A DNA stretch of 64,000 nt from an uncultured Flavobacteriaceae bacterium (GTDB lineage: Bacteria; Bacteroidota; Bacteroidia; Flavobacteriales; Flavobacteriaceae): the NCBI GenBank assembly GCA_947494565.1, contig CANLVG010000001.1:496001-560000 (forward strand), given 5' to 3'. This document shows, piece by piece, positions 1 to 64,000 of this stretch. The first letter of the stretch is position 1; each line of letters begins with the position of its first letter. The position numbers and the translations under genes were made by a program. The notes beneath the pieces were generated by a model. The model was not told where the DNA came from. It made no database searches and worked only from the letters and a program-made list of their open reading frames with translations.

Positions 1-1240
1 GACGTACTTCAACGAGGGACTGGATAAAAACCGCATTGTGATCGCGCAAGAGGACAACCGTTTGACCGAGACCCGAAAAGAAAGTAAATTGGCCATTCAG
101 CCAGGGATTGCCTTGTCTTTGGGTAAATTCGATTTTGGTCTCTATGCTAAGGATCTTCTGCGGTATAACCAGACCACAAATGAATTCATCACCGGTCTTT
201 CCAGTAAAAATTTGACGGCTTCGCTTCAATACACCCATACCTTTGAAAATGCTAGGGGTCTTTTTGAAGATGCACGCTTGATGCCCTTGCTACAGCTCGG
301 TCAAAATGAGAATAGTGATTTGGTGTATGCAAGTTCCTTGATTTTGGATCTTCCAAAGTATGGTTGGTTACAAAGTAATTTTGATAGCGACTACGGCATG
401 TCACTTGGACTTGGTTTTAACATCAGCAAAAAGATGTCGCTTGGGTATTTGCTTGAAAACGATATCCTTAATAAGGAAAACGATTTAGGCTGGAATCATG
501 AAGTGAGTTTGGCATACACCTTTAAAAACAGCGAACTAACGGTTCAGCTAAGTGCCAATGAAACCCAAGACAAAAAAATAGATCAGATCATTCGCAATTA
601 TGAGGAACAAATCTTGGCGTTGACAGCGCAGAAAGACGAAGAACCGCTCAATGAAATAGAGACCAACCAGGCCATAATGAATACCCTGGCCCATGAAAAC
701 CGAATGATTCTAGATCAATTGATTCTTCGTCAAGACTCCATTGAAAAGGCACGTGAACGGGCTTTCGAAAAGCGATTTGAAAGAATTGTACGTGCTGTGC
801 GTACCGACATTAAAAACAGCTTGAAATCAAATCTTGATGATTTTACCCCGAAACAGAAGACTGTATTGGCCTCGAATACGTCAAAAATAGAAGCGGAAAA
901 GATTAGAGCAAAACGAAACTTTAAGGAGCTTCCGATAAAGAGATTGAACCAGCAAGACATTGTTGGAGCGAATTCAGGATACTACGTTATCGCCAATGTA
1001 TACAAGAACAAGAAGTATTTAAATGCATTCCTAAAAGAGTTGAAGTCAAAAGGGTTACATCCGAAGCAATTCTACAACACCGAAAATGGTCTGCACTATG
1101 TTTATCTCGCTGATTATGAATATAAAGACCAGGCCAAGGAGGCGTATGTTTCCAATTTAAATGGAAAATATGGCGGTGACAAATGGATTATGGAAGTAGC
1201 GAATACGGCAACACTTGTCCACAATTCATATGACTATTAA
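1..1240 (+). CDS. PorP/SprF family type IX secretion membrane protein, 5'-truncated by window edge
   Basis: The reading frame is open to the left edge, so the N-terminus lies outside the window. A GTG at 38 is internal to this frame and is not taken as the start. The first ~190 residues show alternating beta-strand patterns ending in aromatic residues, typical of the PorP/SprF outer-membrane barrel family that works with the gliding and type IX secretion machinery. A charged, probably coiled-coil stretch follows (about residues 190-290 of the visible part). A C-terminal ~80-residue module with GYYVIANVY and YLADY looks like a SPOR-type peptidoglycan-binding fold. The barrel assignment is by family resemblance; the SPOR call is an inference from the motif pattern. 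Confidence 0.75.
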   Translation, partial: TYFNEGLDKNRIVIAQEDNRLTETRKESKLAIQPGIALSLGKFDFGLYAKDLLRYNQTTNEFITGLSSKNLTASLQYTHTFENARGLFEDARLMPLLQLGQNENSDLVYASSLILDLPKYGWLQSNFDSDYGMSLGLGFNISKKMSLGYLLENDILNKENDLGWNHEVSLAYTFKNSELTVQLSANETQDKKIDQIIRNYEEQILALTAQKDEEPLNEIETNQAIMNTLAHENRMILDQLILRQDSIEKARERAFEKRFERIVRAVRTDIKNSLKSNLDDFTPKQKTVLASNTSKIEAEKIRAKRNFKELPIKRLNQQDIVGANSGYYVIANVYKNKKYLNAFLKELKSKGLHPKQFYNTENGLHYVYLADYEYKDQAKEAYVSNLNGKYGGDKWIMEVANTATLVHNSYDY

Positions 1241-1708
1241 AACATGACGATACAAATGCTAAAAAAAACAGCATTTGAACGAAAAATCCTATGTAAGTCC
1301 CAATTTTTGACAATACTTTAGTACATTTAAATTCTATTAAATAGTAACTCAATTTATGTAGAACCCTCAAATCCCCCTACTGTATGAAACCAAATCTTAA
1401 CCTCAAAACAAGACAGAACAACACCGATTTAGACGCAACTATTCTTCAAACCCTGCTATCGAATCGTAATCCAACAACATCGCGTCTTCATTCCAAGACC
1501 TTTGAACAACACCTCGCTTAGCTTTAAAACTACAACTAGCAAAAAGCGAAGTATAATCAATTTTTCCAAACTTATTTAAAACGAAAGGCTGAAAAGCAGT
1601 ACTTGCTTTGATGGCTATACTAGCCTATCATCACAGGTATTCCATTCGCCAAAATCAACTTTGAAAGGGCCGCTGATTTGACCTCGCGGAGCCGTTCCTA
1701 TAAACCAC
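1241..1708. other. Intergenic stretch, one weak small ORF
   Basis: This AT-rich 468-base gap separates the PorP/SprF gene from the response regulator. A 45-codon plus-strand ORF (1384-1521, starting MKPNLNLKTRQNN) is present but has no recognisable domain or promoter and may be chance. I see no tRNA, clear terminator or consensus -7 box. Confidence 0.3.
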
Positions 1709-2338
1709 ATGACTATGAGACGAGAAATGTTAAATGTATTAATTATCGACAATGATGTAACACTACATAACACCTACAAAAGTTATTTCGAAAAATACAC
1801 CGATTTTAATCTGATCGCGCTGCATACCACTATTGAAGCCGCACTATGCGCACACGACGGAAGGTCTGCCGACATCATCATTTCAGAGGTAGACTTTGAA
1901 AAAATGAACGGTATTGAAGGCATCAAGTTTTTCCGAAAAAACGATCCGAATGTCAAAATTCTTATTGCAAGTGCGAACAATGATTTTGAAATTATCAAAT
2001 CGGCCTTTAAAAACGGGGCGAACGGATTTCTTACCAAGGAAGTAACCGGTAAACGCCTACATCAAGCCCTACTGGCACTTAAGAACGAGGGGGCCGCCTT
2101 GAGTAATGATGTCGCCAAAAAGATTATCGCTATGTTTCAACCGAAATCATACCGTGCATTTTCAGAGCGTGAGAATCAGATTATCGATTACCTAAGCCAA
2201 GGTGCTACTTACAAAACGATTGCAGACAAACTATTCGTCACCACGAGTGCTATCAATTTCCATATTCAGAATATCTATCTGAAACTGAATGTCAACTCAA
2301 AATCGGAAGCGCTTATGAAACTGCAAGAAATAGAATAA
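1709..2338 (+). CDS. NarL/FixJ-type response regulator with Glu at the phospho-acceptor position
   Basis: The protein has an N-terminal receiver domain (about residues 8-125) and a C-terminal LuxR-type helix-turn-helix (about 145-205, with SEREN, TYKTIADKLF and HIQNIYLKL). It would act as a DNA-binding transcription regulator in the cytoplasm. The usual phospho-accepting Asp is Glu60 (ISEVDFEKMNG). The acidic pair is D14-N15, with D16 next. The conserved Ser/Thr (S88) and Lys (K110) are kept. A Glu here often mimics the phosphorylated state, so this may be constitutively active or a pseudo-receiver. No histidine kinase is adjacent. Starts at 1715 or 1727 are also possible; the receiver proper begins at the third Met. 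A hairpin terminator follows. Confidence 0.85.
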   Translation: MTMRREMLNVLIIDNDVTLHNTYKSYFEKYTDFNLIALHTTIEAALCAHDGRSADIIISEVDFEKMNGIEGIKFFRKNDPNVKILIASANNDFEIIKSAFKNGANGFLTKEVTGKRLHQALLALKNEGAALSNDVAKKIIAMFQPKSYRAFSERENQIIDYLSQGATYKTIADKLFVTTSAINFHIQNIYLKLNVNSKSEALMKLQEIE

Positions 2339-2440
2339 GTCATGATCTACAGGTTCCCCTGCCGCCTACTTAGGCCTCATTGGTAATTTAAAGTCCTTAA
2401 GGCACAAATGAAATTAAAAATGAGGTTTGTAGGTCATGCT

Positions 2441-2479
2441 AGTGTCCGTTCATTGGTTTGGTGAACGGGCACTTTTTTT
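2441..2479 (+). terminator. Rho-independent terminator after the response regulator
   Basis: An 11-bp stem (GTGTCCGTTCA paired with TGAACGGGCAC, one G-U) closes a 9-base loop and is followed by a run of seven T. Confidence 0.8.
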
Positions 2480-2503
2480 ATTTGGGTTTTATACCTTAGC
2501 CCT

Positions 2504-3511
2504 ATGCAAAACCCGTTAATCAGTATTCTGATTCCCTTTAAGAACACCGCCATTTTTCTTTCGGAGTGTTTGAATTCAATCAAGGATCAAACCTATACGA
2601 ATTGGGAGGTCATCGCAATAGACGACCACTCTACGGATAACAGTCTCCAGCTCGTTCAAGACTTTGCAAGGAACGATCAAAGAATTAGGGTCTTTAAAAA
2701 TTCCGGTGTGGGCATCATCGAAGCATTACGGTTAGCTTATGACAAGAGCCAGGGTGACTTTATCACAAGGATGGATTCGGACGATCACATGGCCCTTGAA
2801 AAATTACTGGTCTTGGCCAGAGGCCTCCAAACCTATGGCAGAGGTCACTTAGCCGTGGGGCAAGTGCGTTATTTCTCCGAAAGAGGAATTAGCAATGGGT
2901 ATGCGCGTTATGAAAAATGGCTCAACGAGTTAACCACCACAGGTACTAATTATGCCGAAATTTATAAGGAATGTGTTATCCCCTCCCCTTGCTGGATGGC
3001 CTATCGCACGGACTTAGATCGTTGCGGGGCCTTTGAACCAAATCGCTATCCCGAAGATTATGACCTGACCTTCCGGTTTTATGAAAAAGGATTGAAATGC
3101 ATTCCTTGCAATACCATCTTGCACCATTGGCGCGACTATGATACCCGTACATCGCGTACAAGCGAACACTACGCACAAAACTATTTTCTGGACATCAAAC
3201 TCCATTACTTTCTTAAACTTGACCGGGAGATCAGCCGTCCTTTGGTCATCTGGGGTGCCGGAAACAAGGGAAAAGCCATTGCAAAGGGATTACAAAATGC
3301 CCAAATCGATTTCGTTTGGCTTTGCGATAACCCTAATAAAATAGGCAAATCCATATATGGTCAAGACCTTCAACACTACTCCCTCCTTGAACAAATAGAA
3401 CATCCTCAGAGCATCATTACGGTGGCCAATACAGCCGCCCAAAAGGAAATCGGCGACTACCTAAGGCAACTTGAGCAAAAGCCAATGACCGATTACTTCT
3501 TCTTTTGCTAA
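2504..3511 (+). CDS. Family 2 glycosyltransferase with C-terminal Rossmann-like domain
   Basis: The N-terminal ~220 residues form a GT-A fold of family GT2: SILIPFKN at the start, EVIAIDDHSTD for nucleotide binding, and RMDSDD supplying the metal-binding DxD. A second, separate module from about residue 240 starts with VIWGAGNKGKAIA, a glycine-rich nucleotide-binding loop typical of Rossmann folds, and continues to the C-terminus. The enzyme would transfer a sugar from a nucleotide donor to a cell-surface acceptor; donor and acceptor cannot be told from sequence. It is monocistronic, lying between a terminator and the next gene's own promoter. Role of the C-terminal module is unknown. Confidence 0.85.
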   Translation: MQNPLISILIPFKNTAIFLSECLNSIKDQTYTNWEVIAIDDHSTDNSLQLVQDFARNDQRIRVFKNSGVGIIEALRLAYDKSQGDFITRMDSDDHMALEKLLVLARGLQTYGRGHLAVGQVRYFSERGISNGYARYEKWLNELTTTGTNYAEIYKECVIPSPCWMAYRTDLDRCGAFEPNRYPEDYDLTFRFYEKGLKCIPCNTILHHWRDYDTRTSRTSEHYAQNYFLDIKLHYFLKLDREISRPLVIWGAGNKGKAIAKGLQNAQIDFVWLCDNPNKIGKSIYGQDLQHYSLLEQIEHPQSIITVANTAAQKEIGDYLRQLEQKPMTDYFFFC

Positions 3512-3611
3512 AAGCACAATGAATTCAAAAGTCTCGGTTCAAAGCACGAACATTTGTTTTAATTTTAACTTTCGGCAGTGCGGAACCCACAGCCAACTAC
3601 CATAATTTAGT

Positions 3612-3619
3612 TATATTTG
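3612..3619 (+). promoter_or_regulatory. Candidate -7 box for the BatA-domain gene
   Basis: TATATTTG matches the Bacteroidota -7 consensus TAnnTTTG, 17 bases before the start codon. No TTG/TTTG -33 element is seen at the usual spacing, so this is a half-site prediction. Confidence 0.35.
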
Positions 3620-3636
3620 CTCAATTAAAATCAGGA

Positions 3637-5565
3637 ATGCAGTTTAAACATCCGGAACTACTTTGGGCTCTTTTTCTTCTGCTGATTCCCATTTTAATTC
3701 ACCTCTTTCAGTTACGTCGCTTTCAAAAGACTCCTTTTACCAATGTAAAATTCTTGCAGAAGGTGGTTTCCGAATCGCGTAAAAGCAATACCCTGAAAAA
3801 ATGGCTGCTTCTGTGTACGAGACTCCTTTTACTCGGAGCCCTGATATTGGCTTTTGCACAACCCTTTTTTGCCGAAAAAATAGCCTTAAAGAAAAAGGCA
3901 ACGGTCATATATCTCGATAATTCCTTTAGTATGCAGGCCAAGACCGATGGGGGCACCTTACTGTCAGAGGCCGTACAAGAGATTTTAAGGAGCGTTCCCG
4001 AAGACCATGAATTCTCTCTTTTCACCAATAATGGGGTATTTCGTAATGTCACTTTGAAAACCATTCAAAACGAGCTATTACTCTTACCGCACGCTTCAAA
4101 ACAATTGCAGTTGTCCGATATATACCTGAAGGCAAACACACTTTTTGAACCGGACGAAAACACATTGAATAATTTGGTAGTCATCTCGGACTTCCAGCGG
4201 CGAATGGTAGGTACGGGTACAGACTCTTTGTCTCATAGTACATTGCGCAGTAACCTCATTCAAGTTAACCCTCCTCAAGTTGAGAATGTCGCCATTGATT
4301 CGGTTTATATTAGCGGTTATACCTCTGAAAGTATCGAATTGACCACGTTGTTTTCAAGTAATTACGAGATAGAAAGTATTCCCGTTTCCTTGTTCAATGG
4401 GGATCAGCTGATTGCCAAAACCTCGGCAGCCTTCGATACGCAAAAGCGGGGCACGGTTACTTTTTCTCTGCCGAAGGATGAAAGTATCGTAGGTAAAATC
4501 CAAATATCCGACGCCGCTTTGATGTATGATAATAGCTTTTATTTCAATATCGATACCAAAGAAAAAATAAAGGTTTTGGCCATAGGTTCCGCCTCCACCG
4601 ATTTTTTAACTCGAATCTACACACAGAATGAGTTTCAATTCGAGTCACGGACATTGAAAAACCTGAATTATGGTACCTTAGAAGATCAGCATCTAATCAT
4701 TTTAAACGAATTGGAATCGATACCCAATGCCTTGACCACTGGAGTTGGGGCGTTCGTTCGTAAAGACGGACATCTATTGATCATCCCTGCTGCCACTGTT
4801 GATTCGGAGACCTACCGAAGTTTACTTGCCAATTCGTTCGCTACAAGCTATGGGGCACAGATTAATCAAGAACGGAGCATTACGGACATTACATTTTCAC
4901 ATCCGATTTACCAAAATGTATTCGAGAAGAAGGTCGTTAATTTTCAATACCCTAAAGTTTCTCAATATTATCGGGTAAAAACTACTGCCCCCAGTATTCT
5001 ATCGTTTCAAGACAAAAATCCGTTTCTGTTTGGAGCGAATAATTTTTTCGCCTTTACCGCATCATTATCCTCTGAAAATTCCAACTTCAAAAACTCTCCC
5101 CTGATCGTACCCACCTTTTACAATATCGGGGTCAATAGTCTGAAGTTACCTCAACTCTACCACACACTTGAAAAAGAATCGAAAATCGATGTGCCCATCA
5201 AATTGACAAAAGACAATATTCTCAAGGCGAAAAGAGGGGATTACGAGTTTATTCCCCAACAAGAGTCTTTTGCCAACAAGGTTTCCCTTTCCTTTTTCGA
5301 TAGCCCTGTTGAGGATGGCATTTACGCCTTAATGAATGGAGAGCTACCGCTACGCAACCTAAGTTTCAATTATACACGTGATGAAAGTGAACTGGTGTAT
5401 ACCGACCCGACCAGTTTGGATGCTACGCATACGAATGAATCAATTTCCGAATTTTTCGAGCGTATGCAAAAAGACAGTTCAATTAAGGAGCTTTGGAAAT
5501 GGTTTGTTATTTTAGCCCTGTTTTTCATGGGAATGGAGGTTCTTATTCAAAAATACATGAAATGA
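3637..5565 (+). CDS. BatA domain / von Willebrand A-like membrane protein
   Basis: The N-terminus (about 1-80) is the BatA membrane domain: two hydrophobic helices flanking a basic loop, starting MQFKHPELLWALFLLLIP. A vWA-like domain follows, with YLDNSFSM resembling a partial MIDAS motif (DxSxS is changed to DNSFS). The long middle has mixed beta-strand character, and a transmembrane helix lies near the end (about residues 617-637). Related proteins in Bacteroidota are annotated from the Bat aerotolerance cluster, but this copy is not next to other bat genes or a MoxR ATPase. Likely an inner-membrane protein with a periplasmic domain; a specific function is not known. Confidence 0.8.
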   Translation: MQFKHPELLWALFLLLIPILIHLFQLRRFQKTPFTNVKFLQKVVSESRKSNTLKKWLLLCTRLLLLGALILAFAQPFFAEKIALKKKATVIYLDNSFSMQAKTDGGTLLSEAVQEILRSVPEDHEFSLFTNNGVFRNVTLKTIQNELLLLPHASKQLQLSDIYLKANTLFEPDENTLNNLVVISDFQRRMVGTGTDSLSHSTLRSNLIQVNPPQVENVAIDSVYISGYTSESIELTTLFSSNYEIESIPVSLFNGDQLIAKTSAAFDTQKRGTVTFSLPKDESIVGKIQISDAALMYDNSFYFNIDTKEKIKVLAIGSASTDFLTRIYTQNEFQFESRTLKNLNYGTLEDQHLIILNELESIPNALTTGVGAFVRKDGHLLIIPAATVDSETYRSLLANSFATSYGAQINQERSITDITFSHPIYQNVFEKKVVNFQYPKVSQYYRVKTTAPSILSFQDKNPFLFGANNFFAFTASLSSENSNFKNSPLIVPTFYNIGVNSLKLPQLYHTLEKESKIDVPIKLTKDNILKAKRGDYEFIPQQESFANKVSLSFFDSPVEDGIYALMNGELPLRNLSFNYTRDESELVYTDPTSLDATHTNESISEFFERMQKDSSIKELWKWFVILALFFMGMEVLIQKYMK

Positions 5566-5620
5566 GACTTGTACGAATAAGTCGTATGAGCTATAGGATA
5601 TCCGAGGACACAGTGCGAGT

Positions 5621-5628
5621 TACGTTTG
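5621..5628 (+). promoter_or_regulatory. Candidate -7 box for the dihydroorotase-like gene
   Basis: TACGTTTG fits TAnnTTTG and lies 24 bases upstream of the start codon. No clear -33 element is visible. Confidence 0.3.
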
Positions 5629-5652
5629 ACCAAAACGATTTAAATAGATGAA

Positions 5653-6906
5653 ATGAACATACTTCTTAAGGCCGCAACTATAGTCGACCAAAACAACAAA
5701 AAATTCCATCTTAAAAAACGTGATATTTTTATCAAGAATGGTATCATTGATGAAATCGCTCCAAAAATCGACGTTTCAAGTAAGGTAAAAACCATCGAAT
5801 CAAAAGGCCTTCATGTCTCCGCGGGATGGTTTGATAGTAGTGTGAGCTTTGGTGAGCCTGGCTTTGAGGAGAGAGAGACAATTTCAAATGGATTGCATAC
5901 CGCCGCAAAAAACGGTTTTACGGATGTTGTCTTAAATCCGAATACCTATCCTGTACCGGACAGTAGCGCAGCAATCGTGTTTTTAAAGAATGCTGCCCAA
6001 TCCAGTGCGACGCGTTTGCATCCGCTAGGAACGCTGACTGCGGATTCAAAAGGAATCGATTTGGCCGAGCTATACGATATGCAGGGAGCCGGGGCGGTTG
6101 GCTTTTACGACTTCAAGCATCCGGTCAAGAATGCGAATTTGTTGAAAATCGCCTTGCAGTATGCCCAGAATTTTGATGGCCTGGTACATTCCTTTCCTTT
6201 AGATACCCAAATTGCCGGAAAGGGAGTGGTCAATGAAGGAGAGGTCAGCACCAGAATAGGTCTTAAAGGAATACCTGCCCTAGCGGAAGAACTACAGATC
6301 GCTCGTGACCTCTTTATATTGGAATATACCGGAGGAAAACTTCACATTCCTACCATATCTACCGCGAATGCCGTAAAACTGATTGCCGAAGGTAAAAAGA
6401 AAGGATTAAATGTCAGTTGTAGTGTGGCTTGGCACAACCTTTATTTCACAGATGAAACACTTTCCGATTTTAATACCGATTTCAAGGTCCTCCCGCCTCT
6501 ACGAACCAAAAAGGATACAAAAGCCCTGATAGAAGGGGTCAAGAAAGGCACCATTGATTATGTCACTTCAGACCATACTCCGTTGAACATCGAATTAAAG
6601 CAAGTAGAATTCGATAATGCCGCCTATGGAAGTTTAGGGTTCGAAAGTGCCTTCGGCATAGCGCAACAACTTTTTGATTTAGAAACAACTATTGCCTTAT
6701 TAACCAAAGGAAGGGAACGTTATGGGGTAGCAATGCCATCTATTGCGGAAGGAACGGAAGCGAATTTGACACTATTCGAACCGAATTCATCATACATGTT
6801 TAAAAAAGAGCATATTACCTCATCATCGAAGAACAGTATGTTTTTGAATACTGCGATGAAGGGATCCGTACTGGGCGTTATTTGTAACGGCCAAGTAATT
6901 ATTTAA
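5653..6906 (+). CDS. Dihydroorotase-family protein lacking the metal-binding residues (PyrC'-like)
   Basis: Length (417 aa) and overall pattern match class I dihydroorotase of the amidohydrolase superfamily, including SFGEPGFEERE and NPNTYPVPDS. However, the metal-binding residues are changed. The DxHxH strand reads D61-S-S-V-S, so both His are Ser. The Arg before EPG is Gly67. The HIPHVST-type His is Thr (LHIPTIST), and the final SDHAPH-type motif reads SDHTPLN (307-312). Such proteins cannot be normal zinc hydrolases. Non-catalytic PyrC' homologues are known to support aspartate transcarbamoylase assembly, which is a plausible role here, but no pyrB is adjacent. A catalytic dihydroorotase would then be encoded elsewhere. 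Confidence 0.8.
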   Translation: MNILLKAATIVDQNNKKFHLKKRDIFIKNGIIDEIAPKIDVSSKVKTIESKGLHVSAGWFDSSVSFGEPGFEERETISNGLHTAAKNGFTDVVLNPNTYPVPDSSAAIVFLKNAAQSSATRLHPLGTLTADSKGIDLAELYDMQGAGAVGFYDFKHPVKNANLLKIALQYAQNFDGLVHSFPLDTQIAGKGVVNEGEVSTRIGLKGIPALAEELQIARDLFILEYTGGKLHIPTISTANAVKLIAEGKKKGLNVSCSVAWHNLYFTDETLSDFNTDFKVLPPLRTKKDTKALIEGVKKGTIDYVTSDHTPLNIELKQVEFDNAAYGSLGFESAFGIAQQLFDLETTIALLTKGRERYGVAMPSIAEGTEANLTLFEPNSSYMFKKEHITSSSKNSMFLNTAMKGSVLGVICNGQVII

Positions 6907-6949
6907 GTACCTTTAAATTCTAAAATAACCAACCTAAAATTTTAATACT

Positions 6950-7264
6950 ATGGAACAATCAGTTAAAGAAGCAGGAAAGACCACTGCTATTATTGCTTAC
7001 ATTACGCTTATCGGCCTTTTAATAGCCTTTATCATGAATAATAGCAGTAATAATGAATTCGCAAAATTTCATATCGGCCAGTCGGTCAGGGTAGCCATTT
7101 TGGGCTTGGCAAACTACGTACTGGGTATGTTCCTGCCCTCAGGTTTGTGGTTCGTATCTTCCATTATCTCCTTAGGAGTACTGGTTTTTTGGGTTCTCGG
7201 CGTAATCAATGCAATCAACCTGAAAGATGAGCCCTTACCGATTATAGGGACTATTGGAGGATAA
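6950..7264 (+). CDS. Small DUF4870-like membrane protein, first of a tandem pair
   Basis: This 104-aa protein has three to four hydrophobic segments (about residues 15-30, 47-62, 66-92) and the pattern KTTAIIAYITLIGLLIAF then NEFAKFHIGQ, typical of small DUF4870/Tic20-like membrane proteins. The next gene encodes a clear paralogue sharing KTTAI.AY, IAF.MN and NEFA.FH. A terminator lies between the two. The role is unknown; the family label is by resemblance only. Confidence 0.65.
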   Translation: MEQSVKEAGKTTAIIAYITLIGLLIAFIMNNSSNNEFAKFHIGQSVRVAILGLANYVLGMFLPSGLWFVSSIISLGVLVFWVLGVINAINLKDEPLPIIGTIGG

Positions 7265-7288
7265 AGAAAAAAATAACCCTTTTGATAG

Positions 7289-7316
7289 GAGACCCTGTTC
7301 GGGTCTCTTTTTTTTT
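7289..7316 (+). terminator. Rho-independent terminator between the two small membrane paralogues
   Basis: A 7-bp stem GAGACCC/GGGTCTC with a 5-base loop is followed by nine T. Confidence 0.85.
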
Positions 7317-7345
7317 GCCCAACTTGTTTCGTTGTTCTACTTTTG
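7314..7345 (+). promoter_or_regulatory. Candidate promoter (-33 TTTG, -7 TACTTTTG) for the second small membrane gene
   Basis: TTTG at 7314-7317 and TACTTTTG at 7338-7345 are 20 bases apart, fitting the Bacteroidota vegetative promoter. The -7 box ends only 4 bases before the start codon, so the transcript would be nearly leaderless. The -33 element overlaps the tail of the terminator T-run. Confidence 0.4.
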
Positions 7346-7349
7346 GAAA

Positions 7350-7673
7350 ATGAGTGTGGAAAAAGAAGGCAAAACGACTGCAATCGTAGCCTATTTTACA
7401 ATTGTCGGATCCCTGATCGCTTTTAGTATGAATGCCGAACCCAAAAACGAGTTCGCCCGTTTTCATACACGACAAGCATTCGGTCTACACCTCTTTTTTT
7501 TAGGATTCGCCCTATTTCTAAGTCAGTGGTTCAACGAATATGCTTGGATCGGCCTATATGTCTGTTATATTGTTTTATGGGGGTATGGCTTCATAGGAGC
7601 GCTGACCGAAAAACGGCAATCCGTGCCTATCCTAGGCCCCTACTTCCAGAAGTGGTTCACTTTTATTCAATGA
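7350..7673 (+). CDS. Small membrane protein, paralogue of the upstream DUF4870-like gene
   Basis: This 107-aa protein is hydrophobic, with three predicted membrane segments, and begins MSVEKEGKTTAIVAYFTIVG. It aligns with the protein at 6950-7264 over its first half. The frame is open further upstream to 7254, but that extension would run through the terminator hairpin at 7289-7316, so ATG 7350 is chosen. It is followed after 7 bases by the esterase gene, so the two are probably cotranscribed. Function unknown. Confidence 0.6.
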   Translation: MSVEKEGKTTAIVAYFTIVGSLIAFSMNAEPKNEFARFHTRQAFGLHLFFLGFALFLSQWFNEYAWIGLYVCYIVLWGYGFIGALTEKRQSVPILGPYFQKWFTFIQ

Positions 7674-7680
7674 GTTTCCA

Positions 7681-8340
7681 ATGACAACCGCCCCGCTATC
7701 ACTAGAACATATCATTCGCCCCTCTTCCCTTACCGATCGAAAGCCACCCGTACTTTTCATGTTTCATGGTTATGGTAGTAACGAAGAGGACCTATTCTCC
7801 TTCGCCCCCGAGCTACAGCCCGAATTCTGTATCATATCGGTTCGCGCCCCCTACCCTATGCAACCTTTCGGTAACGCTTGGTATGCCATTAATTTTGATG
7901 CGCCACAAGGAAAATGGAGTGATGATGAACAGGCTATAGCCTCTCGTGAAAAAATCGTTTCCTTTGTTGATGAAGCCTGTAAAACCTATGGCCTAGATGA
8001 AGATAACATTACCTTATTAGGATTTAGTCAGGGTACAATACTAAGCTACGCCGTAGCGCTTTCCTATCCGGAAAAAATAAAGAACGTAGTGGCCCTGAGC
8101 GGCTACATTAACGAGAGTATCTTAAGAGAAGCATATGAAGAGGGCACCCATACCGGATTGCACATTTATGCCTCACATGGACAGGTGGATCAAGTCATCC
8201 CTCCACAATGGGCCCAGAGAGCTCCGGATCTATTGAAAAAATTAGGTGTTGATTGCGTCTACGAAGAATTCCCAGTAGGCCATGGAGTAGCTCCCCAAAA
8301 CTTTTATTCCTTCAAAAAGTGGCTAGATGATAAAATCTAA
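7681..8340 (+). CDS. Phospholipase/carboxylesterase-type alpha/beta hydrolase
   Basis: This is a compact 219-aa alpha/beta hydrolase of the phospholipase/carboxylesterase family (YpfH/EstB-like). The oxyanion-hole HGYGSN (about 29-34), nucleophile elbow GFSQG (Ser near residue 117), acid HGQVDQVIP and catalytic His in VGHGV are all present and in order. It would hydrolyse carboxylic or thioester bonds of small substrates in the cytoplasm; no signal peptide is present. It starts 7 bases after the small membrane gene and likely shares its transcript. Substrate cannot be told from sequence. Confidence 0.88.
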   Translation: MTTAPLSLEHIIRPSSLTDRKPPVLFMFHGYGSNEEDLFSFAPELQPEFCIISVRAPYPMQPFGNAWYAINFDAPQGKWSDDEQAIASREKIVSFVDEACKTYGLDEDNITLLGFSQGTILSYAVALSYPEKIKNVVALSGYINESILREAYEEGTHTGLHIYASHGQVDQVIPPQWAQRAPDLLKKLGVDCVYEEFPVGHGVAPQNFYSFKKWLDDKI

Positions 8341-8365
8341 ATCACTGAAGTCTTCGATTTGATCT

Positions 8366-8860
8366 TTAATTGCTGCGTGTATATAACAAGTGATCGATAA
8401 GGGTAAAATCGACCCCCATGTCGTCCTTGAGTTCATACTTCAACAAAATCTCTCCCCAAAACTTTCCATCTGAAAAATCGGCGATAATCCATTTATGATT
8501 CATTATCTTGATTTTATTCAGTTTAAAATCGCCTTCCATTCCCTCATAAGGAATGAGCGGGTTGGTACCGGCCGTCTCATTGGTCTCCAACAATTTATCC
8601 GCGATATACCTTGATGGGGCTTCAAGGCTCAAATGCTCATAATAGGCCAAGGCATCATCATTGTTTTCCAAAGAGAAGTACTGCATGTCCAAAACCTTGA
8701 GGTTCAGGTTTTGTACAGAGTCTTTCAAGACCTCTGTCTCCGAGTTCAATTTTTCGATTTTCACGATATTGGAATCGGACATCTTACTGCCACTGACCGC
8801 CAGATATAAAGCAATCAAAGCGGCAAAAACGAACAAATAGAGAAATATGTTTTTTTTCAT
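8366..8860 (-). CDS. Membrane-anchored protein of unknown function
   Basis: This 164-aa protein has one N-terminal hydrophobic anchor (about residues 4-24, LYLFVFAALIALYLAV) and then a short coiled-coil-like stretch (35-55) before a soluble domain rich in acidic and aromatic residues. It may be an uncleaved signal anchor facing the periplasm. No known domain is recognised. It lies 55 bases after the MBL hydrolase gene on the same strand and may share its transcript. It converges with the esterase gene, 25 bases away. Confidence 0.6.
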   Translation of the reverse strand: MKKNIFLYLFVFAALIALYLAVSGSKMSDSNIVKIEKLNSETEVLKDSVQNLNLKVLDMQYFSLENNDDALAYYEHLSLEAPSRYIADKLLETNETAGTNPLIPYEGMEGDFKLNKIKIMNHKWIIADFSDGKFWGEILLKYELKDDMGVDFTLIDHLLYTRSN

Positions 8861-8915
8861 AAATACGATTTAACTTATTGATTTCATGATTTTGAAACCT
8901 TGCACCCTCTAAACT

Positions 8916-9692
8916 CTAAACGTCAATGACCAAATTATCATATGCTAAATGCATATTTTCCGGTAAATGCTTTTCGACTTCATCATGAAAACCGAGTAAG
9001 TGACTGATATGGGTGAAATAGGTTTTTTGGGGCGCTACTCTTTCTGCAAAGGCTATGGCTTCCTCTAAACTAAAATGGGAATGGTGTTGTTTTTCACGAA
9101 GCGCATTGACCACCAATACTTTTGATCCCCTTATCTTTTCCTCCTCTACAGTGCTAATTCGCTTCACATCCGTCAGATAAGTAAAATCTTTAAGTCGAAA
9201 ACCAAATACGGGTAACCTATTATGATCGGCTTCTATCGGAGTGACCATGGTATCCCCGATTCTAAAAGGAATATCGTTCCGTACTTCGGTAATGGATACG
9301 GCTGGAGCCCCAGGATATCGATTCTCATCTGCAAAGATATAATCAAAACGTGTTTTCAGGGATGCAATGACCCTAGCGTGTGCATAAATGGGAATATCGC
9401 CCTGTCTAAAGAAGAACGGGCGTATGTCATCGATACCGGCCGTATGATCGGCATGTTCATGGGTAAATAAGATTCCGTCCAACTTATGAACCGAATTGGT
9501 CAACATTTGCTGTCTGAAATCAGGCCCACAATCAATCACGTAGGTATAGTCGTTCCAAGATAGCAAGACCGAAACACGCAGTCTCTTGTCTTTCGGGTTT
9601 TCGCTCAAGCATACGGGGTGATCGCTTCCTATAACCGGAACACCTTGGGAGGTACCTGTACCCAAAAAAGTCACTTGCAGTTTATCGTTCAT
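8916..9692 (-). CDS. MBL-fold hydrolase, PhnP / cyclic-phosphate phosphodiesterase-like
   Basis: This is a metallo-beta-lactamase fold phosphodiesterase of the PhnP-like group. It opens FLGTGTSQGVP, has the zinc motif THEHADHTAG, an aspartate ligand in IDCGPDF, a YLTDV segment and a final His pair in THISHLLGFH. PhnP-type enzymes open cyclic phosphates of ribose derivatives; RNase Z and coenzyme PQQ B proteins are close relatives, so the substrate is not certain. The first in-frame start is a TTG at 9701, but ATG 9692 begins MNDKLQVTF and is preferred. A TAATTTTG box (9699-9706) sits directly before this ATG and is compatible with a nearly leaderless transcript. Confidence 0.85.
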   Translation of the reverse strand: MNDKLQVTFLGTGTSQGVPVIGSDHPVCLSENPKDKRLRVSVLLSWNDYTYVIDCGPDFRQQMLTNSVHKLDGILFTHEHADHTAGIDDIRPFFFRQGDIPIYAHARVIASLKTRFDYIFADENRYPGAPAVSITEVRNDIPFRIGDTMVTPIEADHNRLPVFGFRLKDFTYLTDVKRISTVEEEKIRGSKVLVVNALREKQHHSHFSLEEAIAFAERVAPQKTYFTHISHLLGFHDEVEKHLPENMHLAYDNLVIDV

Positions 9693-9858
9693 TACATTCA
9701 AAATTAGGACATATTTAGGGAAATCGAATCGGATAATCGGAATTCATGAATTTTGGGTAAAAGCAAGCATACCAAGTGCCCTCGAATATGAAATTGCCAC
9801 CTCTTAAAAGAATATTTAAATATTTGAAACGTTTCTTACTCAGATATCCCGATCTTGT

Positions 9859-9866
9859 TAACTTTG
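9859..9866 (+). promoter_or_regulatory. Candidate -7 box for the 485-aa conserved protein
   Basis: TAACTTTG fits TAnnTTTG and lies 47 bases upstream of the start codon. A TTTG at 9823-9826 is too far away (32 bases) to be a normal -33 element. The rest of the 212-base divergent gap (9702-9913) shows nothing else recognisable. Confidence 0.35.
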
Positions 9867-9913
9867 TGCAATACACATCTTTGATTTTATCGCTCGTAAA
9901 TTAAAATAACATA

Positions 9914-11371
9914 ATGGCTTCAGTAGTTCAAAAACGCGACAAGGCTTTTGAAAACATTCCTTCAATAAAAGCTAAAACCCTCAGAATTAATTTGAACCCC
10001 GACATCTACGGTACGTTTGCAGAAATTGGTGCCGGGCAAGAGACCGCAAGGCATTTTTTCAGGTCTGGTGGTGCTTCTGGTACTATCGCTAAGGCCATGA
10101 GTGCCTATGACAAGCAATTTAGCGATGCCATTTACGGGATTGAAAAGGACGGTCGTTATGTCACCCAACCAAGATTAAAGACCATGTTGGCCCATGAGAT
10201 GAGATTGATGGAAGAACGTATCAGTAGGGAAACGCATCCGGAGCGCTTGTTTTTCTCCTATGCCAATACGGTAGCCACAATCGATTTTTCAAAACGTTAC
10301 AAGGGACATGGATGGATAGGCATACGCTTTCAACTCGATCAGAAACAGAAAGAGTTCGATGAAATCATTTTGCATGTTCGCTTCAAACAAAATGAGGCAC
10401 GATTGCAACAAGAGACTTTAGGAATTTTGGGCGTCAACCTTATCTATGGGGCTTTTTACAAGTACCACAAGCCAAAGAAGATGCTCAAATACCTCTATGA
10501 TCACATCGATAGGGACACTATTGAAATAGATATGGTCAATTTTTCGGGCCCTAATTTCAAGGATGTCGACAATAGACTAATGAGCCTACAGCTTATCAGA
10601 AACGATATGACCGATGCGGTCATGTTCGGTCCTGATGGCAATAACGTCTTACCAGCTGCAGTACTTTACAAAAAGAACATTCTGGCGCTTCGCGGTAGTT
10701 TTAGACCTGTAACGAAGGTAAATATGGATATGTTTCAGAAATCCTATGATATTTTTGTTCGCGACCAGACCGTCGATATGAACAAGACCATCGTTATATT
10801 CGAGATTACCTTAGCGAACTTGCGCGCTTCGGGCGAAATAGATGAACAAGACTTTATGGATCGCGCAGAGCTATTGTGTTCGCTCGGGCATTTTGTGATG
10901 ATTTCCAAATTTCAAGAATACTACCGATTGGTCGAGTATTTTAATAATTATACCAAACAACGAATCGGCTTGACCATGGGAGTCAACAATTTAGTCGACG
11001 TTTTCGATGAGAAATATTACCGTCACCTAAGCGGTGGTATTTTGGAAGCCTTCGGAAAACTGTTCTTTAAAGATTTACAGGTCTATCTATATCCTATGAA
11101 AGACCCCGAAACCGGTCAGATTATGACCAGTAACAACGTTAAGGTTCACCCGCGCATGAAAGAGCTTTATAAGTTCTTCAAATACAATGGAAAGGTGATG
11201 GATATTATCGATTACGACCCTGAAATAATGCATATCTTCTCGAGAGATGTATTGAAAAAAATCACTAGCGGGGAAGATGGATGGGAAGAACAGCTGCCAG
11301 AAGGTATCGCTGAGATAATAAAGACTAAAAGTCTGTTTACCAAAAAGTTACTGAAATCAGAAGAAGCATAA
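9914..11371 (+). CDS. Conserved 485-aa protein, function unknown
   Basis: I recognise this as a strongly conserved Bacteroidota protein but not as a member of any well-defined enzyme family. It is soluble, with no signal peptide or membrane segment. Conserved-looking blocks include NLNPDIYGTFAEIGAGQE near the N-terminus, a glycine-rich FRSGGASGTIAKAMSAYD, LGILGVNLIYGAFY in the middle, and MFGPDG and LRGSFRPVTK towards the centre. Relatives carry conflicting database labels (nicotinate-mononucleotide adenylyltransferase, TonB receptor), neither of which is supported by motifs I can see: there is no HxGH nucleotidylyltransferase motif and no barrel. It has its own promoter-like box and a downstream terminator, so is probably monocistronic. 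Confidence 0.75.
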   Translation: MASVVQKRDKAFENIPSIKAKTLRINLNPDIYGTFAEIGAGQETARHFFRSGGASGTIAKAMSAYDKQFSDAIYGIEKDGRYVTQPRLKTMLAHEMRLMEERISRETHPERLFFSYANTVATIDFSKRYKGHGWIGIRFQLDQKQKEFDEIILHVRFKQNEARLQQETLGILGVNLIYGAFYKYHKPKKMLKYLYDHIDRDTIEIDMVNFSGPNFKDVDNRLMSLQLIRNDMTDAVMFGPDGNNVLPAAVLYKKNILALRGSFRPVTKVNMDMFQKSYDIFVRDQTVDMNKTIVIFEITLANLRASGEIDEQDFMDRAELLCSLGHFVMISKFQEYYRLVEYFNNYTKQRIGLTMGVNNLVDVFDEKYYRHLSGGILEAFGKLFFKDLQVYLYPMKDPETGQIMTSNNVKVHPRMKELYKFFKYNGKVMDIIDYDPEIMHIFSRDVLKKITSGEDGWEEQLPEGIAEIIKTKSLFTKKLLKSEEA

Positions 11372-11393
11372 TATACGATACGCTATAAAGAAG

Positions 11394-11424
11394 AAAAGGC
11401 CTTGATTTTGTCAAGGCCTTTTTT
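11394..11424. terminator. Bidirectional terminator between the conserved gene and bcp
   Basis: A 12-bp stem (AAAAGGCCTTGA with TCAAGGCCTTTT) closes a 5-base loop. A-run on one side and T-run on the other let it serve both converging genes. Confidence 0.85.
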
Positions 11425-11441
11425 GTTTCGTAAAGATACTA

Positions 11442-11894
11442 TTAACCCAGAATCTGAGCCGCATGATCTTTCGTTTTCACTTTCTGTATAACATCTGAAA
11501 CCACACCTTCCTCATCGATTAAAAAGGTCATTCTGTGGATCCCATCATATTCCCTACCCATAAATTTTTTGAGTCCCCATACCCCAAATGTATTGATGAC
11601 CGTATGGTCTTCATCTGCAAGTAAGGGAAAAGGAAACTCAAACTTGTTCTTGAAATTCGATTGCTTTTTTTCCGAGTCTGCGCTTACACCTAACAACTCA
11701 TATCCTTGCGCCTGTAATTCTTCATAATTATCCCGTAAATTACACGCTTCAGCCGTGCAACCTGGCGTATTGGCCTTAGGATAGAAAAAAACGATCAACT
11801 TTTTACCGGTATAATCCGATAAATTGATAGTATTGCCATCTTGATCTTTGGCTGAAAATTCGGGAACCTTGTCCCCCGCTTTTAATGTATTCAT
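11442..11894 (-). CDS. bcp: Thioredoxin-dependent thiol peroxidase (Bcp/PrxQ)
   Basis: This 150-aa peroxiredoxin reduces hydrogen peroxide and organic hydroperoxides using thioredoxin. The peroxidatic Cys lies in the PxxxTPGCT block (KANTPGCTAEAC), and the resolving Cys five residues later (C-T-A-E-A-C) is the arrangement typical of the BCP/PrxQ group. The conserved Arg lies in YDGIHRMTFLID. No signal peptide, so cytoplasmic. It is divergent from nth, with a 54-base shared upstream region; a TAACTTTG box on the minus strand (11934-11941) could drive it. Confidence 0.93.
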   Translation of the reverse strand: MNTLKAGDKVPEFSAKDQDGNTINLSDYTGKKLIVFFYPKANTPGCTAEACNLRDNYEELQAQGYELLGVSADSEKKQSNFKNKFEFPFPLLADEDHTVINTFGVWGLKKFMGREYDGIHRMTFLIDEEGVVSDVIQKVKTKDHAAQILG

Positions 11895-11933
11895 ATAGAT
11901 ACGTACTAAAATTTATGTTTAAAATATTTTGAA

Positions 11934-11941
11934 CAAAGTTA
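11934..11941 (-). promoter_or_regulatory. Candidate -7 box for bcp
   Basis: On the minus strand this reads TAACTTTG, matching TAnnTTTG, about 40 bases before the bcp start. No good -33 element is seen. Confidence 0.35.
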
Positions 11942-11948
11942 AACAAAA

Positions 11949-12611
11949 ATGACAAAATCTGAAAAAGTCACTTTTACTATTCAAACGCTACAGGAATTAT
12001 ATCCAACCATTCCTGTGCCTTTAGAACACAAAGACCCCTATACCTTATTGATTGCTGTACTGATGTCCGCTCAAAGTACGGACGTTCGGGTCAATCAAAT
12101 TACGCCTTTGCTTTTTGCCAAAGCGGACAATCCCTATGACATGATCAAGCTTTCAGTTGATGAAATTCGGGAAATCATCAAACCTGTAGGCCTCTCCCCT
12201 ATGAAATCAAAGGGTATTCATGGGCTTTCTAAGATATTGGTAGAAAAATACGACGGAGTAGTACCTCAAGACATAGCCCTGTTGGAGGAGTTTCCGGCGG
12301 TAGGCCACAAAACCGCAAGTGTTGTGGTATCACAGGCATTTGGTATTCCCGCTTTTCCTGTAGACACTCATATTCATCGATTAATGTACAGATGGGGGTT
12401 TTCAAACGGAAAAAATGTCGTTCAAACCGAAAAAGACGCCAAAAGGCTTTTCCCAAGGGATTTATGGAATGACCTGCATTTACAAATTATCTGGTACGGA
12501 CGTGATTATTCACCTGCTAGAGGTTGGAACCTGGAAAAAGATATTATTACCAAGACCATTGGAAGGAAAAAGGTATTGAACGACTACTATAAATTAAAAA
12601 AGACCCGCTAA
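11949..12611 (+). CDS. nth: Endonuclease III-family DNA glycosylase without the iron-sulfur cluster
   Basis: The helix-hairpin-helix glycosylase fold is clear: LMSAQSTD for damage-site contacts, the HhH LEEFPAVGHKTA with catalytic Lys121, and the catalytic Asp139 in VDTHIHR. It would remove oxidised pyrimidines and cleave the abasic site in base-excision repair. The family normally ends with four Cys binding a [4Fe-4S] cluster. Here the corresponding tail (WYGRDYSPARGWNLEKD) has none, and the whole 220-aa protein contains no cysteine. Length is normal, so this is substitution rather than truncation. The stop codon is within a bidirectional terminator hairpin. Confidence 0.88.
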   Translation: MTKSEKVTFTIQTLQELYPTIPVPLEHKDPYTLLIAVLMSAQSTDVRVNQITPLLFAKADNPYDMIKLSVDEIREIIKPVGLSPMKSKGIHGLSKILVEKYDGVVPQDIALLEEFPAVGHKTASVVVSQAFGIPAFPVDTHIHRLMYRWGFSNGKNVVQTEKDAKRLFPRDLWNDLHLQIIWYGRDYSPARGWNLEKDIITKTIGRKKVLNDYYKLKKTR

Positions 12612-12626
12612 TTGCGGGTCTTTTTT
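12596..12626. terminator. Bidirectional terminator between nth and the first 47-aa ORF
   Basis: GACCCGC/GCGGGTC stem, 5-base loop, flanked by an A-run and a T-run. It contains the nth stop codon and abuts the stop codon of the convergent small ORF. Confidence 0.85.
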
Positions 12627-12768
12627 AATTTAAAATACTTTCGAAGCTGAAACTCTTATACTCCATCACGCGAAGTGATTTCGAAAAGTTCAACAAAAAC
12701 CTAATCGTTTCAGGAGAGGTCTTGGTTAGCTTACAATGTTGTTGGTCTCTGGTGTAAATTTTTTCCAT
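12625..12768 (-). CDS. 47-aa conserved small protein downstream of the first ECF sigma gene
   Basis: This 47-codon ORF starts ATG at 12768 after an A/T-rich leader and begins MEKIYTRDQQHCKL; the central part reads ETIRFLLNFSKSL and the end FESILN. A second ORF of exactly the same length lies downstream of the second sigma gene (13844-13987) and shares 27 of 47 positions without gaps. That conservation, together with the same position after a sigma paralogue and the same leader bases, supports a translated gene. No membrane segment or known domain is visible. It is separated by 74 bases from the sigma stop codon and may be cotranscribed. A role as a sigma-factor partner is only a guess from position. 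Confidence 0.7.
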   Translation of the reverse strand: MEKIYTRDQQHCKLTKTSPETIRFLLNFSKSLRVMEYKSFSFESILN

Positions 12769-12842
12769 ATCGAGTTATCATCATGTTATGATAAGATAAC
12801 GCAACTAAAATGGAATTATTGTTAATCGCTCTAGGAACCCGA

Positions 12843-13484
12843 TTAATTAGTCAAGACAATATTGTTTTTGTCGATGATCTTTCTAAGGTTGATTAAGGCA
12901 TAACGCATTCTTCCTAACGCAGTATTGATACTCACACCGGTATTTTCAGAAATCTCCTTGAAGCTCATATCCTTATAGATTCGCATTAAAAGAACTTCTT
13001 TCTGATCATCGGGCAATTCCTCGATCAAATGTCTAAGATCAGAATCGATTTGATTCTTGATGATTTGCTTTTCGGCGTTCAACTTATCATCTCCGATAAC
13101 GGAAAAGATGTTGAAATCATCGTTACCCTCGAATTTGGGCATTCTTTTGTTCTTTCTGAAATGATCGATGATCAAATTATGGGCGATACGCATAACCCAT
13201 GGAAGAAATTTACCTTCTTCACTATAGGTTCCTTTCTTCAAGGTTCGAATAACCTTGATAAAGGTATCCTGAAAAATATCTTCGGTCACATCGCGGTCCA
13301 GTACTTTTGAGTAAATAAAACTGGTGATTCGTTGGTTATGTCTGTTAATAAGAATTTCCAGGGATTTTTCATCTCCGCTGATGTAATCTCTGACGAGCAC
13401 TGAGTCTTCAATCTGTAATTCCATTCTTGTAGGGTTTTCTGTTAAGGTTTGGGATTTCTTGTTGGACAGCTTTTTTTGGGTCAT
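12843..13484 (-). CDS. ECF-type RNA polymerase sigma factor, copy 1
   Basis: A sigma-70 family factor with region 2 (RHNQRITSFIYSKV, TEDIFQDTFIKVIR) and region 4 (LPDDQKEVLLMRIY, helix-turn-helix FKEISENTGVSINTALGRMR). It directs RNA polymerase to its own promoter set. It is about 83 percent identical to the factor at 14093-14674. The start at 13484 gives a 20-residue Lys/Thr/Ser-rich extension not present in the paralogue; ATG 13424 would give exactly the paralogue's 193 aa. The longer start is kept because a leader inverted repeat abuts it, as in the other copy. No membrane anti-sigma gene is adjacent; a 47-aa ORF follows. Confidence 0.9.
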   Translation of the reverse strand: MTQKKLSNKKSQTLTENPTRMELQIEDSVLVRDYISGDEKSLEILINRHNQRITSFIYSKVLDRDVTEDIFQDTFIKVIRTLKKGTYSEEGKFLPWVMRIAHNLIIDHFRKNKRMPKFEGNDDFNIFSVIGDDKLNAEKQIIKNQIDSDLRHLIEELPDDQKEVLLMRIYKDMSFKEISENTGVSINTALGRMRYALINLRKIIDKNNIVLTN

Positions 13485-13560
13485 TATCTAGTTATTTTTT
13501 GAGTTGAATCTTAAATCATGGTATGAACCTCGATTTTCAATTATGACCTAAAACTAGATA
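13485..13560 (-). repeat. Inverted repeat in the leader of sigma copy 1
   Basis: TATCTAGTT (13485-13493) and AACTAGATA (13552-13560) are perfect 9-bp inverted arms separated by 58 bases. The proximal arm touches the start codon at 13484, so pairing in the mRNA would cover the A-rich leader used for ribosome recruitment. The rest of the gap up to 13792 shows nothing recognisable. Confidence 0.45.
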
Positions 13561-13792
13561 TTACAGGGCTAGACGAAAAAACATTGTTGTCAAACAAGCA
13601 GTTTTTGATGTGAAACGCACTTTTTTAAACTTCAACAAAATAAATAGTGCGATAAGTCGTTGCCAAATTCAACTCCAAGGAATTTAATTCACGCCTGTTT
13701 TAGTATATAGAATGGTTTCTTACAACACGGATTACTATTTAAGTAATCTGTCATTTCCACAGCGCAAGGGAAAATTAATATAAGGCGGAAAC

Positions 13793-13828
13793 AAAAAACC
13801 CCGACAATGTACATTGTCGGGGTTCTTG
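13793..13828 (-). terminator. Terminator after the second sigma / small-ORF unit
   Basis: A perfect 12-bp palindromic stem (CCCCGACAATGT with ACATTGTCGGGG) followed on the minus strand by a run of T. It ends the 47-aa ORF transcript before the first unit. Confidence 0.85.
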
Positions 13829-13843
13829 AATGGGATGTGTTTC

Positions 13844-13987
13844 TTAATTCAAGTTACTTTCGAATTGTATACCCTTCGCATTGATGACCTTCAACGATTT
13901 CGAATAGTTCAATAAGAAATCTATTGTCTGAGGTTGCGCTTTGACCAGTTTACATTTCGTTTTAGATGTTGAGTAAATTTTTTCCAT
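13844..13987 (-). CDS. 47-aa conserved small protein downstream of the second ECF sigma gene
   Basis: This is a paralogue of the ORF at 12625-12768. It begins MEKIYSTSKTKCKL, continues QTIDFLLNYSKSLKV and ends FESNLN. It is 47 aa, with the same first five residues, a shared C-K-L and P-x-T-I, and a FLLN[FY]SKSL core. It starts 105 bases after the sigma stop codon and ends just before a strong hairpin terminator, so the sigma gene and this ORF probably form one transcript. No hydrophobic segment, so likely cytoplasmic. Function unknown. Confidence 0.7.
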   Translation of the reverse strand: MEKIYSTSKTKCKLVKAQPQTIDFLLNYSKSLKVINAKGIQFESNLN

Positions 13988-14092
13988 ATCTATTTAAAGT
14001 TTGGTTTCACTAGTAAAACGCCACATTAAATAAATATAATCAATTCGTTCGACCTGATGTCAAATAATTCGTTTATTAGACCTAAGGTCAAT

Positions 14093-14674
14093 TTAGTTCG
14101 TTAAAACAATATTGTTTTCGTTAATGATCTTTCGCAAGTTAATCAGTGCGTAACGCATTCTTCCCAAGGCTGTGTTGATGCTGACGCCCGTATTCTCTGA
14201 AATCTCCTTAAAACTCATATCCTTATAAATACGCATCATAAGAACCTCTCTCTGGTCTTCTGGCAACTCTTCTATGAGAACGGTCAAATCAGAATCGATT
14301 TGATTCTTGATAATCTGATTCTCGGCATTGAGCTTTTCGTCTCCCATCACAGAAAATACATTGAAGCTATCAGCGCCATCGTACATTGGCATTCTACTAC
14401 TCTTTCTAAAATGGTCGATGATGAGATTATGGGCGATTCGCATCACCCAAGGCAAAAATTTGCCTTCTTCGCTATACGTGCCTCGCTTTAACGTGCGAAT
14501 GACCTTTATAAAAGTATCCTGAAAAATATCCTCGGTAATTCCGCGGTCATTTACTTTCGAATAAATAAAACTGCTAATACGCTGATTGTGGCGATTGATA
14601 AGTGTTTCTAGAGCTCGCTCGTCTCCGTTTATATAGCTTTTTATAAGTACTGAATCTTCTAGCTGTACTTTCAT
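14093..14674 (-). CDS. ECF-type RNA polymerase sigma factor, copy 2
   Basis: A 193-aa sigma-70 family factor with the same region 2 and region 4 blocks as its neighbour. The promoter-recognition helix (SENTGVSINTALGRMRYALINLRK) is identical in both copies, so they probably recognise the same or overlapping promoters; most substitutions lie in the N-terminal ~25 residues and the inter-domain linker around residues 92-118. It is divergent from uvrA. A -7 box (14797-14804) would give a leader of roughly 115 bases containing a 13-bp inverted repeat next to the start codon. No anti-sigma factor gene is recognisable nearby. Confidence 0.92.
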   Translation of the reverse strand: MKVQLEDSVLIKSYINGDERALETLINRHNQRISSFIYSKVNDRGITEDIFQDTFIKVIRTLKRGTYSEEGKFLPWVMRIAHNLIIDHFRKSSRMPMYDGADSFNVFSVMGDEKLNAENQIIKNQIDSDLTVLIEELPEDQREVLMMRIYKDMSFKEISENTGVSINTALGRMRYALINLRKIINENNIVLTN

Positions 14675-14675
14675 A

Positions 14676-14763
14676 ACAATTACTTTTTGAGGTTAAAATG
14701 TAGCGTCCTCTTCTAGCGAAAAGGTCTTGTGGGTTATTCTAACTATTTCTAAAAAGTAATTGT
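14676..14763 (-). repeat. Inverted repeat in the leader of sigma copy 2
   Basis: A perfect 13-bp inverted repeat: arms at 14676-14688 and 14751-14763 with a 62-base loop. The proximal arm lies one base from the start codon and would sequester the AAAAAGTAATTG leader in the mRNA. Position and loop length match the repeat before sigma copy 1 although the arm sequence differs. Confidence 0.55.
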
Positions 14764-14796
14764 ATTGCTATAGGCACTTTTGCTTTTAAGTGAATT

Positions 14797-14804
14797 CAAA
14801 TATA
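14797..14804 (-). promoter_or_regulatory. Candidate -7 box for sigma copy 2
   Basis: Reads TATATTTG on the minus strand, matching TAnnTTTG. A start near 14791 would give a leader of about 115 bases spanning the inverted repeat. No -33 TTG at normal spacing. Confidence 0.4.
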
Positions 14805-14872
14805 GAAAAAAATTAATACTTCGTTAAAAAAAATAAAACTACGGGGTATTTTTCAAGCAGTATTCAACAAAA

Positions 14873-14904
14873 TTGGTGATTGAAATGACCTTATCGTATC
14901 TTCG
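14873..14904 (+). promoter_or_regulatory. Candidate promoter for uvrA
   Basis: TTG at 14873-14875 and TATCTTCG at 14897-14904 are 21 bases apart, close to the TTG / TAnnTTTG arrangement with one mismatch. It ends 17 bases before the uvrA start codon. Confidence 0.35.
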
Positions 14905-14921
14905 CATTCCTAATAAAATTC

Positions 14922-17717
14922 ATGGCAACACTACTTGACGTAAATCCGAAGGAAAACATTATTATCAAAGGTGCGAAATTGCACAATTTAAAAAATATCG
15001 ATGTCGTCATTCCCCGAAATAAATTGGTGGTCATCACAGGTTTATCTGGTTCCGGTAAGTCAAGTTTGGCATTCGATACCCTTTATGCCGAAGGACAGCG
15101 GCGATATGTAGAGAGCCTCTCATCTTATGCTCGACAGTTCTTGGGGAAACTCGACAAACCAAAAGTGGACTATATTAAAGGTATTGCTCCTGCCATCGCT
15201 ATTGAGCAAAAAGTGAATTCAACAAACCCACGATCTACGGTGGGTACGACTACGGAAATCTATGACTACCTGAAATTGCTTTTTGCCCGAATCGGAAAGA
15301 CTATTTCGCCTGTTTCAGGCAACGAAGTCAAAAAGAATACGGTTACCGATGTCGTAAATCATATTAAAGCGTATGAGGATGGTGCCAAGTTGTTGCTACT
15401 AGCCCCAATACTGATAAAACCCGAAAGAGAGGTCTCAAAATCGTTACAACTCCTATCCAAGCAAGGGTATGCGAGAATCAAGTATCAAGGTAAGGTGGTT
15501 CGAATAGACAAAGCTCAGGAAAATATAGGAAGGGAATTCGATCTGGTTATCGACCGAATTATCACCAAAGACGATGAAGATTTCTATAATCGTCTGGCCA
15601 ACGCTGTGGATACCGCTTTTTTTGAAGGTCGCGGTGAATGCATAGTTGAGGAGCTCGAAAGCGGATCTATGACGCTTTTTAGTAATAAATTCGAGTTGGA
15701 TGGTATGGCTTTTCTAGAACCCAACGTTCATCTATTCAGCTTTAACAATCCGTACGGCGCGTGTCCGAAGTGCGAGGGATATGGCGATGTAATCGGTATC
15801 GATGAAGATCTCGTATTGCCCAATACAGCGCTTTCCGTTTATGAAAATGCGGTTTTTCCTTGGCGTGGTGAAAGTATGGGTTGGTATCGAGATCAACTGG
15901 TCAATTCGGCGTATAAGTTCGATTTTCCGATCCATAAACCTTGGTTCGAATTATCGGAAGACCAAAAACAATTGGTCTGGGAAGGCAATGATCATTTCAT
16001 CGGCCTAAACAAATTTTTCGCACAACTCGAGGAAAAAAGCTATAAAATCCAGAATCGGGTGATGCTCTCACGGTACAGGGGGAAAACCAGATGTAATGTC
16101 TGTAAAGGAAAGCGCCTAAGACCGGAAACGCACTATGTAAAGGTAGCGGGGAAATCGATTTCTGACCTCGTGGAATTGCCCATCAACAAACTCATACCCT
16201 TCTTTGAGAACCTTACCCTCAATGACCATGACCATAAAATAGCAGCACGCCTTTTAAAGGAAATCAACATGCGATTAGGGTTTTTGTTCAAAGTAGGCCT
16301 AGGTTATCTTACATTGAATCGCAAGTCGAATTCCTTATCGGGAGGGGAAAGTCAGCGAATCAATCTAGCAACCTCTTTAGGCAGTAGTCTTGTGGGGTCT
16401 ATGTACATCTTGGATGAACCTAGTATCGGTTTACATCCGAAAGACACCGAAAACCTCATTGACGTGCTGCTGTCTCTCCGCGATTTAGGCAATACGGTCA
16501 TTGTTGTCGAACATGATGAAGATATTATGAAAGCCGCGGATGAAGTCATAGATATCGGACCTGAGGCCGGTACGCAAGGCGGTGAGGTAGTAGCCTTCGG
16601 TCCGTTGAACGAGATTTTGAAATCACAATCGTTGACCGCGAGCTACTTAAATGGCACTAAGGAAATAGCGATTCCGGCCGAACGAAGAACTTCTAATAGT
16701 TCCATCACCATTAAGGGTGCGAGGGAGAACAATCTCAAAAATATCGATGTGACCTTTCCCTTGAATATGCTTACCGTAGTTACCGGTGTATCCGGAAGTG
16801 GTAAAAGCACCCTGGTGAAAAAATTACTGTATCCCGTCATACTCAAAGAAGTTGGAGGCTATGGTGAAAAAGCCGGACAGTACACGGCAGTTGAAGGAAA
16901 CTATAAGCATATCAAGCATGTTGAATTCGTCGATCAGAATCCGATCGGGCGTTCTTCCCGTTCAAACCCCGTCACTTACATCAAAGCGTATGACGATATA
17001 CGAAGTTTGTTTGCATCCCAAAAATTGAGCAAGATAAGAAACTATCAGGCCAAGCACTTCTCCTTCAATGTAGATGGCGGACGCTGTGAAAAATGTAAGG
17101 GTGAAGGGGAAATCACCGTAGAAATGCAATTTATGGCGGATGTGCACTTAGAATGCGACACCTGCCGCGGCAAGCGTTTTAAAAAAGAGGTTTTGGAAGT
17201 CAAGTTCAATGACGCGACAATTGACGATATTTTGAACATGACCATTGACGATGCCATCTCGTTTTTTGAGCGTACGGAACAGAAACGACTAGTGACCAAA
17301 CTAAAGCCATTGCAAGATGTTGGCCTGGGATACGTCACTTTGGGCCAATCATCTTCTACCCTATCGGGTGGTGAAGCCCAAAGGATAAAACTGGCTTCGT
17401 TCTTGGTCAAAGGGAATTCAAAAGACAAGGCACTGTTCATTTTCGATGAACCTACTACGGGATTACATTTTCATGATATCAAGAAATTACTGAAATCATT
17501 TGATGCCTTGATCGCTAGAGGACATTCCATCATTGTAATCGAACACAACATAGAGCTGATCAAATGTGCCGACCATATGATAGACTTAGGTCCTGAAGGA
17601 GGTGAAAATGGGGGGCAACTTCTTGCTTTCGGTACGCCTGAAGAACTATTGAAAAGCACATTTTCACATACCGCAAAATATCTAAAACAAAAACTACAAC
17701 ACCCCACCTTGAACTAA
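14922..17717 (+). CDS. uvrA: Excinuclease ABC subunit A
   Basis: UvrA is the damage-recognition ATPase of nucleotide excision repair and works as a dimer with UvrB. This 931-aa protein has the two ABC modules in order: Walker A GLSGSGKSS and signature LSGGESQRI in the first, Walker A GVSGSGKST and LSGGEAQRI in the second. Zinc-binding Cys pairs are present (CPKCEGYG, CNVCKGKR, CEKCKGEGE, CDTCRGKR). The domain order and length are normal for the family. It is monocistronic and divergent from the sigma factor gene; no LexA-type box is obvious in the short upstream region. Confidence 0.97.
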   Translation: MATLLDVNPKENIIIKGAKLHNLKNIDVVIPRNKLVVITGLSGSGKSSLAFDTLYAEGQRRYVESLSSYARQFLGKLDKPKVDYIKGIAPAIAIEQKVNSTNPRSTVGTTTEIYDYLKLLFARIGKTISPVSGNEVKKNTVTDVVNHIKAYEDGAKLLLLAPILIKPEREVSKSLQLLSKQGYARIKYQGKVVRIDKAQENIGREFDLVIDRIITKDDEDFYNRLANAVDTAFFEGRGECIVEELESGSMTLFSNKFELDGMAFLEPNVHLFSFNNPYGACPKCEGYGDVIGIDEDLVLPNTALSVYENAVFPWRGESMGWYRDQLVNSAYKFDFPIHKPWFELSEDQKQLVWEGNDHFIGLNKFFAQLEEKSYKIQNRVMLSRYRGKTRCNVCKGKRLRPETHYVKVAGKSISDLVELPINKLIPFFENLTLNDHDHKIAARLLKEINMRLGFLFKVGLGYLTLNRKSNSLSGGESQRINLATSLGSSLVGSMYILDEPSIGLHPKDTENLIDVLLSLRDLGNTVIVVEHDEDIMKAADEVIDIGPEAGTQGGEVVAFGPLNEILKSQSLTASYLNGTKEIAIPAERRTSNSSITIKGARENNLKNIDVTFPLNMLTVVTGVSGSGKSTLVKKLLYPVILKEVGGYGEKAGQYTAVEGNYKHIKHVEFVDQNPIGRSSRSNPVTYIKAYDDIRSLFASQKLSKIRNYQAKHFSFNVDGGRCEKCKGEGEITVEMQFMADVHLECDTCRGKRFKKEVLEVKFNDATIDDILNMTIDDAISFFERTEQKRLVTKLKPLQDVGLGYVTLGQSSSTLSGGEAQRIKLASFLVKGNSKDKALFIFDEPTTGLHFHDIKKLLKSFDALIARGHSIIVIEHNIELIKCADHMIDLGPEGGENGGQLLAFGTPEELLKSTFSHTAKYLKQKLQHPTLN

Positions 17718-17803
17718 AAAGGAAAACATTATTCTTCTTTACGAACATTTTTAACAACACTTAATATTCTGTTTTTCAGTTATTTAAATATCGTCATCTT
17801 TTT

Positions 17804-17820
17804 TTGGCACGCTGTTTGGT
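17804..17820 (+). promoter_or_regulatory. Candidate sigma-54 promoter before the Arg/Ser-rich secreted protein
   Basis: TTGGCACGCTGTTTGGT matches the -24/-12 consensus TGGCAC-N5-TTGC except for GG in place of GC at -12. Predicted transcription start is near 17831, about 60 bases before the start codon. Confidence 0.5.
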
Positions 17821-17891
17821 ATATAGTTATCGAATGTAAATAGTTGCATTCGGGAACCCGCCGGCCGGTTGGCAGGCTTAAACCTTATATC

Positions 17892-19079
17892 ATGAGAAAT
17901 TTAACACTCTTTTTTATGGCGATGTTTTTAGGTACTACAGCTACCTTCGCCTCCACAGCTGATGATAAGGTTGCAGAACGCAATGCTTATCGATACAACA
18001 ACTCCTTTATTTTTCTAGAGGACGGTATCACTTTTGCGGTCTATCCCGATGGCGAATTCGACTTTTACATTGATAACCGAATCGGAAGAAATCGTAGAAA
18101 CGTAACCTTCAACTCCGGATTCGATTACAGTCCATTTGCACAGTATGACGATTATGGTGCCGTAATTCAGGTAGAGAATATTCCGGTATACTACGACTTT
18201 TATGGCAGAGTGTCACAAATAGGTAGTGTCGATATCAACTATCGCAACGGTAGAGTAAATCGATTGGGCAATATGTTCGTATACTACAACCGAAGAGGTT
18301 TCTATGATTACCATACCGGTTTCATCAATGTATATAATAGACGTTACATATACAGACCTTTTCACAGTTTCTTTGCCAGACCGGCACTTGGATTCTGTTT
18401 TGTACGAACAACACCGTATAGAAGGTATTATAACCCATTTCGATATACGTATTACAATCCATACCGTTTCAACAGAAGACAGCAGTATGCGAGAATAGGA
18501 AAGGTACATCGCTATAATCAAGTGCGAAGAGAACGTTCGAGCATTTATAGAAATGATAAAAGAGTCGCGGTACGTGATAATGCCAGAAGAAGTAATCGAA
18601 CGGTAGCCCGAAACAGCGCTAGAGGAAACAGAAATGTAGCTCGAAGCAGTGAGGCAAGAAGAACGGACAGAAGTACGGCACGCGCCAATTCAAACAGGGG
18701 AAATAGAACTGTGGCCAGAACTTCTACCACCCGCTCAAATGGCACGAACCGTGCGGTAAAAAGAACGGATTATCGAAGAGGAACCGCGGCCAATAGCAGG
18801 ACTGTTACCAAGAGAGAAGTGACCCGCACCCCGCGTTCGACTACGGTTAAGAGAAGTACGAGTACAACCGTAAGAAAACCGGTCAGTAGAGGAAACAAGA
18901 CCTATGCTCGAGGTAATACGTCAAACAGGACGCAAAGGTCAGTGACACGGCCTACGCAAAGAACCTCAAGAAGTACGGTAAGTAGAAGTACCACATCCCG
19001 TTCGGTAAAAAAAGCACCGGCGAGGAGTTCAAGAAGTAACAGAAGCGCCACGACCTCACGAAGTAGAGGAAGGCAATAA
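17892..19079 (+). CDS. Secreted protein with a long Arg/Ser/Thr-rich basic tail
   Basis: A signal peptide (MRNLTLFFMAMFLGTTATFAS) is followed by a Tyr/Asn/Arg-rich domain to about residue 215, with repeats of the type VYYDFYGRVSQIG, INYRNGRVNRLG and VYYNRRGFYDYH. The last ~180 residues are almost only R, S, T, N, A and K (RSVTRPTQRTSRSTVSRS-like), very basic and probably unstructured. Related N-terminal domains occur in flavobacterial secreted proteins of unknown role. A TTG start at 17844 is possible but would bury the signal peptide, so ATG 17892 is chosen. A sigma-54-like promoter precedes and a hairpin terminator follows. Binding to a polyanion (nucleic acid, acidic polysaccharide) is inference. 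Confidence 0.75.
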   Translation: MRNLTLFFMAMFLGTTATFASTADDKVAERNAYRYNNSFIFLEDGITFAVYPDGEFDFYIDNRIGRNRRNVTFNSGFDYSPFAQYDDYGAVIQVENIPVYYDFYGRVSQIGSVDINYRNGRVNRLGNMFVYYNRRGFYDYHTGFINVYNRRYIYRPFHSFFARPALGFCFVRTTPYRRYYNPFRYTYYNPYRFNRRQQYARIGKVHRYNQVRRERSSIYRNDKRVAVRDNARRSNRTVARNSARGNRNVARSSEARRTDRSTARANSNRGNRTVARTSTTRSNGTNRAVKRTDYRRGTAANSRTVTKREVTRTPRSTTVKRSTSTTVRKPVSRGNKTYARGNTSNRTQRSVTRPTQRTSRSTVSRSTTSRSVKKAPARSSRSNRSATTSRSRGRQ

Positions 19080-19109
19080 AGATAGTTTTTAGGTTGGTTA
19101 GTTGTTTAG

Positions 19110-19142
19110 CCCCGCAATGGATTCGTCCGTTGCGGGGTTTTT
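19110..19142 (+). terminator. Terminator after the Arg/Ser-rich gene
   Basis: CCCCGCAA/TTGCGGGG stem with a 12-base loop that can pair further, followed by five T. Confidence 0.75.
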
Positions 19143-19147
19143 CCGTT

Positions 19148-19184
19148 AAAAAAGGCCCAAGATGAAAACACCTTGGACCTTTGA
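19148..19184 (-). terminator. Terminator after the FAS1 lipoprotein gene
   Basis: On the minus strand an AAAGGTCCAAGG / CTTGGGCCTTT stem (one mismatch/G-U) is followed by a run of T. Confidence 0.65.
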
Positions 19185-19224
19185 TCAAAACTTTAGCCCT
19201 TTTCGGGCAATTGCTTATATCTTC

Positions 19225-20745
19225 TTATAAAGAACCTACGAAGTCAATAGCCGCTTGCGGCAACAATACTTTATTGATAACATGAACTACCCCGTTGGTA
19301 GCTTCTAGATCAGTAGTAGAAAGTTCAGCGTCAACATCTGAGTCATCTCCGATAACAAAAGTATCACCGCTCATAATTACCGAAATGGAATTGTCGGTAA
19401 ATGCCGTGGCCACATCACCTGGGGCCAAATCGGTGGATTTTACCTGTGCCGCTACTACGTGGTACAATAAAATATTCTTTAAAAGAGCGATTTCTCCCTC
19501 TGTGTCAAAATCATCTAAACTATTGTAATCGTTTCCTAGCACATCCAATAGATCTCCAAAAGCGTCGTTGGTCGGAGCGAAAACCGTGAATGGACCGGCA
19601 CTTTGCAAGGTCTCGACCAAATCGGCTTTGGTGACGGCCTCTACTAAAAGGCTGAAGTTGTCATCCGATGAGGCAATTCCAACAATATCTTTTAGACTTC
19701 CAACAAAATCAAGTGCTGCCTGAGGTAACAAAACCTTATTGATTACATGGATTACCCCATTATTGGCACCGATATCCGTAGCACTAATACCCGCATTGGT
19801 TTCAGAGGCATCGCCGATGACAAAGGTATCACCCTCGGCAATTACGGAGATAGAATTATCGGTAAAGGCTGTAGCCACATCACCCTCGGCCAAATCACTA
19901 GCGTTAACTTGAGAAGGGATTACATGGTATAATAAAATATTCTTCAAAAGAGCAATTTCAGCTTCTGTATCGAAATCGTCCAAACTGTTGTAATTGGAAC
20001 CTAAAACGTCCAGCAAAGCTCCAAATGCCTCGTTGTCCGGAGCAAAAACCGTGAATGGACCTGCACTCTGTAAGGTGGTCACCAAGTCGGCCTTGACAAC
20101 AGCTTCAACCAAAAGGCTAAAATCGGGGTTGGCACTGGCTACATCGACAATATCCAACAAGGATGCTGCAAAGTCTACGGCTTCTTGAGGAAGTAATACT
20201 TTGTCTATTAGGTGTACCACACCATTTGTAGCCATGATATCGGTTGCAGTAATATTCGCATCAACGGTCGAAGCATCTCCAATAACAAATGAGTCTCCGC
20301 TAGCAATTACCGCTACGGAATTATCGGTTAAAGCGGTACCGACATCCCCTGCTGATAGATCGGCAGCCTTTACTTCAGCAGGTACAACATGGTACAACAG
20401 TATATTTTTTAGAAGCTCGATTTCTTCTGCGGTATCGAAATCATCAAGACTGTTATACTCATCACCCAAGACTCCTAACAGTGCTATAAAAGCATCATCG
20501 GTCGGTGCAAAAACAGTGAAAGGCCCAGTGCCGGAAAGTGTTTCTACTAAGTCCGCTTTTATGACCGCTGCTTCCAATTGAGTCAATGACGTACTGGCAA
20601 TCGCTAACTCCACGATATTGGAGGTCGGTTCCATTTCTTCCATATCGGGCACTGTAATGACCGGATCATCGTCACTACAAGAGAACATCACTACGGTTAG
20701 TGCTGCACATACCATCCACTTCATTGGGTTTAAAAATCTTTTCAT
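19225..20745 (-). CDS. Lipoprotein with three tandem fasciclin (FAS1) domains
   Basis: An N-terminal lipoprotein signal ends in VMFSC (Cys23) followed by SDDDP, so it is anchored in a membrane, probably the outer one. Three FAS1 domains follow at a period of about 155 residues, each with the H1-like GPFTVFAPTDDAF, the ILLYHV block and the H2-like NGVVHVINKVLLP. FAS1 domains mediate adhesion to proteins or surfaces. The three copies are strikingly alike, including the coding DNA, which suggests recent internal duplication or gene conversion. Its own promoter is not evident in the AT-rich upstream gap. Confidence 0.92.
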   Translation of the reverse strand: MKRFLNPMKWMVCAALTVVMFSCSDDDPVITVPDMEEMEPTSNIVELAIASTSLTQLEAAVIKADLVETLSGTGPFTVFAPTDDAFIALLGVLGDEYNSLDDFDTAEEIELLKNILLYHVVPAEVKAADLSAGDVGTALTDNSVAVIASGDSFVIGDASTVDANITATDIMATNGVVHLIDKVLLPQEAVDFAASLLDIVDVASANPDFSLLVEAVVKADLVTTLQSAGPFTVFAPDNEAFGALLDVLGSNYNSLDDFDTEAEIALLKNILLYHVIPSQVNASDLAEGDVATAFTDNSISVIAEGDTFVIGDASETNAGISATDIGANNGVIHVINKVLLPQAALDFVGSLKDIVGIASSDDNFSLLVEAVTKADLVETLQSAGPFTVFAPTNDAFGDLLDVLGNDYNSLDDFDTEGEIALLKNILLYHVVAAQVKSTDLAPGDVATAFTDNSISVIMSGDTFVIGDDSDVDAELSTTDLEATNGVVHVINKVLLPQAAIDFVGSL

Positions 20746-21096
20746 AGTCTACTTTTTTAAGATTAATTTTTGTTTAATTTATTAATACAAACATTAAACA
20801 TTTTAAATAGTATGAACCCTACCCTATTGCCCTCGGTTTTATTAAATATTTAACAAAAAAGAATGGAAAATGCCTATTTCTGGCCGTTTCTGAATCCAGA
20901 ATTTGAGATATATAACTTCACATCAAAAAAAATAAAGAATGTTTAATTATCTCATACTAGCAATGAACAATTATGATTATGGAGATTTTGAAAATGAAGT
21001 ATAGAAACCGGTCTTTTTCACTGCGTAAACGTATTCCACGCCGTGATCAAGATTTGACTACAAAGGGAAACGTAAGATGATTACTGTACTATGTGT
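20746..21096. other. Intergenic gap, nothing recognised
   Basis: An AT-rich 351-base gap between the FAS1 lipoprotein start and the end of the GT4 gene. It must hold the FAS1 gene promoter but I see no consensus -7 box, RNA gene or ORF of substance. Confidence 0.4.
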
Positions 21097-22380
21097 CTAA
21101 GGAAGTTTCTCGAGGATATCGGCAAGTTTATGTGTCAATTGCTTTCTGCTATACCTTTCGATCCGCTCAGAAGCAATATGGAGTTTTCCATTTTGATACG
21201 CCTCGAACCACTGCTCAATAGCGCTTTTCATCACGTCGGTATCTTGATAGTCGTAAACCTCACCTGCCTTGCATTCTTTGATGATTTCACCGGCATTCCA
21301 GCCTTTGGGACCAATAGCCAATAGGGGTCGTTTCGCGGCCAGATATTCGAATACCTTGCCCGGCACGATGCCCACCGTATCTTCCGAATCGATTTCTATG
21401 ATCAATAGCACTTGACTTTTTCGTTGTCGCCGTACAGCCTCTTCATGCGTAAGATAATCCGTTAAGCGTACAAAAGGTTCCAGTTCATGCGCATATATAT
21501 TATGAAGTACATCTTCACTTACAACCCCTATGAGATGTAACTCAAATGCTTCCGCAAATGCCTTGTTCTCTTGGGTCAATTCCTTTAGGACCTTCCACAG
21601 ATTATTGGGGTTCCTCCCGGTCAGCAATGAACCGATATGCGAGATGCTGAACTTAGTATCTAAATCACTATTCGCAGGTATCTCCACATCGTACCCATTT
21701 GTGATGACCTGTATCGGTACGTCCGTCAGGGCTTGAAACTCTTCTTTAGTACTGGTACTGGTTACCACAATCGTATCGGCAGCATTGAGTACTTGACGCT
21801 CTAAGTCTTTATGTTTCTTTTTTGAAGACTTGGTCAGTTTCAACTTCTTATGATAGCCAATGGACGTCCAAGGATCTCGGAAATCCGCTATCCATTTCAG
21901 TGCTTGGCCTTGTTTTAATCCTTGGCCTATGAGGTGAACACTGTGAGGTGGACCCGTAGTTACAATAGTGTCGATTTTTTCGGAGGAAATCACCTTCGAC
22001 AAATAACGTATCGAGGGTTTGACCCAATTCTTTCGAGCATCGGGAATAAAAAAATTTCCCCGTACCCAGAGCATCGCTTTTTCTATAGGGGATTGATTCT
22101 GCGCTTGGATTATTCCTGAACTGATGCGTTTTGTTTTCTTAGCGGAAAAAAAGGAAGCCAGCTTGTATGGCTCTTTTATAGGAAGACTATACGTCGTGAT
22201 TCCCTCGGGTATCTCATGCAACAGGGACGTATCCGTAATAGGGTAATTGGGATTCTCTGGAATGTATACTAAGGGCTCAAAACCAAAATCGCGCAAGTAT
22301 TTGACGAATTTCAACCAGCGTTGTACACCAGGCCCTCCAGCTGGTGGCCAATAATACGTGATGACCAACACTTTTCGCAT
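21097..22380 (-). CDS. Family 4-type glycosyltransferase (GT-B fold)
   Basis: The 427-aa protein opens with VLVITYYWPPAGGPGVQRW, the N-terminal strand and acceptor-side loop of GT4 glycosyltransferases. A central linker leads to the C-terminal nucleotide-sugar domain, where SHIGSLLTGRNP and a late EYLAAKRPLLAIGPKG block (donor-site region; an E-x7-E-like motif is imperfect) are seen. It is cytoplasmic and would build a surface polysaccharide or glycan. The start codon overlaps the last base of the upstream YfhO stop codon (TAATG), so the two are translationally coupled. Sugar specificity unknown. Confidence 0.85.
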   Translation of the reverse strand: MRKVLVITYYWPPAGGPGVQRWLKFVKYLRDFGFEPLVYIPENPNYPITDTSLLHEIPEGITTYSLPIKEPYKLASFFSAKKTKRISSGIIQAQNQSPIEKAMLWVRGNFFIPDARKNWVKPSIRYLSKVISSEKIDTIVTTGPPHSVHLIGQGLKQGQALKWIADFRDPWTSIGYHKKLKLTKSSKKKHKDLERQVLNAADTIVVTSTSTKEEFQALTDVPIQVITNGYDVEIPANSDLDTKFSISHIGSLLTGRNPNNLWKVLKELTQENKAFAEAFELHLIGVVSEDVLHNIYAHELEPFVRLTDYLTHEEAVRRQRKSQVLLIIEIDSEDTVGIVPGKVFEYLAAKRPLLAIGPKGWNAGEIIKECKAGEVYDYQDTDVMKSAIEQWFEAYQNGKLHIASERIERYSRKQLTHKLADILEKLP

Positions 22381-24821
22381 TAGACTTCCTCTTTTTCTTC
22401 TTTTCGGGAATGCCAGAAGGAAAAACCGATTCCCCCGACCAGTACAAGTCCAAGTAAAATCGAACTGGCTAAAGCAATTGTGCTGCCGGTTCGAACGACC
22501 TCAGGTTCAAATTTAAACTCTACGGTGTGCTCACCGGCTGGCAATTTCATAGCTCTTAAAACGTAGTTTGCCCTAAAATGGTCATGTGGTTTTCCGTCGA
22601 CATAGGCGTGCCAACCTTTTCCATAATACATTTCGGAGAATACGGCTACTCCCGCATTTTCATTCTTTGCGGTGTAGGTCAGATGATTCGGTTCATAAGC
22701 GATTAAGTCAATGGTCGTAGTCGAATCGGTTTGAAAATTGAATCGATTGATATTTTTGAATTTACTTGTGTTCACCACTGCTTCATTGGCCATATCAAGG
22801 TCAGCGAGCGCTAGAATCTCGTCGTCCGCAGTCTTGACTTCCTTGAGTTTTGATACAAACCAGCCATTTCCACTGGCTTCCGGATTCAATCCAGCATATC
22901 TTCTCCCCTCCTCATCTTGTTGAATGACATACTTTACATTAAGCATATTCAAGACATTGAAGTTTCCTCGGTACAAGTAGAAATCAAATATATCTTGAAT
23001 ACCTGCGGGTTTCGCCGCATGATACCCGACAATTGACTGGTGAAAATATGCCGTTCTCGCGCTATCAAAACCTTCTGAGGGGTCAAATACCCTGAACTTC
23101 CCGGGATCTTCTTTAATACGCTGATCAACTTCCGTCTCCTGAAACGGTTGTGTCATCCTGCGTTTTGAAACAAAATCATCGTTGTTGACATACCTTAGAT
23201 TCACTCCGACCAAATCGACCACAATCAAGACGCCTACGATACCTATGGCGATATTTTGCTTCAACTTTCCCTTGAGGTAAAACCAAAGCGTCGCAGTGGC
23301 GAGAAATACGAACAGCAGGGAACGGAACAAATCGCTGTTATAAACGGATTTTCGGTCGGCTTTAATCATATCGGGCAACTCCTCCATACCCGTAATTCGT
23401 AAGTTTTCGTCTGAATAGCCCTCGAAATCAAACATCCCTTTAGCAATCAGCAATAGGGCACCCATGCCCAAAAACCCGAAGAATGTATATTTTAGGGCCT
23501 TTATTTTATCAGTCGATACCCGTGTGGTATCGAAAAGCGCCACTAAAGCCAATACGGCCAGAACAGGGGCGCATAGTTCAAGGACCACTTGGGCCGAAGA
23601 GACCGCCCTGAATTTATCGTACAAGGGGAAATAGTCGATCATGAAATCGGTAAAGAAGCTGAGATTCTTTCCCCAAGACATCAAAAGAGACAATAAGGTA
23701 CCTCCTAAAAGCCACCATTTGGCTTTTTTATCGACAATGAATAGTCCAAGGAAGAATAAAAAGAAAATAATCGCCCCAATATAGGCCGGCCCAGAGGTAA
23801 CGGGTTGTTCGCCCCAGTATAGGGGTAGGCTCTGGGTAAATTCCAAGGCTCGATTTCTTGGCAATCCTTTTTCGACCAAATACACATAGGTTTTAGAATC
23901 TTTTCCCAAATCCTCATTCGAAGCACCACCGAAAAGCCGCGGAACAAAAAGGTTCAACGATTCGGAAATACCATAACTCCACTGGGTGATGTATTCTTTA
24001 CTTAATCCACCTGTATTTTCCTTGGTCTCGCCATTGGGACCTATGGTCAGTTCTGATTTTCCACGGGTACTCCAGTCCGCATACTCCTTGGTAGCCAAAA
24101 GTCCGGTAGCATTAGCGGCAATTCCTAATGTAACGGCCACCAAAAGAAGACCCACGGAGACAAAAAAGTGTTTGAGGTATTTTTTTCGAATAGCATCATA
24201 CAGATACACCCCTCCTAAAATCAAGACCAATAACATAAAATAATAGGTCATTTGGTAATGATTTGCCTGCACCTCAAGGGCCATAGCGATAGCTGTTAAT
24301 AGAAAGCCCCACAGGTATTTTTTCCGAAAGACCAATATAATCCCACCCAATACCATAGGAAGATAGCCCATTGCATGGGCCTTTGCATTATGCCCGGCCC
24401 CAAAAATAATGATGAGATAGGTCGAAAAGCCGAAGGCCAGTGCCCCCACAATGGCAAGCCGATAATCGACTTTCATGCAGCATAATAAAATGTAAAAGCC
24501 AATAAAGTATAAAAAAAGATAATCGGCCGGTCGTGGTAGAAAGCGTATGACACTATCTAATTTTTTAACATAGTTGTGCGGATAATATGCGCCCAATTGA
24601 TAAGTGGGCATACCTCCAAAGGCACTATTGGTCCAATAAGGTTCTTCCCCTGTTTTTTTGCGAAAGTCATTTTGCTCTTTTGCCATACCCGTATATTGGG
24701 CAATGTCATTTTGGAACAAAATCTTTCCTTGGAGCACTGGGCTGAAGTAGGCAACGGCTGCAATAACAAAGAAAACGGTAACAAAAAAGTGAATAAAAAA
24801 AGCCTTAAGACCGGTTTGCAT
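22380..24821 (-). CDS. YfhO family integral membrane protein
   Basis: This 813-aa protein has an N-terminal membrane segment, then many transmembrane helices to about residue 550, a soluble periplasmic region, and one last C-terminal helix before a charged tail (HSRKEEKEEV). Motifs such as the early loop GKILFQNDIAQYTGM and the late YYGKGWHAYVDGKP are typical of YfhO proteins, which resemble GT-C glycosyltransferases and in Firmicutes help add sugars to teichoic acids. In Bacteroidota the substrate is unknown. It is followed without a gap by a GT4 gene, which supports a role in glycan assembly at the membrane. Confidence 0.9.
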   Translation of the reverse strand: MQTGLKAFFIHFFVTVFFVIAAVAYFSPVLQGKILFQNDIAQYTGMAKEQNDFRKKTGEEPYWTNSAFGGMPTYQLGAYYPHNYVKKLDSVIRFLPRPADYLFLYFIGFYILLCCMKVDYRLAIVGALAFGFSTYLIIIFGAGHNAKAHAMGYLPMVLGGIILVFRKKYLWGFLLTAIAMALEVQANHYQMTYYFMLLVLILGGVYLYDAIRKKYLKHFFVSVGLLLVAVTLGIAANATGLLATKEYADWSTRGKSELTIGPNGETKENTGGLSKEYITQWSYGISESLNLFVPRLFGGASNEDLGKDSKTYVYLVEKGLPRNRALEFTQSLPLYWGEQPVTSGPAYIGAIIFFLFFLGLFIVDKKAKWWLLGGTLLSLLMSWGKNLSFFTDFMIDYFPLYDKFRAVSSAQVVLELCAPVLAVLALVALFDTTRVSTDKIKALKYTFFGFLGMGALLLIAKGMFDFEGYSDENLRITGMEELPDMIKADRKSVYNSDLFRSLLFVFLATATLWFYLKGKLKQNIAIGIVGVLIVVDLVGVNLRYVNNDDFVSKRRMTQPFQETEVDQRIKEDPGKFRVFDPSEGFDSARTAYFHQSIVGYHAAKPAGIQDIFDFYLYRGNFNVLNMLNVKYVIQQDEEGRRYAGLNPEASGNGWFVSKLKEVKTADDEILALADLDMANEAVVNTSKFKNINRFNFQTDSTTTIDLIAYEPNHLTYTAKNENAGVAVFSEMYYGKGWHAYVDGKPHDHFRANYVLRAMKLPAGEHTVEFKFEPEVVRTGSTIALASSILLGLVLVGGIGFSFWHSRKEEKEEV

Positions 24822-24854
24822 GGGTTTGTTTAGTGGTTGTTTCCGCTAAAATAC

Positions 24855-25121
24855 TCAATCAATTTCCTCAAAGTCAATATAATCCCCAACTTTTTCCGAA
24901 GTGCCCTTTTTATTGGCTCGCTTCTTTTCGATGATTACATCACCCACACGCTCTTCCGTTTGTGTTTCATAACGCCGATGCTGTTCTCCGAATTGTTCCT
25001 TAAAGTGGGCTTCGGTCTTTTTAGCAGCGTAATTGATAATCTTTGGAGCAAACAGTCTGGCTACGATCTTGAGTAGATAATAGACCATGACGATAATCAG
25101 AACTGTCTTTAAAAAAGCCAT
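24855..25121 (-). CDS. Small DUF4834-like membrane protein
   Basis: An 88-aa protein with a single N-terminal hydrophobic helix (AFLKTVLIIVMVYYLLKIVA) and a charged cytoplasmic tail containing several Lys/Glu and ending DYIDFEEID. It resembles the short DUF4834 family found in flavobacteria; the label is by general resemblance. The frame extends to a TTG at 25145 but ATG 25121 starts just before the helix and is preferred. It lies 33 bases upstream of yfhO on the same strand and may be the first gene of that operon. Confidence 0.65.
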   Translation of the reverse strand: MAFLKTVLIIVMVYYLLKIVARLFAPKIINYAAKKTEAHFKEQFGEQHRRYETQTEERVGDVIIEKKRANKKGTSEKVGDYIDFEEID

Positions 25122-25208
25122 ATAATTTATTGTAGAATATATCAAAAATACAATTCCTGCGTTGTACTAGATAACCTGAGGTCTTAAAATAATAATAAAA
25201 TCGCATCC

Positions 25209-26321
25209 ATGGGCAATTCCCCAGAACCGAAAAAAGCAACGATCCTTGCGGTATTTACCCTTTTATTAGTACCGTTTTTCGCTATTTCGCAATATACCGA
25301 TGTCATCAATTCAAATCGGCCCGGATTATCCGTGAGTGCTTATGCGGTCGGTAAGAATGTTTTGCAACTGGAAATGGGCGTGGGATTCGAACAAAGTGAT
25401 CATGCCTTGTTGAACACCCAATCGAACATTTTAGGAAGCGATCTTTCCCTACGATACGGACTTCTTTTTGAGCAACTCGAACTCAATTGGGAAGGCACCT
25501 TTCAAAATGAATCAAAAACTTTTGTCAATTCAGGAATCGAGACCTCTTTCGCCAAGTTCTCTAGAAACAGGGTTGGATTGAAATATCTGCTTTACGACCG
25601 GTACAAATCGCCCGAACGGAACAAACCCAACCTCTACAGTTGGCGCAAGAACAATCTTTTTCAACTCAAGAACCTGATTCCATCAGTGTCGCTTTATGGA
25701 GGAGCTACTTTCAATCTACTGGATAACCCAAATTTTATGGGGGATCCAACGGTTATGTACCGCGTAATGGTTGCCACCCAAAGCAGATTGACCCCTCGTT
25801 TTGTACTCATCTCGAATATTGCCTACGATCGTATCTCCTCAGACTTTCCTGAAATCAATTATTTGGTATCCCTTTCGTATGCCTTCAGGAACCCAAAATG
25901 GAGTACTTTTGTCGAGCATCAAGGTATTAAAAGTGACCGCTACTCCGATGTATTACTACGCGGTGGGGTAGCCCACCTACTTGGTGACGGATTGCAGATA
26001 GATGCCAATATGGGAGCCAGTTTTAAAAACACCCCTTCACGGGTATTTGTGTCGGTAGGCTTTTCCTATAGATTTGATTTCCATCAAGATCCTCCCCCTG
26101 CCATCGAAGATCAAGAAGCTGGTGAAAATGGTGGTCCCATTAGAAAGAATGCCATGAAAAAGAAGGAAAACAAAGGCAGCAAGAAAAGTGATGCGGGTGG
26201 TTTGGGTGCTGAAGATATTGATCTTGGGCCTTCAAAAAAACAATTGCGAAAGCTCAAAAAAGAGGAAAAGAGAAAGAAGAAGGGAAAAAAGAAGAAAGAT
26301 GACGGTGTTATTGAATTTTAA
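25209..26321 (+). CDS. Outer-membrane transporter-like protein with Lys-rich tail
   Basis: A signal peptide (residues about 10-33, ending FFAISQ) is followed by repeated amphipathic beta-strands with aromatic ends, including NSNRPGLSVSAYAVGKN and RVGLKYLLYD, the pattern of the phenol-degradation MetA-type transporter family of outer-membrane channels. The barrel ends near FSYRFDFHQD (about residue 295). The last ~70 residues are a Lys/Glu-rich, probably unstructured, tail. Such tails are unusual for barrels, which normally end at the final strand. Divergently placed from the DUF4834-like gene, 63-87 bases away. Substrate unknown. Confidence 0.7.
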   Translation: MGNSPEPKKATILAVFTLLLVPFFAISQYTDVINSNRPGLSVSAYAVGKNVLQLEMGVGFEQSDHALLNTQSNILGSDLSLRYGLLFEQLELNWEGTFQNESKTFVNSGIETSFAKFSRNRVGLKYLLYDRYKSPERNKPNLYSWRKNNLFQLKNLIPSVSLYGGATFNLLDNPNFMGDPTVMYRVMVATQSRLTPRFVLISNIAYDRISSDFPEINYLVSLSYAFRNPKWSTFVEHQGIKSDRYSDVLLRGGVAHLLGDGLQIDANMGASFKNTPSRVFVSVGFSYRFDFHQDPPPAIEDQEAGENGGPIRKNAMKKKENKGSKKSDAGGLGAEDIDLGPSKKQLRKLKKEEKRKKKGKKKKDDGVIEF

Positions 26322-26395
26322 CGCAAAAAGGCCGTCTTTAATCGCGCACATAGCAGCACTCATCAACTAACGTTTTTTAAATTAACCGCTATACC

Positions 26396-26779
26396 TTGCC
26401 CAAAGGAATTATCAGTAAGGCGATTACAACTTTAATAGCACTGGTTTGGTTCGTAAACGGACTCTTCTGCAAAGTGCTGAATTATGTACCCAGGCACCAA
26501 GAAATCGTTTCTGAAATTTTAGGGGTCACCTATGCTGCTCCCTTGACTACAGCCATTGGAATTTCCGAAGTGATCATGGCCATTTGGGTGATTTCCGGCT
26601 TCAAGTCGAGAATGAATGCCATACTTCAAATAACGATTATCTGCGCCATGAACTTTCTTGAATTCCTTTTAGTTCCAGGACTATTACTTTGGGGAAGATG
26701 GAATGCATTCTTCGCCTTGGTATTCGTCGGACTGATTTATTACAATGAATTCGTTCTTAAAAAGCAATCACGCCCCTAA
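26396..26779 (+). CDS. DoxX-like integral membrane protein, first of a four-gene cassette
   Basis: A 127-aa protein with four predicted membrane helices, opening SKAITTLIALVWFVNGLFCKVL, which resembles DoxX-like membrane proteins. No in-frame ATG precedes the hydrophobic region; TTG 26396 is the best start, since the frame is closed by a stop at 26378. The stop codon overlaps the next ATG (TAATG), so the four genes to 28665 form one translationally coupled operon: DoxX-like, DUF2071-like, methyltransferase, membrane protein. Function unknown. Confidence 0.7.
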   Translation: MPKGIISKAITTLIALVWFVNGLFCKVLNYVPRHQEIVSEILGVTYAAPLTTAIGISEVIMAIWVISGFKSRMNAILQITIICAMNFLEFLLVPGLLLWGRWNAFFALVFVGLIYYNEFVLKKQSRP

Positions 26780-27519
26780 TGAGCATATTTCCCAAAAATC
26801 ACCCTTTTCCTGTCGAGGCTTATTTCAAAAGCACCACGGTTTTATCGTTTGCAGTGCCCAAAACGGAGCTTGGACCATTGATTCCAGAATGTCTTGAGCT
26901 CGACACATTTGATGATACTTGGGGTTTTATTGCCATGGCGATGGTACAAACGAAACAGCTGCGTCCCAAAGGTTTTCCAAAATTTCTAGGAAATGATTTC
27001 TTTCTAGTAGGATTTCGAATCTTCGTCAGATACCAAACTAGTTGGGGCAAACGTCTGCGTGGGCTCTATATCCTAAAATCAGAGACCAATAAAAAGAAGA
27101 TGGAACTCTTAGGGAACATTTTCACCAGTTATAGCTATACGACCACGGATATAACACATGTGAACGACGCAAATGGCTTCCGGATTTTCTCGAAGAAGTC
27201 AGACTTTAATCTGGTCTTTGAAAATACGGCAGCGGAGGTAACCCTGCCGAAAAGCTCCCCTTTTTCCAATTGGAAAGAGGCCAGACGTTTTGCAGGTCCC
27301 CTACCGTTTACGTTTTCATACAACAAACCTAAAAACGAAGTGTTGATTATCGAAGGGGTGCGCTCCAATTGGACCCCCGAACCACTGCATGTGGTCGACC
27401 ATTCTATTTCGTTCCTTAATACCTTACATTTGAAAGAGGTAAAACTCGCCAATGCATTTCGAATCGAAGAGGTTCCGTATCAATGGAAAAAAGGAAAAAA
27501 AGACCAATGGAAACCATAA
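26779..27519 (+). CDS. DUF2071-like protein
   Basis: A 246-aa soluble protein with the layout of the DUF2071/YqjF family: an early SFAVPKTELGPLIP block, a DTWGFIAMAMVQTK strand pair and a middle NDFFLVGFRIFVRY segment, ending in a basic tail. The family is uncharacterised but structurally related to acetoacetate decarboxylase-like folds. It overlaps the DoxX-like gene by one base and the methyltransferase gene by 13 bases, so belongs to the same operon. The family call is by resemblance. Confidence 0.7.
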   Translation: MSIFPKNHPFPVEAYFKSTTVLSFAVPKTELGPLIPECLELDTFDDTWGFIAMAMVQTKQLRPKGFPKFLGNDFFLVGFRIFVRYQTSWGKRLRGLYILKSETNKKKMELLGNIFTSYSYTTTDITHVNDANGFRIFSKKSDFNLVFENTAAEVTLPKSSPFSNWKEARRFAGPLPFTFSYNKPKNEVLIIEGVRSNWTPEPLHVVDHSISFLNTLHLKEVKLANAFRIEEVPYQWKKGKKDQWKP

Positions 27520-28259
27520 GAAAACCATTTCAGGGGGTTCGTAATATTATCGTGTTCAATTGGCATTTTTACTTCGGAGCCGCAGTACTGACTCTTTTCT
27601 TGTCCTGCGCTCATTTTATCTTCGAATCGATACCCTTAGCGTATTTTCTGATACCTGCGGGCTTCATATGTATTATGGTATTGGTTTCCTTGCTCGTTTC
27701 TACCTACATTTATGACTTATCAGGTCTCTACAGCTTGAATTGGATAGACAGGCTATCAATCGGACAGCCGGATACGGTAATCAATGTAAATGCGGGATTT
27801 GACGAGACCACCCCTTTACTCATTTCGCGGTATTCAGAAGCCACATTTCAGGTTTTGGATTTCTATGACCCAGAAAAGCATACAGAGGTTTCTATCAAAA
27901 GGGCTCGTAGGTCTTATCCCCCTATGCCTGGAACATTAAAAATCAGCACTGCCCAAATACCCTTGGAAGACGAAAGTACGGATGTGATTTTTGCGATACT
28001 CAGTGCGCATGAAATACGAAATGACTTGGAACGCATCGGATTTTTCAAGGAATTACATCGTATTCTAAAAAGAGATGGGCGGATCATTATCACGGAACAT
28101 CTCCGAGATCTTCCAAATTTTTTGGCCTATACCCTAGGTTTCTTTCATTTTCATTCTAAAAAAACCTGGCGTTATACTTTCGTAAAGGCGAACCTGCAGC
28201 TATCGGAAGAAATCAAGATCACTCCATTCTTAACCACATTTGTAGTACAACATGCTTGA
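27507..28259 (+). CDS. Membrane-associated class I SAM methyltransferase-like protein
   Basis: Two N-terminal transmembrane helices (about residues 22-40 and 45-68) precede a soluble domain with VINVNAGFDETTPLL, which matches a degenerate glycine-rich SAM-binding loop, then LDFYDP (acidic residue after strand 2) and DVIFAILSAHEI, the post-IV motif region of class I methyltransferases. A late FKELHRILKRDGRIIITEH fits the typical strand-6 region. A start at 27483 is also open and would overlap the previous gene by 37 bases. The membrane helices suggest a lipid or quinone-like substrate, which is inference. Confidence 0.72.
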   Translation: METIRKPFQGVRNIIVFNWHFYFGAAVLTLFLSCAHFIFESIPLAYFLIPAGFICIMVLVSLLVSTYIYDLSGLYSLNWIDRLSIGQPDTVINVNAGFDETTPLLISRYSEATFQVLDFYDPEKHTEVSIKRARRSYPPMPGTLKISTAQIPLEDESTDVIFAILSAHEIRNDLERIGFFKELHRILKRDGRIIITEHLRDLPNFLAYTLGFFHFHSKKTWRYTFVKANLQLSEEIKITPFLTTFVVQHA

Positions 28260-28665
28260 GTTTCAACTTAAACTTATCGGAGGGATTCTTAGCATTTTGG
28301 CATTTGCACACATTGCTTTTCCAAAATATTTCCTTTGGAAGAAAGAACTGCAACATTTAAGTTTGATCAATCGGCAGATGATGCAAGTACATACCTTTTT
28401 TATCGCCATAACTGTTCTTTTTATGGGCCTACTATGCATCACTTCATCCCATGAATTGGTCACCACTGTACTCGGAAAGCGCATTTCACTTGGACTGACT
28501 ATTTTTTGGGGTATTCGATTGGGAGTTCAGTTTTTTGGATATTCGGTCGACCTTTGGAAAGGGAAAACCTTTGAAACTACGATTCACGTTATTTTTTCGA
28601 TACTCTGGGGGTATTTCACCGCCGTTTTTTTTATGGCCTGGTATGCGAAAGATATTTTATTCTAA
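28252..28665 (+). CDS. Four-helix membrane protein of unknown function, last gene of the cassette
   Basis: A 137-aa hydrophobic protein with four predicted helices and a short acidic-basic C-terminus. The segment LINRQMMQVHTFFIAITVL contains a conserved-looking His in the membrane. It overlaps the methyltransferase gene by 8 bases, so is part of the same operon. No known domain is recognised. Confidence 0.6.
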   Translation: MLEFQLKLIGGILSILAFAHIAFPKYFLWKKELQHLSLINRQMMQVHTFFIAITVLFMGLLCITSSHELVTTVLGKRISLGLTIFWGIRLGVQFFGYSVDLWKGKTFETTIHVIFSILWGYFTAVFFMAWYAKDILF

Positions 28666-28705
28666 CGATTAATATGCCTAATATTGAGGGTACAAAAGCC
28701 TACTC

Positions 28706-29827
28706 ATGGTCACCCTCAAAGAAGCGCGGACAAAATCAGAGCTCAAACAGTTTGTAAAGTTTCCTTTTGCGCTTTACAAAGACAATCCGTATTGGGTACC
28801 CCCTATTATAGCCGATGAGCTAGCGTCTTTCGACAAGACCAAAAATCCGGCTTTTGAGAATGCCGATGCCTGGTTTTTTTTGGCGGTAAGAGATGGGGCC
28901 GTAGTCGGTCGTGTAGTTGTCATTATCAATAGACTTGAAACCAATGACCAGGCCATCAAGAAAGTGCGTTTTGGATGGTTCGACTTCATAGACGACACTG
29001 CTGTTTCAGAGGCCTTATTAAACAAGGTGGCCGAAATAGGCAGGCAACATCATCTTGACTATATGGAAGGGCCTGTGGGTTTTTCCAATTTGGATAAGGT
29101 AGGCGTACTCACTGAAGGATTTGAACATATCGGCAGCATGATTACCTGGTACAACCATCCGTATTATAAAGCGCATTATGAGGGCTTGGGCTTTGTGAAG
29201 GAGAAGGAATATATGGAAAACAAGTTTCCGGCCAGCAATGCGGATCCCAAGCTTTTTATCAAGCTAAACGATTTGATCAAAAGGCGCTACGGACTTCGGG
29301 AAATCAACTTCACCAAAACGAAGGATGTGATGCCAATGGCGGATCAAATGTTCGACCTTTTTAATAAAACCTATTCCAAATTATCGTCTTTCGTACCGAT
29401 TACCGAGGTTCAAAAAGCATACTTCAAAAAAAAGTACATCAGCTTTATAAATCCGGAGTACATTAAGTTTATCGTTGATAAAGACCATAAGCTTATCGCC
29501 TTTTCTATTGTTATGCCTTCTTTTTCGAAAGCCTTGCAAAAGGCAAGAGGAAAATTGTTTCCTTTCGGCCTATACCATCTCTTAAAGGCCAAGAGAAGTA
29601 GTAAGGACGTTTACTTCTACCTCATCGGGATTCATCCCGATTATCAAAACAAAGGTGTTACGGCAATTGTCTTCAATGAATATTACAAAACCTTTAGCAA
29701 GAAAGGCATTCAAATGTGCTATCGTACACCTGAATTAGAGGAGAACATCGCCATCAAGCAAATGTGGAAACACTTTGACCCCGTGGTCTACAAACGACGT
29801 AGAACGTATCGAAAAGATTTGAGTTAG
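28706..29827 (+). CDS. Large GNAT-like acyltransferase, function unknown
   Basis: A 373-aa soluble protein whose C-terminal half carries a GNAT-type pattern: YLIGIHPDYQNKGVTA resembles the acetyl-CoA pyrophosphate loop (Q/RxxGxG/A) and the following helix. The N-terminal part has FALYKDNPYWVPP, seen in a family of long acetyltransferase-like proteins of unknown role. It starts 40 bases after the four-gene cassette and could be cotranscribed. Substrate cannot be inferred. Confidence 0.7.
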   Translation: MVTLKEARTKSELKQFVKFPFALYKDNPYWVPPIIADELASFDKTKNPAFENADAWFFLAVRDGAVVGRVVVIINRLETNDQAIKKVRFGWFDFIDDTAVSEALLNKVAEIGRQHHLDYMEGPVGFSNLDKVGVLTEGFEHIGSMITWYNHPYYKAHYEGLGFVKEKEYMENKFPASNADPKLFIKLNDLIKRRYGLREINFTKTKDVMPMADQMFDLFNKTYSKLSSFVPITEVQKAYFKKKYISFINPEYIKFIVDKDHKLIAFSIVMPSFSKALQKARGKLFPFGLYHLLKAKRSSKDVYFYLIGIHPDYQNKGVTAIVFNEYYKTFSKKGIQMCYRTPELEENIAIKQMWKHFDPVVYKRRRTYRKDLS

Positions 29828-29904
29828 ATAGACCAATTACCGCTTCTATTCATTAGCAGTTTTCCTAGGTACTCAAAACAAGAACACTAAAACAAATATT
29901 AGGC

Positions 29905-31164
29905 TTACTCCCCCATCGCTGCCGCGACTGCTGCTGAAAGGCGCTTATAAGTACCGTTTTGCAACCGTTCTCGAATGGCTGAAAACGCATCAAGGGTTAT
30001 GGCTATATCCTCTAAAGTATGTGTCGCTGTTGGAATCATACGGAGTAAAATCAGTCCTTTAGGTATCACAGGGTAAACCACTATAGAACAGAATATTCCG
30101 TGATTTTCGCGAAGATCTTTTACCAAGGCCATTGCCTCAGGAATACTTCCGTTTAGGTACACCGGTGTCACACAACTTGTGGTGGTTCCGATATCGAATC
30201 CTCGCTCTTTCAAACCATTTTGAAGGGCGTTGACGTTCTCCCAAAGTTTCTCTTTCAATTCGGGCATGGTGCGAAGCATATCCAATCGCTTCAACGCACC
30301 CTTGACATAGGTCATTGGCAGCGACTTTGCGAACATCTGTGAACGCAAGTTATATTTTAAATAGTCGATGATCTCTTTATCGGCAGCCAAAAAAGCCCCT
30401 ATACTGGCCATAGATTTGGCAAATGTGGCAAAGTACACATCAATATCATCTTGAACACCTTGTTCTTCACCTGCTCCTGCACCGGTCTTCCCTAAGGTGC
30501 CAAATCCGTGTGCATCATCGACCAAGAGCCTAAACTTGTATTTCTGCTTGAGCGCTACAATTTCCTTAAGCTTTCCTTGTTGTCCTCGCATGCCGAAAAC
30601 ACCTTCTGAAATAACCAGGATTCCTCCACCGGTCTGTTCGGCCATTTTAGTGGCACGTTCCAAATTCACTTCAAGACTTTCAACATCATTATGCTTAAAG
30701 GTAAATCGCTTGCCCATATGCAAACGAACCCCGTCAATGATACAAGCATGACAATCCACATCATAAACGATGATATCATCTTTAGCGACCAAAGCATCAA
30801 TACAAGACATGATACCCTGATAGCCGAAGTTCAAAAGATAAGCAGCCTCTTTTTGAACAAAGGCAGCACATTCTTGCTCCAACTGTTCGTGAAAATCGGT
30901 GTGCCCACTCATCATTCGAGCGCCCATCGGATAGGCAGCGCCATATTCCGCAGCGGTATCCCCGTCGATTTTCTTAATTTCAGGTAAATTGGCCAATCCT
31001 AAATAGTCATTGATACTCCAAGTAATAACCTCTTTTCCTTGAAACTTCATTCGATTCGATATCGGCCCTTCCAATTTTGGAAAAACGAAATACCCTTCTG
31101 CCTGTGAAGCCCATTTTCCCAATGGTCCCTTATTCTCAATAATTCGATCAAAAATATCTCTCAT
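29905..31164 (-). CDS. Alpha-oxoamine synthase (serine palmitoyltransferase / cysteate acyltransferase-like)
   Basis: A fold-type I PLP enzyme of the alpha-oxoamine synthase group (KBL, BioF, HemA, Spt). The PLP-binding pieces are DDAHGFG, the catalytic Lys in TFAKSMASIGAF, and the SGHTDFHEQLE segment contacting substrates. These enzymes condense an amino acid with an acyl-CoA or acyl-ACP. In flavobacteria a close relative (CapB type) joins cysteate with a fatty acid to make capnine. The neighbouring cysteine-synthase-like gene favours that reading over sphingolipid synthesis or BioF. A GTG at 31203 is open but ATG 31164 (MRDIFDRI) is preferred, with its own -7 box upstream. Exact substrate not certain. 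Confidence 0.82.
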   Translation of the reverse strand: MRDIFDRIIENKGPLGKWASQAEGYFVFPKLEGPISNRMKFQGKEVITWSINDYLGLANLPEIKKIDGDTAAEYGAAYPMGARMMSGHTDFHEQLEQECAAFVQKEAAYLLNFGYQGIMSCIDALVAKDDIIVYDVDCHACIIDGVRLHMGKRFTFKHNDVESLEVNLERATKMAEQTGGGILVISEGVFGMRGQQGKLKEIVALKQKYKFRLLVDDAHGFGTLGKTGAGAGEEQGVQDDIDVYFATFAKSMASIGAFLAADKEIIDYLKYNLRSQMFAKSLPMTYVKGALKRLDMLRTMPELKEKLWENVNALQNGLKERGFDIGTTTSCVTPVYLNGSIPEAMALVKDLRENHGIFCSIVVYPVIPKGLILLRMIPTATHTLEDIAITLDAFSAIRERLQNGTYKRLSAAVAAAMGE

Positions 31165-31215
31165 CGTGCCTGTGTTGATTTTTGTTAAATAAATGTGAAA
31201 CACTTATTTATACTG

Positions 31216-31223
31216 CAAAAATA
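31216..31223 (-). promoter_or_regulatory. Candidate promoter -7 box for the acyltransferase gene
   Basis: Reads TATTTTTG on the minus strand, with a TTG (31248-31250) 24 bases upstream, one base beyond the usual spacing. It follows the terminator of the upstream gene and gives a leader of about 45 bases. Confidence 0.4.
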
Positions 31224-31237
31224 TAGATTTTCGACTA

Positions 31238-31271
31238 GAAAAAAAGGCAATAACTACAAGAAGTTATCGCC
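31238..31271 (-). terminator. Terminator after the cysteine-synthase-like gene
   Basis: A ten-base-pair stem (minus strand GGCGATAACT with AGTTATTGCC, one mismatch) followed by seven T. Confidence 0.7.
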
Positions 31272-31297
31272 CGTCTCTTCATAACGTTATTCGTTAC

Positions 31298-32338
31298 CTA
31301 TCGTATAATTTGAATTCGTTGTGTTTCTTCAGCCACCTTGGCATCCATAAAACCTTGGTCTTCCATCCATTGGTCACTGTAAATCTTACTCATGTATCGT
31401 GAACCGTGATCAGGAAATATGAGCACAACATTACTATCTTGGTCAAACTCACCCAAATCATTCAGTTGTTTGGCCGCCTGCATTACGGCTCCACAGGTAT
31501 ACCCTGCAAAGATACCTTCAGTTTTCGATATTTCACGGGCTGTATGCGCACTCTCCGCATCGGTCACTTTAATGAACTCGTCGATACAAGCAAAGTCCGT
31601 TGCACCTGGAATCAAGTTTTTACCCAAACCTTCAATACGATACGGATAAATTTCATTGGAATCCAATTCACCGGTCTCATGGTACTTCTTCAAAACCGAA
31701 CCGTAGGCATCTACCCCAATAGTTCTTATTTCCGGATTCTTTTCCTTCAGATAACGAGAAGTACCCGAAATGGTGCCTCCCGTACCACTACACGAAATCA
31801 AATGGGTAATATGGCCATTGGTCTGTTCCCAAATTTCAGGCCCCGTCGTTCGGTAATGGGCATCTATGTTAAGTTCGTTAAAATATTGGTTGATATAGAT
31901 AGAGCCTGTGGTCTCTTGATGCAAGCGCTTGGCCACTTCGTAATACGAACGGGGATCATCGGCGCTGACATGGGCCGGACAAACATAGACCTTTGCTCCC
32001 ATAGAACGGAGCATATCTATTTTATCAGGAGATGATTTCGAACTCACGGCAAGAATACATTCGTACCCTTTGATGATACTGACCATTGCGATACTGAAAC
32101 CGGTATTGCCCGAGGTTGTCTCGATAATTGTACTGCCAGGCTTTAGAATGCCTTTTCGCTCTGCTTCGTTGATGATATGGATCGCAATACGGTCTTTTGC
32201 CGAATGGCCCGGATTAAAAGCTTCTACCTTGGCATAAAAGTTACCAAGAAGACCTTCAGCCATGCCGTTGAGTTTGATCAGGGGAGTGTCGCCTATAAGT
32301 TCGGAAACATTATTGTAGGCGTTAATCTGGTTTTTCAT
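31298..32338 (-). CDS. Cysteine-synthase-family PLP enzyme, candidate cysteate synthase
   Basis: A fold-type II PLP enzyme of the O-acetylserine sulfhydrylase / cystathionine beta-synthase group. Lys of the Schiff base sits in [11 protein letters not shown], the phosphate loop is [13 protein letters not shown], and the substrate loop is TSGNTG. It is 346 aa, longer than typical CysK (about 310) because of a C-terminal extension. Next to an alpha-oxoamine synthase gene, it may be the cysteate synthase that makes cysteate from O-phosphoserine and sulfite in the capnine pathway; ordinary cysteine synthesis cannot be excluded from sequence. A TAATTTTG box (32393-32400) lies upstream. Confidence 0.8.
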
Positions 32339-32392
32339 AAAGGCTATTTAAGGCTTCGAAAAGCACGTTCTCGAAAACACATAAAATCGAGG

Positions 32393-32400
32393 CAAAATTA
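32393..32400 (-). promoter_or_regulatory. Candidate -7 box for the cysteine-synthase-like gene
   Basis: Reads TAATTTTG on the minus strand, about 55 bases before the start codon. No normal -33 element. Confidence 0.35.
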
Positions 32401-32414
32401 CTATTTTTTTTTAA

Positions 32415-34538
32415 CTACAGGACTTTCCCTTCCAAATCAAGTAAAAAGGCATATTCCCGAGCGACCTCTTTCAAGGCCTCAAAACGGCCCGAAGCACCTC
32501 CGTGACCCGCATCCATGTTGATATCGAATAACAGTAGATGATTATCCGTCTTTAGCTCCCGTAATTTAGCCACCCATTTGGCAGGCTCGAAATACTGCAC
32601 CTGTGAATCATGTAGTCCGGTCGTCACCAACATATTCGGATAATCCTTCGGTTCAACATTATCATAGGGGGAATAGGATTTCATATAGGTATAATACTCT
32701 TTTTCATCAGGATTTCCCCATTCATCGAACTCCCCTGTGGTCAAAGGAATGGAATCGTCTAGCATAGTAGTCACGACATCCACGAAAGGCACTGCGGCCA
32801 CAATTCCATTATAAAGTTCGGGAGCCATATTCACAATGGCGCCCATAAGCAAGCCGCCAGCTGAACCGCCCATGGCATAAAGATGATCAGCGCTAGTGTA
32901 GTTGTTGCCAATGAGATGTTTGGAACAGTCGATAAAGTCGGTAAAGGTGTTTTTCTTTTTCAAGAGTTTCCCATCTTCATACCACGGCCTTCCGAGGTAT
33001 TGCCCTCCCCTCACATGTGCCAAAGCATATACGAATCCCCTATCCAATAAACTTAAACGTACGGTGGAGAAATACGGGTCGACCGTAGAACCGTAGGAAC
33101 CGTATGCATATTGTAAAATTGGGGTGCTTGCATCGATTTTAGTTTCCTTATGATGGACGATAGACATCGGTACTTTGGTTCCATCCCTAGCATCGGCCCA
33201 AATACGCCTCTCAACATAGTTGGTCTTATCAAAATTACCACCAAGTACCTCTTGTTCCTTTTTAACCTCCTTTTCTTTCGTTCTCATATTGAAGTCGAGA
33301 ATCGAACTTGGGGTGGTCATCGAATTATAAGAGTAGCGCAGTACCTCAGTATCAAAATCCGGATTGGTACTGACATAGGTCGTATAGGTTTCACTGTCAA
33401 ACGGCAAATAGTAGCTATCAGCACCATCCCATCGAACGATTTTGAGCTCATTCAGTCCGTTTTTTCGTTCCGTTAGCACATAATACTCCTTAAAGATGTC
33501 GATGCCTTCTAGCAGTACATCCTCTCGGTGAGGGATAAATTCCTTCCATTGGTCGGCCAAGGTATTGCCCTCGGATACCTTCATCAATTTAAAGTTGGTT
33601 GCCCCATCCTTATTGGTCAGTACATAAAAGTCATTCCCATAGTGCGAAATGGAGTATTCCAGTCCCCTTGTTCTGGGATGGAAAATCTTGAACTCCCCAT
33701 CAGGATTATCCGCGCGTAAGGTCTGAAACTCCATCGTCATCGTACTATAAGATACGATGATGATGTACTTCTTTGACTTTGATTTGTACACAGCGGTTCC
33801 GAACGTTTCGTCCGTTTCATTGAAAATCAGGGTATCCTCAAGTTCGCCCAGGTGATGTCTGAAAATTTTATCCGAACGTAGGGTGACGTCATCCTGCTTG
33901 CTATAGAACAACGTTTTATTATCGTCGGCCCAAACCGAATTACCTGCAGTATTATCTATTTTGTCAGGGAGCACCTCGCCAGTTTCAAGGTTTTTGACCT
34001 GTAATGTATACTTTCTTCTCGAAACCGTATCAATTGAGAAGGCTGCCAGTTTATTATCCGGACTAATCGAAAAACTTGACATATTAAAGAATTCATGTCC
34101 CTTGGCAAGTTCATTACAATCAAAAAGAATCTCTTCCGCTGCATCAAGTGATTCCTTTTTTCTAGAATAAATCGGATACTCCTTTCCCGTTTCGTATTTC
34201 GTGATATACCAATACCCGTTTTGCTTATAGGGTACTGAGGTGTCATCCTCCTTAACACGGGCTTTCATTTCTTCGAAAAGATCTTTTTGAAAGTCCTTTG
34301 TGTGCTCGGTCATTTTTGCATAATAGGCGTTTTCGGCCTCTAAATGGGAAATTACTGTGGAGTCTTCCCGCTTGTTCATCCAATAATAATCATCCACACG
34401 AACATCTTCGTGCTTTACCAGTTTTTCAGGTATTTTTTTTGCAACAGGAGGTGTGGGGTTTTCCATATCGGTTTTCTCGGTTTGGCAAGAAGCCGCAAAA
34501 ATAAGACATCCTAAAAGAACAACTTGGTATTTCTTCAT
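32415..34538 (-). CDS. Prolyl oligopeptidase family S9 lipoprotein (oligopeptidase B-like)
   Basis: An S9 family serine peptidase of 707 aa with an SPII lipoprotein signal (C18 in IFAASC). The first ~440 residues form the seven-bladed beta-propeller, opening VDDYYWMNKRED, the oligopeptidase B signature region. The alpha/beta hydrolase catalytic domain has the nucleophile in GGSAGGLLMG, the catalytic Asp region TGLHDSQVQYFE and the His in DAGHGG. It would cleave short peptides, preferentially after basic residues, in the periplasm or on the outer membrane. A close relative is annotated as ptrB. Gene order with its neighbours is not informative. Confidence 0.9.
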   Translation of the reverse strand: MKKYQVVLLGCLIFAASCQTEKTDMENPTPPVAKKIPEKLVKHEDVRVDDYYWMNKREDSTVISHLEAENAYYAKMTEHTKDFQKDLFEEMKARVKEDDTSVPYKQNGYWYITKYETGKEYPIYSRKKESLDAAEEILFDCNELAKGHEFFNMSSFSISPDNKLAAFSIDTVSRRKYTLQVKNLETGEVLPDKIDNTAGNSVWADDNKTLFYSKQDDVTLRSDKIFRHHLGELEDTLIFNETDETFGTAVYKSKSKKYIIIVSYSTMTMEFQTLRADNPDGEFKIFHPRTRGLEYSISHYGNDFYVLTNKDGATNFKLMKVSEGNTLADQWKEFIPHREDVLLEGIDIFKEYYVLTERKNGLNELKIVRWDGADSYYLPFDSETYTTYVSTNPDFDTEVLRYSYNSMTTPSSILDFNMRTKEKEVKKEQEVLGGNFDKTNYVERRIWADARDGTKVPMSIVHHKETKIDASTPILQYAYGSYGSTVDPYFSTVRLSLLDRGFVYALAHVRGGQYLGRPWYEDGKLLKKKNTFTDFIDCSKHLIGNNYTSADHLYAMGGSAGGLLMGAIVNMAPELYNGIVAAVPFVDVVTTMLDDSIPLTTGEFDEWGNPDEKEYYTYMKSYSPYDNVEPKDYPNMLVTTGLHDSQVQYFEPAKWVAKLRELKTDNHLLLFDINMDAGHGGASGRFEALKEVAREYAFLLDLEGKVL

Positions 34539-34575
34539 TTGTAGTGTTGAAATAAGAGTTATTGCTACAATTTAG

Positions 34576-34583
34576 TAATTTTG
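34576..34583 (+). promoter_or_regulatory. Candidate -7 box for the YbaB gene
   Basis: TAATTTTG matches TAnnTTTG and ends 26 bases before the preferred start codon. The nearest TTG (34547-34549) is 26 bases away, slightly long. Confidence 0.4.
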
Positions 34584-34609
34584 AAACGATAACTATTAAA
34601 TCAAAAAGT

Positions 34610-34936
34610 ATGTTCGGAGATATGATGGGAATGATGGGGAAGCTCAAAGAGACCAAAGAAAAGGTGGCGGCTACCAAGAAACGCCTTGATACCGTGACTT
34701 TAGAAGAATCTGTAGCCAACGGATTGGTCAAGGTCACGATAACGGCAAATAGAACCGTGAAAGATTTGACCATTGACGAAAACCTTTTGAACGACAAGGA
34801 AGCCCTTGAAGACTATCTTGTACTGGCCATCAACAACGCCATTGAAAAAGCGACCCAAATCAACGAGCGCGAACTTGCTGCAGCAGCGAAGGAAGGGATG
34901 CCGAATATTCCGGGATTGGACGGTTTTTTTAAGTAG
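34610..34936 (+). CDS. YbaB/EbfC family nucleoid-associated protein
   Basis: A 108-aa protein starting [20 protein letters not shown], with an N-terminal amphipathic helix rich in Met and Lys, then the beta sheet [22 protein letters not shown] and a C-terminal helix. YbaB proteins are DNA-binding dimers that coat the nucleoid; in other bacteria ybaB often sits near dnaX and recR, which is not so here. The frame extends to 34562 but the promoter-like box at 34576-34583 lies within that extension, so ATG 34610 is chosen. Confidence 0.85.
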
Positions 34937-35046
34937 TTGGTAGAAAAACTGTACGAAATGAGAGTCCTTATTCGTTACAGTTAAACATAAAATTCACCCA
35001 ATTACAGAAGTGGACGAATGTGTTCATACTGAATAAAAAATCCAAC

Positions 35047-35499
35047 ATGAAAAAACTGATAATCCTTATAGTTGCCCCCTTTCTTCTGACCGCTCAAGCA
35101 GAAAAATCGATTGGAACGGAAAACACATGGCTGACCGATTACGACAAGGCCATTGCCAAAGCGGAAAATGAAGATAAGAACGTGCTCGTTTATTTTACGG
35201 GCAGTGACTGGTGTGCACCTTGTAAAATGCTCAAGAAAGATTTCTTCGACACTAGCACTTTTCAAACGATCTCGCAAAATTACGTATTGCTCTATATTGA
35301 CATTCCAATGAACCGGAGTTTAATTTCTGCCGAACAGCTGAAACACAACAAAGAACTATCTTCAAGATTGAATCGAAAAAACTCCGTACCCCTATTGACT
35401 ATACTGAATAGCGAAGGAAAGGAATTGGGCGCCTATGCGGGGTATAACATGAATGGTGGAACCAAAAAGCACATAGCGTTGCTTAAAAAATTTCAATAA
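35047..35499 (+). CDS. Secreted thioredoxin-fold protein (WCAPC)
   Basis: A signal peptide (MKKLIILIVAPFLLTAQA) precedes a thioredoxin fold with the active site GSDWCAPCKML, then a cis-Pro region NSVPLLTILNSEGK. It would act in the periplasm as a disulfide reductase or oxidoreductase. The short 150-aa form with DWCAPC resembles the thioredoxin-like proteins of Bacteroidota annotated as DUF255/thioredoxin_7. An upstream start at 35020 is open but would place charged residues before the signal peptide. Partner unknown. Confidence 0.82.
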   Translation: MKKLIILIVAPFLLTAQAEKSIGTENTWLTDYDKAIAKAENEDKNVLVYFTGSDWCAPCKMLKKDFFDTSTFQTISQNYVLLYIDIPMNRSLISAEQLKHNKELSSRLNRKNSVPLLTILNSEGKELGAYAGYNMNGGTKKHIALLKKFQ

Positions 35500-35609
35500 A
35501 AGGCCATACAGGATAACCAAAATTGGCCTGAACCAAGGTCATGTGTCGGTAAATATATATCACATATCAATGTTGATATCGACGCTTTAACCTTCAAATA
35601 ATGGCATAC

Positions 35610-35637
35610 AGGCTTTCGTAAAAGGAAGCCTTTTTTC
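35610..35637 (+). terminator. Terminator after the thioredoxin gene
   Basis: AGGCTT/AAGCCT stem with a 10-base loop, followed by five T. It lies about 110 bases after the stop codon. Confidence 0.6.
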
Positions 35638-35773
35638 TTGAACAACTTCCTTTTGAGGATATTGACTTTCATTCTTCGTTCGATACATACATGAGGTCGA
35701 GGCCTGATTTAGGTATGAGATCATTTCCACTAAAGGAATAGTTGTTGTAATTTGTAGAAGGAAATAGATACCA

Positions 35774-36109
35774 ATGATCGAAGTAATCAAAGAAAAGGAC
35801 GATGACTCTTTTCGTTTTTCGCTGAAGGCGGAAAGTGGAAGTGTATTGTTGACGAGCGCATTATTTCAAAACGAGGGTGAGGTGAGCCGGATTGTTCAAA
35901 GTTTAGGTATCCTTCAAGGGAAACGCAATGCCTTTGAACGTAAGACCAACCACGACGGACAGTTTCTATTCCATTTAAAGAACGTAAATGGTGAAGTTAT
36001 CGGCACGAGCCAATCTTATCGCTCTGAGGCCGGTATGGAAAACGGAATCAAAAATCTAAAAAAAAGAATACTGGACCTCGCTAGCTCCGATCAATTACAA
36101 TTGCCTTAA
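35774..36109 (+). CDS. YegP-like protein with two DUF1508 repeats
   Basis: A 111-aa soluble protein made of two copies of the short DUF1508 unit (about residues 8-50 and 58-105), each with the F-x-F-x-L-K-A/N...G-E/S-x-x-x-x-S-x-x pattern, e.g. FRFSLKAESGSVLLTS and FLFHLKNVNGEVIGTS. YegP-type proteins are widespread and of unknown role. Its stop codon overlaps the end of the convergent threonine aldolase gene by 15 bases. Confidence 0.85.
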   Translation: MIEVIKEKDDDSFRFSLKAESGSVLLTSALFQNEGEVSRIVQSLGILQGKRNAFERKTNHDGQFLFHLKNVNGEVIGTSQSYRSEAGMENGIKNLKKRILDLASSDQLQLP

Positions 36110-37117
36110 TAGCTCCAAAAAATGGGTATGCATGGCATCCGTATAGTCTAAATGAGTCACTATGCGCAGTTTACCTTGGCCCATACCGATAAGATGCACC
36201 CCTTTTTCCCTAAGACTTTCGACGAATTGATCCGCGGCCATTTGCCTTTCGTCGATTTCGAAAATGATGATATTCGTTTCAATAGGTTCTACCTTTTTTA
36301 TATAGGAGAGCTGTTGTAGCACTTGCCCGATTTCCGTTGCCTTTTTATGGTCATCAGCCAACCGTTCTACATGTTTGTCAAGCGCATAGATGCCAGCTGC
36401 AGCCAGGTAACCCGCCTGGCGCATACCACCCCCGAAGACCTTTCGAATACGCAAGGCCTTATCAATAGCTTCCGTTGAGCCCAACAATACAGAGCCTACA
36501 GGGCACCCTAAACCCTTACTAAGGCAAACACTGATCGTATCGAATAGTTCGCCATACTGCTCCGGAGATTCCTTTTTCTTTACCAAGGCGTTCCATAGCC
36601 GTGCGCCATCTAGATGATAGGCAAGACCATGGCGATCACAAACAGAACGAATCCGCCGTAGTTCTTCAAAATCATAACAGGCACCGCCCCCTTTATTGGT
36701 CGTGTTTTCGATACATACCAATGTCGTCAAGGGACTGTGATAAAAATCCGGTGGATTGATGGCTTCCTCCACTTGTTCCGAATTCATCATTCCCCTATGG
36801 CCATCGACAAGTTTGCAAGAGACACCACTGTTAAAACTTACCCCTCCCCCTTCATAGTTATATACATGGGCATACTTGTCACATATCAATTGATCTCCTG
36901 GGTTTGTATGCAATTTAATGGCCGTTTGATTCGTCATGGTTCCTGAAGGAAAGAACAGCGCAGCTTCTTTGTTGAATAAACGAGCTACCTTTTCTTCCAA
37001 AGCATTTACGGTAACATCGGCCTTAAAGACATCGTCGCCAACTTCTGCGGACATCATGGCATTCAACATTTCAGTTGTTGGTTTCGTTACGGTATCACTA
37101 ATGAGGTTTATTTCCAA
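36095..37117 (-). CDS. ltaE: Low-specificity L-threonine aldolase
   Basis: A fold-type I PLP enzyme that cleaves threonine or allo-threonine to glycine and acetaldehyde. It has the opening NLISDTVTKPT, the early FFPSGTMTNQ block, the PLP Lys in SVCLSKGLGCPVGS, and an ARLWNAL region typical of the family. At 340 aa the length is normal. The start is a TTG at 37117, since an in-frame stop lies two codons upstream and the next ATG is at residue 18, inside the conserved N-terminus. It ends in a 15-base overlap with the convergent YegP-like gene. Confidence 0.92.
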   Translation of the reverse strand: MEINLISDTVTKPTTEMLNAMMSAEVGDDVFKADVTVNALEEKVARLFNKEAALFFPSGTMTNQTAIKLHTNPGDQLICDKYAHVYNYEGGGVSFNSGVSCKLVDGHRGMMNSEQVEEAINPPDFYHSPLTTLVCIENTTNKGGGACYDFEELRRIRSVCDRHGLAYHLDGARLWNALVKKKESPEQYGELFDTISVCLSKGLGCPVGSVLLGSTEAIDKALRIRKVFGGGMRQAGYLAAAGIYALDKHVERLADDHKKATEIGQVLQQLSYIKKVEPIETNIIIFEIDERQMAADQFVESLREKGVHLIGMGQGKLRIVTHLDYTDAMHTHFLELLRQL

Positions 37118-37156
37118 AAGTTAGGGATATTGATGTTGATATTGTGTTCGGGGTTT

Positions 37157-39559
37157 TTAGTGAAAACAGTCCATTCCGATAGGTGAACCATCCGGGATTT
37201 TCTGGGCCGGAATCACCTCGAAGTCTTCTGGCTTGTCCATAAATCGATCGATTCTCCGAACCATTTCGGACCGAACGGCATTTTTCCCTGCCTTTAAGAG
37301 CTCCGATTTCAACGTATTAAGTTTCTGATTCGCAATTGCATTGACTTGCGGATGCACATTGGGATGCTGTGCCAAGTTCATGATATGGAACAATCCCCGA
37401 AACGCAATGTTGGTCTGCACTTCGTTCAAATAGGCATCTTTGAAACTCTTGTTGATCGCCCCGGTCACAACAGCGCTTAATACCTCTTCAAGACCAATAT
37501 TATCAGTAGCTACGGATTTTTGTTGTATGAGACGGGATGCCCGTTCAGGATGCAACAAGAGACCCAAAGTCATGTCCGCGGCGGTTTCCGAGGCTGATAG
37601 CGCGTCAAAAGAGACGCCTGTTTTTCCTTTTATCGACTCTCTGGTTCGACCATAGCCAAAGGCCCTTGGTGGGAAAAGAGCAAGCTTCTCCTTAGGAATC
37701 GCAATTTCACTGGCATCCAAGGTTTTCATAATACTCTTCAGCGCCTGCGTCTGAAGACCTTTATCCGCAATAGCTACAGTAGTCTGTCCGTCACCTTTTG
37801 TAGCATAATTATATTCCAGTCCGCCAACCACTTTGGAAACGGCTTCCGTCTGATATCTATGGAAGAAATATAGGGGTACGAAAACATCTTCCAACACCGT
37901 ATTCGGTTGATTCGAAGGGATGTTATCCATAGAAAAATTGGAGATCGCTGTTTTGCGTACCTCCAACATGGCTTCCAATTCCTCACTCACGTTCGCTCCG
38001 TTATCCCATAAATGCGCAAGTACATGGGCACCTCCTTGCGGACGCGCATCTTGGTCGGTAATAAAACGAAGACCATCCGCTGTTGCTTTGTCCAAAATCT
38101 TGTTCAATCCAGCCTTCTCGTCTACACCTTCGACAAAAGTCTCATATGAATAAGCCACCGACACCTTGTCCCAGGCCCCTATTTTATCATCGTAGGCATT
38201 TGAAAAATCGATTTCACCATTCGCAATACTAAACTGCGGATGCGGATAATCCATTACCGAGGCCTTGCCGTTCGTGCTGGCGGCATAGTTATGCGCAAAC
38301 CCTAAGGTGTGTCCTATTTCGTGGGCGGATAGCTGACGTATTCTTGCTATGGCCATCTCCAGCATGGGTTGATGGTTGTCGTCGCGTTCCGCATAGGGCT
38401 TGTTCATCAACGCCTGGGCAATAAGGAAATCTTGCCGAATACGAAGACTACCCAAACTCACATGACCTTTTATGATCTCGCCTGTTCGAGGATCCGTGAC
38501 ACTAGCGCCGTAACTCCATCCACGTGTAGAACGGTGAACCCATTGGATCACGTTATACCGCACATCTAAGGGATCGGCATCATCAGGCAGTATTTTTACT
38601 TGAAATGCATCTTTATAACCGATCGCTTCAAAAGCCTGGTTCCACCATCTGCCTCCTTCCAAGAGGGCTGAGCGCACCGGTTCAGGCGTACCATTGTCCA
38701 GATAATAGATAATAGGTTCCACAGCCTCACTGACCGCCGCTTCAGGGTTCTTTTTCTCTAGACGATGCCTCCGGATAAAACGTTTCAATATGGGAGATTC
38801 GACCGGAGTCGCATAGTCATAGTACATAAATGGCGAGGCACCCGATCGTGGGTCAAACTCCCTACGTTGGTAGTCGTCATCCGGTAGTTTTACAAAAGAA
38901 TGGTGCTGGGCCACCGTCACCAAACCAGCATTCGGAGTGACCGATCGAATATTGGCTCCGGTTGGGTTGCCCTTAAAGGTCAGAGTCACATCGAACTCCA
39001 CATTTTCAGGAAATGCCTTGGTGCGATCCAGGGCCATGGCACTCTTGGTCTTGTCCAGAGTATACTTTCCTTGCTTATTTCTTTGTAAGCGCTGAATTAC
39101 ACCATGGGTATCCTGCATTAGAAAATCGGTAATATCGATGATGAACTTCCCATTTTGTTCCTCTTCAATCGGAAAACCGCCGAGAACCGATTTAGCAAAG
39201 GCCTGTTCCACTGATTTTCGCTCTAGCTCATTGTCGGTAAGCGCTCTGAACTTCAAATTCGGCTGCACCAATAACAACTTGTTACCTGCCTTTCGAAAGA
39301 AGACCACGCGCGAACCTCCCAGTTGCCCTCTATCAAGGCCAATATCATTACTTCCGATACCACTACTCAAAGAGGATACATAAAGAAATTCTTTCTCCAA
39401 ATCGGTGACTTCTAAATACATCTTATCTGTCTGTGCATCATATTGAAAATTGAAATAGCCGTTGAACTTTTGAAAATCCTTGCTTTTTTCGCTAAACTGT
39501 GCATTCAGAAAAATAGTGCCGAAAACGGCTAAAAAAATAAGGGAAAGAGAGTTTTTCAT
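37157..39559 (-). CDS. Secreted zinc-dependent metalloprotease (HExxHxxGxxH)
   Basis: A signal peptide (MKNSLSLIFLAVFGTIFLNAQ) precedes an 800-aa protein with the zinc site HEIGHTLGFAH in the middle (about residue 412) and the downstream MDYPHPQ Met-turn-like segment typical of metzincins. Family members (DUF5117/DUF5118 pattern) are secreted Bacteroidota proteases of unknown substrate. The N-terminal part has DLEKEFLYVSSL and RVVFFRKAGNKL, family-typical. It is close to threonine aldolase (39 bases) on the same strand but cotranscription is uncertain. Confidence 0.87.
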   Translation of the reverse strand: MKNSLSLIFLAVFGTIFLNAQFSEKSKDFQKFNGYFNFQYDAQTDKMYLEVTDLEKEFLYVSSLSSGIGSNDIGLDRGQLGGSRVVFFRKAGNKLLLVQPNLKFRALTDNELERKSVEQAFAKSVLGGFPIEEEQNGKFIIDITDFLMQDTHGVIQRLQRNKQGKYTLDKTKSAMALDRTKAFPENVEFDVTLTFKGNPTGANIRSVTPNAGLVTVAQHHSFVKLPDDDYQRREFDPRSGASPFMYYDYATPVESPILKRFIRRHRLEKKNPEAAVSEAVEPIIYYLDNGTPEPVRSALLEGGRWWNQAFEAIGYKDAFQVKILPDDADPLDVRYNVIQWVHRSTRGWSYGASVTDPRTGEIIKGHVSLGSLRIRQDFLIAQALMNKPYAERDDNHQPMLEMAIARIRQLSAHEIGHTLGFAHNYAASTNGKASVMDYPHPQFSIANGEIDFSNAYDDKIGAWDKVSVAYSYETFVEGVDEKAGLNKILDKATADGLRFITDQDARPQGGAHVLAHLWDNGANVSEELEAMLEVRKTAISNFSMDNIPSNQPNTVLEDVFVPLYFFHRYQTEAVSKVVGGLEYNYATKGDGQTTVAIADKGLQTQALKSIMKTLDASEIAIPKEKLALFPPRAFGYGRTRESIKGKTGVSFDALSASETAADMTLGLLLHPERASRLIQQKSVATDNIGLEEVLSAVVTGAINKSFKDAYLNEVQTNIAFRGLFHIMNLAQHPNVHPQVNAIANQKLNTLKSELLKAGKNAVRSEMVRRIDRFMDKPEDFEVIPAQKIPDGSPIGMDCFH

Positions 39560-39721
39560 AATAGGATGTCTGTAAAGAATTAGTCAGCGTTAAATTTATA
39601 GAAAAACATTGAGAGTACGGCAGCAATTCCCTACGGTTCACCAAATCGATGATTTGTCGAAAAAGACCTGCGGTAATTGCGAACCGAGCAATGAGAGCGG
39701 GTATTTAATAACGTATTCCCA

Positions 39722-39752
39722 TTGACAAATCATCCAAAAAACAGTATCTTTT
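39722..39752 (+). promoter_or_regulatory. Candidate promoter for the ATP-grasp/alpha-E/transglutaminase cluster
   Basis: TTG (39722-39724) and TATCTTTT (39745-39752) are 20 bases apart, one mismatch from TAnnTTTG, ending 15 bases before the first start codon. Confidence 0.35.
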
Positions 39753-39767
39753 TAGAAAACGTATTTC

Positions 39768-41231
39768 ATGGGCAGTATTAAGAACCAAATGTTTTCCTCT
39801 TATCAAAAAAGTGAAGGACTCTACGATGAAATCCATGACAGTAACGGTGAAATAAAAGCCATCTATAAAAAGTTGTTTGATATCTATGGCGAGCATTCCA
39901 TTAAAGATTACGTGAAACTTAATGATAAGGCAAAATCATCTTTTTTCAACCAAGGCATCACTTTTCAAGTATACGACAAAAAGAAAACGCAAGAGAAGAT
40001 TTTCCCGTTTGATCTCTTTCCCCGCATCATTGGCCCAAAAGAATGGGAAATCATTGAGAAAGGTGCCATTCAGCGCAGCAAAGCACTCAATCTTTTTTTA
40101 TGGGACATCTATCATGACAAACGTATTATCAAACAGGGCATTGTTCCCATGGAATTGATCAGCTCTTCGGTAAATTATTTGGATCAAATGAACGGCATCG
40201 ATCCCCCCGGCGGTATTTATAATCATATTTCGGGCACCGATATCATTAAGCATAATGACGGTAATTATTATGTCTTGGAAGATAATATACGCTGTCCTTC
40301 AGGAGTGAGCTATGTCATTTGTAACCGAACGGCGTTGAAAAGAGCTCTTTTTGGGGTTTTTAATCACTACAAGACCTGTTCGGTAACCAATTACGCCGAA
40401 AATCTATTGGACCTTTTGGAAACGGTAAAACCTAACGGAGTGGATGTGCCCAATGTCGTTGTGATTACCCCGGGAATGTACAACTCGGCCTTTTATGAGC
40501 ATTCCTATTTGGCAAAGACCATGGGGGTAGAATTGGTAGAAGGGCGAGATCTTTTCGTAGAAAACGATTTCGTTTATATGAAGACCATACGTGGCCCTGA
40601 AAGAGTAGATGTTATCTATAGAAGAATCGACGATGCCTTTATCGATCCACTGGAATTCAGGCCGGATTCCTCGCTCGGTGTTCCCGGACTATTTGCCGCA
40701 TACAAAAAGGGAAACGTTACTTTGGCCAATGCCCCGGGTACTGGAGTAGCCGATGATAAGGCAGTGTACACCTATATGCCCGAAATCATCAAGTACTATT
40801 TGAAGGAGGAGCCCATTTTGAACAACGTACGCACTTTTCACTGCAGCCGACCCGACGAACTGAAATATGTGCTGGAACATATTTCAGAGCTGGTCATCAA
40901 ACCTGTTGATGAAGCCGGTGGATATGGTATTTCCATAGGAAATAGACTGTCAAAAAAAGAACTCGACCAAGTACGGGAACAAGTGAAGGCCTCACCCAGA
41001 AAATACGTGGCTCAGCCGATTATGTCATTGTCAGTGCATCCGACCTATATCGATAGTAGCAGGTCGTTCGAACAACGGCACGTAGACCTCAGAACATTCA
41101 CCGTCTTAGGAAAGGAGAAGGAGTTCGTTCTTAAAGGCGGATTGACCCGTGTGGCCTTGCAAAAAGGTAATCTAATCGTGAATTCATCCCAAGGAGGCGG
41201 CTCTAAGGATACATGGGTTCTTCAAAAATAA
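39768..41231 (+). CDS. Circularly permuted ATP-grasp protein
   Basis: A 487-aa ATP-grasp enzyme of the circularly permuted type 2 family (DUF404/DUF407 architecture). It opens FSSYQKSEGLYDEIHD, contains KALNLFLWDIYHDK and NDGNYYVLEDNIRCPSG, and has a late LVIKPVDEAGGYG with the metal and ATP-binding residues. Such enzymes form an amide or thioester with ATP consumption. It is followed by an alpha-E gene (9 bases) and a transglutaminase-like gene (27 bases), a conserved trio predicted to make or modify a peptide or peptide-like metabolite. No substrate is known. Confidence 0.88.
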   Translation: MGSIKNQMFSSYQKSEGLYDEIHDSNGEIKAIYKKLFDIYGEHSIKDYVKLNDKAKSSFFNQGITFQVYDKKKTQEKIFPFDLFPRIIGPKEWEIIEKGAIQRSKALNLFLWDIYHDKRIIKQGIVPMELISSSVNYLDQMNGIDPPGGIYNHISGTDIIKHNDGNYYVLEDNIRCPSGVSYVICNRTALKRALFGVFNHYKTCSVTNYAENLLDLLETVKPNGVDVPNVVVITPGMYNSAFYEHSYLAKTMGVELVEGRDLFVENDFVYMKTIRGPERVDVIYRRIDDAFIDPLEFRPDSSLGVPGLFAAYKKGNVTLANAPGTGVADDKAVYTYMPEIIKYYLKEEPILNNVRTFHCSRPDELKYVLEHISELVIKPVDEAGGYGISIGNRLSKKELDQVREQVKASPRKYVAQPIMSLSVHPTYIDSSRSFEQRHVDLRTFTVLGKEKEFVLKGGLTRVALQKGNLIVNSSQGGGSKDTWVLQK

Positions 41232-41240
41232 TCAACTCAT

Positions 41241-42188
41241 ATGCTTGCAAGAGTAGCCAATAATCTATTTTGGATGGGACGCTATATAGAACGTTCCGAA
41301 CACATCGCGCGCTATCTGAACGTCAACTATTTTTCTTCTTTGGATGCGCCGAATGCCCTTTCACAAGATCGACAGTTTGTTCTGAGGTCTATGTTGTTCA
41401 TGGTGGGCAATCCCGTTGAACAGGTTGAAGAGACTTTGGAAGAGCAAAAAGTATTGTACAGCATTGGGCTTGATCCGAACTTTCCCTCCTCCATTCTTAA
41501 CAATGTCAAACAGGCCAGAGAAAATGCGAATAGCGCCAGAGACCTGATTTCAACCGAATTATATGAAGCCATCAATAAGTTCTATCACTTTGTGTTGAAA
41601 TATGATCCGGGCTTATTTATGAAAAGCGGGCTGCATGATTTTACCATGAACGTAGCCGAGATGACGTCCGTACTAAGGGGTAAAATAAGGGGCACATTAC
41701 TTCATGATAGTGTTTACGCCATTATTATGATGGGGATCAACATCGAGCGGGCTACCCAAATCATTAGAATCATCAATACCAAATACAATGACGCCTTAAA
41801 TGCACAAGGAAGTTATGGCGATAAATTCAGTAACAGTTTTGAATGGACTACCCTCTTGAAATGTGCCGAATCGTATGATATGATGCGTCGATTTTACAAA
41901 AAGACCCCTACAAGTATTTCGACCTTGGAATTTCTGATCTTGAATCCGAACTGCCCTCGATCCATTATGAACAGTCTTAATCAGGTCTATAACCATGTTA
42001 AAATCTTGGATCCGAGCCGAGCATATAACAAGAACACTACCGCTTTTCTAGTGGGTAAGGTACGTGCGGAATACGAATACAAGTTTATAGAGGAAATCGA
42101 GAAGGATATTCAAGCCTTTATTGAGCAGATTCTGAACAGTCTTCGGGAGATAAGCCAAAAAATGGAAAAGGAATTTTTCAACTATTAG
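41241..42188 (+). CDS. Alpha-E domain protein
   Basis: An all-helical protein of 315 aa with ANNLFWMGRYIERSEHIARYLN at its start, the signature of the alpha-E domain (DUF403). It is always linked with circularly permuted ATP-grasp proteins and transglutaminase-like proteins. The biochemical role of alpha-E is not known; a scaffold or acceptor function has been proposed. It shares the operon with the gene before it (9-base gap) and the gene after. Confidence 0.9.
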   Translation: MLARVANNLFWMGRYIERSEHIARYLNVNYFSSLDAPNALSQDRQFVLRSMLFMVGNPVEQVEETLEEQKVLYSIGLDPNFPSSILNNVKQARENANSARDLISTELYEAINKFYHFVLKYDPGLFMKSGLHDFTMNVAEMTSVLRGKIRGTLLHDSVYAIIMMGINIERATQIIRIINTKYNDALNAQGSYGDKFSNSFEWTTLLKCAESYDMMRRFYKKTPTSISTLEFLILNPNCPRSIMNSLNQVYNHVKILDPSRAYNKNTTAFLVGKVRAEYEYKFIEEIEKDIQAFIEQILNSLREISQKMEKEFFNY

Positions 42189-42215
42189 ATAAGGGACAAT
42201 AGCGTACCTTAGCGC

Positions 42216-43073
42216 ATGCCACTGGAATACGCGATTACATATAAGGCTGAAAACACCTATGAAAATTGGGTTAGCGATGCGCATTGGCAATTTTTAATAG
42301 TACCAGAGGAAAATAGCTCACAGGAGTTGATCAGTACTGATTTTACCAATTCACTCAACGCCATAAATGAACCATCTATAAATGGTTACGGTTTTCAAAC
42401 CATACGGGTGCATCCAAAAAAAAGCTTCAAGAACATCACCTTTGAAGCTACCAGTAAAGTCATCAAAAAAGAAGTGAATCCGTTTGATTTTTCACTATCC
42501 GATCATCATCATTCTATATATAGACATATTGAGTCCCTCGAGTTCAAAGTGGATTACGAATCTTTTTTAAGAAAAACGTACTTTACTACCATTCCGGAGA
42601 ACGATTCAGGCCTTTTCCGTTTTAACAGATTCTTATCGATTTTCGAAAATCTTCGGGCACTTAATCAATGGACTTACGACCATATTTTCTTTAAAACCGA
42701 AGTAACCGATGTGAACACCACCCTCTATGAGATCATTAAAAATCGTCACGGCGTTTGTCAAGATTTTACGCACCTATTTTGTGCCTTGGCCCGTCAAAAC
42801 AATATTCCGGCCAGATATGTGTCAGGCTACCTCCATCAGGGCAATGGGTATTTTGGCGATTCACAAATGCACGCATGGGCAGAAGTCTTCATTCCCGAAA
42901 TAGGATGGATGGGCTTCGATCCCACCAATAATCTTATTGCCAATGAGAATCACATCAAAGTCGCACATGGTAAGGACTATTTCGATTGTGCCCCTTTAAA
43001 AGGAGTTGTGTTCACCACTGGTTCGAATGAAACGAGACATTCGGTCATCGTTGCAGGTCAGCAACAGCAATAG
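42216..43073 (+). CDS. Transglutaminase-like cysteine protease fold protein
   Basis: A 285-aa protein with an N-terminal beta-rich domain (bacterial transglutaminase N-terminal type, from LEYAITYKAENTY) and a transglutaminase-like core with the catalytic triad: Cys in RHGVCQDFTHLF, His in HAWAEVFI and Asp in GFDPTNN. It would be a papain-fold peptidase or amidase acting on the product or the carrier of the ATP-grasp enzyme. Third gene of the cluster. No signal peptide is seen, so cytoplasmic. Confidence 0.9.
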   Translation: MPLEYAITYKAENTYENWVSDAHWQFLIVPEENSSQELISTDFTNSLNAINEPSINGYGFQTIRVHPKKSFKNITFEATSKVIKKEVNPFDFSLSDHHHSIYRHIESLEFKVDYESFLRKTYFTTIPENDSGLFRFNRFLSIFENLRALNQWTYDHIFFKTEVTDVNTTLYEIIKNRHGVCQDFTHLFCALARQNNIPARYVSGYLHQGNGYFGDSQMHAWAEVFIPEIGWMGFDPTNNLIANENHIKVAHGKDYFDCAPLKGVVFTTGSNETRHSVIVAGQQQQ

Positions 43074-43168
43074 GACCTATTCCGACCTTTCCTGAACAAG
43101 GCAATGTTTCAGCTGTTTCGCGCAAAAATTCAAAAAAAAGAGTAGTACTTTAGCGTAAAATTAGAGCA

Positions 43169-44276
43169 ATGACAATTACGACCGATCATTATAAAGGTCT
43201 TCAAGATCGCCTAGGTGCGTTAAGGAGGTATCTTTGACATCGATGCCAAACTTATAGAGATTGAAAACGAGCAAGAGAAAACACTTGCTCCTGATTTTTG
43301 GGATAATGCCCAGGAAGCTCAAAAACAGATGCGATTCATTCAGTCGAAAAAACAATGGGTCGATGATTACAATAAGGCAAAGACCCTGGTGACCGATCTT
43401 GAAATCTTACTTGAGTTTCTTCAAGAGGGAGAGGTTTCAGAAGATGAATTGGCAGCACATCATGAAAAGACATTAGAGGCGATAGAGGCCCTTGAGTTCA
43501 AGAATATGCTTTCCGAAGAAGGTGACGAGCTGACTGCGGTACTTCAAATAACAGCCGGAGCGGGGGGAACTGAGAGTTGCGACTGGGCGTCTATGCTTAT
43601 GCGAATGTATATGATGTGGGCCGAAAAAAGCGGTTTTAAGGTCAAAGAGCTGAATTATCAAGAAGGCGATGTGGCTGGTATCAAAACGGTAACATTGGAA
43701 ATCGATGGGGATTTTGCTTTCGGTTGGTTGAAAGGTGAAAACGGTGTGCATCGATTAGTGCGTATTTCTCCCTTTGACAGCAACGCCAAAAGACACACGT
43801 CTTTTGCCTCCGTGTATGTATATCCACTTGTTGACGATTCCATAGAGATTGAAGTGAATCCTGCAGACATCGAGATTACAACGGCAAGATCCAGTGGTGC
43901 AGGCGGCCAGAACGTCAATAAGGTTGAAACCAAGGTACAATTGGTACACAAACCTACGGGTATCCAGATTTCATGCTCAGATTCACGATCGCAACATGAC
44001 AATAGGGCCACTGCCCTTAAGATGTTGAAATCGCAACTATATGAGATTGAGCTCCGCAAGAAAATGGAGGCCCGTCAAGAAATCGAGTCTTCAAAAATGA
44101 AAATCGAGTGGGGATCCCAAATTCGGAACTATGTCATGCACCCTTATAAATTGGTAAAGGACGTGCGGACAGCTGAGGAAACCGGAAATGTTGATGCTGT
44201 TATGGATGGCGACATCAACCGATTTTTAAAGGCCTATCTCATGGCAATGGGGCAAAAAGAAGAGGAAAATCAATAA
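43169..44276 (+). CDS. prfB: Peptide chain release factor 2 with programmed +1 frameshift
   Basis: RF2 reads UGA and UAA stop codons and releases the finished peptide. The gene begins ATG at 43169, runs 22 codons to ...LRRYL, then meets an in-frame TGA (43235-43237). The sequence AGGAGG-TAT-CTT-TGA-C is the classical autoregulatory +1 frameshift site; skipping one base continues as [15 protein letters not shown] into the long frame ending at 44276. The peptidyl-hydrolase motif [12 protein letters not shown] and an SSGAGGQ-adjacent HxxT-type region are intact; the SPF-type recognition loop is [17 protein letters not shown]. The true CDS is join(43169..43234,43236..44276). Translation regulation is by RF2 level. 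Confidence 0.95.
43223..43238 (+). promoter_or_regulatory. RF2 programmed frameshift site
   Basis: An internal Shine-Dalgarno-like AGGAGG is followed by TAT CTT TGA C; when RF2 is scarce the ribosome slips +1 from CTT to TTT. The spacing equals that of the well-studied E. coli site. Confidence 0.92.
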
Positions 44277-44343
44277 CAATTCCTGATGGCCGATAGCAGC
44301 TATGCGCTGTACAATCGGTCAGCAGCTTTCGAATGATAACCAT

Positions 44344-44685
44344 ATGATTAAAATATACCACAACCCCAGATGTAGAAAATCAAGGGAAGGACTTGCCGTA
44401 TTGGAAGGGTCCGGGAAGGATTATGAGGTCGTCAAATACTTGGAAAATATTCCGACCAAAGCCGAATTAAGGAGCATATTAAACTGTTTAGGGCTGTCGC
44501 CCGAGAACCTTGTTCGTAAAAATGAGGCCATCTGGAAAGAGAATTATCGCAGCAGAATGCTGTCGGACGAGGAAATTCTCGATGCGATGATCTTGCACCC
44601 AAAACTGATCGAAAGACCTATCGTGGTGAACGGAAATAAAGCGGTCATCGGAAGACCTCCTGAACGCATTTCGGAACTACTCTAA
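44344..44685 (+). CDS. ArsC-family reductase-like protein
   Basis: A 113-aa protein of the ArsC/Spx thioredoxin-like family. The active-site loop HNPRCRKSREGL has the catalytic Cys, and later residues IERPIVVNG and IGRPPERI match the Arg-containing anion-binding segments of ArsC. It may reduce arsenate with glutaredoxin or be a YffB-type relative of unknown activity; no ars genes are nearby. An upstream start at 44302 is open, but ATG 44344 begins directly at the conserved MIKIYHNPRC and is preferred. Confidence 0.82.
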   Translation: MIKIYHNPRCRKSREGLAVLEGSGKDYEVVKYLENIPTKAELRSILNCLGLSPENLVRKNEAIWKENYRSRMLSDEEILDAMILHPKLIERPIVVNGNKAVIGRPPERISELL

Positions 44686-44732
44686 ATTTCTCCCCCCAAA
44701 AACAATGCATAATTTCTTCAATGACCATAAAA

Positions 44733-44748
44733 TGGTACATTTGTTGCA
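44733..44748 (+). promoter_or_regulatory. Candidate sigma-54 promoter before the Gly-rich protein / TonB receptor operon
   Basis: TGGTAC-ATTTG-TTGCA matches TGGCAC-N5-TTGCA with one mismatch; the -12 element is perfect. Predicted start near 44759, about 68 bases before the start codon. Confidence 0.55.
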
Positions 44749-44826
44749 CCATCTTTTTAACAAAGATTTAACCATGTTCGGTTAAACCTTCATCTAATTT
44801 TGAAATCATAGTAAAATCATAATCCC

Positions 44827-45366
44827 ATGAAAACCAGTATCAAATATCTCATCGCTTTTTTCATTGTTCTACTTACAGGAGCCGAAGTACAGGCGCAATA
44901 CGGCTATGGCGGCGGCGGTTACGGATATGGGGGCTATGGTGGCGGATATGGAGCCAATCGTGGACGTGGTTTAGGTAGAGGTTATGGCAGTGCCATACCT
45001 CAAGCAGATACCCCTAAAGAAGCACCGAAACCTAAAACCGCGGCCGAAATCGTTGATGGTGAAATGCCGGCTATTGCCGAAACCTTGAATTTAGATGAAT
45101 TTGAGACGGCCGTGCTGAGCACTACCCTCAAAAAATATGTTCAAGAACGAATCGAATTGCAGATTCTAAAACTGCCAGCCGACAAAATGCGGGAAGCATT
45201 CGATAAAATCACCGTACGCCAAGACGAGGACCTAAAAGCTGGCCTTCCATTGGAAAAGTATGAAGCGTTTGTTAAAATGCAGAAAGAAGGGGTAGCGAAA
45301 ATGCAAAAGGAGCAAAAGAAAGCTGAGAAGAAAAGACAAAAGAAAAGGAAGAAATCCAAAGAATAA
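44827..45366 (+). CDS. Secreted Gly/Tyr-rich protein with basic tail
   Basis: A signal peptide (MKTSIKYLIAFFIVLLTGAEVQA) is followed by a Gly/Tyr-rich stretch (YGYGGGGYGYGGYG), then a helical domain (about residues 68-155, FETAVLSTTLKKYVQERIELQ) and a Lys-rich C-terminal tail. It is translationally close to the TonB receptor that follows (one base between stop and start), so both are one operon behind a sigma-54-like promoter. The helical part resembles small periplasmic stress proteins of flavobacteria only in general pattern. Function unknown. Confidence 0.7.
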   Translation: MKTSIKYLIAFFIVLLTGAEVQAQYGYGGGGYGYGGYGGGYGANRGRGLGRGYGSAIPQADTPKEAPKPKTAAEIVDGEMPAIAETLNLDEFETAVLSTTLKKYVQERIELQILKLPADKMREAFDKITVRQDEDLKAGLPLEKYEAFVKMQKEGVAKMQKEQKKAEKKRQKKRKKSKE

Positions 45367-45367
45367 T

Positions 45368-47809
45368 ATGAAGAAACTGTTCTCCGTAACACTACTACTA
45401 GTTACCATCGCCGTAAACGCGCAACGACCACAAGGACAACGACAAGGAGAACGATCACCAATACGAATAACAGGGACGGTTCTAGATGAAGAGACCAGCC
45501 AACCACTTGAGTATGCTACCTTAGTACTGCAGAGTGTGCGCAATCCCGAAAAAATTACAGGGGGTATTACCGATGCCACCGGGAAATTCGATGTAGAAAC
45601 GCTTCCGGGTCGATACAATGTTAGAATCGAGTTCCTTTCCTATCGTACCTACCAATTACCTGAACAAACATTTCGCTCTTCCACAGATCTCGGCACGGTA
45701 ACTTTGGCCCTTGATGTGGCCCAACTTGAAGGAGTTGAAGTAATTGCCGAAAAAACTACGGTCGAGATACGATTGGATAAAAAAATATACAATGTCGGCA
45801 AAGACCTTACCGTTAGCGGCGGCACCGTCAGTGATGTACTTGACAATGTACCTTCTGTTTCCGTTGATGTCGAAGGCAATGTGCAATTACGGGGCAATGA
45901 TGATGTGCGCATCTTAATTGACGGAAAACCATCGGCCATTACAGGTTTGAACTCTACGGAAGCCCTGCAACAACTTCCTGCCGAATCCATTGAAAAGGTC
46001 GAAGTCATCACTTCTCCTTCAGCCAGATATGATGCTGAAGGCTCCGGAGGTATTATCAATATCATTTTGCGTCGAAGTAAGTTACAAGGTATGAACGGAG
46101 CAATCACGGCCAACCTAGGAGACCCTACTCGTTTGGGATTGAATGGCAATTTGAACTACCGCACCGGAGATATCAATATCTTCACCAATACCGGTTATAA
46201 TTACCGAGACTCTCCAGGGAACACATTTAATGATACACAGTTTTTTGATCAAAACGGTGATTTCACCAATAGCCTAACAGAAAATGGGGAGCGTGAACGA
46301 ATACGTAAAGGGGTCAACGCCAATTTCGGGGTAGAATGGTATGTCAATGAAACCGCATCGATTACGCAAAGCATTTTTATCAGGAATTCTGACAATTCAA
46401 GTGAAACAATCAACAACTTCTCTCAGCAAGATAGTGATCTGAAGACAACTAACGGCTTCCGTTTCGATGCGGAAACCGAAGATGATAGAACCTTCCAATA
46501 TTCATTTAATTATGACAAAAAGTTCAATGATTCAGGTCATAAGCTTACCTATGCCTTTCAATACGAAACCAGTGAGGAGGTAGAGGCTTCGTTGATTCAG
46601 CAAAATGGTTTTGACAGTGAAACAGTACGTACCGCTGAGGATCAACGTCGCTTATTTCTGCAGACCGACTATGTATTGCCTATTGGTGAGAACCATCAAT
46701 TCGAAATGGGGTATCGAGGTGATTTCAATCGTCTGGAAACCGATTATGACGTTGCTTTTATTCAACCGACCATTGATGAATTGGGTATTACCAATCCGAG
46801 CAATGTACTTGACTTCAAGGAAACCATTAATGCGGTATACACGCAGTTTGGAAGTAAAATCAAAAAGTTCAATTATCTAGCTGGTTTACGCTATGAGTCT
46901 ACTAGACTCATTATCAATCAGATAGAAAGCAATGATTTGAATAGGAACAATTTTGATGGGTTCTTCCCTACGCTCAACCTAAATTATGAGTTTACCGAGA
47001 AACAAAGCGTATCACTCGGATATAACAGGCGTATCAGAAGGCCACGATCGTTCTTTTTAAATCCGTTTCCGTCACGCTCAAGCCCTACCAATTTGTTCCA
47101 AGGAAATCCGCTTTTGACACCTTCGTTTAGTAATCAGGTGGATTTTGGTTACCTCAATCGATTTGAGAAGTTGACGCTGAACACTTCTATATATTTTCAA
47201 AGGGCCACTGACGTCATAACCTTCATTACGGAGGATACCGGGGAAGACACCTTTTTCGATGGACAACAAGTCAGTATTTTAAGAAGAACTCCGGTTAATT
47301 TAGCAAAGAACGACCGCTATGGGTTTGAATTCACCACCAGTTATAGACCCACTAAAAACTGGAACATCAATGGTAACTTCAATATGTTCAACCTAATCAC
47401 AAGAGGTGATTTCAACGGACAGAATTTTGATGCCGAAAATCTCAGTTGGTTTGTTAGACTGAATAACAAAATCACCCTTTTAAAGTCAATCGATTGGCAG
47501 ACTCGATTTTTTTATCGCGGCCCAAGGGAAACCGCCCAGTCAAGATCTCAGGGAATCGCCTCTTTGAGTATGGCGTTTAGTAAAGACCTCTTTAAAGACA
47601 AAGCCTCTTTAGCACTGAATATCAATGATGTATTCAACAGCAGAAAACGTGTGACCGAAACCTTCACCCCGTTTTTTGAGAGCGACAGTGAATTTCAATT
47701 TCGAGTGCGTTCGATCAACCTATCGTTCACGTACCGTTTCAATCAGAAGAAAAAACGTAATGGAGACCGTCGTGGTGGTGGGGATGATGGCGAATTTGAG
47801 GAACAATGA
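45368..47809 (+). CDS. TonB-dependent outer-membrane receptor
   Basis: An 813-aa outer-membrane receptor: signal peptide ending in VNAQ, a carboxypeptidase-regulatory-like domain (ITGTVLDEETSQPLEYATLVLQ, about 30-110), a plug domain (LDKKIYNVGKDLTVSGGTVSDVLDNVPSV and VQLRGNDDVRILIDGKP), then a barrel of the outer-membrane family ending RSINLSFTYRFNQ. A Lys/Arg/Gly/Glu-rich tail (KKKRNGDRRGGGDDGEFEEQ) extends beyond the last barrel strand, which normally is terminal. The cargo cannot be inferred. It is co-operonic with the Gly-rich protein upstream. Confidence 0.9.
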   Translation: MKKLFSVTLLLVTIAVNAQRPQGQRQGERSPIRITGTVLDEETSQPLEYATLVLQSVRNPEKITGGITDATGKFDVETLPGRYNVRIEFLSYRTYQLPEQTFRSSTDLGTVTLALDVAQLEGVEVIAEKTTVEIRLDKKIYNVGKDLTVSGGTVSDVLDNVPSVSVDVEGNVQLRGNDDVRILIDGKPSAITGLNSTEALQQLPAESIEKVEVITSPSARYDAEGSGGIINIILRRSKLQGMNGAITANLGDPTRLGLNGNLNYRTGDINIFTNTGYNYRDSPGNTFNDTQFFDQNGDFTNSLTENGERERIRKGVNANFGVEWYVNETASITQSIFIRNSDNSSETINNFSQQDSDLKTTNGFRFDAETEDDRTFQYSFNYDKKFNDSGHKLTYAFQYETSEEVEASLIQQNGFDSETVRTAEDQRRLFLQTDYVLPIGENHQFEMGYRGDFNRLETDYDVAFIQPTIDELGITNPSNVLDFKETINAVYTQFGSKIKKFNYLAGLRYESTRLIINQIESNDLNRNNFDGFFPTLNLNYEFTEKQSVSLGYNRRIRRPRSFFLNPFPSRSSPTNLFQGNPLLTPSFSNQVDFGYLNRFEKLTLNTSIYFQRATDVITFITEDTGEDTFFDGQQVSILRRTPVNLAKNDRYGFEFTTSYRPTKNWNINGNFNMFNLITRGDFNGQNFDAENLSWFVRLNNKITLLKSIDWQTRFFYRGPRETAQSRSQGIASLSMAFSKDLFKDKASLALNINDVFNSRKRVTETFTPFFESDSEFQFRVRSINLSFTYRFNQKKKRNGDRRGGGDDGEFEEQ

Positions 47810-47827
47810 TAAAACGGAAGACCTAGC

Positions 47828-47865
47828 AAAAAAAAAGGGAAGCTAAATGCTTCCCTTCTATTTTT
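47828..47865. terminator. Bidirectional terminator after the TonB receptor
   Basis: GGGAAGC/GCTTCCC stem, 5-base loop, flanked by an A-run and a T-run. Confidence 0.8.
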
Positions 47866-48037
47866 ATGCTTCACGCGCGGCTCTTTTTTTGTCGCGCCTT
47901 TCTTTTAACAACTCTCGAATATTTCCCACCAACCAATACGGTACTACAAACGTCAATAAAAAAATCATCAACCAAAAACCGATGGTCAAAATGGTCAAAA
48001 ATGCTAAAAATCCTAAATATTGATCGAATTCGAACAT
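47864..48037 (-). CDS. 57-aa membrane protein
   Basis: A 57-codon ORF starting ATG at 48037 (MFEFDQYLGFLAFL) with a hydrophobic stretch of about 35 residues (likely one long or two short helices) and a strongly basic C-terminus (LLKERRDKKRAAREA). The codon pattern, clean start after an A/T-rich leader, and its end exactly at a hairpin terminator support a real gene. No known domain. Divergent from fumC. Confidence 0.6.
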   Translation of the reverse strand: MFEFDQYLGFLAFLTILTIGFWLMIFLLTFVVPYWLVGNIRELLKERRDKKRAAREA

Positions 48038-48150
48038 AGACATCTATTTATACAGCACAAAGATACTTTGAAAACAATACATTCTGCAAATCAAATTTAA
48101 AAAAAGTCCCTATTTCTTGTTACGGTCTTTAAAATGCATCTCCAAACCGT

Positions 48151-48158
48151 TAAATTTG
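48151..48158 (+). promoter_or_regulatory. Candidate -7 box for fumC
   Basis: TAAATTTG matches TAnnTTTG, 22 bases before the start codon. No -33 element at normal spacing. Confidence 0.35.
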
Positions 48159-48180
48159 TACGAATCCAAAATCTCGACAT

Positions 48181-49578
48181 ATGGAATTTCGTATTGAAAA
48201 AGATACTATGGGCAATGTAGAAGTGCCCGCTGATAAATATTGGGGAGCCCAAACGGAGCGATCTAGAAATAATTTTAAAATCGGTCCTGCAGCATCGATG
48301 CCGATGGACGTGGTCTATGGGTTTGCCTATCTAAAGAAGGCAGCAGCTTTTACCAATTGTGAATTGGGCGTACTGACCGAGGAAAAAAGGGATTTGATCG
48401 CTGCGGTATGCGATGAGATTCTGGACGGAAAACACAATGATCAATTTCCTTTGGTCATCTGGCAAACCGGCTCTGGAACACAAAGCAATATGAATGTCAA
48501 TGAGGTTATTGCCAACCGTGCCCATGAGATGGCTGGAAAGAAAATCGGAGAAGGTGAAAAAACCATTCAACCCAACGATGATGTCAACAAATCACAATCA
48601 TCCAATGATACCTTCCCAACGGGCATGCATATTGCGGCTTACAAAAAATTGGTAGACACCACAATTCCGGGAATCACACAGTTAAGAAATACACTGGCCA
48701 AAAAATCGGAAGATTTCAAAGATGTCGTAAAAATAGGTCGTACACACCTTATGGATGCCACTCCCCTAACCTTGGGACAAGAGTTTTCGGGGTATGTATC
48801 ACAACTAGATCATGGTCTTAAGGCATTACAGAACACTTTGGAACACTTGAGTGAACTGGCGCTAGGCGGTACCGCTGTCGGCACAGGATTAAATACTCCC
48901 GAAGGCTATGCTGTTTTAGTGGCCAAATATATCGCTGAATTTACAGGGCTTCCGTTCAAAACGGCCGAAAACAAATTTGAGGCATTGGCTGCTCATGACG
49001 CTATAGTAGAAAGCCATGGAGCGCTGAAACAGGTAGCAGTTTCCTTAAACAAAATCGCCAATGATATTCGAATGATGGCTTCCGGTCCCCGTTCAGGAAT
49101 TGGTGAAATCAACATACCCGCAAATGAGCCGGGAAGTTCCATAATGCCCGGAAAGGTCAACCCTACGCAATGTGAAGCCCTTACTATGGTCTGCGCACAG
49201 GTGATGGGTAACGATGTAGCCGTCAGTATTGGCGGTACACAAGGGCATTATGAACTGAATGTGTTCAAACCCATGATGGCCTCGAACATCTTACAATCTG
49301 CAGAATTGATCGGTAATGCCTGTGTCAGCTTTGACCTAAATTGTGCTGCTGGTATTGAACCAAATCACGAGGTTATCAAGGAATTATTAAACAATTCCTT
49401 GATGTTGGTAACCGCTTTAAATACAAAAATCGGCTACTACAAAGCCGCTGAAATTGCAAATACGGCCCATAAGAACGGTACCACACTAAAAGAAGAGGCC
49501 ATTAATTTAGGTTATGTTACTGCTGAAGAGTACGATGACTGGGTAAAACCTGAGGATATGGTGGGCAGCCTGAAATAA
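48181..49578 (+). CDS. fumC: Class II fumarate hydratase
   Basis: Fumarase C interconverts fumarate and L-malate in the TCA cycle, without an iron-sulfur cluster. The 465-aa protein carries the superfamily signature [15 protein letters not shown], plus [13 protein letters not shown]-type (SGTQSNMN) and [17 protein letters not shown] substrate-site segments. Start codon directly begins [11 protein letters not shown]. It is monocistronic, ended by a bidirectional hairpin. Confidence 0.96.
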
Positions 49579-49614
49579 TCGGTATCAGTCGCCTATTTAT
49601 TGGTATTGGAAAAT

Positions 49615-49652
49615 AAAAAAAGGGTCAATCTGAAAAGATTGACCCCTTTTTG
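49615..49652. terminator. Bidirectional terminator between fumC and the coiled-coil gene
   Basis: GGGTCAATC/GATTGACCC stem, 6-base loop, A-run and T-run on either side. Confidence 0.8.
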
Positions 49653-49669
49653 GTAATGGATAGTGTTCC

Positions 49670-50557
49670 TTATTTCAATGCGAACTTAGAAGTTCCTAAA
49701 AGCTTAAGTCTGTCATCATATACATTCACCATGTAATTCCCTTTTTGGAAATCACCTGCAGGCTTGCTAATGTAGTCGCAAACATCCAATGACTTGTTCT
49801 CATAGTAAAAGTTCGTTCCTTTGCTATATGTTACAGAAGCGCCGTCATCATTGGTCTTGCTGTAGCTTTCCCCTAAAACGTTACCTTGTGGATCAAGAAT
49901 TTCCAAATAAAACTCCCTATCACCTGCATCAGCAATAACATTATTGGCTACGGTAAAACAAATCTTGAATTTATCGGTAGATTTAGCACGGGAAGTAGAT
50001 ACTAATTTTCCACTCTTACGCTCTTTTACCGCATCAACATTAAATGTTGTCAGGTTCAAGGCCGAACCTTTCTCTACAACATCGGCCAACTGCGTGTTCT
50101 GTACAACCAAAGAATCGTTAAAAACAGTTTGCTTTTCTAATTCGGTATACGTGCTATCACGCTGCATTGCGATCAAGGTGTTCGATTGCTTCAAAGAATC
50201 AACCTGCTTCAATAACTGCTCTCTCTCTGCAGTTAACACACGTACTTGTCTTCTGTATCTTGAAAGTGAGGAAATATCAGCTTTCATAGACTTTACAGAA
50301 TCGATGTATTTTGCAATGTTATCTCTGGCCGAAACCAATTCTTCATTAGTCGCATTGCTCTCCAAAATAGCTTTGTCATACTCCGACTTCAAACTATTTA
50401 GATCTTCAACCACTAAATTCTTTTCTTCAGTAAGGGCTACTTCATTCTTCTTTTTATCTTGATAAAGACTTACTGTGTAGATAATGACACCTAGAAGTAC
50501 TACTCCAAGCAGGCCTGCCAATACCTTCAATCCGTTGTTACTTTTTGTTTCAGTCAT
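49670..50557 (-). CDS. Membrane-anchored coiled-coil protein, conserved in flavobacteria
   Basis: A 295-aa protein with an N-terminal transmembrane helix (about residues 11-30), a long coiled coil (about 35-165, heptads of L/I/V with K/E/S), and a C-terminal beta-sandwich-like domain (190-295, FKICFTVANNVIADAG and FYLEILDPQGNVLG). It is probably an inner-membrane protein with a periplasmic rod and head. I do not recognise a named family or function. Confidence 0.7.
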   Translation of the reverse strand: MTETKSNNGLKVLAGLLGVVLLGVIIYTVSLYQDKKKNEVALTEEKNLVVEDLNSLKSEYDKAILESNATNEELVSARDNIAKYIDSVKSMKADISSLSRYRRQVRVLTAEREQLLKQVDSLKQSNTLIAMQRDSTYTELEKQTVFNDSLVVQNTQLADVVEKGSALNLTTFNVDAVKERKSGKLVSTSRAKSTDKFKICFTVANNVIADAGDREFYLEILDPQGNVLGESYSKTNDDGASVTYSKGTNFYYENKSLDVCDYISKPAGDFQKGNYMVNVYDDRLKLLGTSKFALK

Positions 50558-50725
50558 AATGTAATAATTAATTAATCTCGTTAGATTACAATTGGTTTTT
50601 GTTTGTATCAGTCTATATACGGCTCAGTTTTGGTCTTGGATTTTTTGACCAAAAAAAATTAAATTCCACTATCGTACAAACCGCTGTATAGCTTAACTTT
50701 ATCGATGAAATGCAAAAGTAGTAAA

Positions 50726-51196
50726 ATGCAAGTTAAGATCATTCCTTTCGATTCAAAACACGCTCAAGTGTTCAAAAAATTGAATCTAAATTGGTTAAAA
50801 CGCTACTTCTATGTAGAGGAAAAGGACAAAAAACTATTGGAAAACTGCCAAGAGTCGATTATCGATATTGGAGGATATATCTTTTTGGCAGCGGCTGAGG
50901 ATACGGGTGAAATCGTCGGGTGTTTTTCGTTGATTCCGTTTGGCGAACGAACCTTTGAATTGGGAAAGATGGCCGTTGCCCCAGCATATCAGGGCCATCG
51001 AATTGGCCAACGGCTACTTTCGTTCGCAATCGAATTTGCCCTTGAAAAACGATGGGACGCTATCGTTCTTTATTCAAGTACAAAACTAGATACCGCCTTG
51101 CACGTGTATCGAAAATTCGGTTTTAAGGAGGTAGCTTTGGAAAAAAAACTACCTTATAAAAGAAGTGATATAAAAATGATGTTGACGCTAACTTGA
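50726..51196 (+). CDS. GNAT family N-acetyltransferase
   Basis: A 156-aa GNAT protein. The acetyl-CoA loop is VAPAYQGHRIGQRLL (R/QxxGxG/A with Q-G-H-R-I-G), preceded by the strand FELGKMAV, and the C-terminal HVYRKFGFKEV fits the final alpha/beta pieces. It would acetylate a small molecule or a protein terminus. An upstream ATG at 50705 is open; ATG 50726 after TAAA and directly before the conserved strand is preferred. Substrate unknown. Confidence 0.85.
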   Translation: MQVKIIPFDSKHAQVFKKLNLNWLKRYFYVEEKDKKLLENCQESIIDIGGYIFLAAAEDTGEIVGCFSLIPFGERTFELGKMAVAPAYQGHRIGQRLLSFAIEFALEKRWDAIVLYSSTKLDTALHVYRKFGFKEVALEKKLPYKRSDIKMMLTLT

Positions 51197-51241
51197 AAGC
51201 ACTCACAAAAACCCAGTAAGACCCGAACAAGGCCTAAAACC

Positions 51242-52068
51242 ATGAGTATGATGATAAAGCTACAAATTTTAACGAAAGAACTATTCCTGTTTTCAATAGG
51301 ATGCTGCCTTCTACTAGGATGCAAAGACAAAACAGCGAAACAACCGGAAAGCTCGGCAAAAACCGAAATTGAAGTGAAGCAACCCGAAACCAAGCATTCT
51401 GAACTAAAGATCATACCTATTTCCCATGCCACGACCGTTTTGGAGTGGAAAGACATCACCATTTATATAGACCCCGTGGGAGGCGCAGAGGTTTTTGCCG
51501 AGCAAAGACCACCAGACTTGATTCTCATCACAGATGTGCACGGAGACCATCTTAGCATTGAAACCTTAGAGGCTTTGGACACCAAGAAGGCTAAAATTTT
51601 GGTTCCGCAGGCCGTAGCCGATATGATTCCCGATAACTTTACTCCACAATTAGATGTGCTTCATAATGGAGATACAAAAGAACGTTATGACATTATGATT
51701 GAAGCAATACCGATGTATAACCTACGCGAAGAAGCCTTGAAGTTTCATAAAAAAGGTCGTGGTAACGGTTATGTACTACAAATTGAAGACGAGCGGCTGT
51801 ATTTTTCAGGAGATACCGAGGACATTCCCGAAATGAGAGCCTTAAAAAATATAGATAAAGCATTTGTCTGTATGAACCTACCTTATACTATGACTCCTGA
51901 AAGTGCGGCCAGCGCCGTTTTGAATTCAAACCAAAAGAGGTGTACCCCTATCATTATAGAGGACGACCCGATGTGAGTGACGTAGCCCAGTTCAAAGAAC
52001 TGGTGCAATCTCAAGATACCACTATACAAGTGATACAATTGGACTGGTATCCTGAAGAAGCCTACTAA
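51242..52068 (+). pseudogene. MBL-fold lipoprotein interrupted by a frameshift
   Basis: A lipoprotein signal (Cys27 in CLLLGC) precedes an MBL-fold hydrolase domain of the UlaG/YcbC-like type: SHATTVLEWKD, DVHGDHL, YFSGDTEDIPEM. In the first frame the protein ends at 51976 after a non-homologous tail. The family continuation YPYHYRGRPDVSD and LVQSQDTTIQVIQLDWYP is found one frame over, to a stop at 52068. Reading K-P-K-E-V-Y-P-Y-H-Y from 51928 needs one extra base near 51925 (AAT-TC versus the expected AAT-TTC). The final metal-ligand His lies after the break. This is either a real pseudogene or a sequencing error in a short T-run. Confidence 0.75.
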
Positions 52069-52133
52069 CCGAAACCGATCGTGTATTCCTATAAAATGAT
52101 TGCATCTAATAAACGTAAATTAAAATAGTGCCC

Positions 52134-53537
52134 ATGAAAACTAAATCGAAATGGTTTGTTCTCTATTTCTTCGCATTGACTCTTTCGAGTTGTAATACAA
52201 TGGAAAAAGAAGTAGAAAAAAAGAAAGAGACGGCAGAGTTCAAAGTACCCGTTGACTATTACAAATTGGACAATGGTCTCAAAGTCATACTGTCACAAGA
52301 TAAAACCGCACCTACGGTCATTGTGGCTGTTTACTATAACATCGGTTTCAGAATAGAGCCAAAAGACCGCACTGGTTTTGCACATCTTTTTGAACACATG
52401 ATGTTTCAAGGTTCGAAGAATCTTCCAAAAGGGGAATTCGATAAACTAACCACTTCAAATGGAGGGGTCAACAATGGCTCAACACGTTTTGACTTTACCA
52501 ATTATTTTGAAATCATTCCGTCACATACGTTAGAACCAATACTTTGGGCGGAAGCCGATCGTATGAAGGGACTCAACATTGACCAAGCCAGCTTGACCAA
52601 TCAACAAGGAGTCGTGAAAAACGAAGTGAAAGTAAATGTATTGAACCAACCTTATGGCGGGTTTCCATGGTTGGATATGCCGCAATATGCAAATACGAAC
52701 TGGTACAATTCCCATAATTTTTATGGCGATTTAGCCGATTTGGATGCGGCCAACCTAGAAGATGTTCAAGCATTCTTCGATACATACTATGCTCCGAACA
52801 ATGCGGCGCTATCCATAGTAGGGGATTTTGAAATTGAGGAAGCTAAAACGTGGATTCAAAATTACTTTAGCGCTATTCCAGCTGCAGAAATTCCCGATCA
52901 ACCGGATATTTCTGAGCCAAAACAAGAAGAACAGAAAGAATTCGTCAAAAACGATTCTTTGGCAAATAAACCAGCTATTGCCCTAGCCTACCATATGCCG
53001 GAACGAAATACCCCTGAATACTATGCCATGGGTCTCTTGGATCAAATCTTGATTCAAGGTGATAACAGCCTTTTGGCTCAAAAACTAGAAAAAGAAAAAG
53101 GATATACCGCGGATGTCAACGGTGGTATTAACTATTTAGGGAATATGTTCAATTACAAAGGTCCGATGATTTGGATGTATGATCTGACTTACGATACGGA
53201 GACCTCAAGAGCGGACGTATTAAATTCAATAGATGAAGTGATGAACAATCTGAAATCAAACATAAGCCAAGAAACGGTAGACCAAGCTATCGTAAAGCTT
53301 CGTTCTCAGCTTTACGATGATATTGGAGGCACCTTTGGTTTAGGTAGAGCGGACTTATTATGCACTTTTGCATTATTTGATGATAATCCTGAACGTATCA
53401 ACTCCCTAGAAGATGAATTCAAAAAAGTAACCCCTGAACTCATAAAAAAAACGATAGACGCTTATCTCATACCCAAAAACCGAACCATTCTAACGGTAAA
53501 CCCACTATTAGCAGCTAACGAAAAAACTCAGTCCTAA
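52134..53537 (+). CDS. M16 family metallopeptidase, catalytic member
   Basis: An SPII lipoprotein (LSSC, Cys20 of this start) of the pitrilysin family. The inverted zinc motif is HLFEH (HxxEH) with the downstream Glu about 75 residues on, and a second lobe that forms the clamshell fold. It degrades small peptides in the periplasm or at the membrane, normally with a non-catalytic partner subunit. The frame opens with a GTG at 52128; ATG 52134 (MKTKSKWF) is preferred. Its stop overlaps the next start (TAATG), so both partners are cotranslated. Confidence 0.9.
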   Translation: MKTKSKWFVLYFFALTLSSCNTMEKEVEKKKETAEFKVPVDYYKLDNGLKVILSQDKTAPTVIVAVYYNIGFRIEPKDRTGFAHLFEHMMFQGSKNLPKGEFDKLTTSNGGVNNGSTRFDFTNYFEIIPSHTLEPILWAEADRMKGLNIDQASLTNQQGVVKNEVKVNVLNQPYGGFPWLDMPQYANTNWYNSHNFYGDLADLDAANLEDVQAFFDTYYAPNNAALSIVGDFEIEEAKTWIQNYFSAIPAAEIPDQPDISEPKQEEQKEFVKNDSLANKPAIALAYHMPERNTPEYYAMGLLDQILIQGDNSLLAQKLEKEKGYTADVNGGINYLGNMFNYKGPMIWMYDLTYDTETSRADVLNSIDEVMNNLKSNISQETVDQAIVKLRSQLYDDIGGTFGLGRADLLCTFALFDDNPERINSLEDEFKKVTPELIKKTIDAYLIPKNRTILTVNPLLAANEKTQS

Positions 53538-54922
53538 TGAAAACAATAACACGATATCTTCTAATCTGCTTTACTTTCTTTTCCCTAACGGCTCAAGAAA
53601 GGGAAAAACCACCCAAAAGTGGAGCTCCAAAAAACTTCACATTGCCAAAAAAAGAGGTGGTACAACTCGATAACGGCCTTACGTTGGTAATGGTTCCCTA
53701 CGGCTCTATTCCCAAAGCCACTATTCGCTTTAGTATTAAAACAGGGAATATCAATGAGCAAGAAGATCAAATTTGGTTAGGTGATTTACTCGCAGAAATG
53801 ATGAAAGAAGGAAGCACCACCAAAAATGCAAAACAGGTGGCAGATGAAATGGCCGGAATGGGAGGCAATCTAAATATAGCGTTCGGACTACACACTGCAT
53901 CTATAAGCAGCTCAGTGCTTTACGAATTCGCTCCGGATGCCATAAAGCTCATGGCCGACCTGCTTAAGAACCCTAAATTTCCGATTGATGAATTGGACAG
54001 ACTGAAAGCTGATATGAAGCGTGACTTATCAGTACGCCTATCCAGACCAAGGTCTCAGGCCGTGCGTGATTTTTATTCACAATTGTATCCGAATCACCCC
54101 TATGGCAGATTGTTTCCTTCAGATGCGATGATCGATTCATATACCATTGAAGATATCAGACAGTTTTATAATGACCAATTTGGAGGCCTACGAACTACAG
54201 TATATGTAGTGGGCAACTTCAATGGTGATGCGGTTCGGGAAGCCGTAGAAAAGGTTCTTTCCGATTGGCGCGAAGGCAAGCCATCCGACTTTAGCATTGC
54301 AAAACCGGTAGTCTCCAATGGAGTCAAGATCATTGATCGACCAGGTGCACCGCAGTCGACGATATATTACGGACTGCCGGTAGTTGGACCCGAACATGAA
54401 GATTTTATAGCTCTAGACGTTATGAATTCTATTCTAGGAGGTTCTTTTACCTCGAGAATCACTACGAACATTAGGGAAGATAAGGGCTATACCTATTCAC
54501 CCTTTAGTAATTTGGACACCAAATACAAAAGTGGTATTTGGTACGAAGCAGCGGACGTGACCACCGAACATACGGGCGCTTCTTTGGAAGAAATACAAAA
54601 GGAAATACGGAAACTTCAAGATGAGACTCCCACACAAGAAGAAATGGACGGAATTATCAACTATGAATCTGGAATCTATGTGCTTCAAAACTCCACGCCC
54701 AACGGTATTATTGGTCAAATGGTCTTTTTGGATACCCATGATTTAGACGACTCGTTTTTGACCGATAAGGTGGACAACATGCATGCCATAACACCTGAAA
54801 AAGTTCAAGAAATGACAAGGAAATATATCAGACCGGAAAACATGACCCTAATTGTTGTGGGAGACCGAGAGAAAATCGAGCGTCAAATTCCGAAACCCAT
54901 AAAGCAGCCCTTAAAACAATAA
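53537..54922 (+). CDS. M16 family peptidase-like protein, non-catalytic partner
   Basis: A signal peptide (MKTITRYLLICFTFFSLTAQ) precedes the pitrilysin fold. The HxxEH motif is not kept: the aligned segment reads WLGDLLAEMM, without both His residues. The late R-Y pair and the GSFTSRITTNIREDKGYTYS segment typical of the partner are present. It forms a pair with the upstream catalytic peptidase (overlap of one base, TAATG) and is expected to complete the active clamshell. Length is normal for the family. Confidence 0.9.
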   Translation: MKTITRYLLICFTFFSLTAQEREKPPKSGAPKNFTLPKKEVVQLDNGLTLVMVPYGSIPKATIRFSIKTGNINEQEDQIWLGDLLAEMMKEGSTTKNAKQVADEMAGMGGNLNIAFGLHTASISSSVLYEFAPDAIKLMADLLKNPKFPIDELDRLKADMKRDLSVRLSRPRSQAVRDFYSQLYPNHPYGRLFPSDAMIDSYTIEDIRQFYNDQFGGLRTTVYVVGNFNGDAVREAVEKVLSDWREGKPSDFSIAKPVVSNGVKIIDRPGAPQSTIYYGLPVVGPEHEDFIALDVMNSILGGSFTSRITTNIREDKGYTYSPFSNLDTKYKSGIWYEAADVTTEHTGASLEEIQKEIRKLQDETPTQEEMDGIINYESGIYVLQNSTPNGIIGQMVFLDTHDLDDSFLTDKVDNMHAITPEKVQEMTRKYIRPENMTLIVVGDREKIERQIPKPIKQPLKQ

Positions 54923-54933
54923 AACTGTTAAGC

Positions 54934-54964
54934 AAAAACTCCCGTCAACAACGGGAGTTTTTTA
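54934..54964. terminator. Bidirectional terminator between the M16 pair and ettA
   Basis: AACTCCCGT/ACGGGAGTT stem with a 5-base loop, followed by a T-run and preceded by an A-run. Confidence 0.85.
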
Positions 54965-54965
54965 A

Positions 54966-56657
54966 TTATCGGATCAATTTCTTGTATTTGATTCGTTTCG
55001 GAATCAAATCGCCACCTAAGCGTTTCTTTTTATTCTCCTCATAGTCGGAGAAAGAACCTTCAAAGAAATACACTTGAGAGTCACCCTCAAACGAAAGGAT
55101 ATGAGTACAAATACGATCCAAGAACCAGCGATCATGCGATATGACAACGGCACAACCCGCGAAATTCTCGAGCCCTTCTTCAAGCGCCCTTAGCGTATTG
55201 ACATCCAGGTCATTGGTAGGCTCATCCAATAGTAGTACGTTGCCTTCTTCCTTTAGCGTCATGGCCAAATGCAGGCGATTTCGTTCTCCACCGGATAGCA
55301 TACTGACCTTTTTATTCTGTTCACTACCCGAAAAATTGAACCTACTTAAATAGGCCCGTGAATTCACTTGCCTGCCCCCCATCATGACCAATTCTTGCTC
55401 ATCACTGAAGTTTTGCCAAATGGTCTTTTCGGGGTCAATGTTGGAATGGCTCTGGTCTACATAGGCAATTTTAGTGGTGTCCCCTACTAAGAACTCTCCT
55501 TTGTCAGGACTTTCCTCACCCATGATCATTCTGAATATAGTGGTTTTACCAGCACCATTCGGACCAATAACACCGACGATTCCAGCCTGGGGCAACGTGA
55601 AATTCAAATCTTCATACAGTAATTTATCCCCATACGCCTTACTTACGCCCTTTGCTTCGATAACGTTGGTGCCCAAGCGCGGTCCATTCGGAATATAGAT
55701 TTCCAATTTCTCGTCCAATTGTTTTTGATCTTGGCTCATGAGCTTATCATAGTTCTTCAGACGTGCTTTTTGTTTTGTCTGCCTCCCTTTTGCTCCCTGT
55801 CTTACCCATTCAAGCTCCCGCTCCAATGTTTTTTGGCGCTTCGAGGCGGATTTGCTCTCTTGGGCCAAACGTTTTGATTTTTGATCTAACCAGCTCGAAT
55901 AGTTTCCTTTCCACGGAATACCTTCTCCCCTGTCCAGTTCCAATATCCACCCGGCAACATTGTCTAAGAAGTAACGATCGTGCGTAACAGCGATCACCGT
56001 ACCCTTATATTGTGCTAGATGGTGTTCCAACCAATGTACTGATTCCGCATCTAAATGGTTGGTCGGTTCATCTAAGAGCAAAATTTCCGGTTCTTGTAAG
56101 AGCAACCGACACAACGCTACACGTCTTCGTTCCCCGCCGGATAGTACACCGATCTTCTTATCAGAATCGGGCGTGCGCAGGGCGTCCATCGCTATTTCAA
56201 GTTTGGTGTCCAGTTCCCAAGCATTCGAAGCATCTATCTTGTCTTGCAAATCGGCCTGCTTGTCCATCAACTTTTGCATCTTATCGGCGTCCTCATATAC
56301 CTCAGGTAGGCCGAACATGTCATTTATCTTGTTGTATTCGTCCAAAATGGCCACTGTTTCGGCAACACCTTCCTTGACCACTTCAAGTACGGTTTTTTCC
56401 TCATCTAATTGCGGTTCCTGTTCTAAATAACCCACAGCATACCCAGGTGAAAAAACGACATCGCCCTGATAGTTTTTGTCGACCCCTGCAATGATCTTGA
56501 GCAAGGTTGATTTTCCTGATCCGTTTAAACCCAAAATACCGATTTTGGCCCCATAGAAAAAACTCAGGTAAATATTCTTGAGCACCGGTGTATTGGCGGT
56601 CTTAAAAGTTTTGGTCACCCCGGACATGGAGAAAATGACCTTCTTATCGTCAGACAT
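54966..56657 (-). CDS. ettA: ABC-F translation factor EttA
   Basis: EttA is a cytoplasmic ABC-F ATPase that binds the ribosomal E site and gates the first peptide bond according to energy state. The 563-aa protein has two ABC modules, Walker A GLNGSGKST and GPNGAGKTT, signatures LSGGERRRV and LSGGERNRL, and the P-site tRNA-interacting linker rich in charged residues (about 245-320). Length and domain order match the EttA subgroup rather than Uup. Converges with the M16 pair through a terminator. Confidence 0.93.
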   Translation of the reverse strand: MSDDKKVIFSMSGVTKTFKTANTPVLKNIYLSFFYGAKIGILGLNGSGKSTLLKIIAGVDKNYQGDVVFSPGYAVGYLEQEPQLDEEKTVLEVVKEGVAETVAILDEYNKINDMFGLPEVYEDADKMQKLMDKQADLQDKIDASNAWELDTKLEIAMDALRTPDSDKKIGVLSGGERRRVALCRLLLQEPEILLLDEPTNHLDAESVHWLEHHLAQYKGTVIAVTHDRYFLDNVAGWILELDRGEGIPWKGNYSSWLDQKSKRLAQESKSASKRQKTLERELEWVRQGAKGRQTKQKARLKNYDKLMSQDQKQLDEKLEIYIPNGPRLGTNVIEAKGVSKAYGDKLLYEDLNFTLPQAGIVGVIGPNGAGKTTIFRMIMGEESPDKGEFLVGDTTKIAYVDQSHSNIDPEKTIWQNFSDEQELVMMGGRQVNSRAYLSRFNFSGSEQNKKVSMLSGGERNRLHLAMTLKEEGNVLLLDEPTNDLDVNTLRALEEGLENFAGCAVVISHDRWFLDRICTHILSFEGDSQVYFFEGSFSDYEENKKKRLGGDLIPKRIKYKKLIR

Positions 56658-56703
56658 TCAAATTAAATTTATTAGTTGTTGAAAATAGAAATGGGATGTG
56701 GTC

Positions 56704-56886
56704 TTAGACCCTACCTTTCAAGGCGTTGAATACCCAGGCAACGGCAAAAAAGCCGATACCCACGGCAGCAAATCCCCATCCAGCGACATCATCGTACCGG
56801 AAAGCGCCCAGTGCGATTAATGAAAGTCCTACGATTATCATGATAAAAGTGGCCCATGCCAAGACGGTATTCTTATTCATTCCCAT
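56704..56886 (-). CDS. 60-aa membrane protein, CAL67264-type
   Basis: A 60-aa protein with two transmembrane helices (about 7-27 and 34-53), including GWGFAAVGIGFFAVAWVFNAL, matching a small flavobacterial membrane family I recognise by pattern (CAL67264-type; label uncertain). ATG at 56886 gives MGMNKNTV; ATG 56880 is also possible. It ends 47 bases before ettA on the same strand. Function unknown. Confidence 0.65.
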   Translation of the reverse strand: MGMNKNTVLAWATFIMIIVGLSLIALGAFRYDDVAGWGFAAVGIGFFAVAWVFNALKGRV

Positions 56887-56957
56887 AGTTGTGTTTCGTT
56901 TGGTGGTAATTCCAAATATCGTAAAAAATCAAGGAACTATCCCTTTAGAAAATGACT

Positions 56958-57941
56958 TTATTCTTCGAAAGGAAAAGTTATGCCGGTTTCCTTTCGTACC
57001 GCATCAAGTAGCGCCACCAAATCTTGGCTGTTCTGAAGACTCCATCGATCGCTTTCTTTCTTTCCCGCTCTCAGACATTCCTGAACCTCTTCTATTTCAT
57101 GGCTATACCCCTTACCGACCGTGGGTAGGTCAACATGCGTTAATTCATTTTCCTTTTCCAAGGAATAGCCTTGTGCCTCGTGCCATCTTGGATGCAGGAA
57201 GAGGGTTCCTTCTTGACCGGAAATTTCAGCTTTCATTTCACTTTTTGAGGTCAGACCACTGTACAACAGGGCTTGCCCATTCTGATACTCGAAAAGCATT
57301 GAAGTCTGCATTTCAACCCCGGTGGTATGAAATCTTGAACTCGCCTTAATGTGCTTAGGCATACCAAAGAAAAGATATGATAGAAAAATAGGATAAATGC
57401 CTATATCCAAAAGAGACCCACCTGCCAGATCGGGGTTTAATAACCTTCCCTTCTCATCCCGATCCAAGGCATAAAATCCGAAATCGGCGTAGAGATATTC
57501 CAGCTTTCCTATAACACCTTCTTCAATGAGTTGTTTTACCTTTCGAATTGCCGGATTGAAACGGCTCCATAAGGCTTCCATTAAAAACACATCGCCTTCC
57601 TTGGCAGCGCTGACCATACGGTCAACCTCTTGCTTGTTGATTCCCATCGGTTTTTCACAGAGTACAGCTTTTTTATGGCGTAACGCCTGCAGGGTCAATT
57701 CACAATGCGAGGTATGTGGTGTAGCGATATAGAGTACATCTACCTCATCGGACTCGAATAGTTCTTGATAGGAACCATAAACGTGCGCTGCCCCGTACTC
57801 CGCGGCAAAGGAACTCGCCCTATCAAAATTTCTGGAGGCAACCGCGGTCAAGCGGCCACCGTTGACCATTCTGAGATCTTTGGCAAAACTATGTGCTATA
57901 TTTCCGGGCCCTACAATACCCCATCTAATTTCATCTTTCAT
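56958..57941 (-). CDS. Gfo/Idh/MocA family oxidoreductase
   Basis: A 327-aa NAD(P)-dependent oxidoreductase. The N-terminal Rossmann fold opens IRWGIVGPGNIAHSFA, and the conserved EKPMGIN (Lys as active-site anchor) and VFLMEALWSRF follow. The C-terminal alpha/beta domain has GGSLLDIGIYPI, a conserved binding helix of the family. The expected active-site His may lie there but is less clear. It would oxidise or reduce a sugar or cyclitol derivative. It is divergent from the acyl-CoA carboxylase gene. Substrate unknown. Confidence 0.88.
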   Translation of the reverse strand: MKDEIRWGIVGPGNIAHSFAKDLRMVNGGRLTAVASRNFDRASSFAAEYGAAHVYGSYQELFESDEVDVLYIATPHTSHCELTLQALRHKKAVLCEKPMGINKQEVDRMVSAAKEGDVFLMEALWSRFNPAIRKVKQLIEEGVIGKLEYLYADFGFYALDRDEKGRLLNPDLAGGSLLDIGIYPIFLSYLFFGMPKHIKASSRFHTTGVEMQTSMLFEYQNGQALLYSGLTSKSEMKAEISGQEGTLFLHPRWHEAQGYSLEKENELTHVDLPTVGKGYSHEIEEVQECLRAGKKESDRWSLQNSQDLVALLDAVRKETGITFPFEE

Positions 57942-58014
57942 TTTGGTAATCTTGAGTTTTTACCAAATGTAATCAAATTCTCTTCTTATCTTTATTCCGT
58001 ACAAAACTACGGGA

Positions 58015-59643
58015 ATGGATATCAAATTCAACAAGAACGAAGACCACAATAAAATGCTCGTTTCGGAGCTCAAAAAACGACTCGCCAAAGTGAAATTGGG
58101 AGGTGGTCAATCCCGAATCGACAAGCAGCATAAACTGGGCAAATTGACCGCAAGGGAACGAATTTCATATCTATTGGATGCTGATCAAAAGAGTATCGAA
58201 ATCGGGGCATTTGTGGGTGATGGAATGTATGAAGAGCACGGGGGATGTCCTTCTGGAGGGGTTGTCGTCAAAATTGGCCATGTCAAAGGAAAGCAATGTG
58301 TTGTTGTGGCCAACGATGCAACGGTAAAGGCAGGTGCTTGGTTTCCCATAACCGCCAAAAAAAATCTTCGTGCCCAAGAAATCGCTATAGAAAATCGACT
58401 TCCGATCATCTATCTTGTAGATAGTGCCGGAGTATATCTGCCCATGCAGGATGAGATTTTTCCGGACAAGGAACATTTTGGACGGATTTTCAGGAATAAT
58501 GCCATCATGAGCAGTATGGGCATTACTCAAATTTCCGCCGTTATGGGAAGCTGTGTTGCGGGAGGAGCCTATTTGCCCATCATGAGTGATGAAGCCTTGA
58601 TCGTCGATAAAACCGGAAGTATATTTCTCGCAGGAAGTTATCTCGTCAAAGCGGCCATTGGTGAAACCATAGATAATGAAACTTTAGGTGGGGCCACCAC
58701 GCATTGTGAAATAAGTGGAGTTACCGATTATAAAGCCAAAGATGACAAAGCCGCATTGGATACTATCAAGAACATTATTGACAAAATCGGTGAATATGAC
58801 AAAGCGGGATATAACCGAACCAAAGCGAAACCACCGAAATCAGAGGCTCAAGAACTTTATGGACTCTTGCCACATTCAAGGGCAGAACAATACGATATGC
58901 TTGACATTATCGCCCGACTTGTAGACGACTCGGATTTTGAGGAATACAAAGAGGGCTTTGGCAAAACCATATTGACAGGATATGGCCGAATTGACGGTTG
59001 GGCGGTAGGTATTGTTGCCAACCAGCGCAAGGTGGTAAAGAATGCCAAGGGCGAAATGCAATTCGGAGGCGTCATCTATTCCGATTCGGCGGATAAGGCG
59101 ACCCGCTTTATTGCCAATTGTAATCAAAAGAAGATTCCCTTGGTATTTTTACAGGATGTAACCGGGTTTATGGTCGGAAGCAAAAGTGAACATGGGGGCA
59201 TTATTAAAGACGGCGCCAAAATGGTCAATGCCGTAAGTAATTCCGTTGTACCTAAATTCACAGTGGTCATCGGAAACAGTTATGGAGCCGGTAATTATGC
59301 GATGTGCGGCAAAGCCTACGACCCACGATTGATCGTTGCCTGGCCTAGTGCCAATTTGGCGGTTATGAGTGGTAATTCTGCGGCCAAGGTACTATTGCAA
59401 ATAGAAAAGGCCTCGCTGAAAAAGAAAGGGGAAGTTATCACGCCAGAAAAAGAGGCCGCACTGTTTGACAAGATCAAAAATCGGTACGACAACCAAGTAT
59501 CTCCATATTATGCGGCTTCGCGACTGTGGACGGATGCCATCATCGAACCGACAGATACCCGTAAATGGATTTCAATGGGTATCGAAGCTGCAAATCATGC
59601 ACCCATTGAAAAGCAATTCAATATGGGGGTGTTACAGGTTTAA
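58015..59643 (+). CDS. Acyl-CoA carboxylase beta subunit (methylcrotonyl-type)
   Basis: A carboxyltransferase of the acyl-CoA carboxylase family, 542 aa, transferring CO2 from biotin to an acyl-CoA in the cytoplasm. Both crotonase-like halves are present, with SAGVYLPMQDEIFPD, MGSCVAGGAYLPIMSDE, QDVTGFMVGSKSEHGGIIK and the late VIGNSYGAGNYAMCG. The length and the STGVYLPxQ-like loop fit methylcrotonyl-CoA carboxylase beta rather than propionyl-CoA carboxylase, which is not certain. No biotin carboxylase or biotin-carrier gene lies in the window, so the alpha subunit is elsewhere. The N-terminus (MDIKFNKNED) is normal for the group. Confidence 0.9.
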   Translation: MDIKFNKNEDHNKMLVSELKKRLAKVKLGGGQSRIDKQHKLGKLTARERISYLLDADQKSIEIGAFVGDGMYEEHGGCPSGGVVVKIGHVKGKQCVVVANDATVKAGAWFPITAKKNLRAQEIAIENRLPIIYLVDSAGVYLPMQDEIFPDKEHFGRIFRNNAIMSSMGITQISAVMGSCVAGGAYLPIMSDEALIVDKTGSIFLAGSYLVKAAIGETIDNETLGGATTHCEISGVTDYKAKDDKAALDTIKNIIDKIGEYDKAGYNRTKAKPPKSEAQELYGLLPHSRAEQYDMLDIIARLVDDSDFEEYKEGFGKTILTGYGRIDGWAVGIVANQRKVVKNAKGEMQFGGVIYSDSADKATRFIANCNQKKIPLVFLQDVTGFMVGSKSEHGGIIKDGAKMVNAVSNSVVPKFTVVIGNSYGAGNYAMCGKAYDPRLIVAWPSANLAVMSGNSAAKVLLQIEKASLKKKGEVITPEKEAALFDKIKNRYDNQVSPYYAASRLWTDAIIEPTDTRKWISMGIEAANHAPIEKQFNMGVLQV

Positions 59644-59649
59644 TGGTAT

Positions 59650-60786
59650 TCATTCTCGAATCAAGTTAATATTGATACTATTTTTTTCAAGCAACTTAAT
59701 GGTCATTTTTTTGTACCCTTTGGCCTCGAAACTGATGATGTCATCTTTCTCCCCAAGAATTTGATATCTGCCTTTTTCATTGGAATAGGTTTCCTGGTTG
59801 GTAGTGCGGTTCGTCACCTTAATATTATTCAATGGTCTTCTTGCGAAAAAGATGAATCCTGATATATTCTGTTTTGATTTTTGTGCTTTGACTACTTTGC
59901 TCTCGGCTTTCTTTTTATCTGAGAAATACGTGGTATTCAGATGGTAGGCCATTGCAGATTGGGGTATGACCTCCCATTTGCCCAAGCTGGCGGATTTGCG
60001 GAGCGAATAGGTACCCTTTTCCGATGAAGCCTTCAAAATAAGCCCAATAGGCTTCTCACCATAGACCTTAAGCAGTTCCAAACTCACAATGAAATCATCC
60101 TTCACATAAATCGAATAGGGTTCTAGATCAACAATCGCTAATTTTGTTTGAGGGTAAATTGTATGTAAAATATTTGAATTTGTACTGTTTAGGTTCTTAC
60201 CCGGATTGTCTTTTGATTTTCCAAGGTCATATAGGTTCACCCGTATCAAAACACTATCAGAAGGATTTGAGTACACCTCGAAAAAAAGTGTATTTAATTT
60301 ACGTACCCCTTTTTTGAGTTTGATTTTGGTCGCCAACTCCCCGCCCAATGCAATATTATCTTTCCAATACCCATACGTGCTTTCACCATAATTCTGGTAT
60401 CCCACAATATCGTTTACTTTGAAGCCCCCTTTATTCGTTACCACTATTTCGTTCAGTTCCAAATTTTTAGGCTCCATTGGAATTTCAGGGTAGTCATTAT
60501 AGACGAACCGCAAATCTGAAATCGTTTTCTCTATCGTTTTATATCCCATTGAGGAAAACTGAACAATGTCGGTAGTGGTAAGCTGTGCTTGATCAATAGG
60601 AAGATGAAAAATACCTTCCTCATCAGATACCGTACCTATACCTTTCCCGAATATTCCAATATTCACATAAGGCAAGGGTTCCTTGGTTTCCGAATCGACT
60701 ACTTTACCCTTATAATCTTGTTGGCAGAAAACCAAAGCAGGAATCAATGCAACTATACTAGTGAAAAATGCCGTTTGGTAACTCAC
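59650..60786 (-). CDS. Secreted protein with two carboxypeptidase-regulatory-like domains
   Basis: A signal-like N-terminus (SYQTAFFTSIVALIPALVFC) leads to a carboxypeptidase-regulatory-like domain (KGKVVDSETKEPLPYVNIGIFGKGIG, about 27-110) that also occurs at the front of TonB receptors. A middle beta-rich domain follows and a second regulatory-like module closes the protein (ISGFIFFARRPLNNIKV, 315-378). Start is GTG 60786; no ATG is available between it and the preceding stop codon. It begins 16 bases after the end of the plug/TPR gene on the same strand, so is probably co-operonic. Function unknown. Confidence 0.72.
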   Translation of the reverse strand: MSYQTAFFTSIVALIPALVFCQQDYKGKVVDSETKEPLPYVNIGIFGKGIGTVSDEEGIFHLPIDQAQLTTTDIVQFSSMGYKTIEKTISDLRFVYNDYPEIPMEPKNLELNEIVVTNKGGFKVNDIVGYQNYGESTYGYWKDNIALGGELATKIKLKKGVRKLNTLFFEVYSNPSDSVLIRVNLYDLGKSKDNPGKNLNSTNSNILHTIYPQTKLAIVDLEPYSIYVKDDFIVSLELLKVYGEKPIGLILKASSEKGTYSLRKSASLGKWEVIPQSAMAYHLNTTYFSDKKKAESKVVKAQKSKQNISGFIFFARRPLNNIKVTNRTTNQETYSNEKGRYQILGEKDDIISFEAKGYKKMTIKLLEKNSININLIRE

Positions 60787-60802
60787 TTTGCTCGTAGTAT
60801 GT

Positions 60803-62566
60803 CTAATTCGCAGAAGTTACACTCGAGTTGACCAAACTAAATAATTCATGGGGGGTATTCTTGAGACCTAGTCGAAACACTTTCGTTTCCTTTCGTTGTG
60901 ATTTCAGACCGTAGTTGAAATAAGTGGTCACCTTGAGATAGGTGGGTTCCAATTTCTTGTTGCCCAAATAGTTGATATTGACCTGCCATTGGCCTGCTAA
61001 AGAACCATCGATTAAAAACTCCTCTGCCGAATAGCCTTTCAATTTTTCGTCCATAATACGGGAGGAATTGGCCATAGAGGTATGCTTCCATGTATGGTAA
61101 TGCTTTTCCGGGTTCACGAACTGTAGCTCAAATTCCGCTTCACTATCGTTCCATTCGAACAACAATCGCGTTCCATCGAATTCCGTGTACTTTGCCAGTC
61201 TCTTTTTCGTCTTGCCTCCCTCGAAAACCTGATCTCCCTCCAAAGCCAACAAATTCTCTGCGTCCCTTTCAATAATTGGTCCTAGTCCGACACTATCCGC
61301 TTGAAGAAAACCCTCATCGACTAGGTAATTGTACCTGGCATACATTGCGGCCGCTTTTTTATAGTTTTTATTATTGCGGTAAGCCTCCGCCAAATCGCGA
61401 TAGGATTGCGCATAATTAGGTCGTAATATGAACACCTGCTCATAAACATCGGTGGATGTCTTTATGTCTCTATTCGCCTCGGCATAATATGCCAACGCCT
61501 TCAAATACACCGCGTTTTTATCGACCAGCGGTACGTTTTTATCCAAAATATCGGTTGCGAATTTTTCTTCTCCCTCATTCATAAAAAAAGCATAGGAATC
61601 GATAAAGAAATGTGGCGAATTGTAGTATTTTTTATAGTTATTCTCATAGACGATTTTTGCTTGCTCCGCCGTGGCACTTGCCTCATAATCAAAAAGATAG
61701 GTCGGTGCATTTTTGGAAATCTCGTTTTTGGATAGCGCTCCGCCCTTATAGATATTGTTTCTAAGGCGCGCACGGTCCAATACCTTGCCTGATTTTGACC
61801 CTAAAACCCCATTGACCGTATTGATAACCACTACCCCTCCATCTCCTGCGGATCCATAGGTAGCCGTTGTTGCCAAGTTTTGAAGAATCGCTATTCGCTT
61901 TATGGAATTCACATCGACCCAAACGGGTGCACTCGGAGGTCCATTTGGACCACTACCCGTAAAAATCTGTCCATCGATATCCCAAACCATGGGGCCCTGA
62001 CGTATACCTCTGGAAAGATAAATCTCTCCCCCTCTGTTGCAATCCCCATCAACCAGAATGCCCGGAAATTGACCACGAACCAAATCAAGTATGCAAAGTG
62101 TCACCGGATTGATTTCGTCCTCATTCATCAAACGGATTTGACCGGCCGCCCGATCGGCGTCTAAATAACCGAAGGCCGTTCTAATAATGTTTTTGTTGAT
62201 GTCATAATCTTCTTGCATATCACGTTGACTGCGACGCTTGCTGGCTTCTACGACCACTTCGTCAAGCGCTGTAACATCTGGTGACATCGTGATATTCAAT
62301 ATACGGGTCACATCTTCCACTACCACTTCTACATCGCGAAGACTCGGGTATGAAAAGGTAATGATATCACCTTGATAGGCCTGAATTTCGTAGGCTCCAT
62401 CCGCATCGGATTTCCAAATCACATCGGAACCTGAAACCTTGATATCGGCATTGGCGGTTGGGCCGTCGAGATAGGTGATTTTCCCTTTAATGGTTTTTAT
62501 GTTTTCTTGAGCGTAGGTGGTAGTACAAAGAAATAGGACGGTCAAGGAGATAAGAATTCTTTTCAT
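60803..62566 (-). CDS. Barrel-less carboxypeptidase-regulatory/TonB-plug/TPR/DUF2135-like protein
   Basis: A secreted 587-aa protein with a mosaic layout: signal peptide (1-20), carboxypeptidase-regulatory-like domain (about 22-105, ending in LDEVVVEASK which is the TonB-receptor linker), a plug-like segment (about 125-255, with PGILVDGDCNRGG, EIYLSRGI, VWDIDGQIF and YGSAGDGGVVVINT), TPR-like helices (about 340-440, YKKAAAMYARYNYL), and a C-terminal DUF2135-like beta domain (about 470-585, FEWNDSEAEFELQF, GSLAGQWQVNINYLGN). There is no beta-barrel, so it cannot be a transporter. It is a paralogue of the gene at 62780-64000. A partial sigma-54-like site lies upstream. Confidence 0.78.
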   Translation of the reverse strand: MKRILISLTVLFLCTTTYAQENIKTIKGKITYLDGPTANADIKVSGSDVIWKSDADGAYEIQAYQGDIITFSYPSLRDVEVVVEDVTRILNITMSPDVTALDEVVVEASKRRSQRDMQEDYDINKNIIRTAFGYLDADRAAGQIRLMNEDEINPVTLCILDLVRGQFPGILVDGDCNRGGEIYLSRGIRQGPMVWDIDGQIFTGSGPNGPPSAPVWVDVNSIKRIAILQNLATTATYGSAGDGGVVVINTVNGVLGSKSGKVLDRARLRNNIYKGGALSKNEISKNAPTYLFDYEASATAEQAKIVYENNYKKYYNSPHFFIDSYAFFMNEGEEKFATDILDKNVPLVDKNAVYLKALAYYAEANRDIKTSTDVYEQVFILRPNYAQSYRDLAEAYRNNKNYKKAAAMYARYNYLVDEGFLQADSVGLGPIIERDAENLLALEGDQVFEGGKTKKRLAKYTEFDGTRLLFEWNDSEAEFELQFVNPEKHYHTWKHTSMANSSRIMDEKLKGYSAEEFLIDGSLAGQWQVNINYLGNKKLEPTYLKVTTYFNYGLKSQRKETKVFRLGLKNTPHELFSLVNSSVTSAN

Positions 62567-62605
62567 AGCAATGTCTTTAAAAATGTTAAAACCTATTTTT
62601 GGGAT

Positions 62606-62621
62606 ATCAATAATCTTGCCA
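62606..62621 (-). promoter_or_regulatory. Weak sigma-54-like site before the plug/TPR gene
   Basis: On the minus strand TGGCAA-GATTA-TTGAT keeps the GG, TTG and 5-base spacer of the -24/-12 consensus, but the last C is A. About 40 bases before the start codon. A TAAATTTG -7 box also lies further upstream (minus strand, near 62660), so the real promoter is undecided. Confidence 0.25.
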
Positions 62622-62710
62622 TTATCTTCAAGTCTTTGGATATTGAAAGAAATTCTTTAACAAATTTAGGAAGGGGGCAATTTTAAACGTAATCGTATCG
62701 GAATGGAAAC

Positions 62711-62752
62711 TATAAAGCCTCGCTTAAACCATCCGGTTCAAGCGAGACTTTC
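62711..62752 (-). terminator. Hairpin between the two plug/TPR paralogues
   Basis: A 17-bp imperfect stem (AAAGCCTCGCTTAAACC with GGTTCAAGCGAGACTTT) with a 4-base loop. The T-run on the minus strand is weak, so termination is probable but not certain. Confidence 0.55.
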
Positions 62753-62779
62753 CTTATTTTTTAGGTACTTGACCAAAAG

Positions 62780-64000
62780 TCAATTATTGAACGCCAATTT
62801 CGACCCGACCGATATCGCGAACAGTTCGTGCGGAGTATTTTTCAATGATAGCTTGAACACCTTGGTTTCCTTGCGTTGTGCGAACGTTCCATAATTGTAA
62901 TATACCGTAGCCTTCAAATAGGTCGGCGTTAGGCTTTTGTTTCCTAAATACTTAATATTCACTTTCCACGAACCGGGTAGCGAGCTATCGATCAAATATT
63001 CCACAGAACTATAGCCGAATTCCTTTTCTTGGGCAATCTTATCGGCATTGTCGGCCAGACTATGCTTTAGCATAAAATATTGCTTTTCCGGGTTGACAAA
63101 TTGTAAGTCGAACTCCGCCTCACTATCGTTCCATTCAAAAACCAAACGGGTTCCATCAAAGTCTTCTTCGGCTACATATAAGTCACTGGCCTGTGTACCT
63201 TTGACGATATTGTTCTTTTCCAAAAGCAGAAAGTTGTTGTATTCCCGTTCGAAAAGATTGGCGAATTCCGTGGAATCGCTCTTTAAAATCCCTTCTTGCA
63301 ATAAATAGGAGTATCGGGTATAGATGGAAGCGGCCTGTTTCGTCTTCCCAACATCGCGATAACTATTGGCCAAGTCAAGATACGATTGTAGATAGTCTGG
63401 ACGTAAACGCAAAACTTCCTTGTAATGGGTATTGGCTTGTTCATAGTCTCCCATGGCCTCTAACTGATAGGCTAATGCCTTCAATAAAACGGGATTGTTC
63501 TCGAACTGACCGGCCGCGTTGGCCAAAATACCATTTGCGAAATCGGAAGCGCGCCAGCGTTCGGTGAAATACTTTTGCATATCAAGGGCGAAATATGGGT
63601 ATGCACTGTAAGCTGGGCGATACTCTTCATAAATCTTTTTAGCATCTTCTAGCGATTGGCTCACCCTTATCGCTGTCAAATACACGGGCGCATTTCTCTT
63701 TAAATCGTTTTGTGAAATCAGATTGTCCGCAGCAAAATTGTTACGCAATCTTGCACGATCATAAATCTTGTCGGATTTCGGACTTCCGGAAATCGTATTG
63801 ACTACGATTACCCCTCCCGCTCCGGCATTACCATACGAGGTTGATGCTGCAAAATTGTTCAAAATTGCCAAGCGCTTTATATTACCAATATCTAACCACA
63901 ATGGGGCATCATTGAGAATTTGTCCGTCCACATCGAAGAGGGCCGATCTTGGATTGGTCAACGATAAGGAGCCACGTATGAAGACCTTACCTTGATTAAG
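62780..64000 (-). CDS. Barrel-less plug/TPR/DUF2135-like protein, 5'-truncated by window edge
   Basis: The frame is open to the right edge of the window; the TTG at 63961 is internal to the frame and not the start. The visible ~405 residues align with the protein at 60803-62566 from the plug-like segment (LNQGKVFIRGSL, LFDVDGQIL, YGNAGAGGVIVVNT) through TPR-like helices (TKQAASIYTRYSYL) to the DUF2135-like C-terminus (FEWNDSEAEFDLQF, GSWKVNIKYLGN). It would also lack a beta-barrel. The signal peptide and regulatory domain expected at the N-terminus lie beyond 64000. Tandem duplication with its neighbour is clear. Confidence 0.75.
   Translation of the reverse strand, partial: LNQGKVFIRGSLSLTNPRSALFDVDGQILNDAPLWLDIGNIKRLAILNNFAASTSYGNAGAGGVIVVNTISGSPKSDKIYDRARLRNNFAADNLISQNDLKRNAPVYLTAIRVSQSLEDAKKIYEEYRPAYSAYPYFALDMQKYFTERWRASDFANGILANAAGQFENNPVLLKALAYQLEAMGDYEQANTHYKEVLRLRPDYLQSYLDLANSYRDVGKTKQAASIYTRYSYLLQEGILKSDSTEFANLFEREYNNFLLLEKNNIVKGTQASDLYVAEEDFDGTRLVFEWNDSEAEFDLQFVNPEKQYFMLKHSLADNADKIAQEKEFGYSSVEYLIDSSLPGSWKVNIKYLGNKSLTPTYLKATVYYNYGTFAQRKETKVFKLSLKNTPHELFAISVGSKLAFNN

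Follow-up and report, generated by a model that had tools for sequence, protein, structure and literature searches.

In RpoE-RseA, an ECF sigma factor is paired with a class I anti-sigma factor (ASDI), the N-terminal three-helix bundle of which binds sigma4 while helix 4 occupies sigma2 and blocks core binding. Sigma genes may also carry leaders that control their translation, the rpoH thermosensor and the rpoS leader being examples. ECF sigma factors are numerous in Bacteroidetes and few have a recognised class I anti-sigma; the portion of PMC7406223 drawn on here gives an ASDI neighbour for 6% of Bacteroidetes ECFs vs. 32% overall.

The window considered here, the whole stretch of 64,000 nucleotides analysed from an uncultured Flavobacteriaceae bacterium, contains two ECF sigma genes, each followed by a 47-codon ORF. 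The arrangement resembles RpoE-RseA-type pairs in having a small conserved gene directly 3' of the ECF sigma gene, an ECF-type promoter within the unit and no other regulator beside the unit in the window, and in some long homologues of the small protein the shared helix comes after an N-terminal domain that is anti-sigma-like. It differs in that the partner, only 47 aa long in the window, shows no membrane segment on inspection, and in that the promoter lies between sigma and partner; the sigma gene, moreover, has a promoter of housekeeping type and its mRNA a structured leader. Like the rpoH and rpoS leaders, this one places a hairpin in the start region of the sigma mRNA, but here an A-rich stretch rather than a Shine-Dalgarno site is masked, the conserved GCCTATA lies outside the stem, and Rfam yielded no family for the leader in the stretches searched. 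The module is a concrete candidate for a partnered ECF sigma and, if the small protein is indeed a helix-4-only anti-sigma, it would represent one of the missing anti-sigma classes of the phylum.

Two further systems invite comparison. As an ECF sigma factor of 193 aa, the window protein can be likened, by description, to SigP of Porphyromonas gingivalis (PorXY-SigP, type IX secretion), for which one homologue is reported in F. johnsoniae and, unlike here, the portions of PMC4800418 and PMC10951265 concerned do not speak of a small partner. Since 241 of the 247 class genomes have the T9SS marker PorV, co-occurrence with the T9SS is uninformative. In F. psychrophilum, the SM6 (CGT-box) ECF promoters cover several genes including T9SS parts (from part of PMC9723704). 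They have the CGT core at -10 in common with the present motif, which carries CAATA at -35 and in its strict form is not enriched outside the gap. An open-access literature search recognised no description of the small protein or the leader.

The two units and their relatives

Both minus-strand units described in the initial annotation are present, with the same layout. The first sigma copy (14093-14674, 193 aa; Pfam Sigma70_r2 1.3e-14, Sigma70_r4_2 1.4e-11) is followed, after a gap of 105 nt, by small ORF 2 (13844-13987, MEKIYSTSKTKCKLVKAQPQTIDFLLNYSKSLKVINAKGIQFESNLN), and the second (12843-13484, Sigma70_r2 5.2e-14), which lacks the GCCTATA leader, is followed after 74 nt by small ORF 1 (12625-12768, MEKIYTRDQQHCKLTKTSPETIRFLLNFSKSLRVMEYKSFSFESILN). 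In both sigma copies PF04542 and PF08281 score above gathering, in keeping with ECF membership; the 20-aa N-terminal extension of the second is doubtful, and its start may be at 13424. The likeness of about 83% claimed for the two sigma factors corresponds to 160 of 193 aligned positions, their promoter-recognition stretches are indeed identical (region 4.2, FKEISENTGVSINTALGRMRYALINLRKII; region 2.4, GKFLPWVMRIAHNLIIDHFRK), and the small ORFs, equal in length, agree at 27 of 47 residues. Nor is there an adjacent membrane anti-sigma gene, the neighbours reading from their ORF translations as nth, bcp and uvrA. The coordinates first given were too short, the leader and promoter of the first unit reaching to about 14804; overlooked were the two most informative parts, namely the promoter between the genes and the leader of the sigma mRNA, and also the wide occurrence of the module, which is not just a local duplication.

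The genome itself holds just two copies of the small ORF at E<=10, and a single query matches 127 of 149 family genomes (126 of 148 genera), so the ORF pair is not due to chance. At a loose cut-off the small protein was found in 97 of 247 genomes of a class sample; in a phylum sample of 296, the number sampled outside the class not being given, all 45 matches were from the same class or nearer. Profiles were built from 90 of 142 sequences with ATG, from three family and 39 of 60 distant sequences, and from 69 of 79 loci plus the two window proteins.

Linkage to the sigma gene is persistent. At 128 loci, each of the 145 small ORFs is preceded on its own strand by a sigma ORF, with gaps of 37-157 nt (median 59), and the same order was seen in 89/89 readable loci of a further 92, of which 11 repeat loci of the 128 and three (L180, L181 and L189) are in the other orientation and were left unread. 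A sigma gene adjoins the small ORF at 44 of 60 distant loci, and none stands beside it at the other 16; adjacency to a sigma gene, as in ASDI, is thus found at 145/145 family units and 44/60 distant ones. A first-pass match was lacking in 22 family genomes; 20 of these were examined as possible relatives that had kept the sigma gene and lost the ORF, and 15 have a sigma match. At 12 of these 15 loci (L349-L360) a diverged in-frame small ORF and CGTT lie 3' of the sigma gene (the ORFs of L357 and L359 being judged by eye), with the fuller AATA...CGTT form in six of the 12. L361, with a sigma 54% identical, has neither small ORF nor CGTT promoter, and L362 and L363 (46% and 40%), also without the small ORF, look like paralogues.

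The 47-aa ORF has a dN/dS of 0.205 (95% 0.169-0.243) over 69 pairs, with repeated sequences removed and none entering more than one pair, and out-of-frame controls gave pN/pS of 1.07 and 1.82; it is therefore a real protein. Keeping 12 repeated sequences gives 0.209 (74 pairs) and raises the count of C-terminal Asn, discussed below, to 228; final figures exclude repeats. For the window's own pair of small ORFs, pS comes to 0.74, which implies near saturation of synonymous sites, and pN to 0.30. A chance ORF, or DNA conserved for other reasons, has shortness alone in its favour and, refuted by the dN/dS of 0.21 and the distribution, keeps a negligible probability. The data support the earlier proposal that the sigma factor has a persistent partner missed by annotation, since neither the search for relatives lacking the ORF nor a dN/dS of 0.21, well away from one, refuted it; genes this short elude annotation-based surveys.

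The small protein has Asn at its C-terminus throughout the 216 distinct family sequences and in 59 of the 60 distant ones, with both Asn codons in use, which suggests a free C-terminus that is recognised. Asn is also the last residue of the sigma factor in 126 of the 145 family units, but in only three of 43 distant ones, and no shared C-terminal signal is therefore claimed.

The promoter in the gap

Between sigma gene and small ORF lies an ECF-type promoter motif, CAATA-N15-CGTTA. The core AATA-N15-CGTT occurs in 114 of 145 gaps (0.9 in shuffles) and is missing from 31. At distant loci, where the search window was set without regard to the motif, a looser form stands 5' of the small ORF in 41 of 44 cases with an adjacent sigma gene (shuffles 0.94, reversed 1) and in 16 of 16 without one (shuffles 0.46, reversed 0). 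The putative promoter of small ORF 1, CAATA-N15-CGTT, lies at 12798-12821 on the minus strand, assigned by conservation of the gap motif; that of small ORF 2, behind the first sigma copy, is the degenerate GATTA-N16-CGTT at 14017-14041 (minus strand), with a degenerate -35 and a spacer of 16, assigned by its sequence and family conservation. With a promoter in the gap, the earlier suggestion that the small protein is a regulated output gains support. The promoter should report sigma activity, and CAATA-N15-CGTTA offers a ready probe for the inducing condition.

Terminator-like hairpins with T runs were seen by inspection after both small ORFs on the minus strand: CCCCGACAATGTACATTGTCGGGG after small ORF 2 (13793-13822), where an automatic scan gave another, overlapping hairpin at 13803-13786 with no excess over shuffles, and GACCCGC-AATTA-GCGGGTC after small ORF 1 (12594-12620), absent from the output of that scan. 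A separate transcript for the small ORF is predicted, and L225, with one terminator between sigma gene and small ORF and a second after the small ORF, counts in its favour. Such a transcript, short and with its own promoter and terminator, might be a small RNA or a dual-function RNA to which the ORF is secondary, and could correspond to Rfp11 of Flavobacterium psychrophilum, described in part of PMC9723704 as SM6-driven, structured and conserved. Strong selection at the protein level, and an amino-acid motif kept over a large distance with both Asn codons used, make this very improbable.

In the genome of the window, CAATA-N15..17-CGTTA matches 44 times vs. 60 for the reversed control, and several of the 30 sites examined precede ORFs, with nothing to set them apart from chance. 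The strict form TACAATA-N15-CGTTAT, which fits neither window promoter, has 17 matches in 60 family genomes vs. 17 reversed, 11 of the 17 at the gap between sigma gene and small ORF and six elsewhere. No wider regulon is claimed from these scans, forward matches being no commoner than reversed ones.

That the strict promoter gives no sign of other targets would also suit a sigma factor that mainly makes the small protein, which would then be an output rather than a regulator and, recognised by way of the free Asn at its C-terminus, act on some other system; RNA polymerase, a protease, the ribosome and a membrane system are examples. The constancy of the Asn and the 16 of 60 distant loci with no sigma gene beside the ORF point the same way. 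The small ORF has, however, been duplicated together with the sigma gene, ORF and promoter are absent together from L361, and some long homologues carry an anti-sigma-like domain; we regard an output role as rather unlikely.

The leader of the sigma mRNA

TAnnTTT[GA] lies 5' of 121 of 127 single or first sigma copies and resembles TAnnTTTG, given in parts of PMC6847099 and PMC9723704 as the Bacteroidetes housekeeping -7 consensus; 5' of the first sigma gene of the window this box is TATATTTG, at 14797-14804 on the minus strand. GCCTATA stands at the beginning of the sigma mRNA together with a hairpin, which ends just 5' of the start codon and shows compensatory changes, a conserved helix at the translation start as in cis-regulatory leaders of sigma mRNAs. 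In the first copy the leader occupies 14675-14783 (minus strand; by folding, covariation and covariance model), with the element GCCTATAG at 14768-14775, the 5' arm ACAATTACTTTTT at 14751-14763, a variable inner part, and the 3' arm AAAAAGTAATTGT at 14676-14688 (positions -14 to -2), adjoining the AUG at 14672-14674. Its MFE is -25.8 kcal/mol (z -3.45), with none of 200 shuffles as low, and three other single leaders fold moderately better than shuffles (z -1.86, -2.30 and -1.90). The stem is A-U-rich, a feature noted with regard to RNA thermometers.

Clustering reduced 126 leader candidates to 98, from which 11 were dropped by hand (eight single or first copies and three second-copy stretches) and to which the first copy of the window was added, leaving 88; with the eight dropped single or first copies restored (96), the result is the same. 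In the 96, double changes in the helix number 61 vs. 26.1 in shuffles (0/500). Two of five measures in the 88 do not exceed shuffles (double-change pairs 108/500, pair types 37/500), and with the dropped rows back these become 1/500 and 16/500. The stem was named by hand from the same sequences in which it was then counted, so that a slid control favours it. More independent is the arm-swap test on the 28 of 60 distant loci that have G[CT]NTAT[AT] before an ATG near the sigma start: own arms pair at -9.59 vs. -6.51 +- 0.40 kcal/mol for swapped arms (0/5000), in a set that retains at least two loci, L195 and L232, that were probably mis-picked. RNAalifold returned no structure for the leaders (A3). 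The covariance model R1, built on the 88, has one match in the genome of the window, at the first sigma leader, and 24 matches at E<=1 over 23 of the 60 distant loci, one of them antisense in L234; the 11 at E<=0.01 are all on the strand of the module.

Possible action of the small protein

Neither 47-aa protein of the window has a match in Pfam or NCBIfam at E<=1, and the three-helix bundle of ASDI was not found in them. Among five long homologues (88-89 aa), the N-terminal domains of four (L229, L240, L197 and L199) match NCBIfam anti-sigma models with E values of 4.7e-4, 0.0039, 0.0033 and 0.026, weak matches far below the curated cut-offs and in a domain that the 47-aa proteins lack; L241 has no such match in NCBIfam, and Pfam gives no anti-sigma match for the long homologues. 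AlphaFold predicts, at low confidence (pLDDT 71, pTM 0.37), a helix at residues 19-31 and a beta hairpin. Couplings between sigma region 2.1 and the small protein (S34-A17, I26-L25 and S34-K30) rank near the top and exceed permuted pairings, but were set aside as a sign of contact because couplings with the neighbours nth and bcp at the same loci score as high.

Tight linkage and a sigma-type promoter suit feedback of either sign, and PorX, proposed in part of PMC4800418 to keep SigP present in Porphyromonas gingivalis, is a precedent for a positive co-factor or stabiliser that would close a positive loop. In Pfam and NCBIfam, however, the small protein resembles no known co-factor, and the weak domain matches point to anti-sigma; a co-factor is accordingly an unlikely reading.

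Many Bacteroidia share a switch in which the sigma mRNA apparently folds on its own start signal and a mini-protein promoter follows, and the unannotated mini-protein is probably a feedback brake on it. The sigma mRNA would be made by the housekeeping polymerase, judging from the box, and its hairpin, the helix of which has the support of compensatory changes, pairs the A-rich region just 5' of the start codon, so that translation may stay low until some signal opens it; the conserved leader is a place where a signal may enter. The sigma factor would then read the conserved CAATA-N15-CGTTA behind its own gene, yielding a short mRNA for a small cytoplasmic protein. In the least certain step, this protein, with its conserved helix and nearly invariant C-terminal Asn, would bind and limit the sigma factor as a minimal anti-sigma, equivalent to only the helix-4-like part of the longer anti-sigma domain of some homologues. 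From the sequences, we give an even chance to such a self-contained module, a translation-controlled sigma driving an anti-sigma-like mini-protein that limits it.

The GCCTAT element overlaps the start codon of the small ORF at 20 of 60 distant loci. A more specific picture, which we put forward tentatively as possible rather than probable, is a widespread Bacteroidia device of new layout in which a leader-held ECF sigma transcribes a helix-4-only anti-sigma with an obligatory Asn, GCCTAT coordinating both translations. Tandem copies may divide the roles, one retaining RNA control that the other has mostly lost: in 17 tandem pairs, the GCCTATA motif is kept by all first copies and by three second copies.

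A small gene linked to an ECF sigma factor

The sigma factor and the small ORF behind it form a real, widespread module, of which the small protein, the linkage, the promoter in the gap and the helix in the leader are established by their conservation among sequenced relatives. As the initial annotation described, two units lie on the minus strand at 12625-14674 of the window, each an ECF sigma gene (14093-14674 in the first copy, 12843-13484 in the second) followed by a 47-codon ORF, with gaps of 105 and 74 nt; the sigmas are identical at 160 of 193 positions and the small proteins at 27 of 47. By Pfam, each sigma has sigma70 regions 2 and 4, and the translations suggest bcp and nth as the downstream neighbours of the units and uvrA as the upstream one.

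Among named organisms the closest are Maribacter and further Flavobacteriaceae, and the window's family is accordingly taken as Flavobacteriaceae, of the class Bacteroidia. A single query found the small ORF in 127 of 149 genomes of this family (126 of 148 genera), and a profile search gave 145 copies in 128 loci. The proposed linkage held throughout: each of the 145 follows a sigma ORF of the same strand at a distance of 37-157 nt (median 59), and the downstream neighbours include nth in 140 cases and bcp in 135. A further 92 loci were fetched, 11 of which duplicate earlier ones, and a sigma gene lies within 300 nt in all 89 that were readable. Of the 22 family genomes lacking a first-pass match, 20 were tested for loss of the ORF beside a retained sigma gene: 15 have a sigma match, two of them likely paralogues, and 12 of the 15 retain the small ORF in diverged form, preceded by CGTT. 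At one locus, L361, the sigma match is 54% and is followed by neither the small ORF nor the CGTT promoter.

The small ORF is a genuine gene. Its dN/dS is 0.205 (0.169-0.243; 69 pairs of distinct sequences), in keeping with the coding role first proposed, and pN/pS in its other two reading frames is 1.07 and 1.82. Its range extends past the family: in profile searches at E<=0.01 it was matched in 161 of 246 order genomes and 97 of 247 class genomes. A sample of 296 genomes drawn at phylum level, with an unstated share from outside the class, gave 45 matches at E<=0.001, all from the same class or nearer. The sigma gene is directly upstream in 44 of 60 distant loci. The proteins share the core P..(T/S)(I/V)..(L/I)LNYSK(A/S)L.V and end in Asn in all 216 distinct family sequences (113 AAC, 103 AAT) and in 59 of the 60 distant ones; since this residue is near-invariant while both codons are used, the constraint is at the protein level. 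Asn is also the last residue of the sigma itself in 126 of 145 family units, most often within NI(V/I)LTN, vs. 3 of 43 distant relatives.

The promoter in the gap

Aligned gaps between sigma gene and small ORF yield CAATA, 15 bases and CGTTA. ECF promoters typically have a CGT core at -10, and such a motif is described for F. psychrophilum in excerpts of PMC9723704. CGTT is present in 145 of 145 gaps and exact CAATA-N15-CGTT in 101; AATA-N15-CGTT occurs in 114, where shuffled gaps average 0.9 and reversed gaps give 2. The distant loci were searched, with a spacer of 14-16, in a stretch whose position was set from the ORF end: the motif was found in 41 of the 44 where a sigma gene adjoins (shuffles 0.94, reversed 1) and in 16 of 16 without one (shuffles 0.46, reversed 0), the exact form in 25 and 9, respectively. 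The motif is thus a feature of the small ORF rather than of the sigma gene's 3' end. The adjoining sigma would read it. The distant locus L225 has one terminator between the two genes and a second after the small ORF. At L196 the promoter-like CAATA...CGTT sits inside a hairpin, CCCCACACAATATAGATTTGTGTGGGG, followed by T's, and may be the sigma terminator instead of a promoter.

In 60 family genomes the strict form, TACAATA-N15-CGTTAT, occurs 17 times, 11 at the gap by coordinate match and 6 elsewhere; the reversed pattern also occurs 17 times, giving no sign of other strict targets in these genomes, which is not proof that other targets are absent.

The small protein and anti-sigma factors

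Neither 47-aa protein of the window has a Pfam or NCBIfam match at E<=1, and no description of the module was found in the open-access literature searched, Pfam, NCBIfam or Rfam. In class I anti-sigmas, according to the portion of PMC7406223 consulted, three helices bind sigma4, and a fourth binds sigma2. The window proteins differ in lacking the domain that defines the class, and so are not classed with it. Among five homologues of 88-89 aa, four (L229, L240, L197 and L199, not L241) weakly match NCBIfam anti-sigma models (E = 4.7e-4, 0.0039, 0.0033 and 0.026), and Pfam gives no anti-sigma match; in the long homologues the anti-sigma-like domain is N-terminal and is followed by a helix common with the small proteins. 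By analogy, the 47-aa form could be a fourth-helix-only remnant. Coupling analysis did not confirm this reading, since the sigma-small protein scores were equalled by neighbour genes, and structure prediction gave a weak model. The module could operate as a feedback pair in the manner of a sigma and its anti-sigma; that the small protein would feed back on its sigma we put at even odds.

The sigma leader and tandem copies

Of 127 sigma genes that are single or first copies, 121 have a housekeeping box, TAnnTTT[GA], upstream. Next come GCCTATA, an arm ATTACTTTT and its pairing partner AAAAGTAAT right before the ATG; the motif is present in 123 of the 127. The predicted fold of the window leader has -25.8 kcal/mol (z -3.45), and z is -1.86 to -2.30 for three others. 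Across 96 leaders 91.6% of cells pair, vs. at most 60.7% with slid partners, and there are 61 double changes vs. 26.1 in shuffles (0 of 500); a set of 88 leaders gave 92.7% pairing and 57 vs. 24.5. In 28 distant leaders each one's own arms pair better, at -9.59 vs. -6.51 +- 0.40 when swapped (0 of 5000 as good), and by inspection the start codon itself is within the stem in L219 and L237. A covariance model of the leader matched once in the genome of the window (14672-14783) and, at E<=1 in 25 genomes, once in 16, twice in one (G626) and not in 8; no Rfam family reached its gathering score in the leader stretches searched.

For F. johnsoniae, PMC6847099 reports higher translation when positions near -12/-13 are A-rich, and a tendency to lower translation when the start region is structured. 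The 3' arm in the window spans -14 to -2, and translational control is thus the likely role, the leader presumably repressing translation of the sigma. In L116, L137 and L141 the 3' arm is AAAGGGGAA or AAAAGGGAA in place of AAAAGTAAT, and further upstream there is a C-rich stretch (CTCTCC, CTCCCC, TTCCCC) that may be an exchanged pairing partner or resemble a Shine-Dalgarno site. CCTATG, mostly GCCTATG, lies over the small-ORF start codon in 20 of the 60 distant loci (L195, L196, L204, L205, L207, L211-L214, L225, L226, L229, L230, L234, L239-L241, L243, L244, L249) and resembles the GCCTATA of the sigma leader; one trans-acting regulator common to both mRNAs is possible.

Two units stand side by side in 17 loci; a further genome, G106, carries its two units on different contigs. 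At the tandem loci the leader motif precedes 17 of 17 first copies vs. 3 of 17 second copies, and both arms are present in 1 of the 17 second copies. The window fits this pattern, with a leader at the unit of 14093-14674 and none at 12843-13484. Several second copies have a different upstream sequence in common, TTTGACAACA ... CTAGTTTTAGGTCATAATT, as in the window upstream of 13484.
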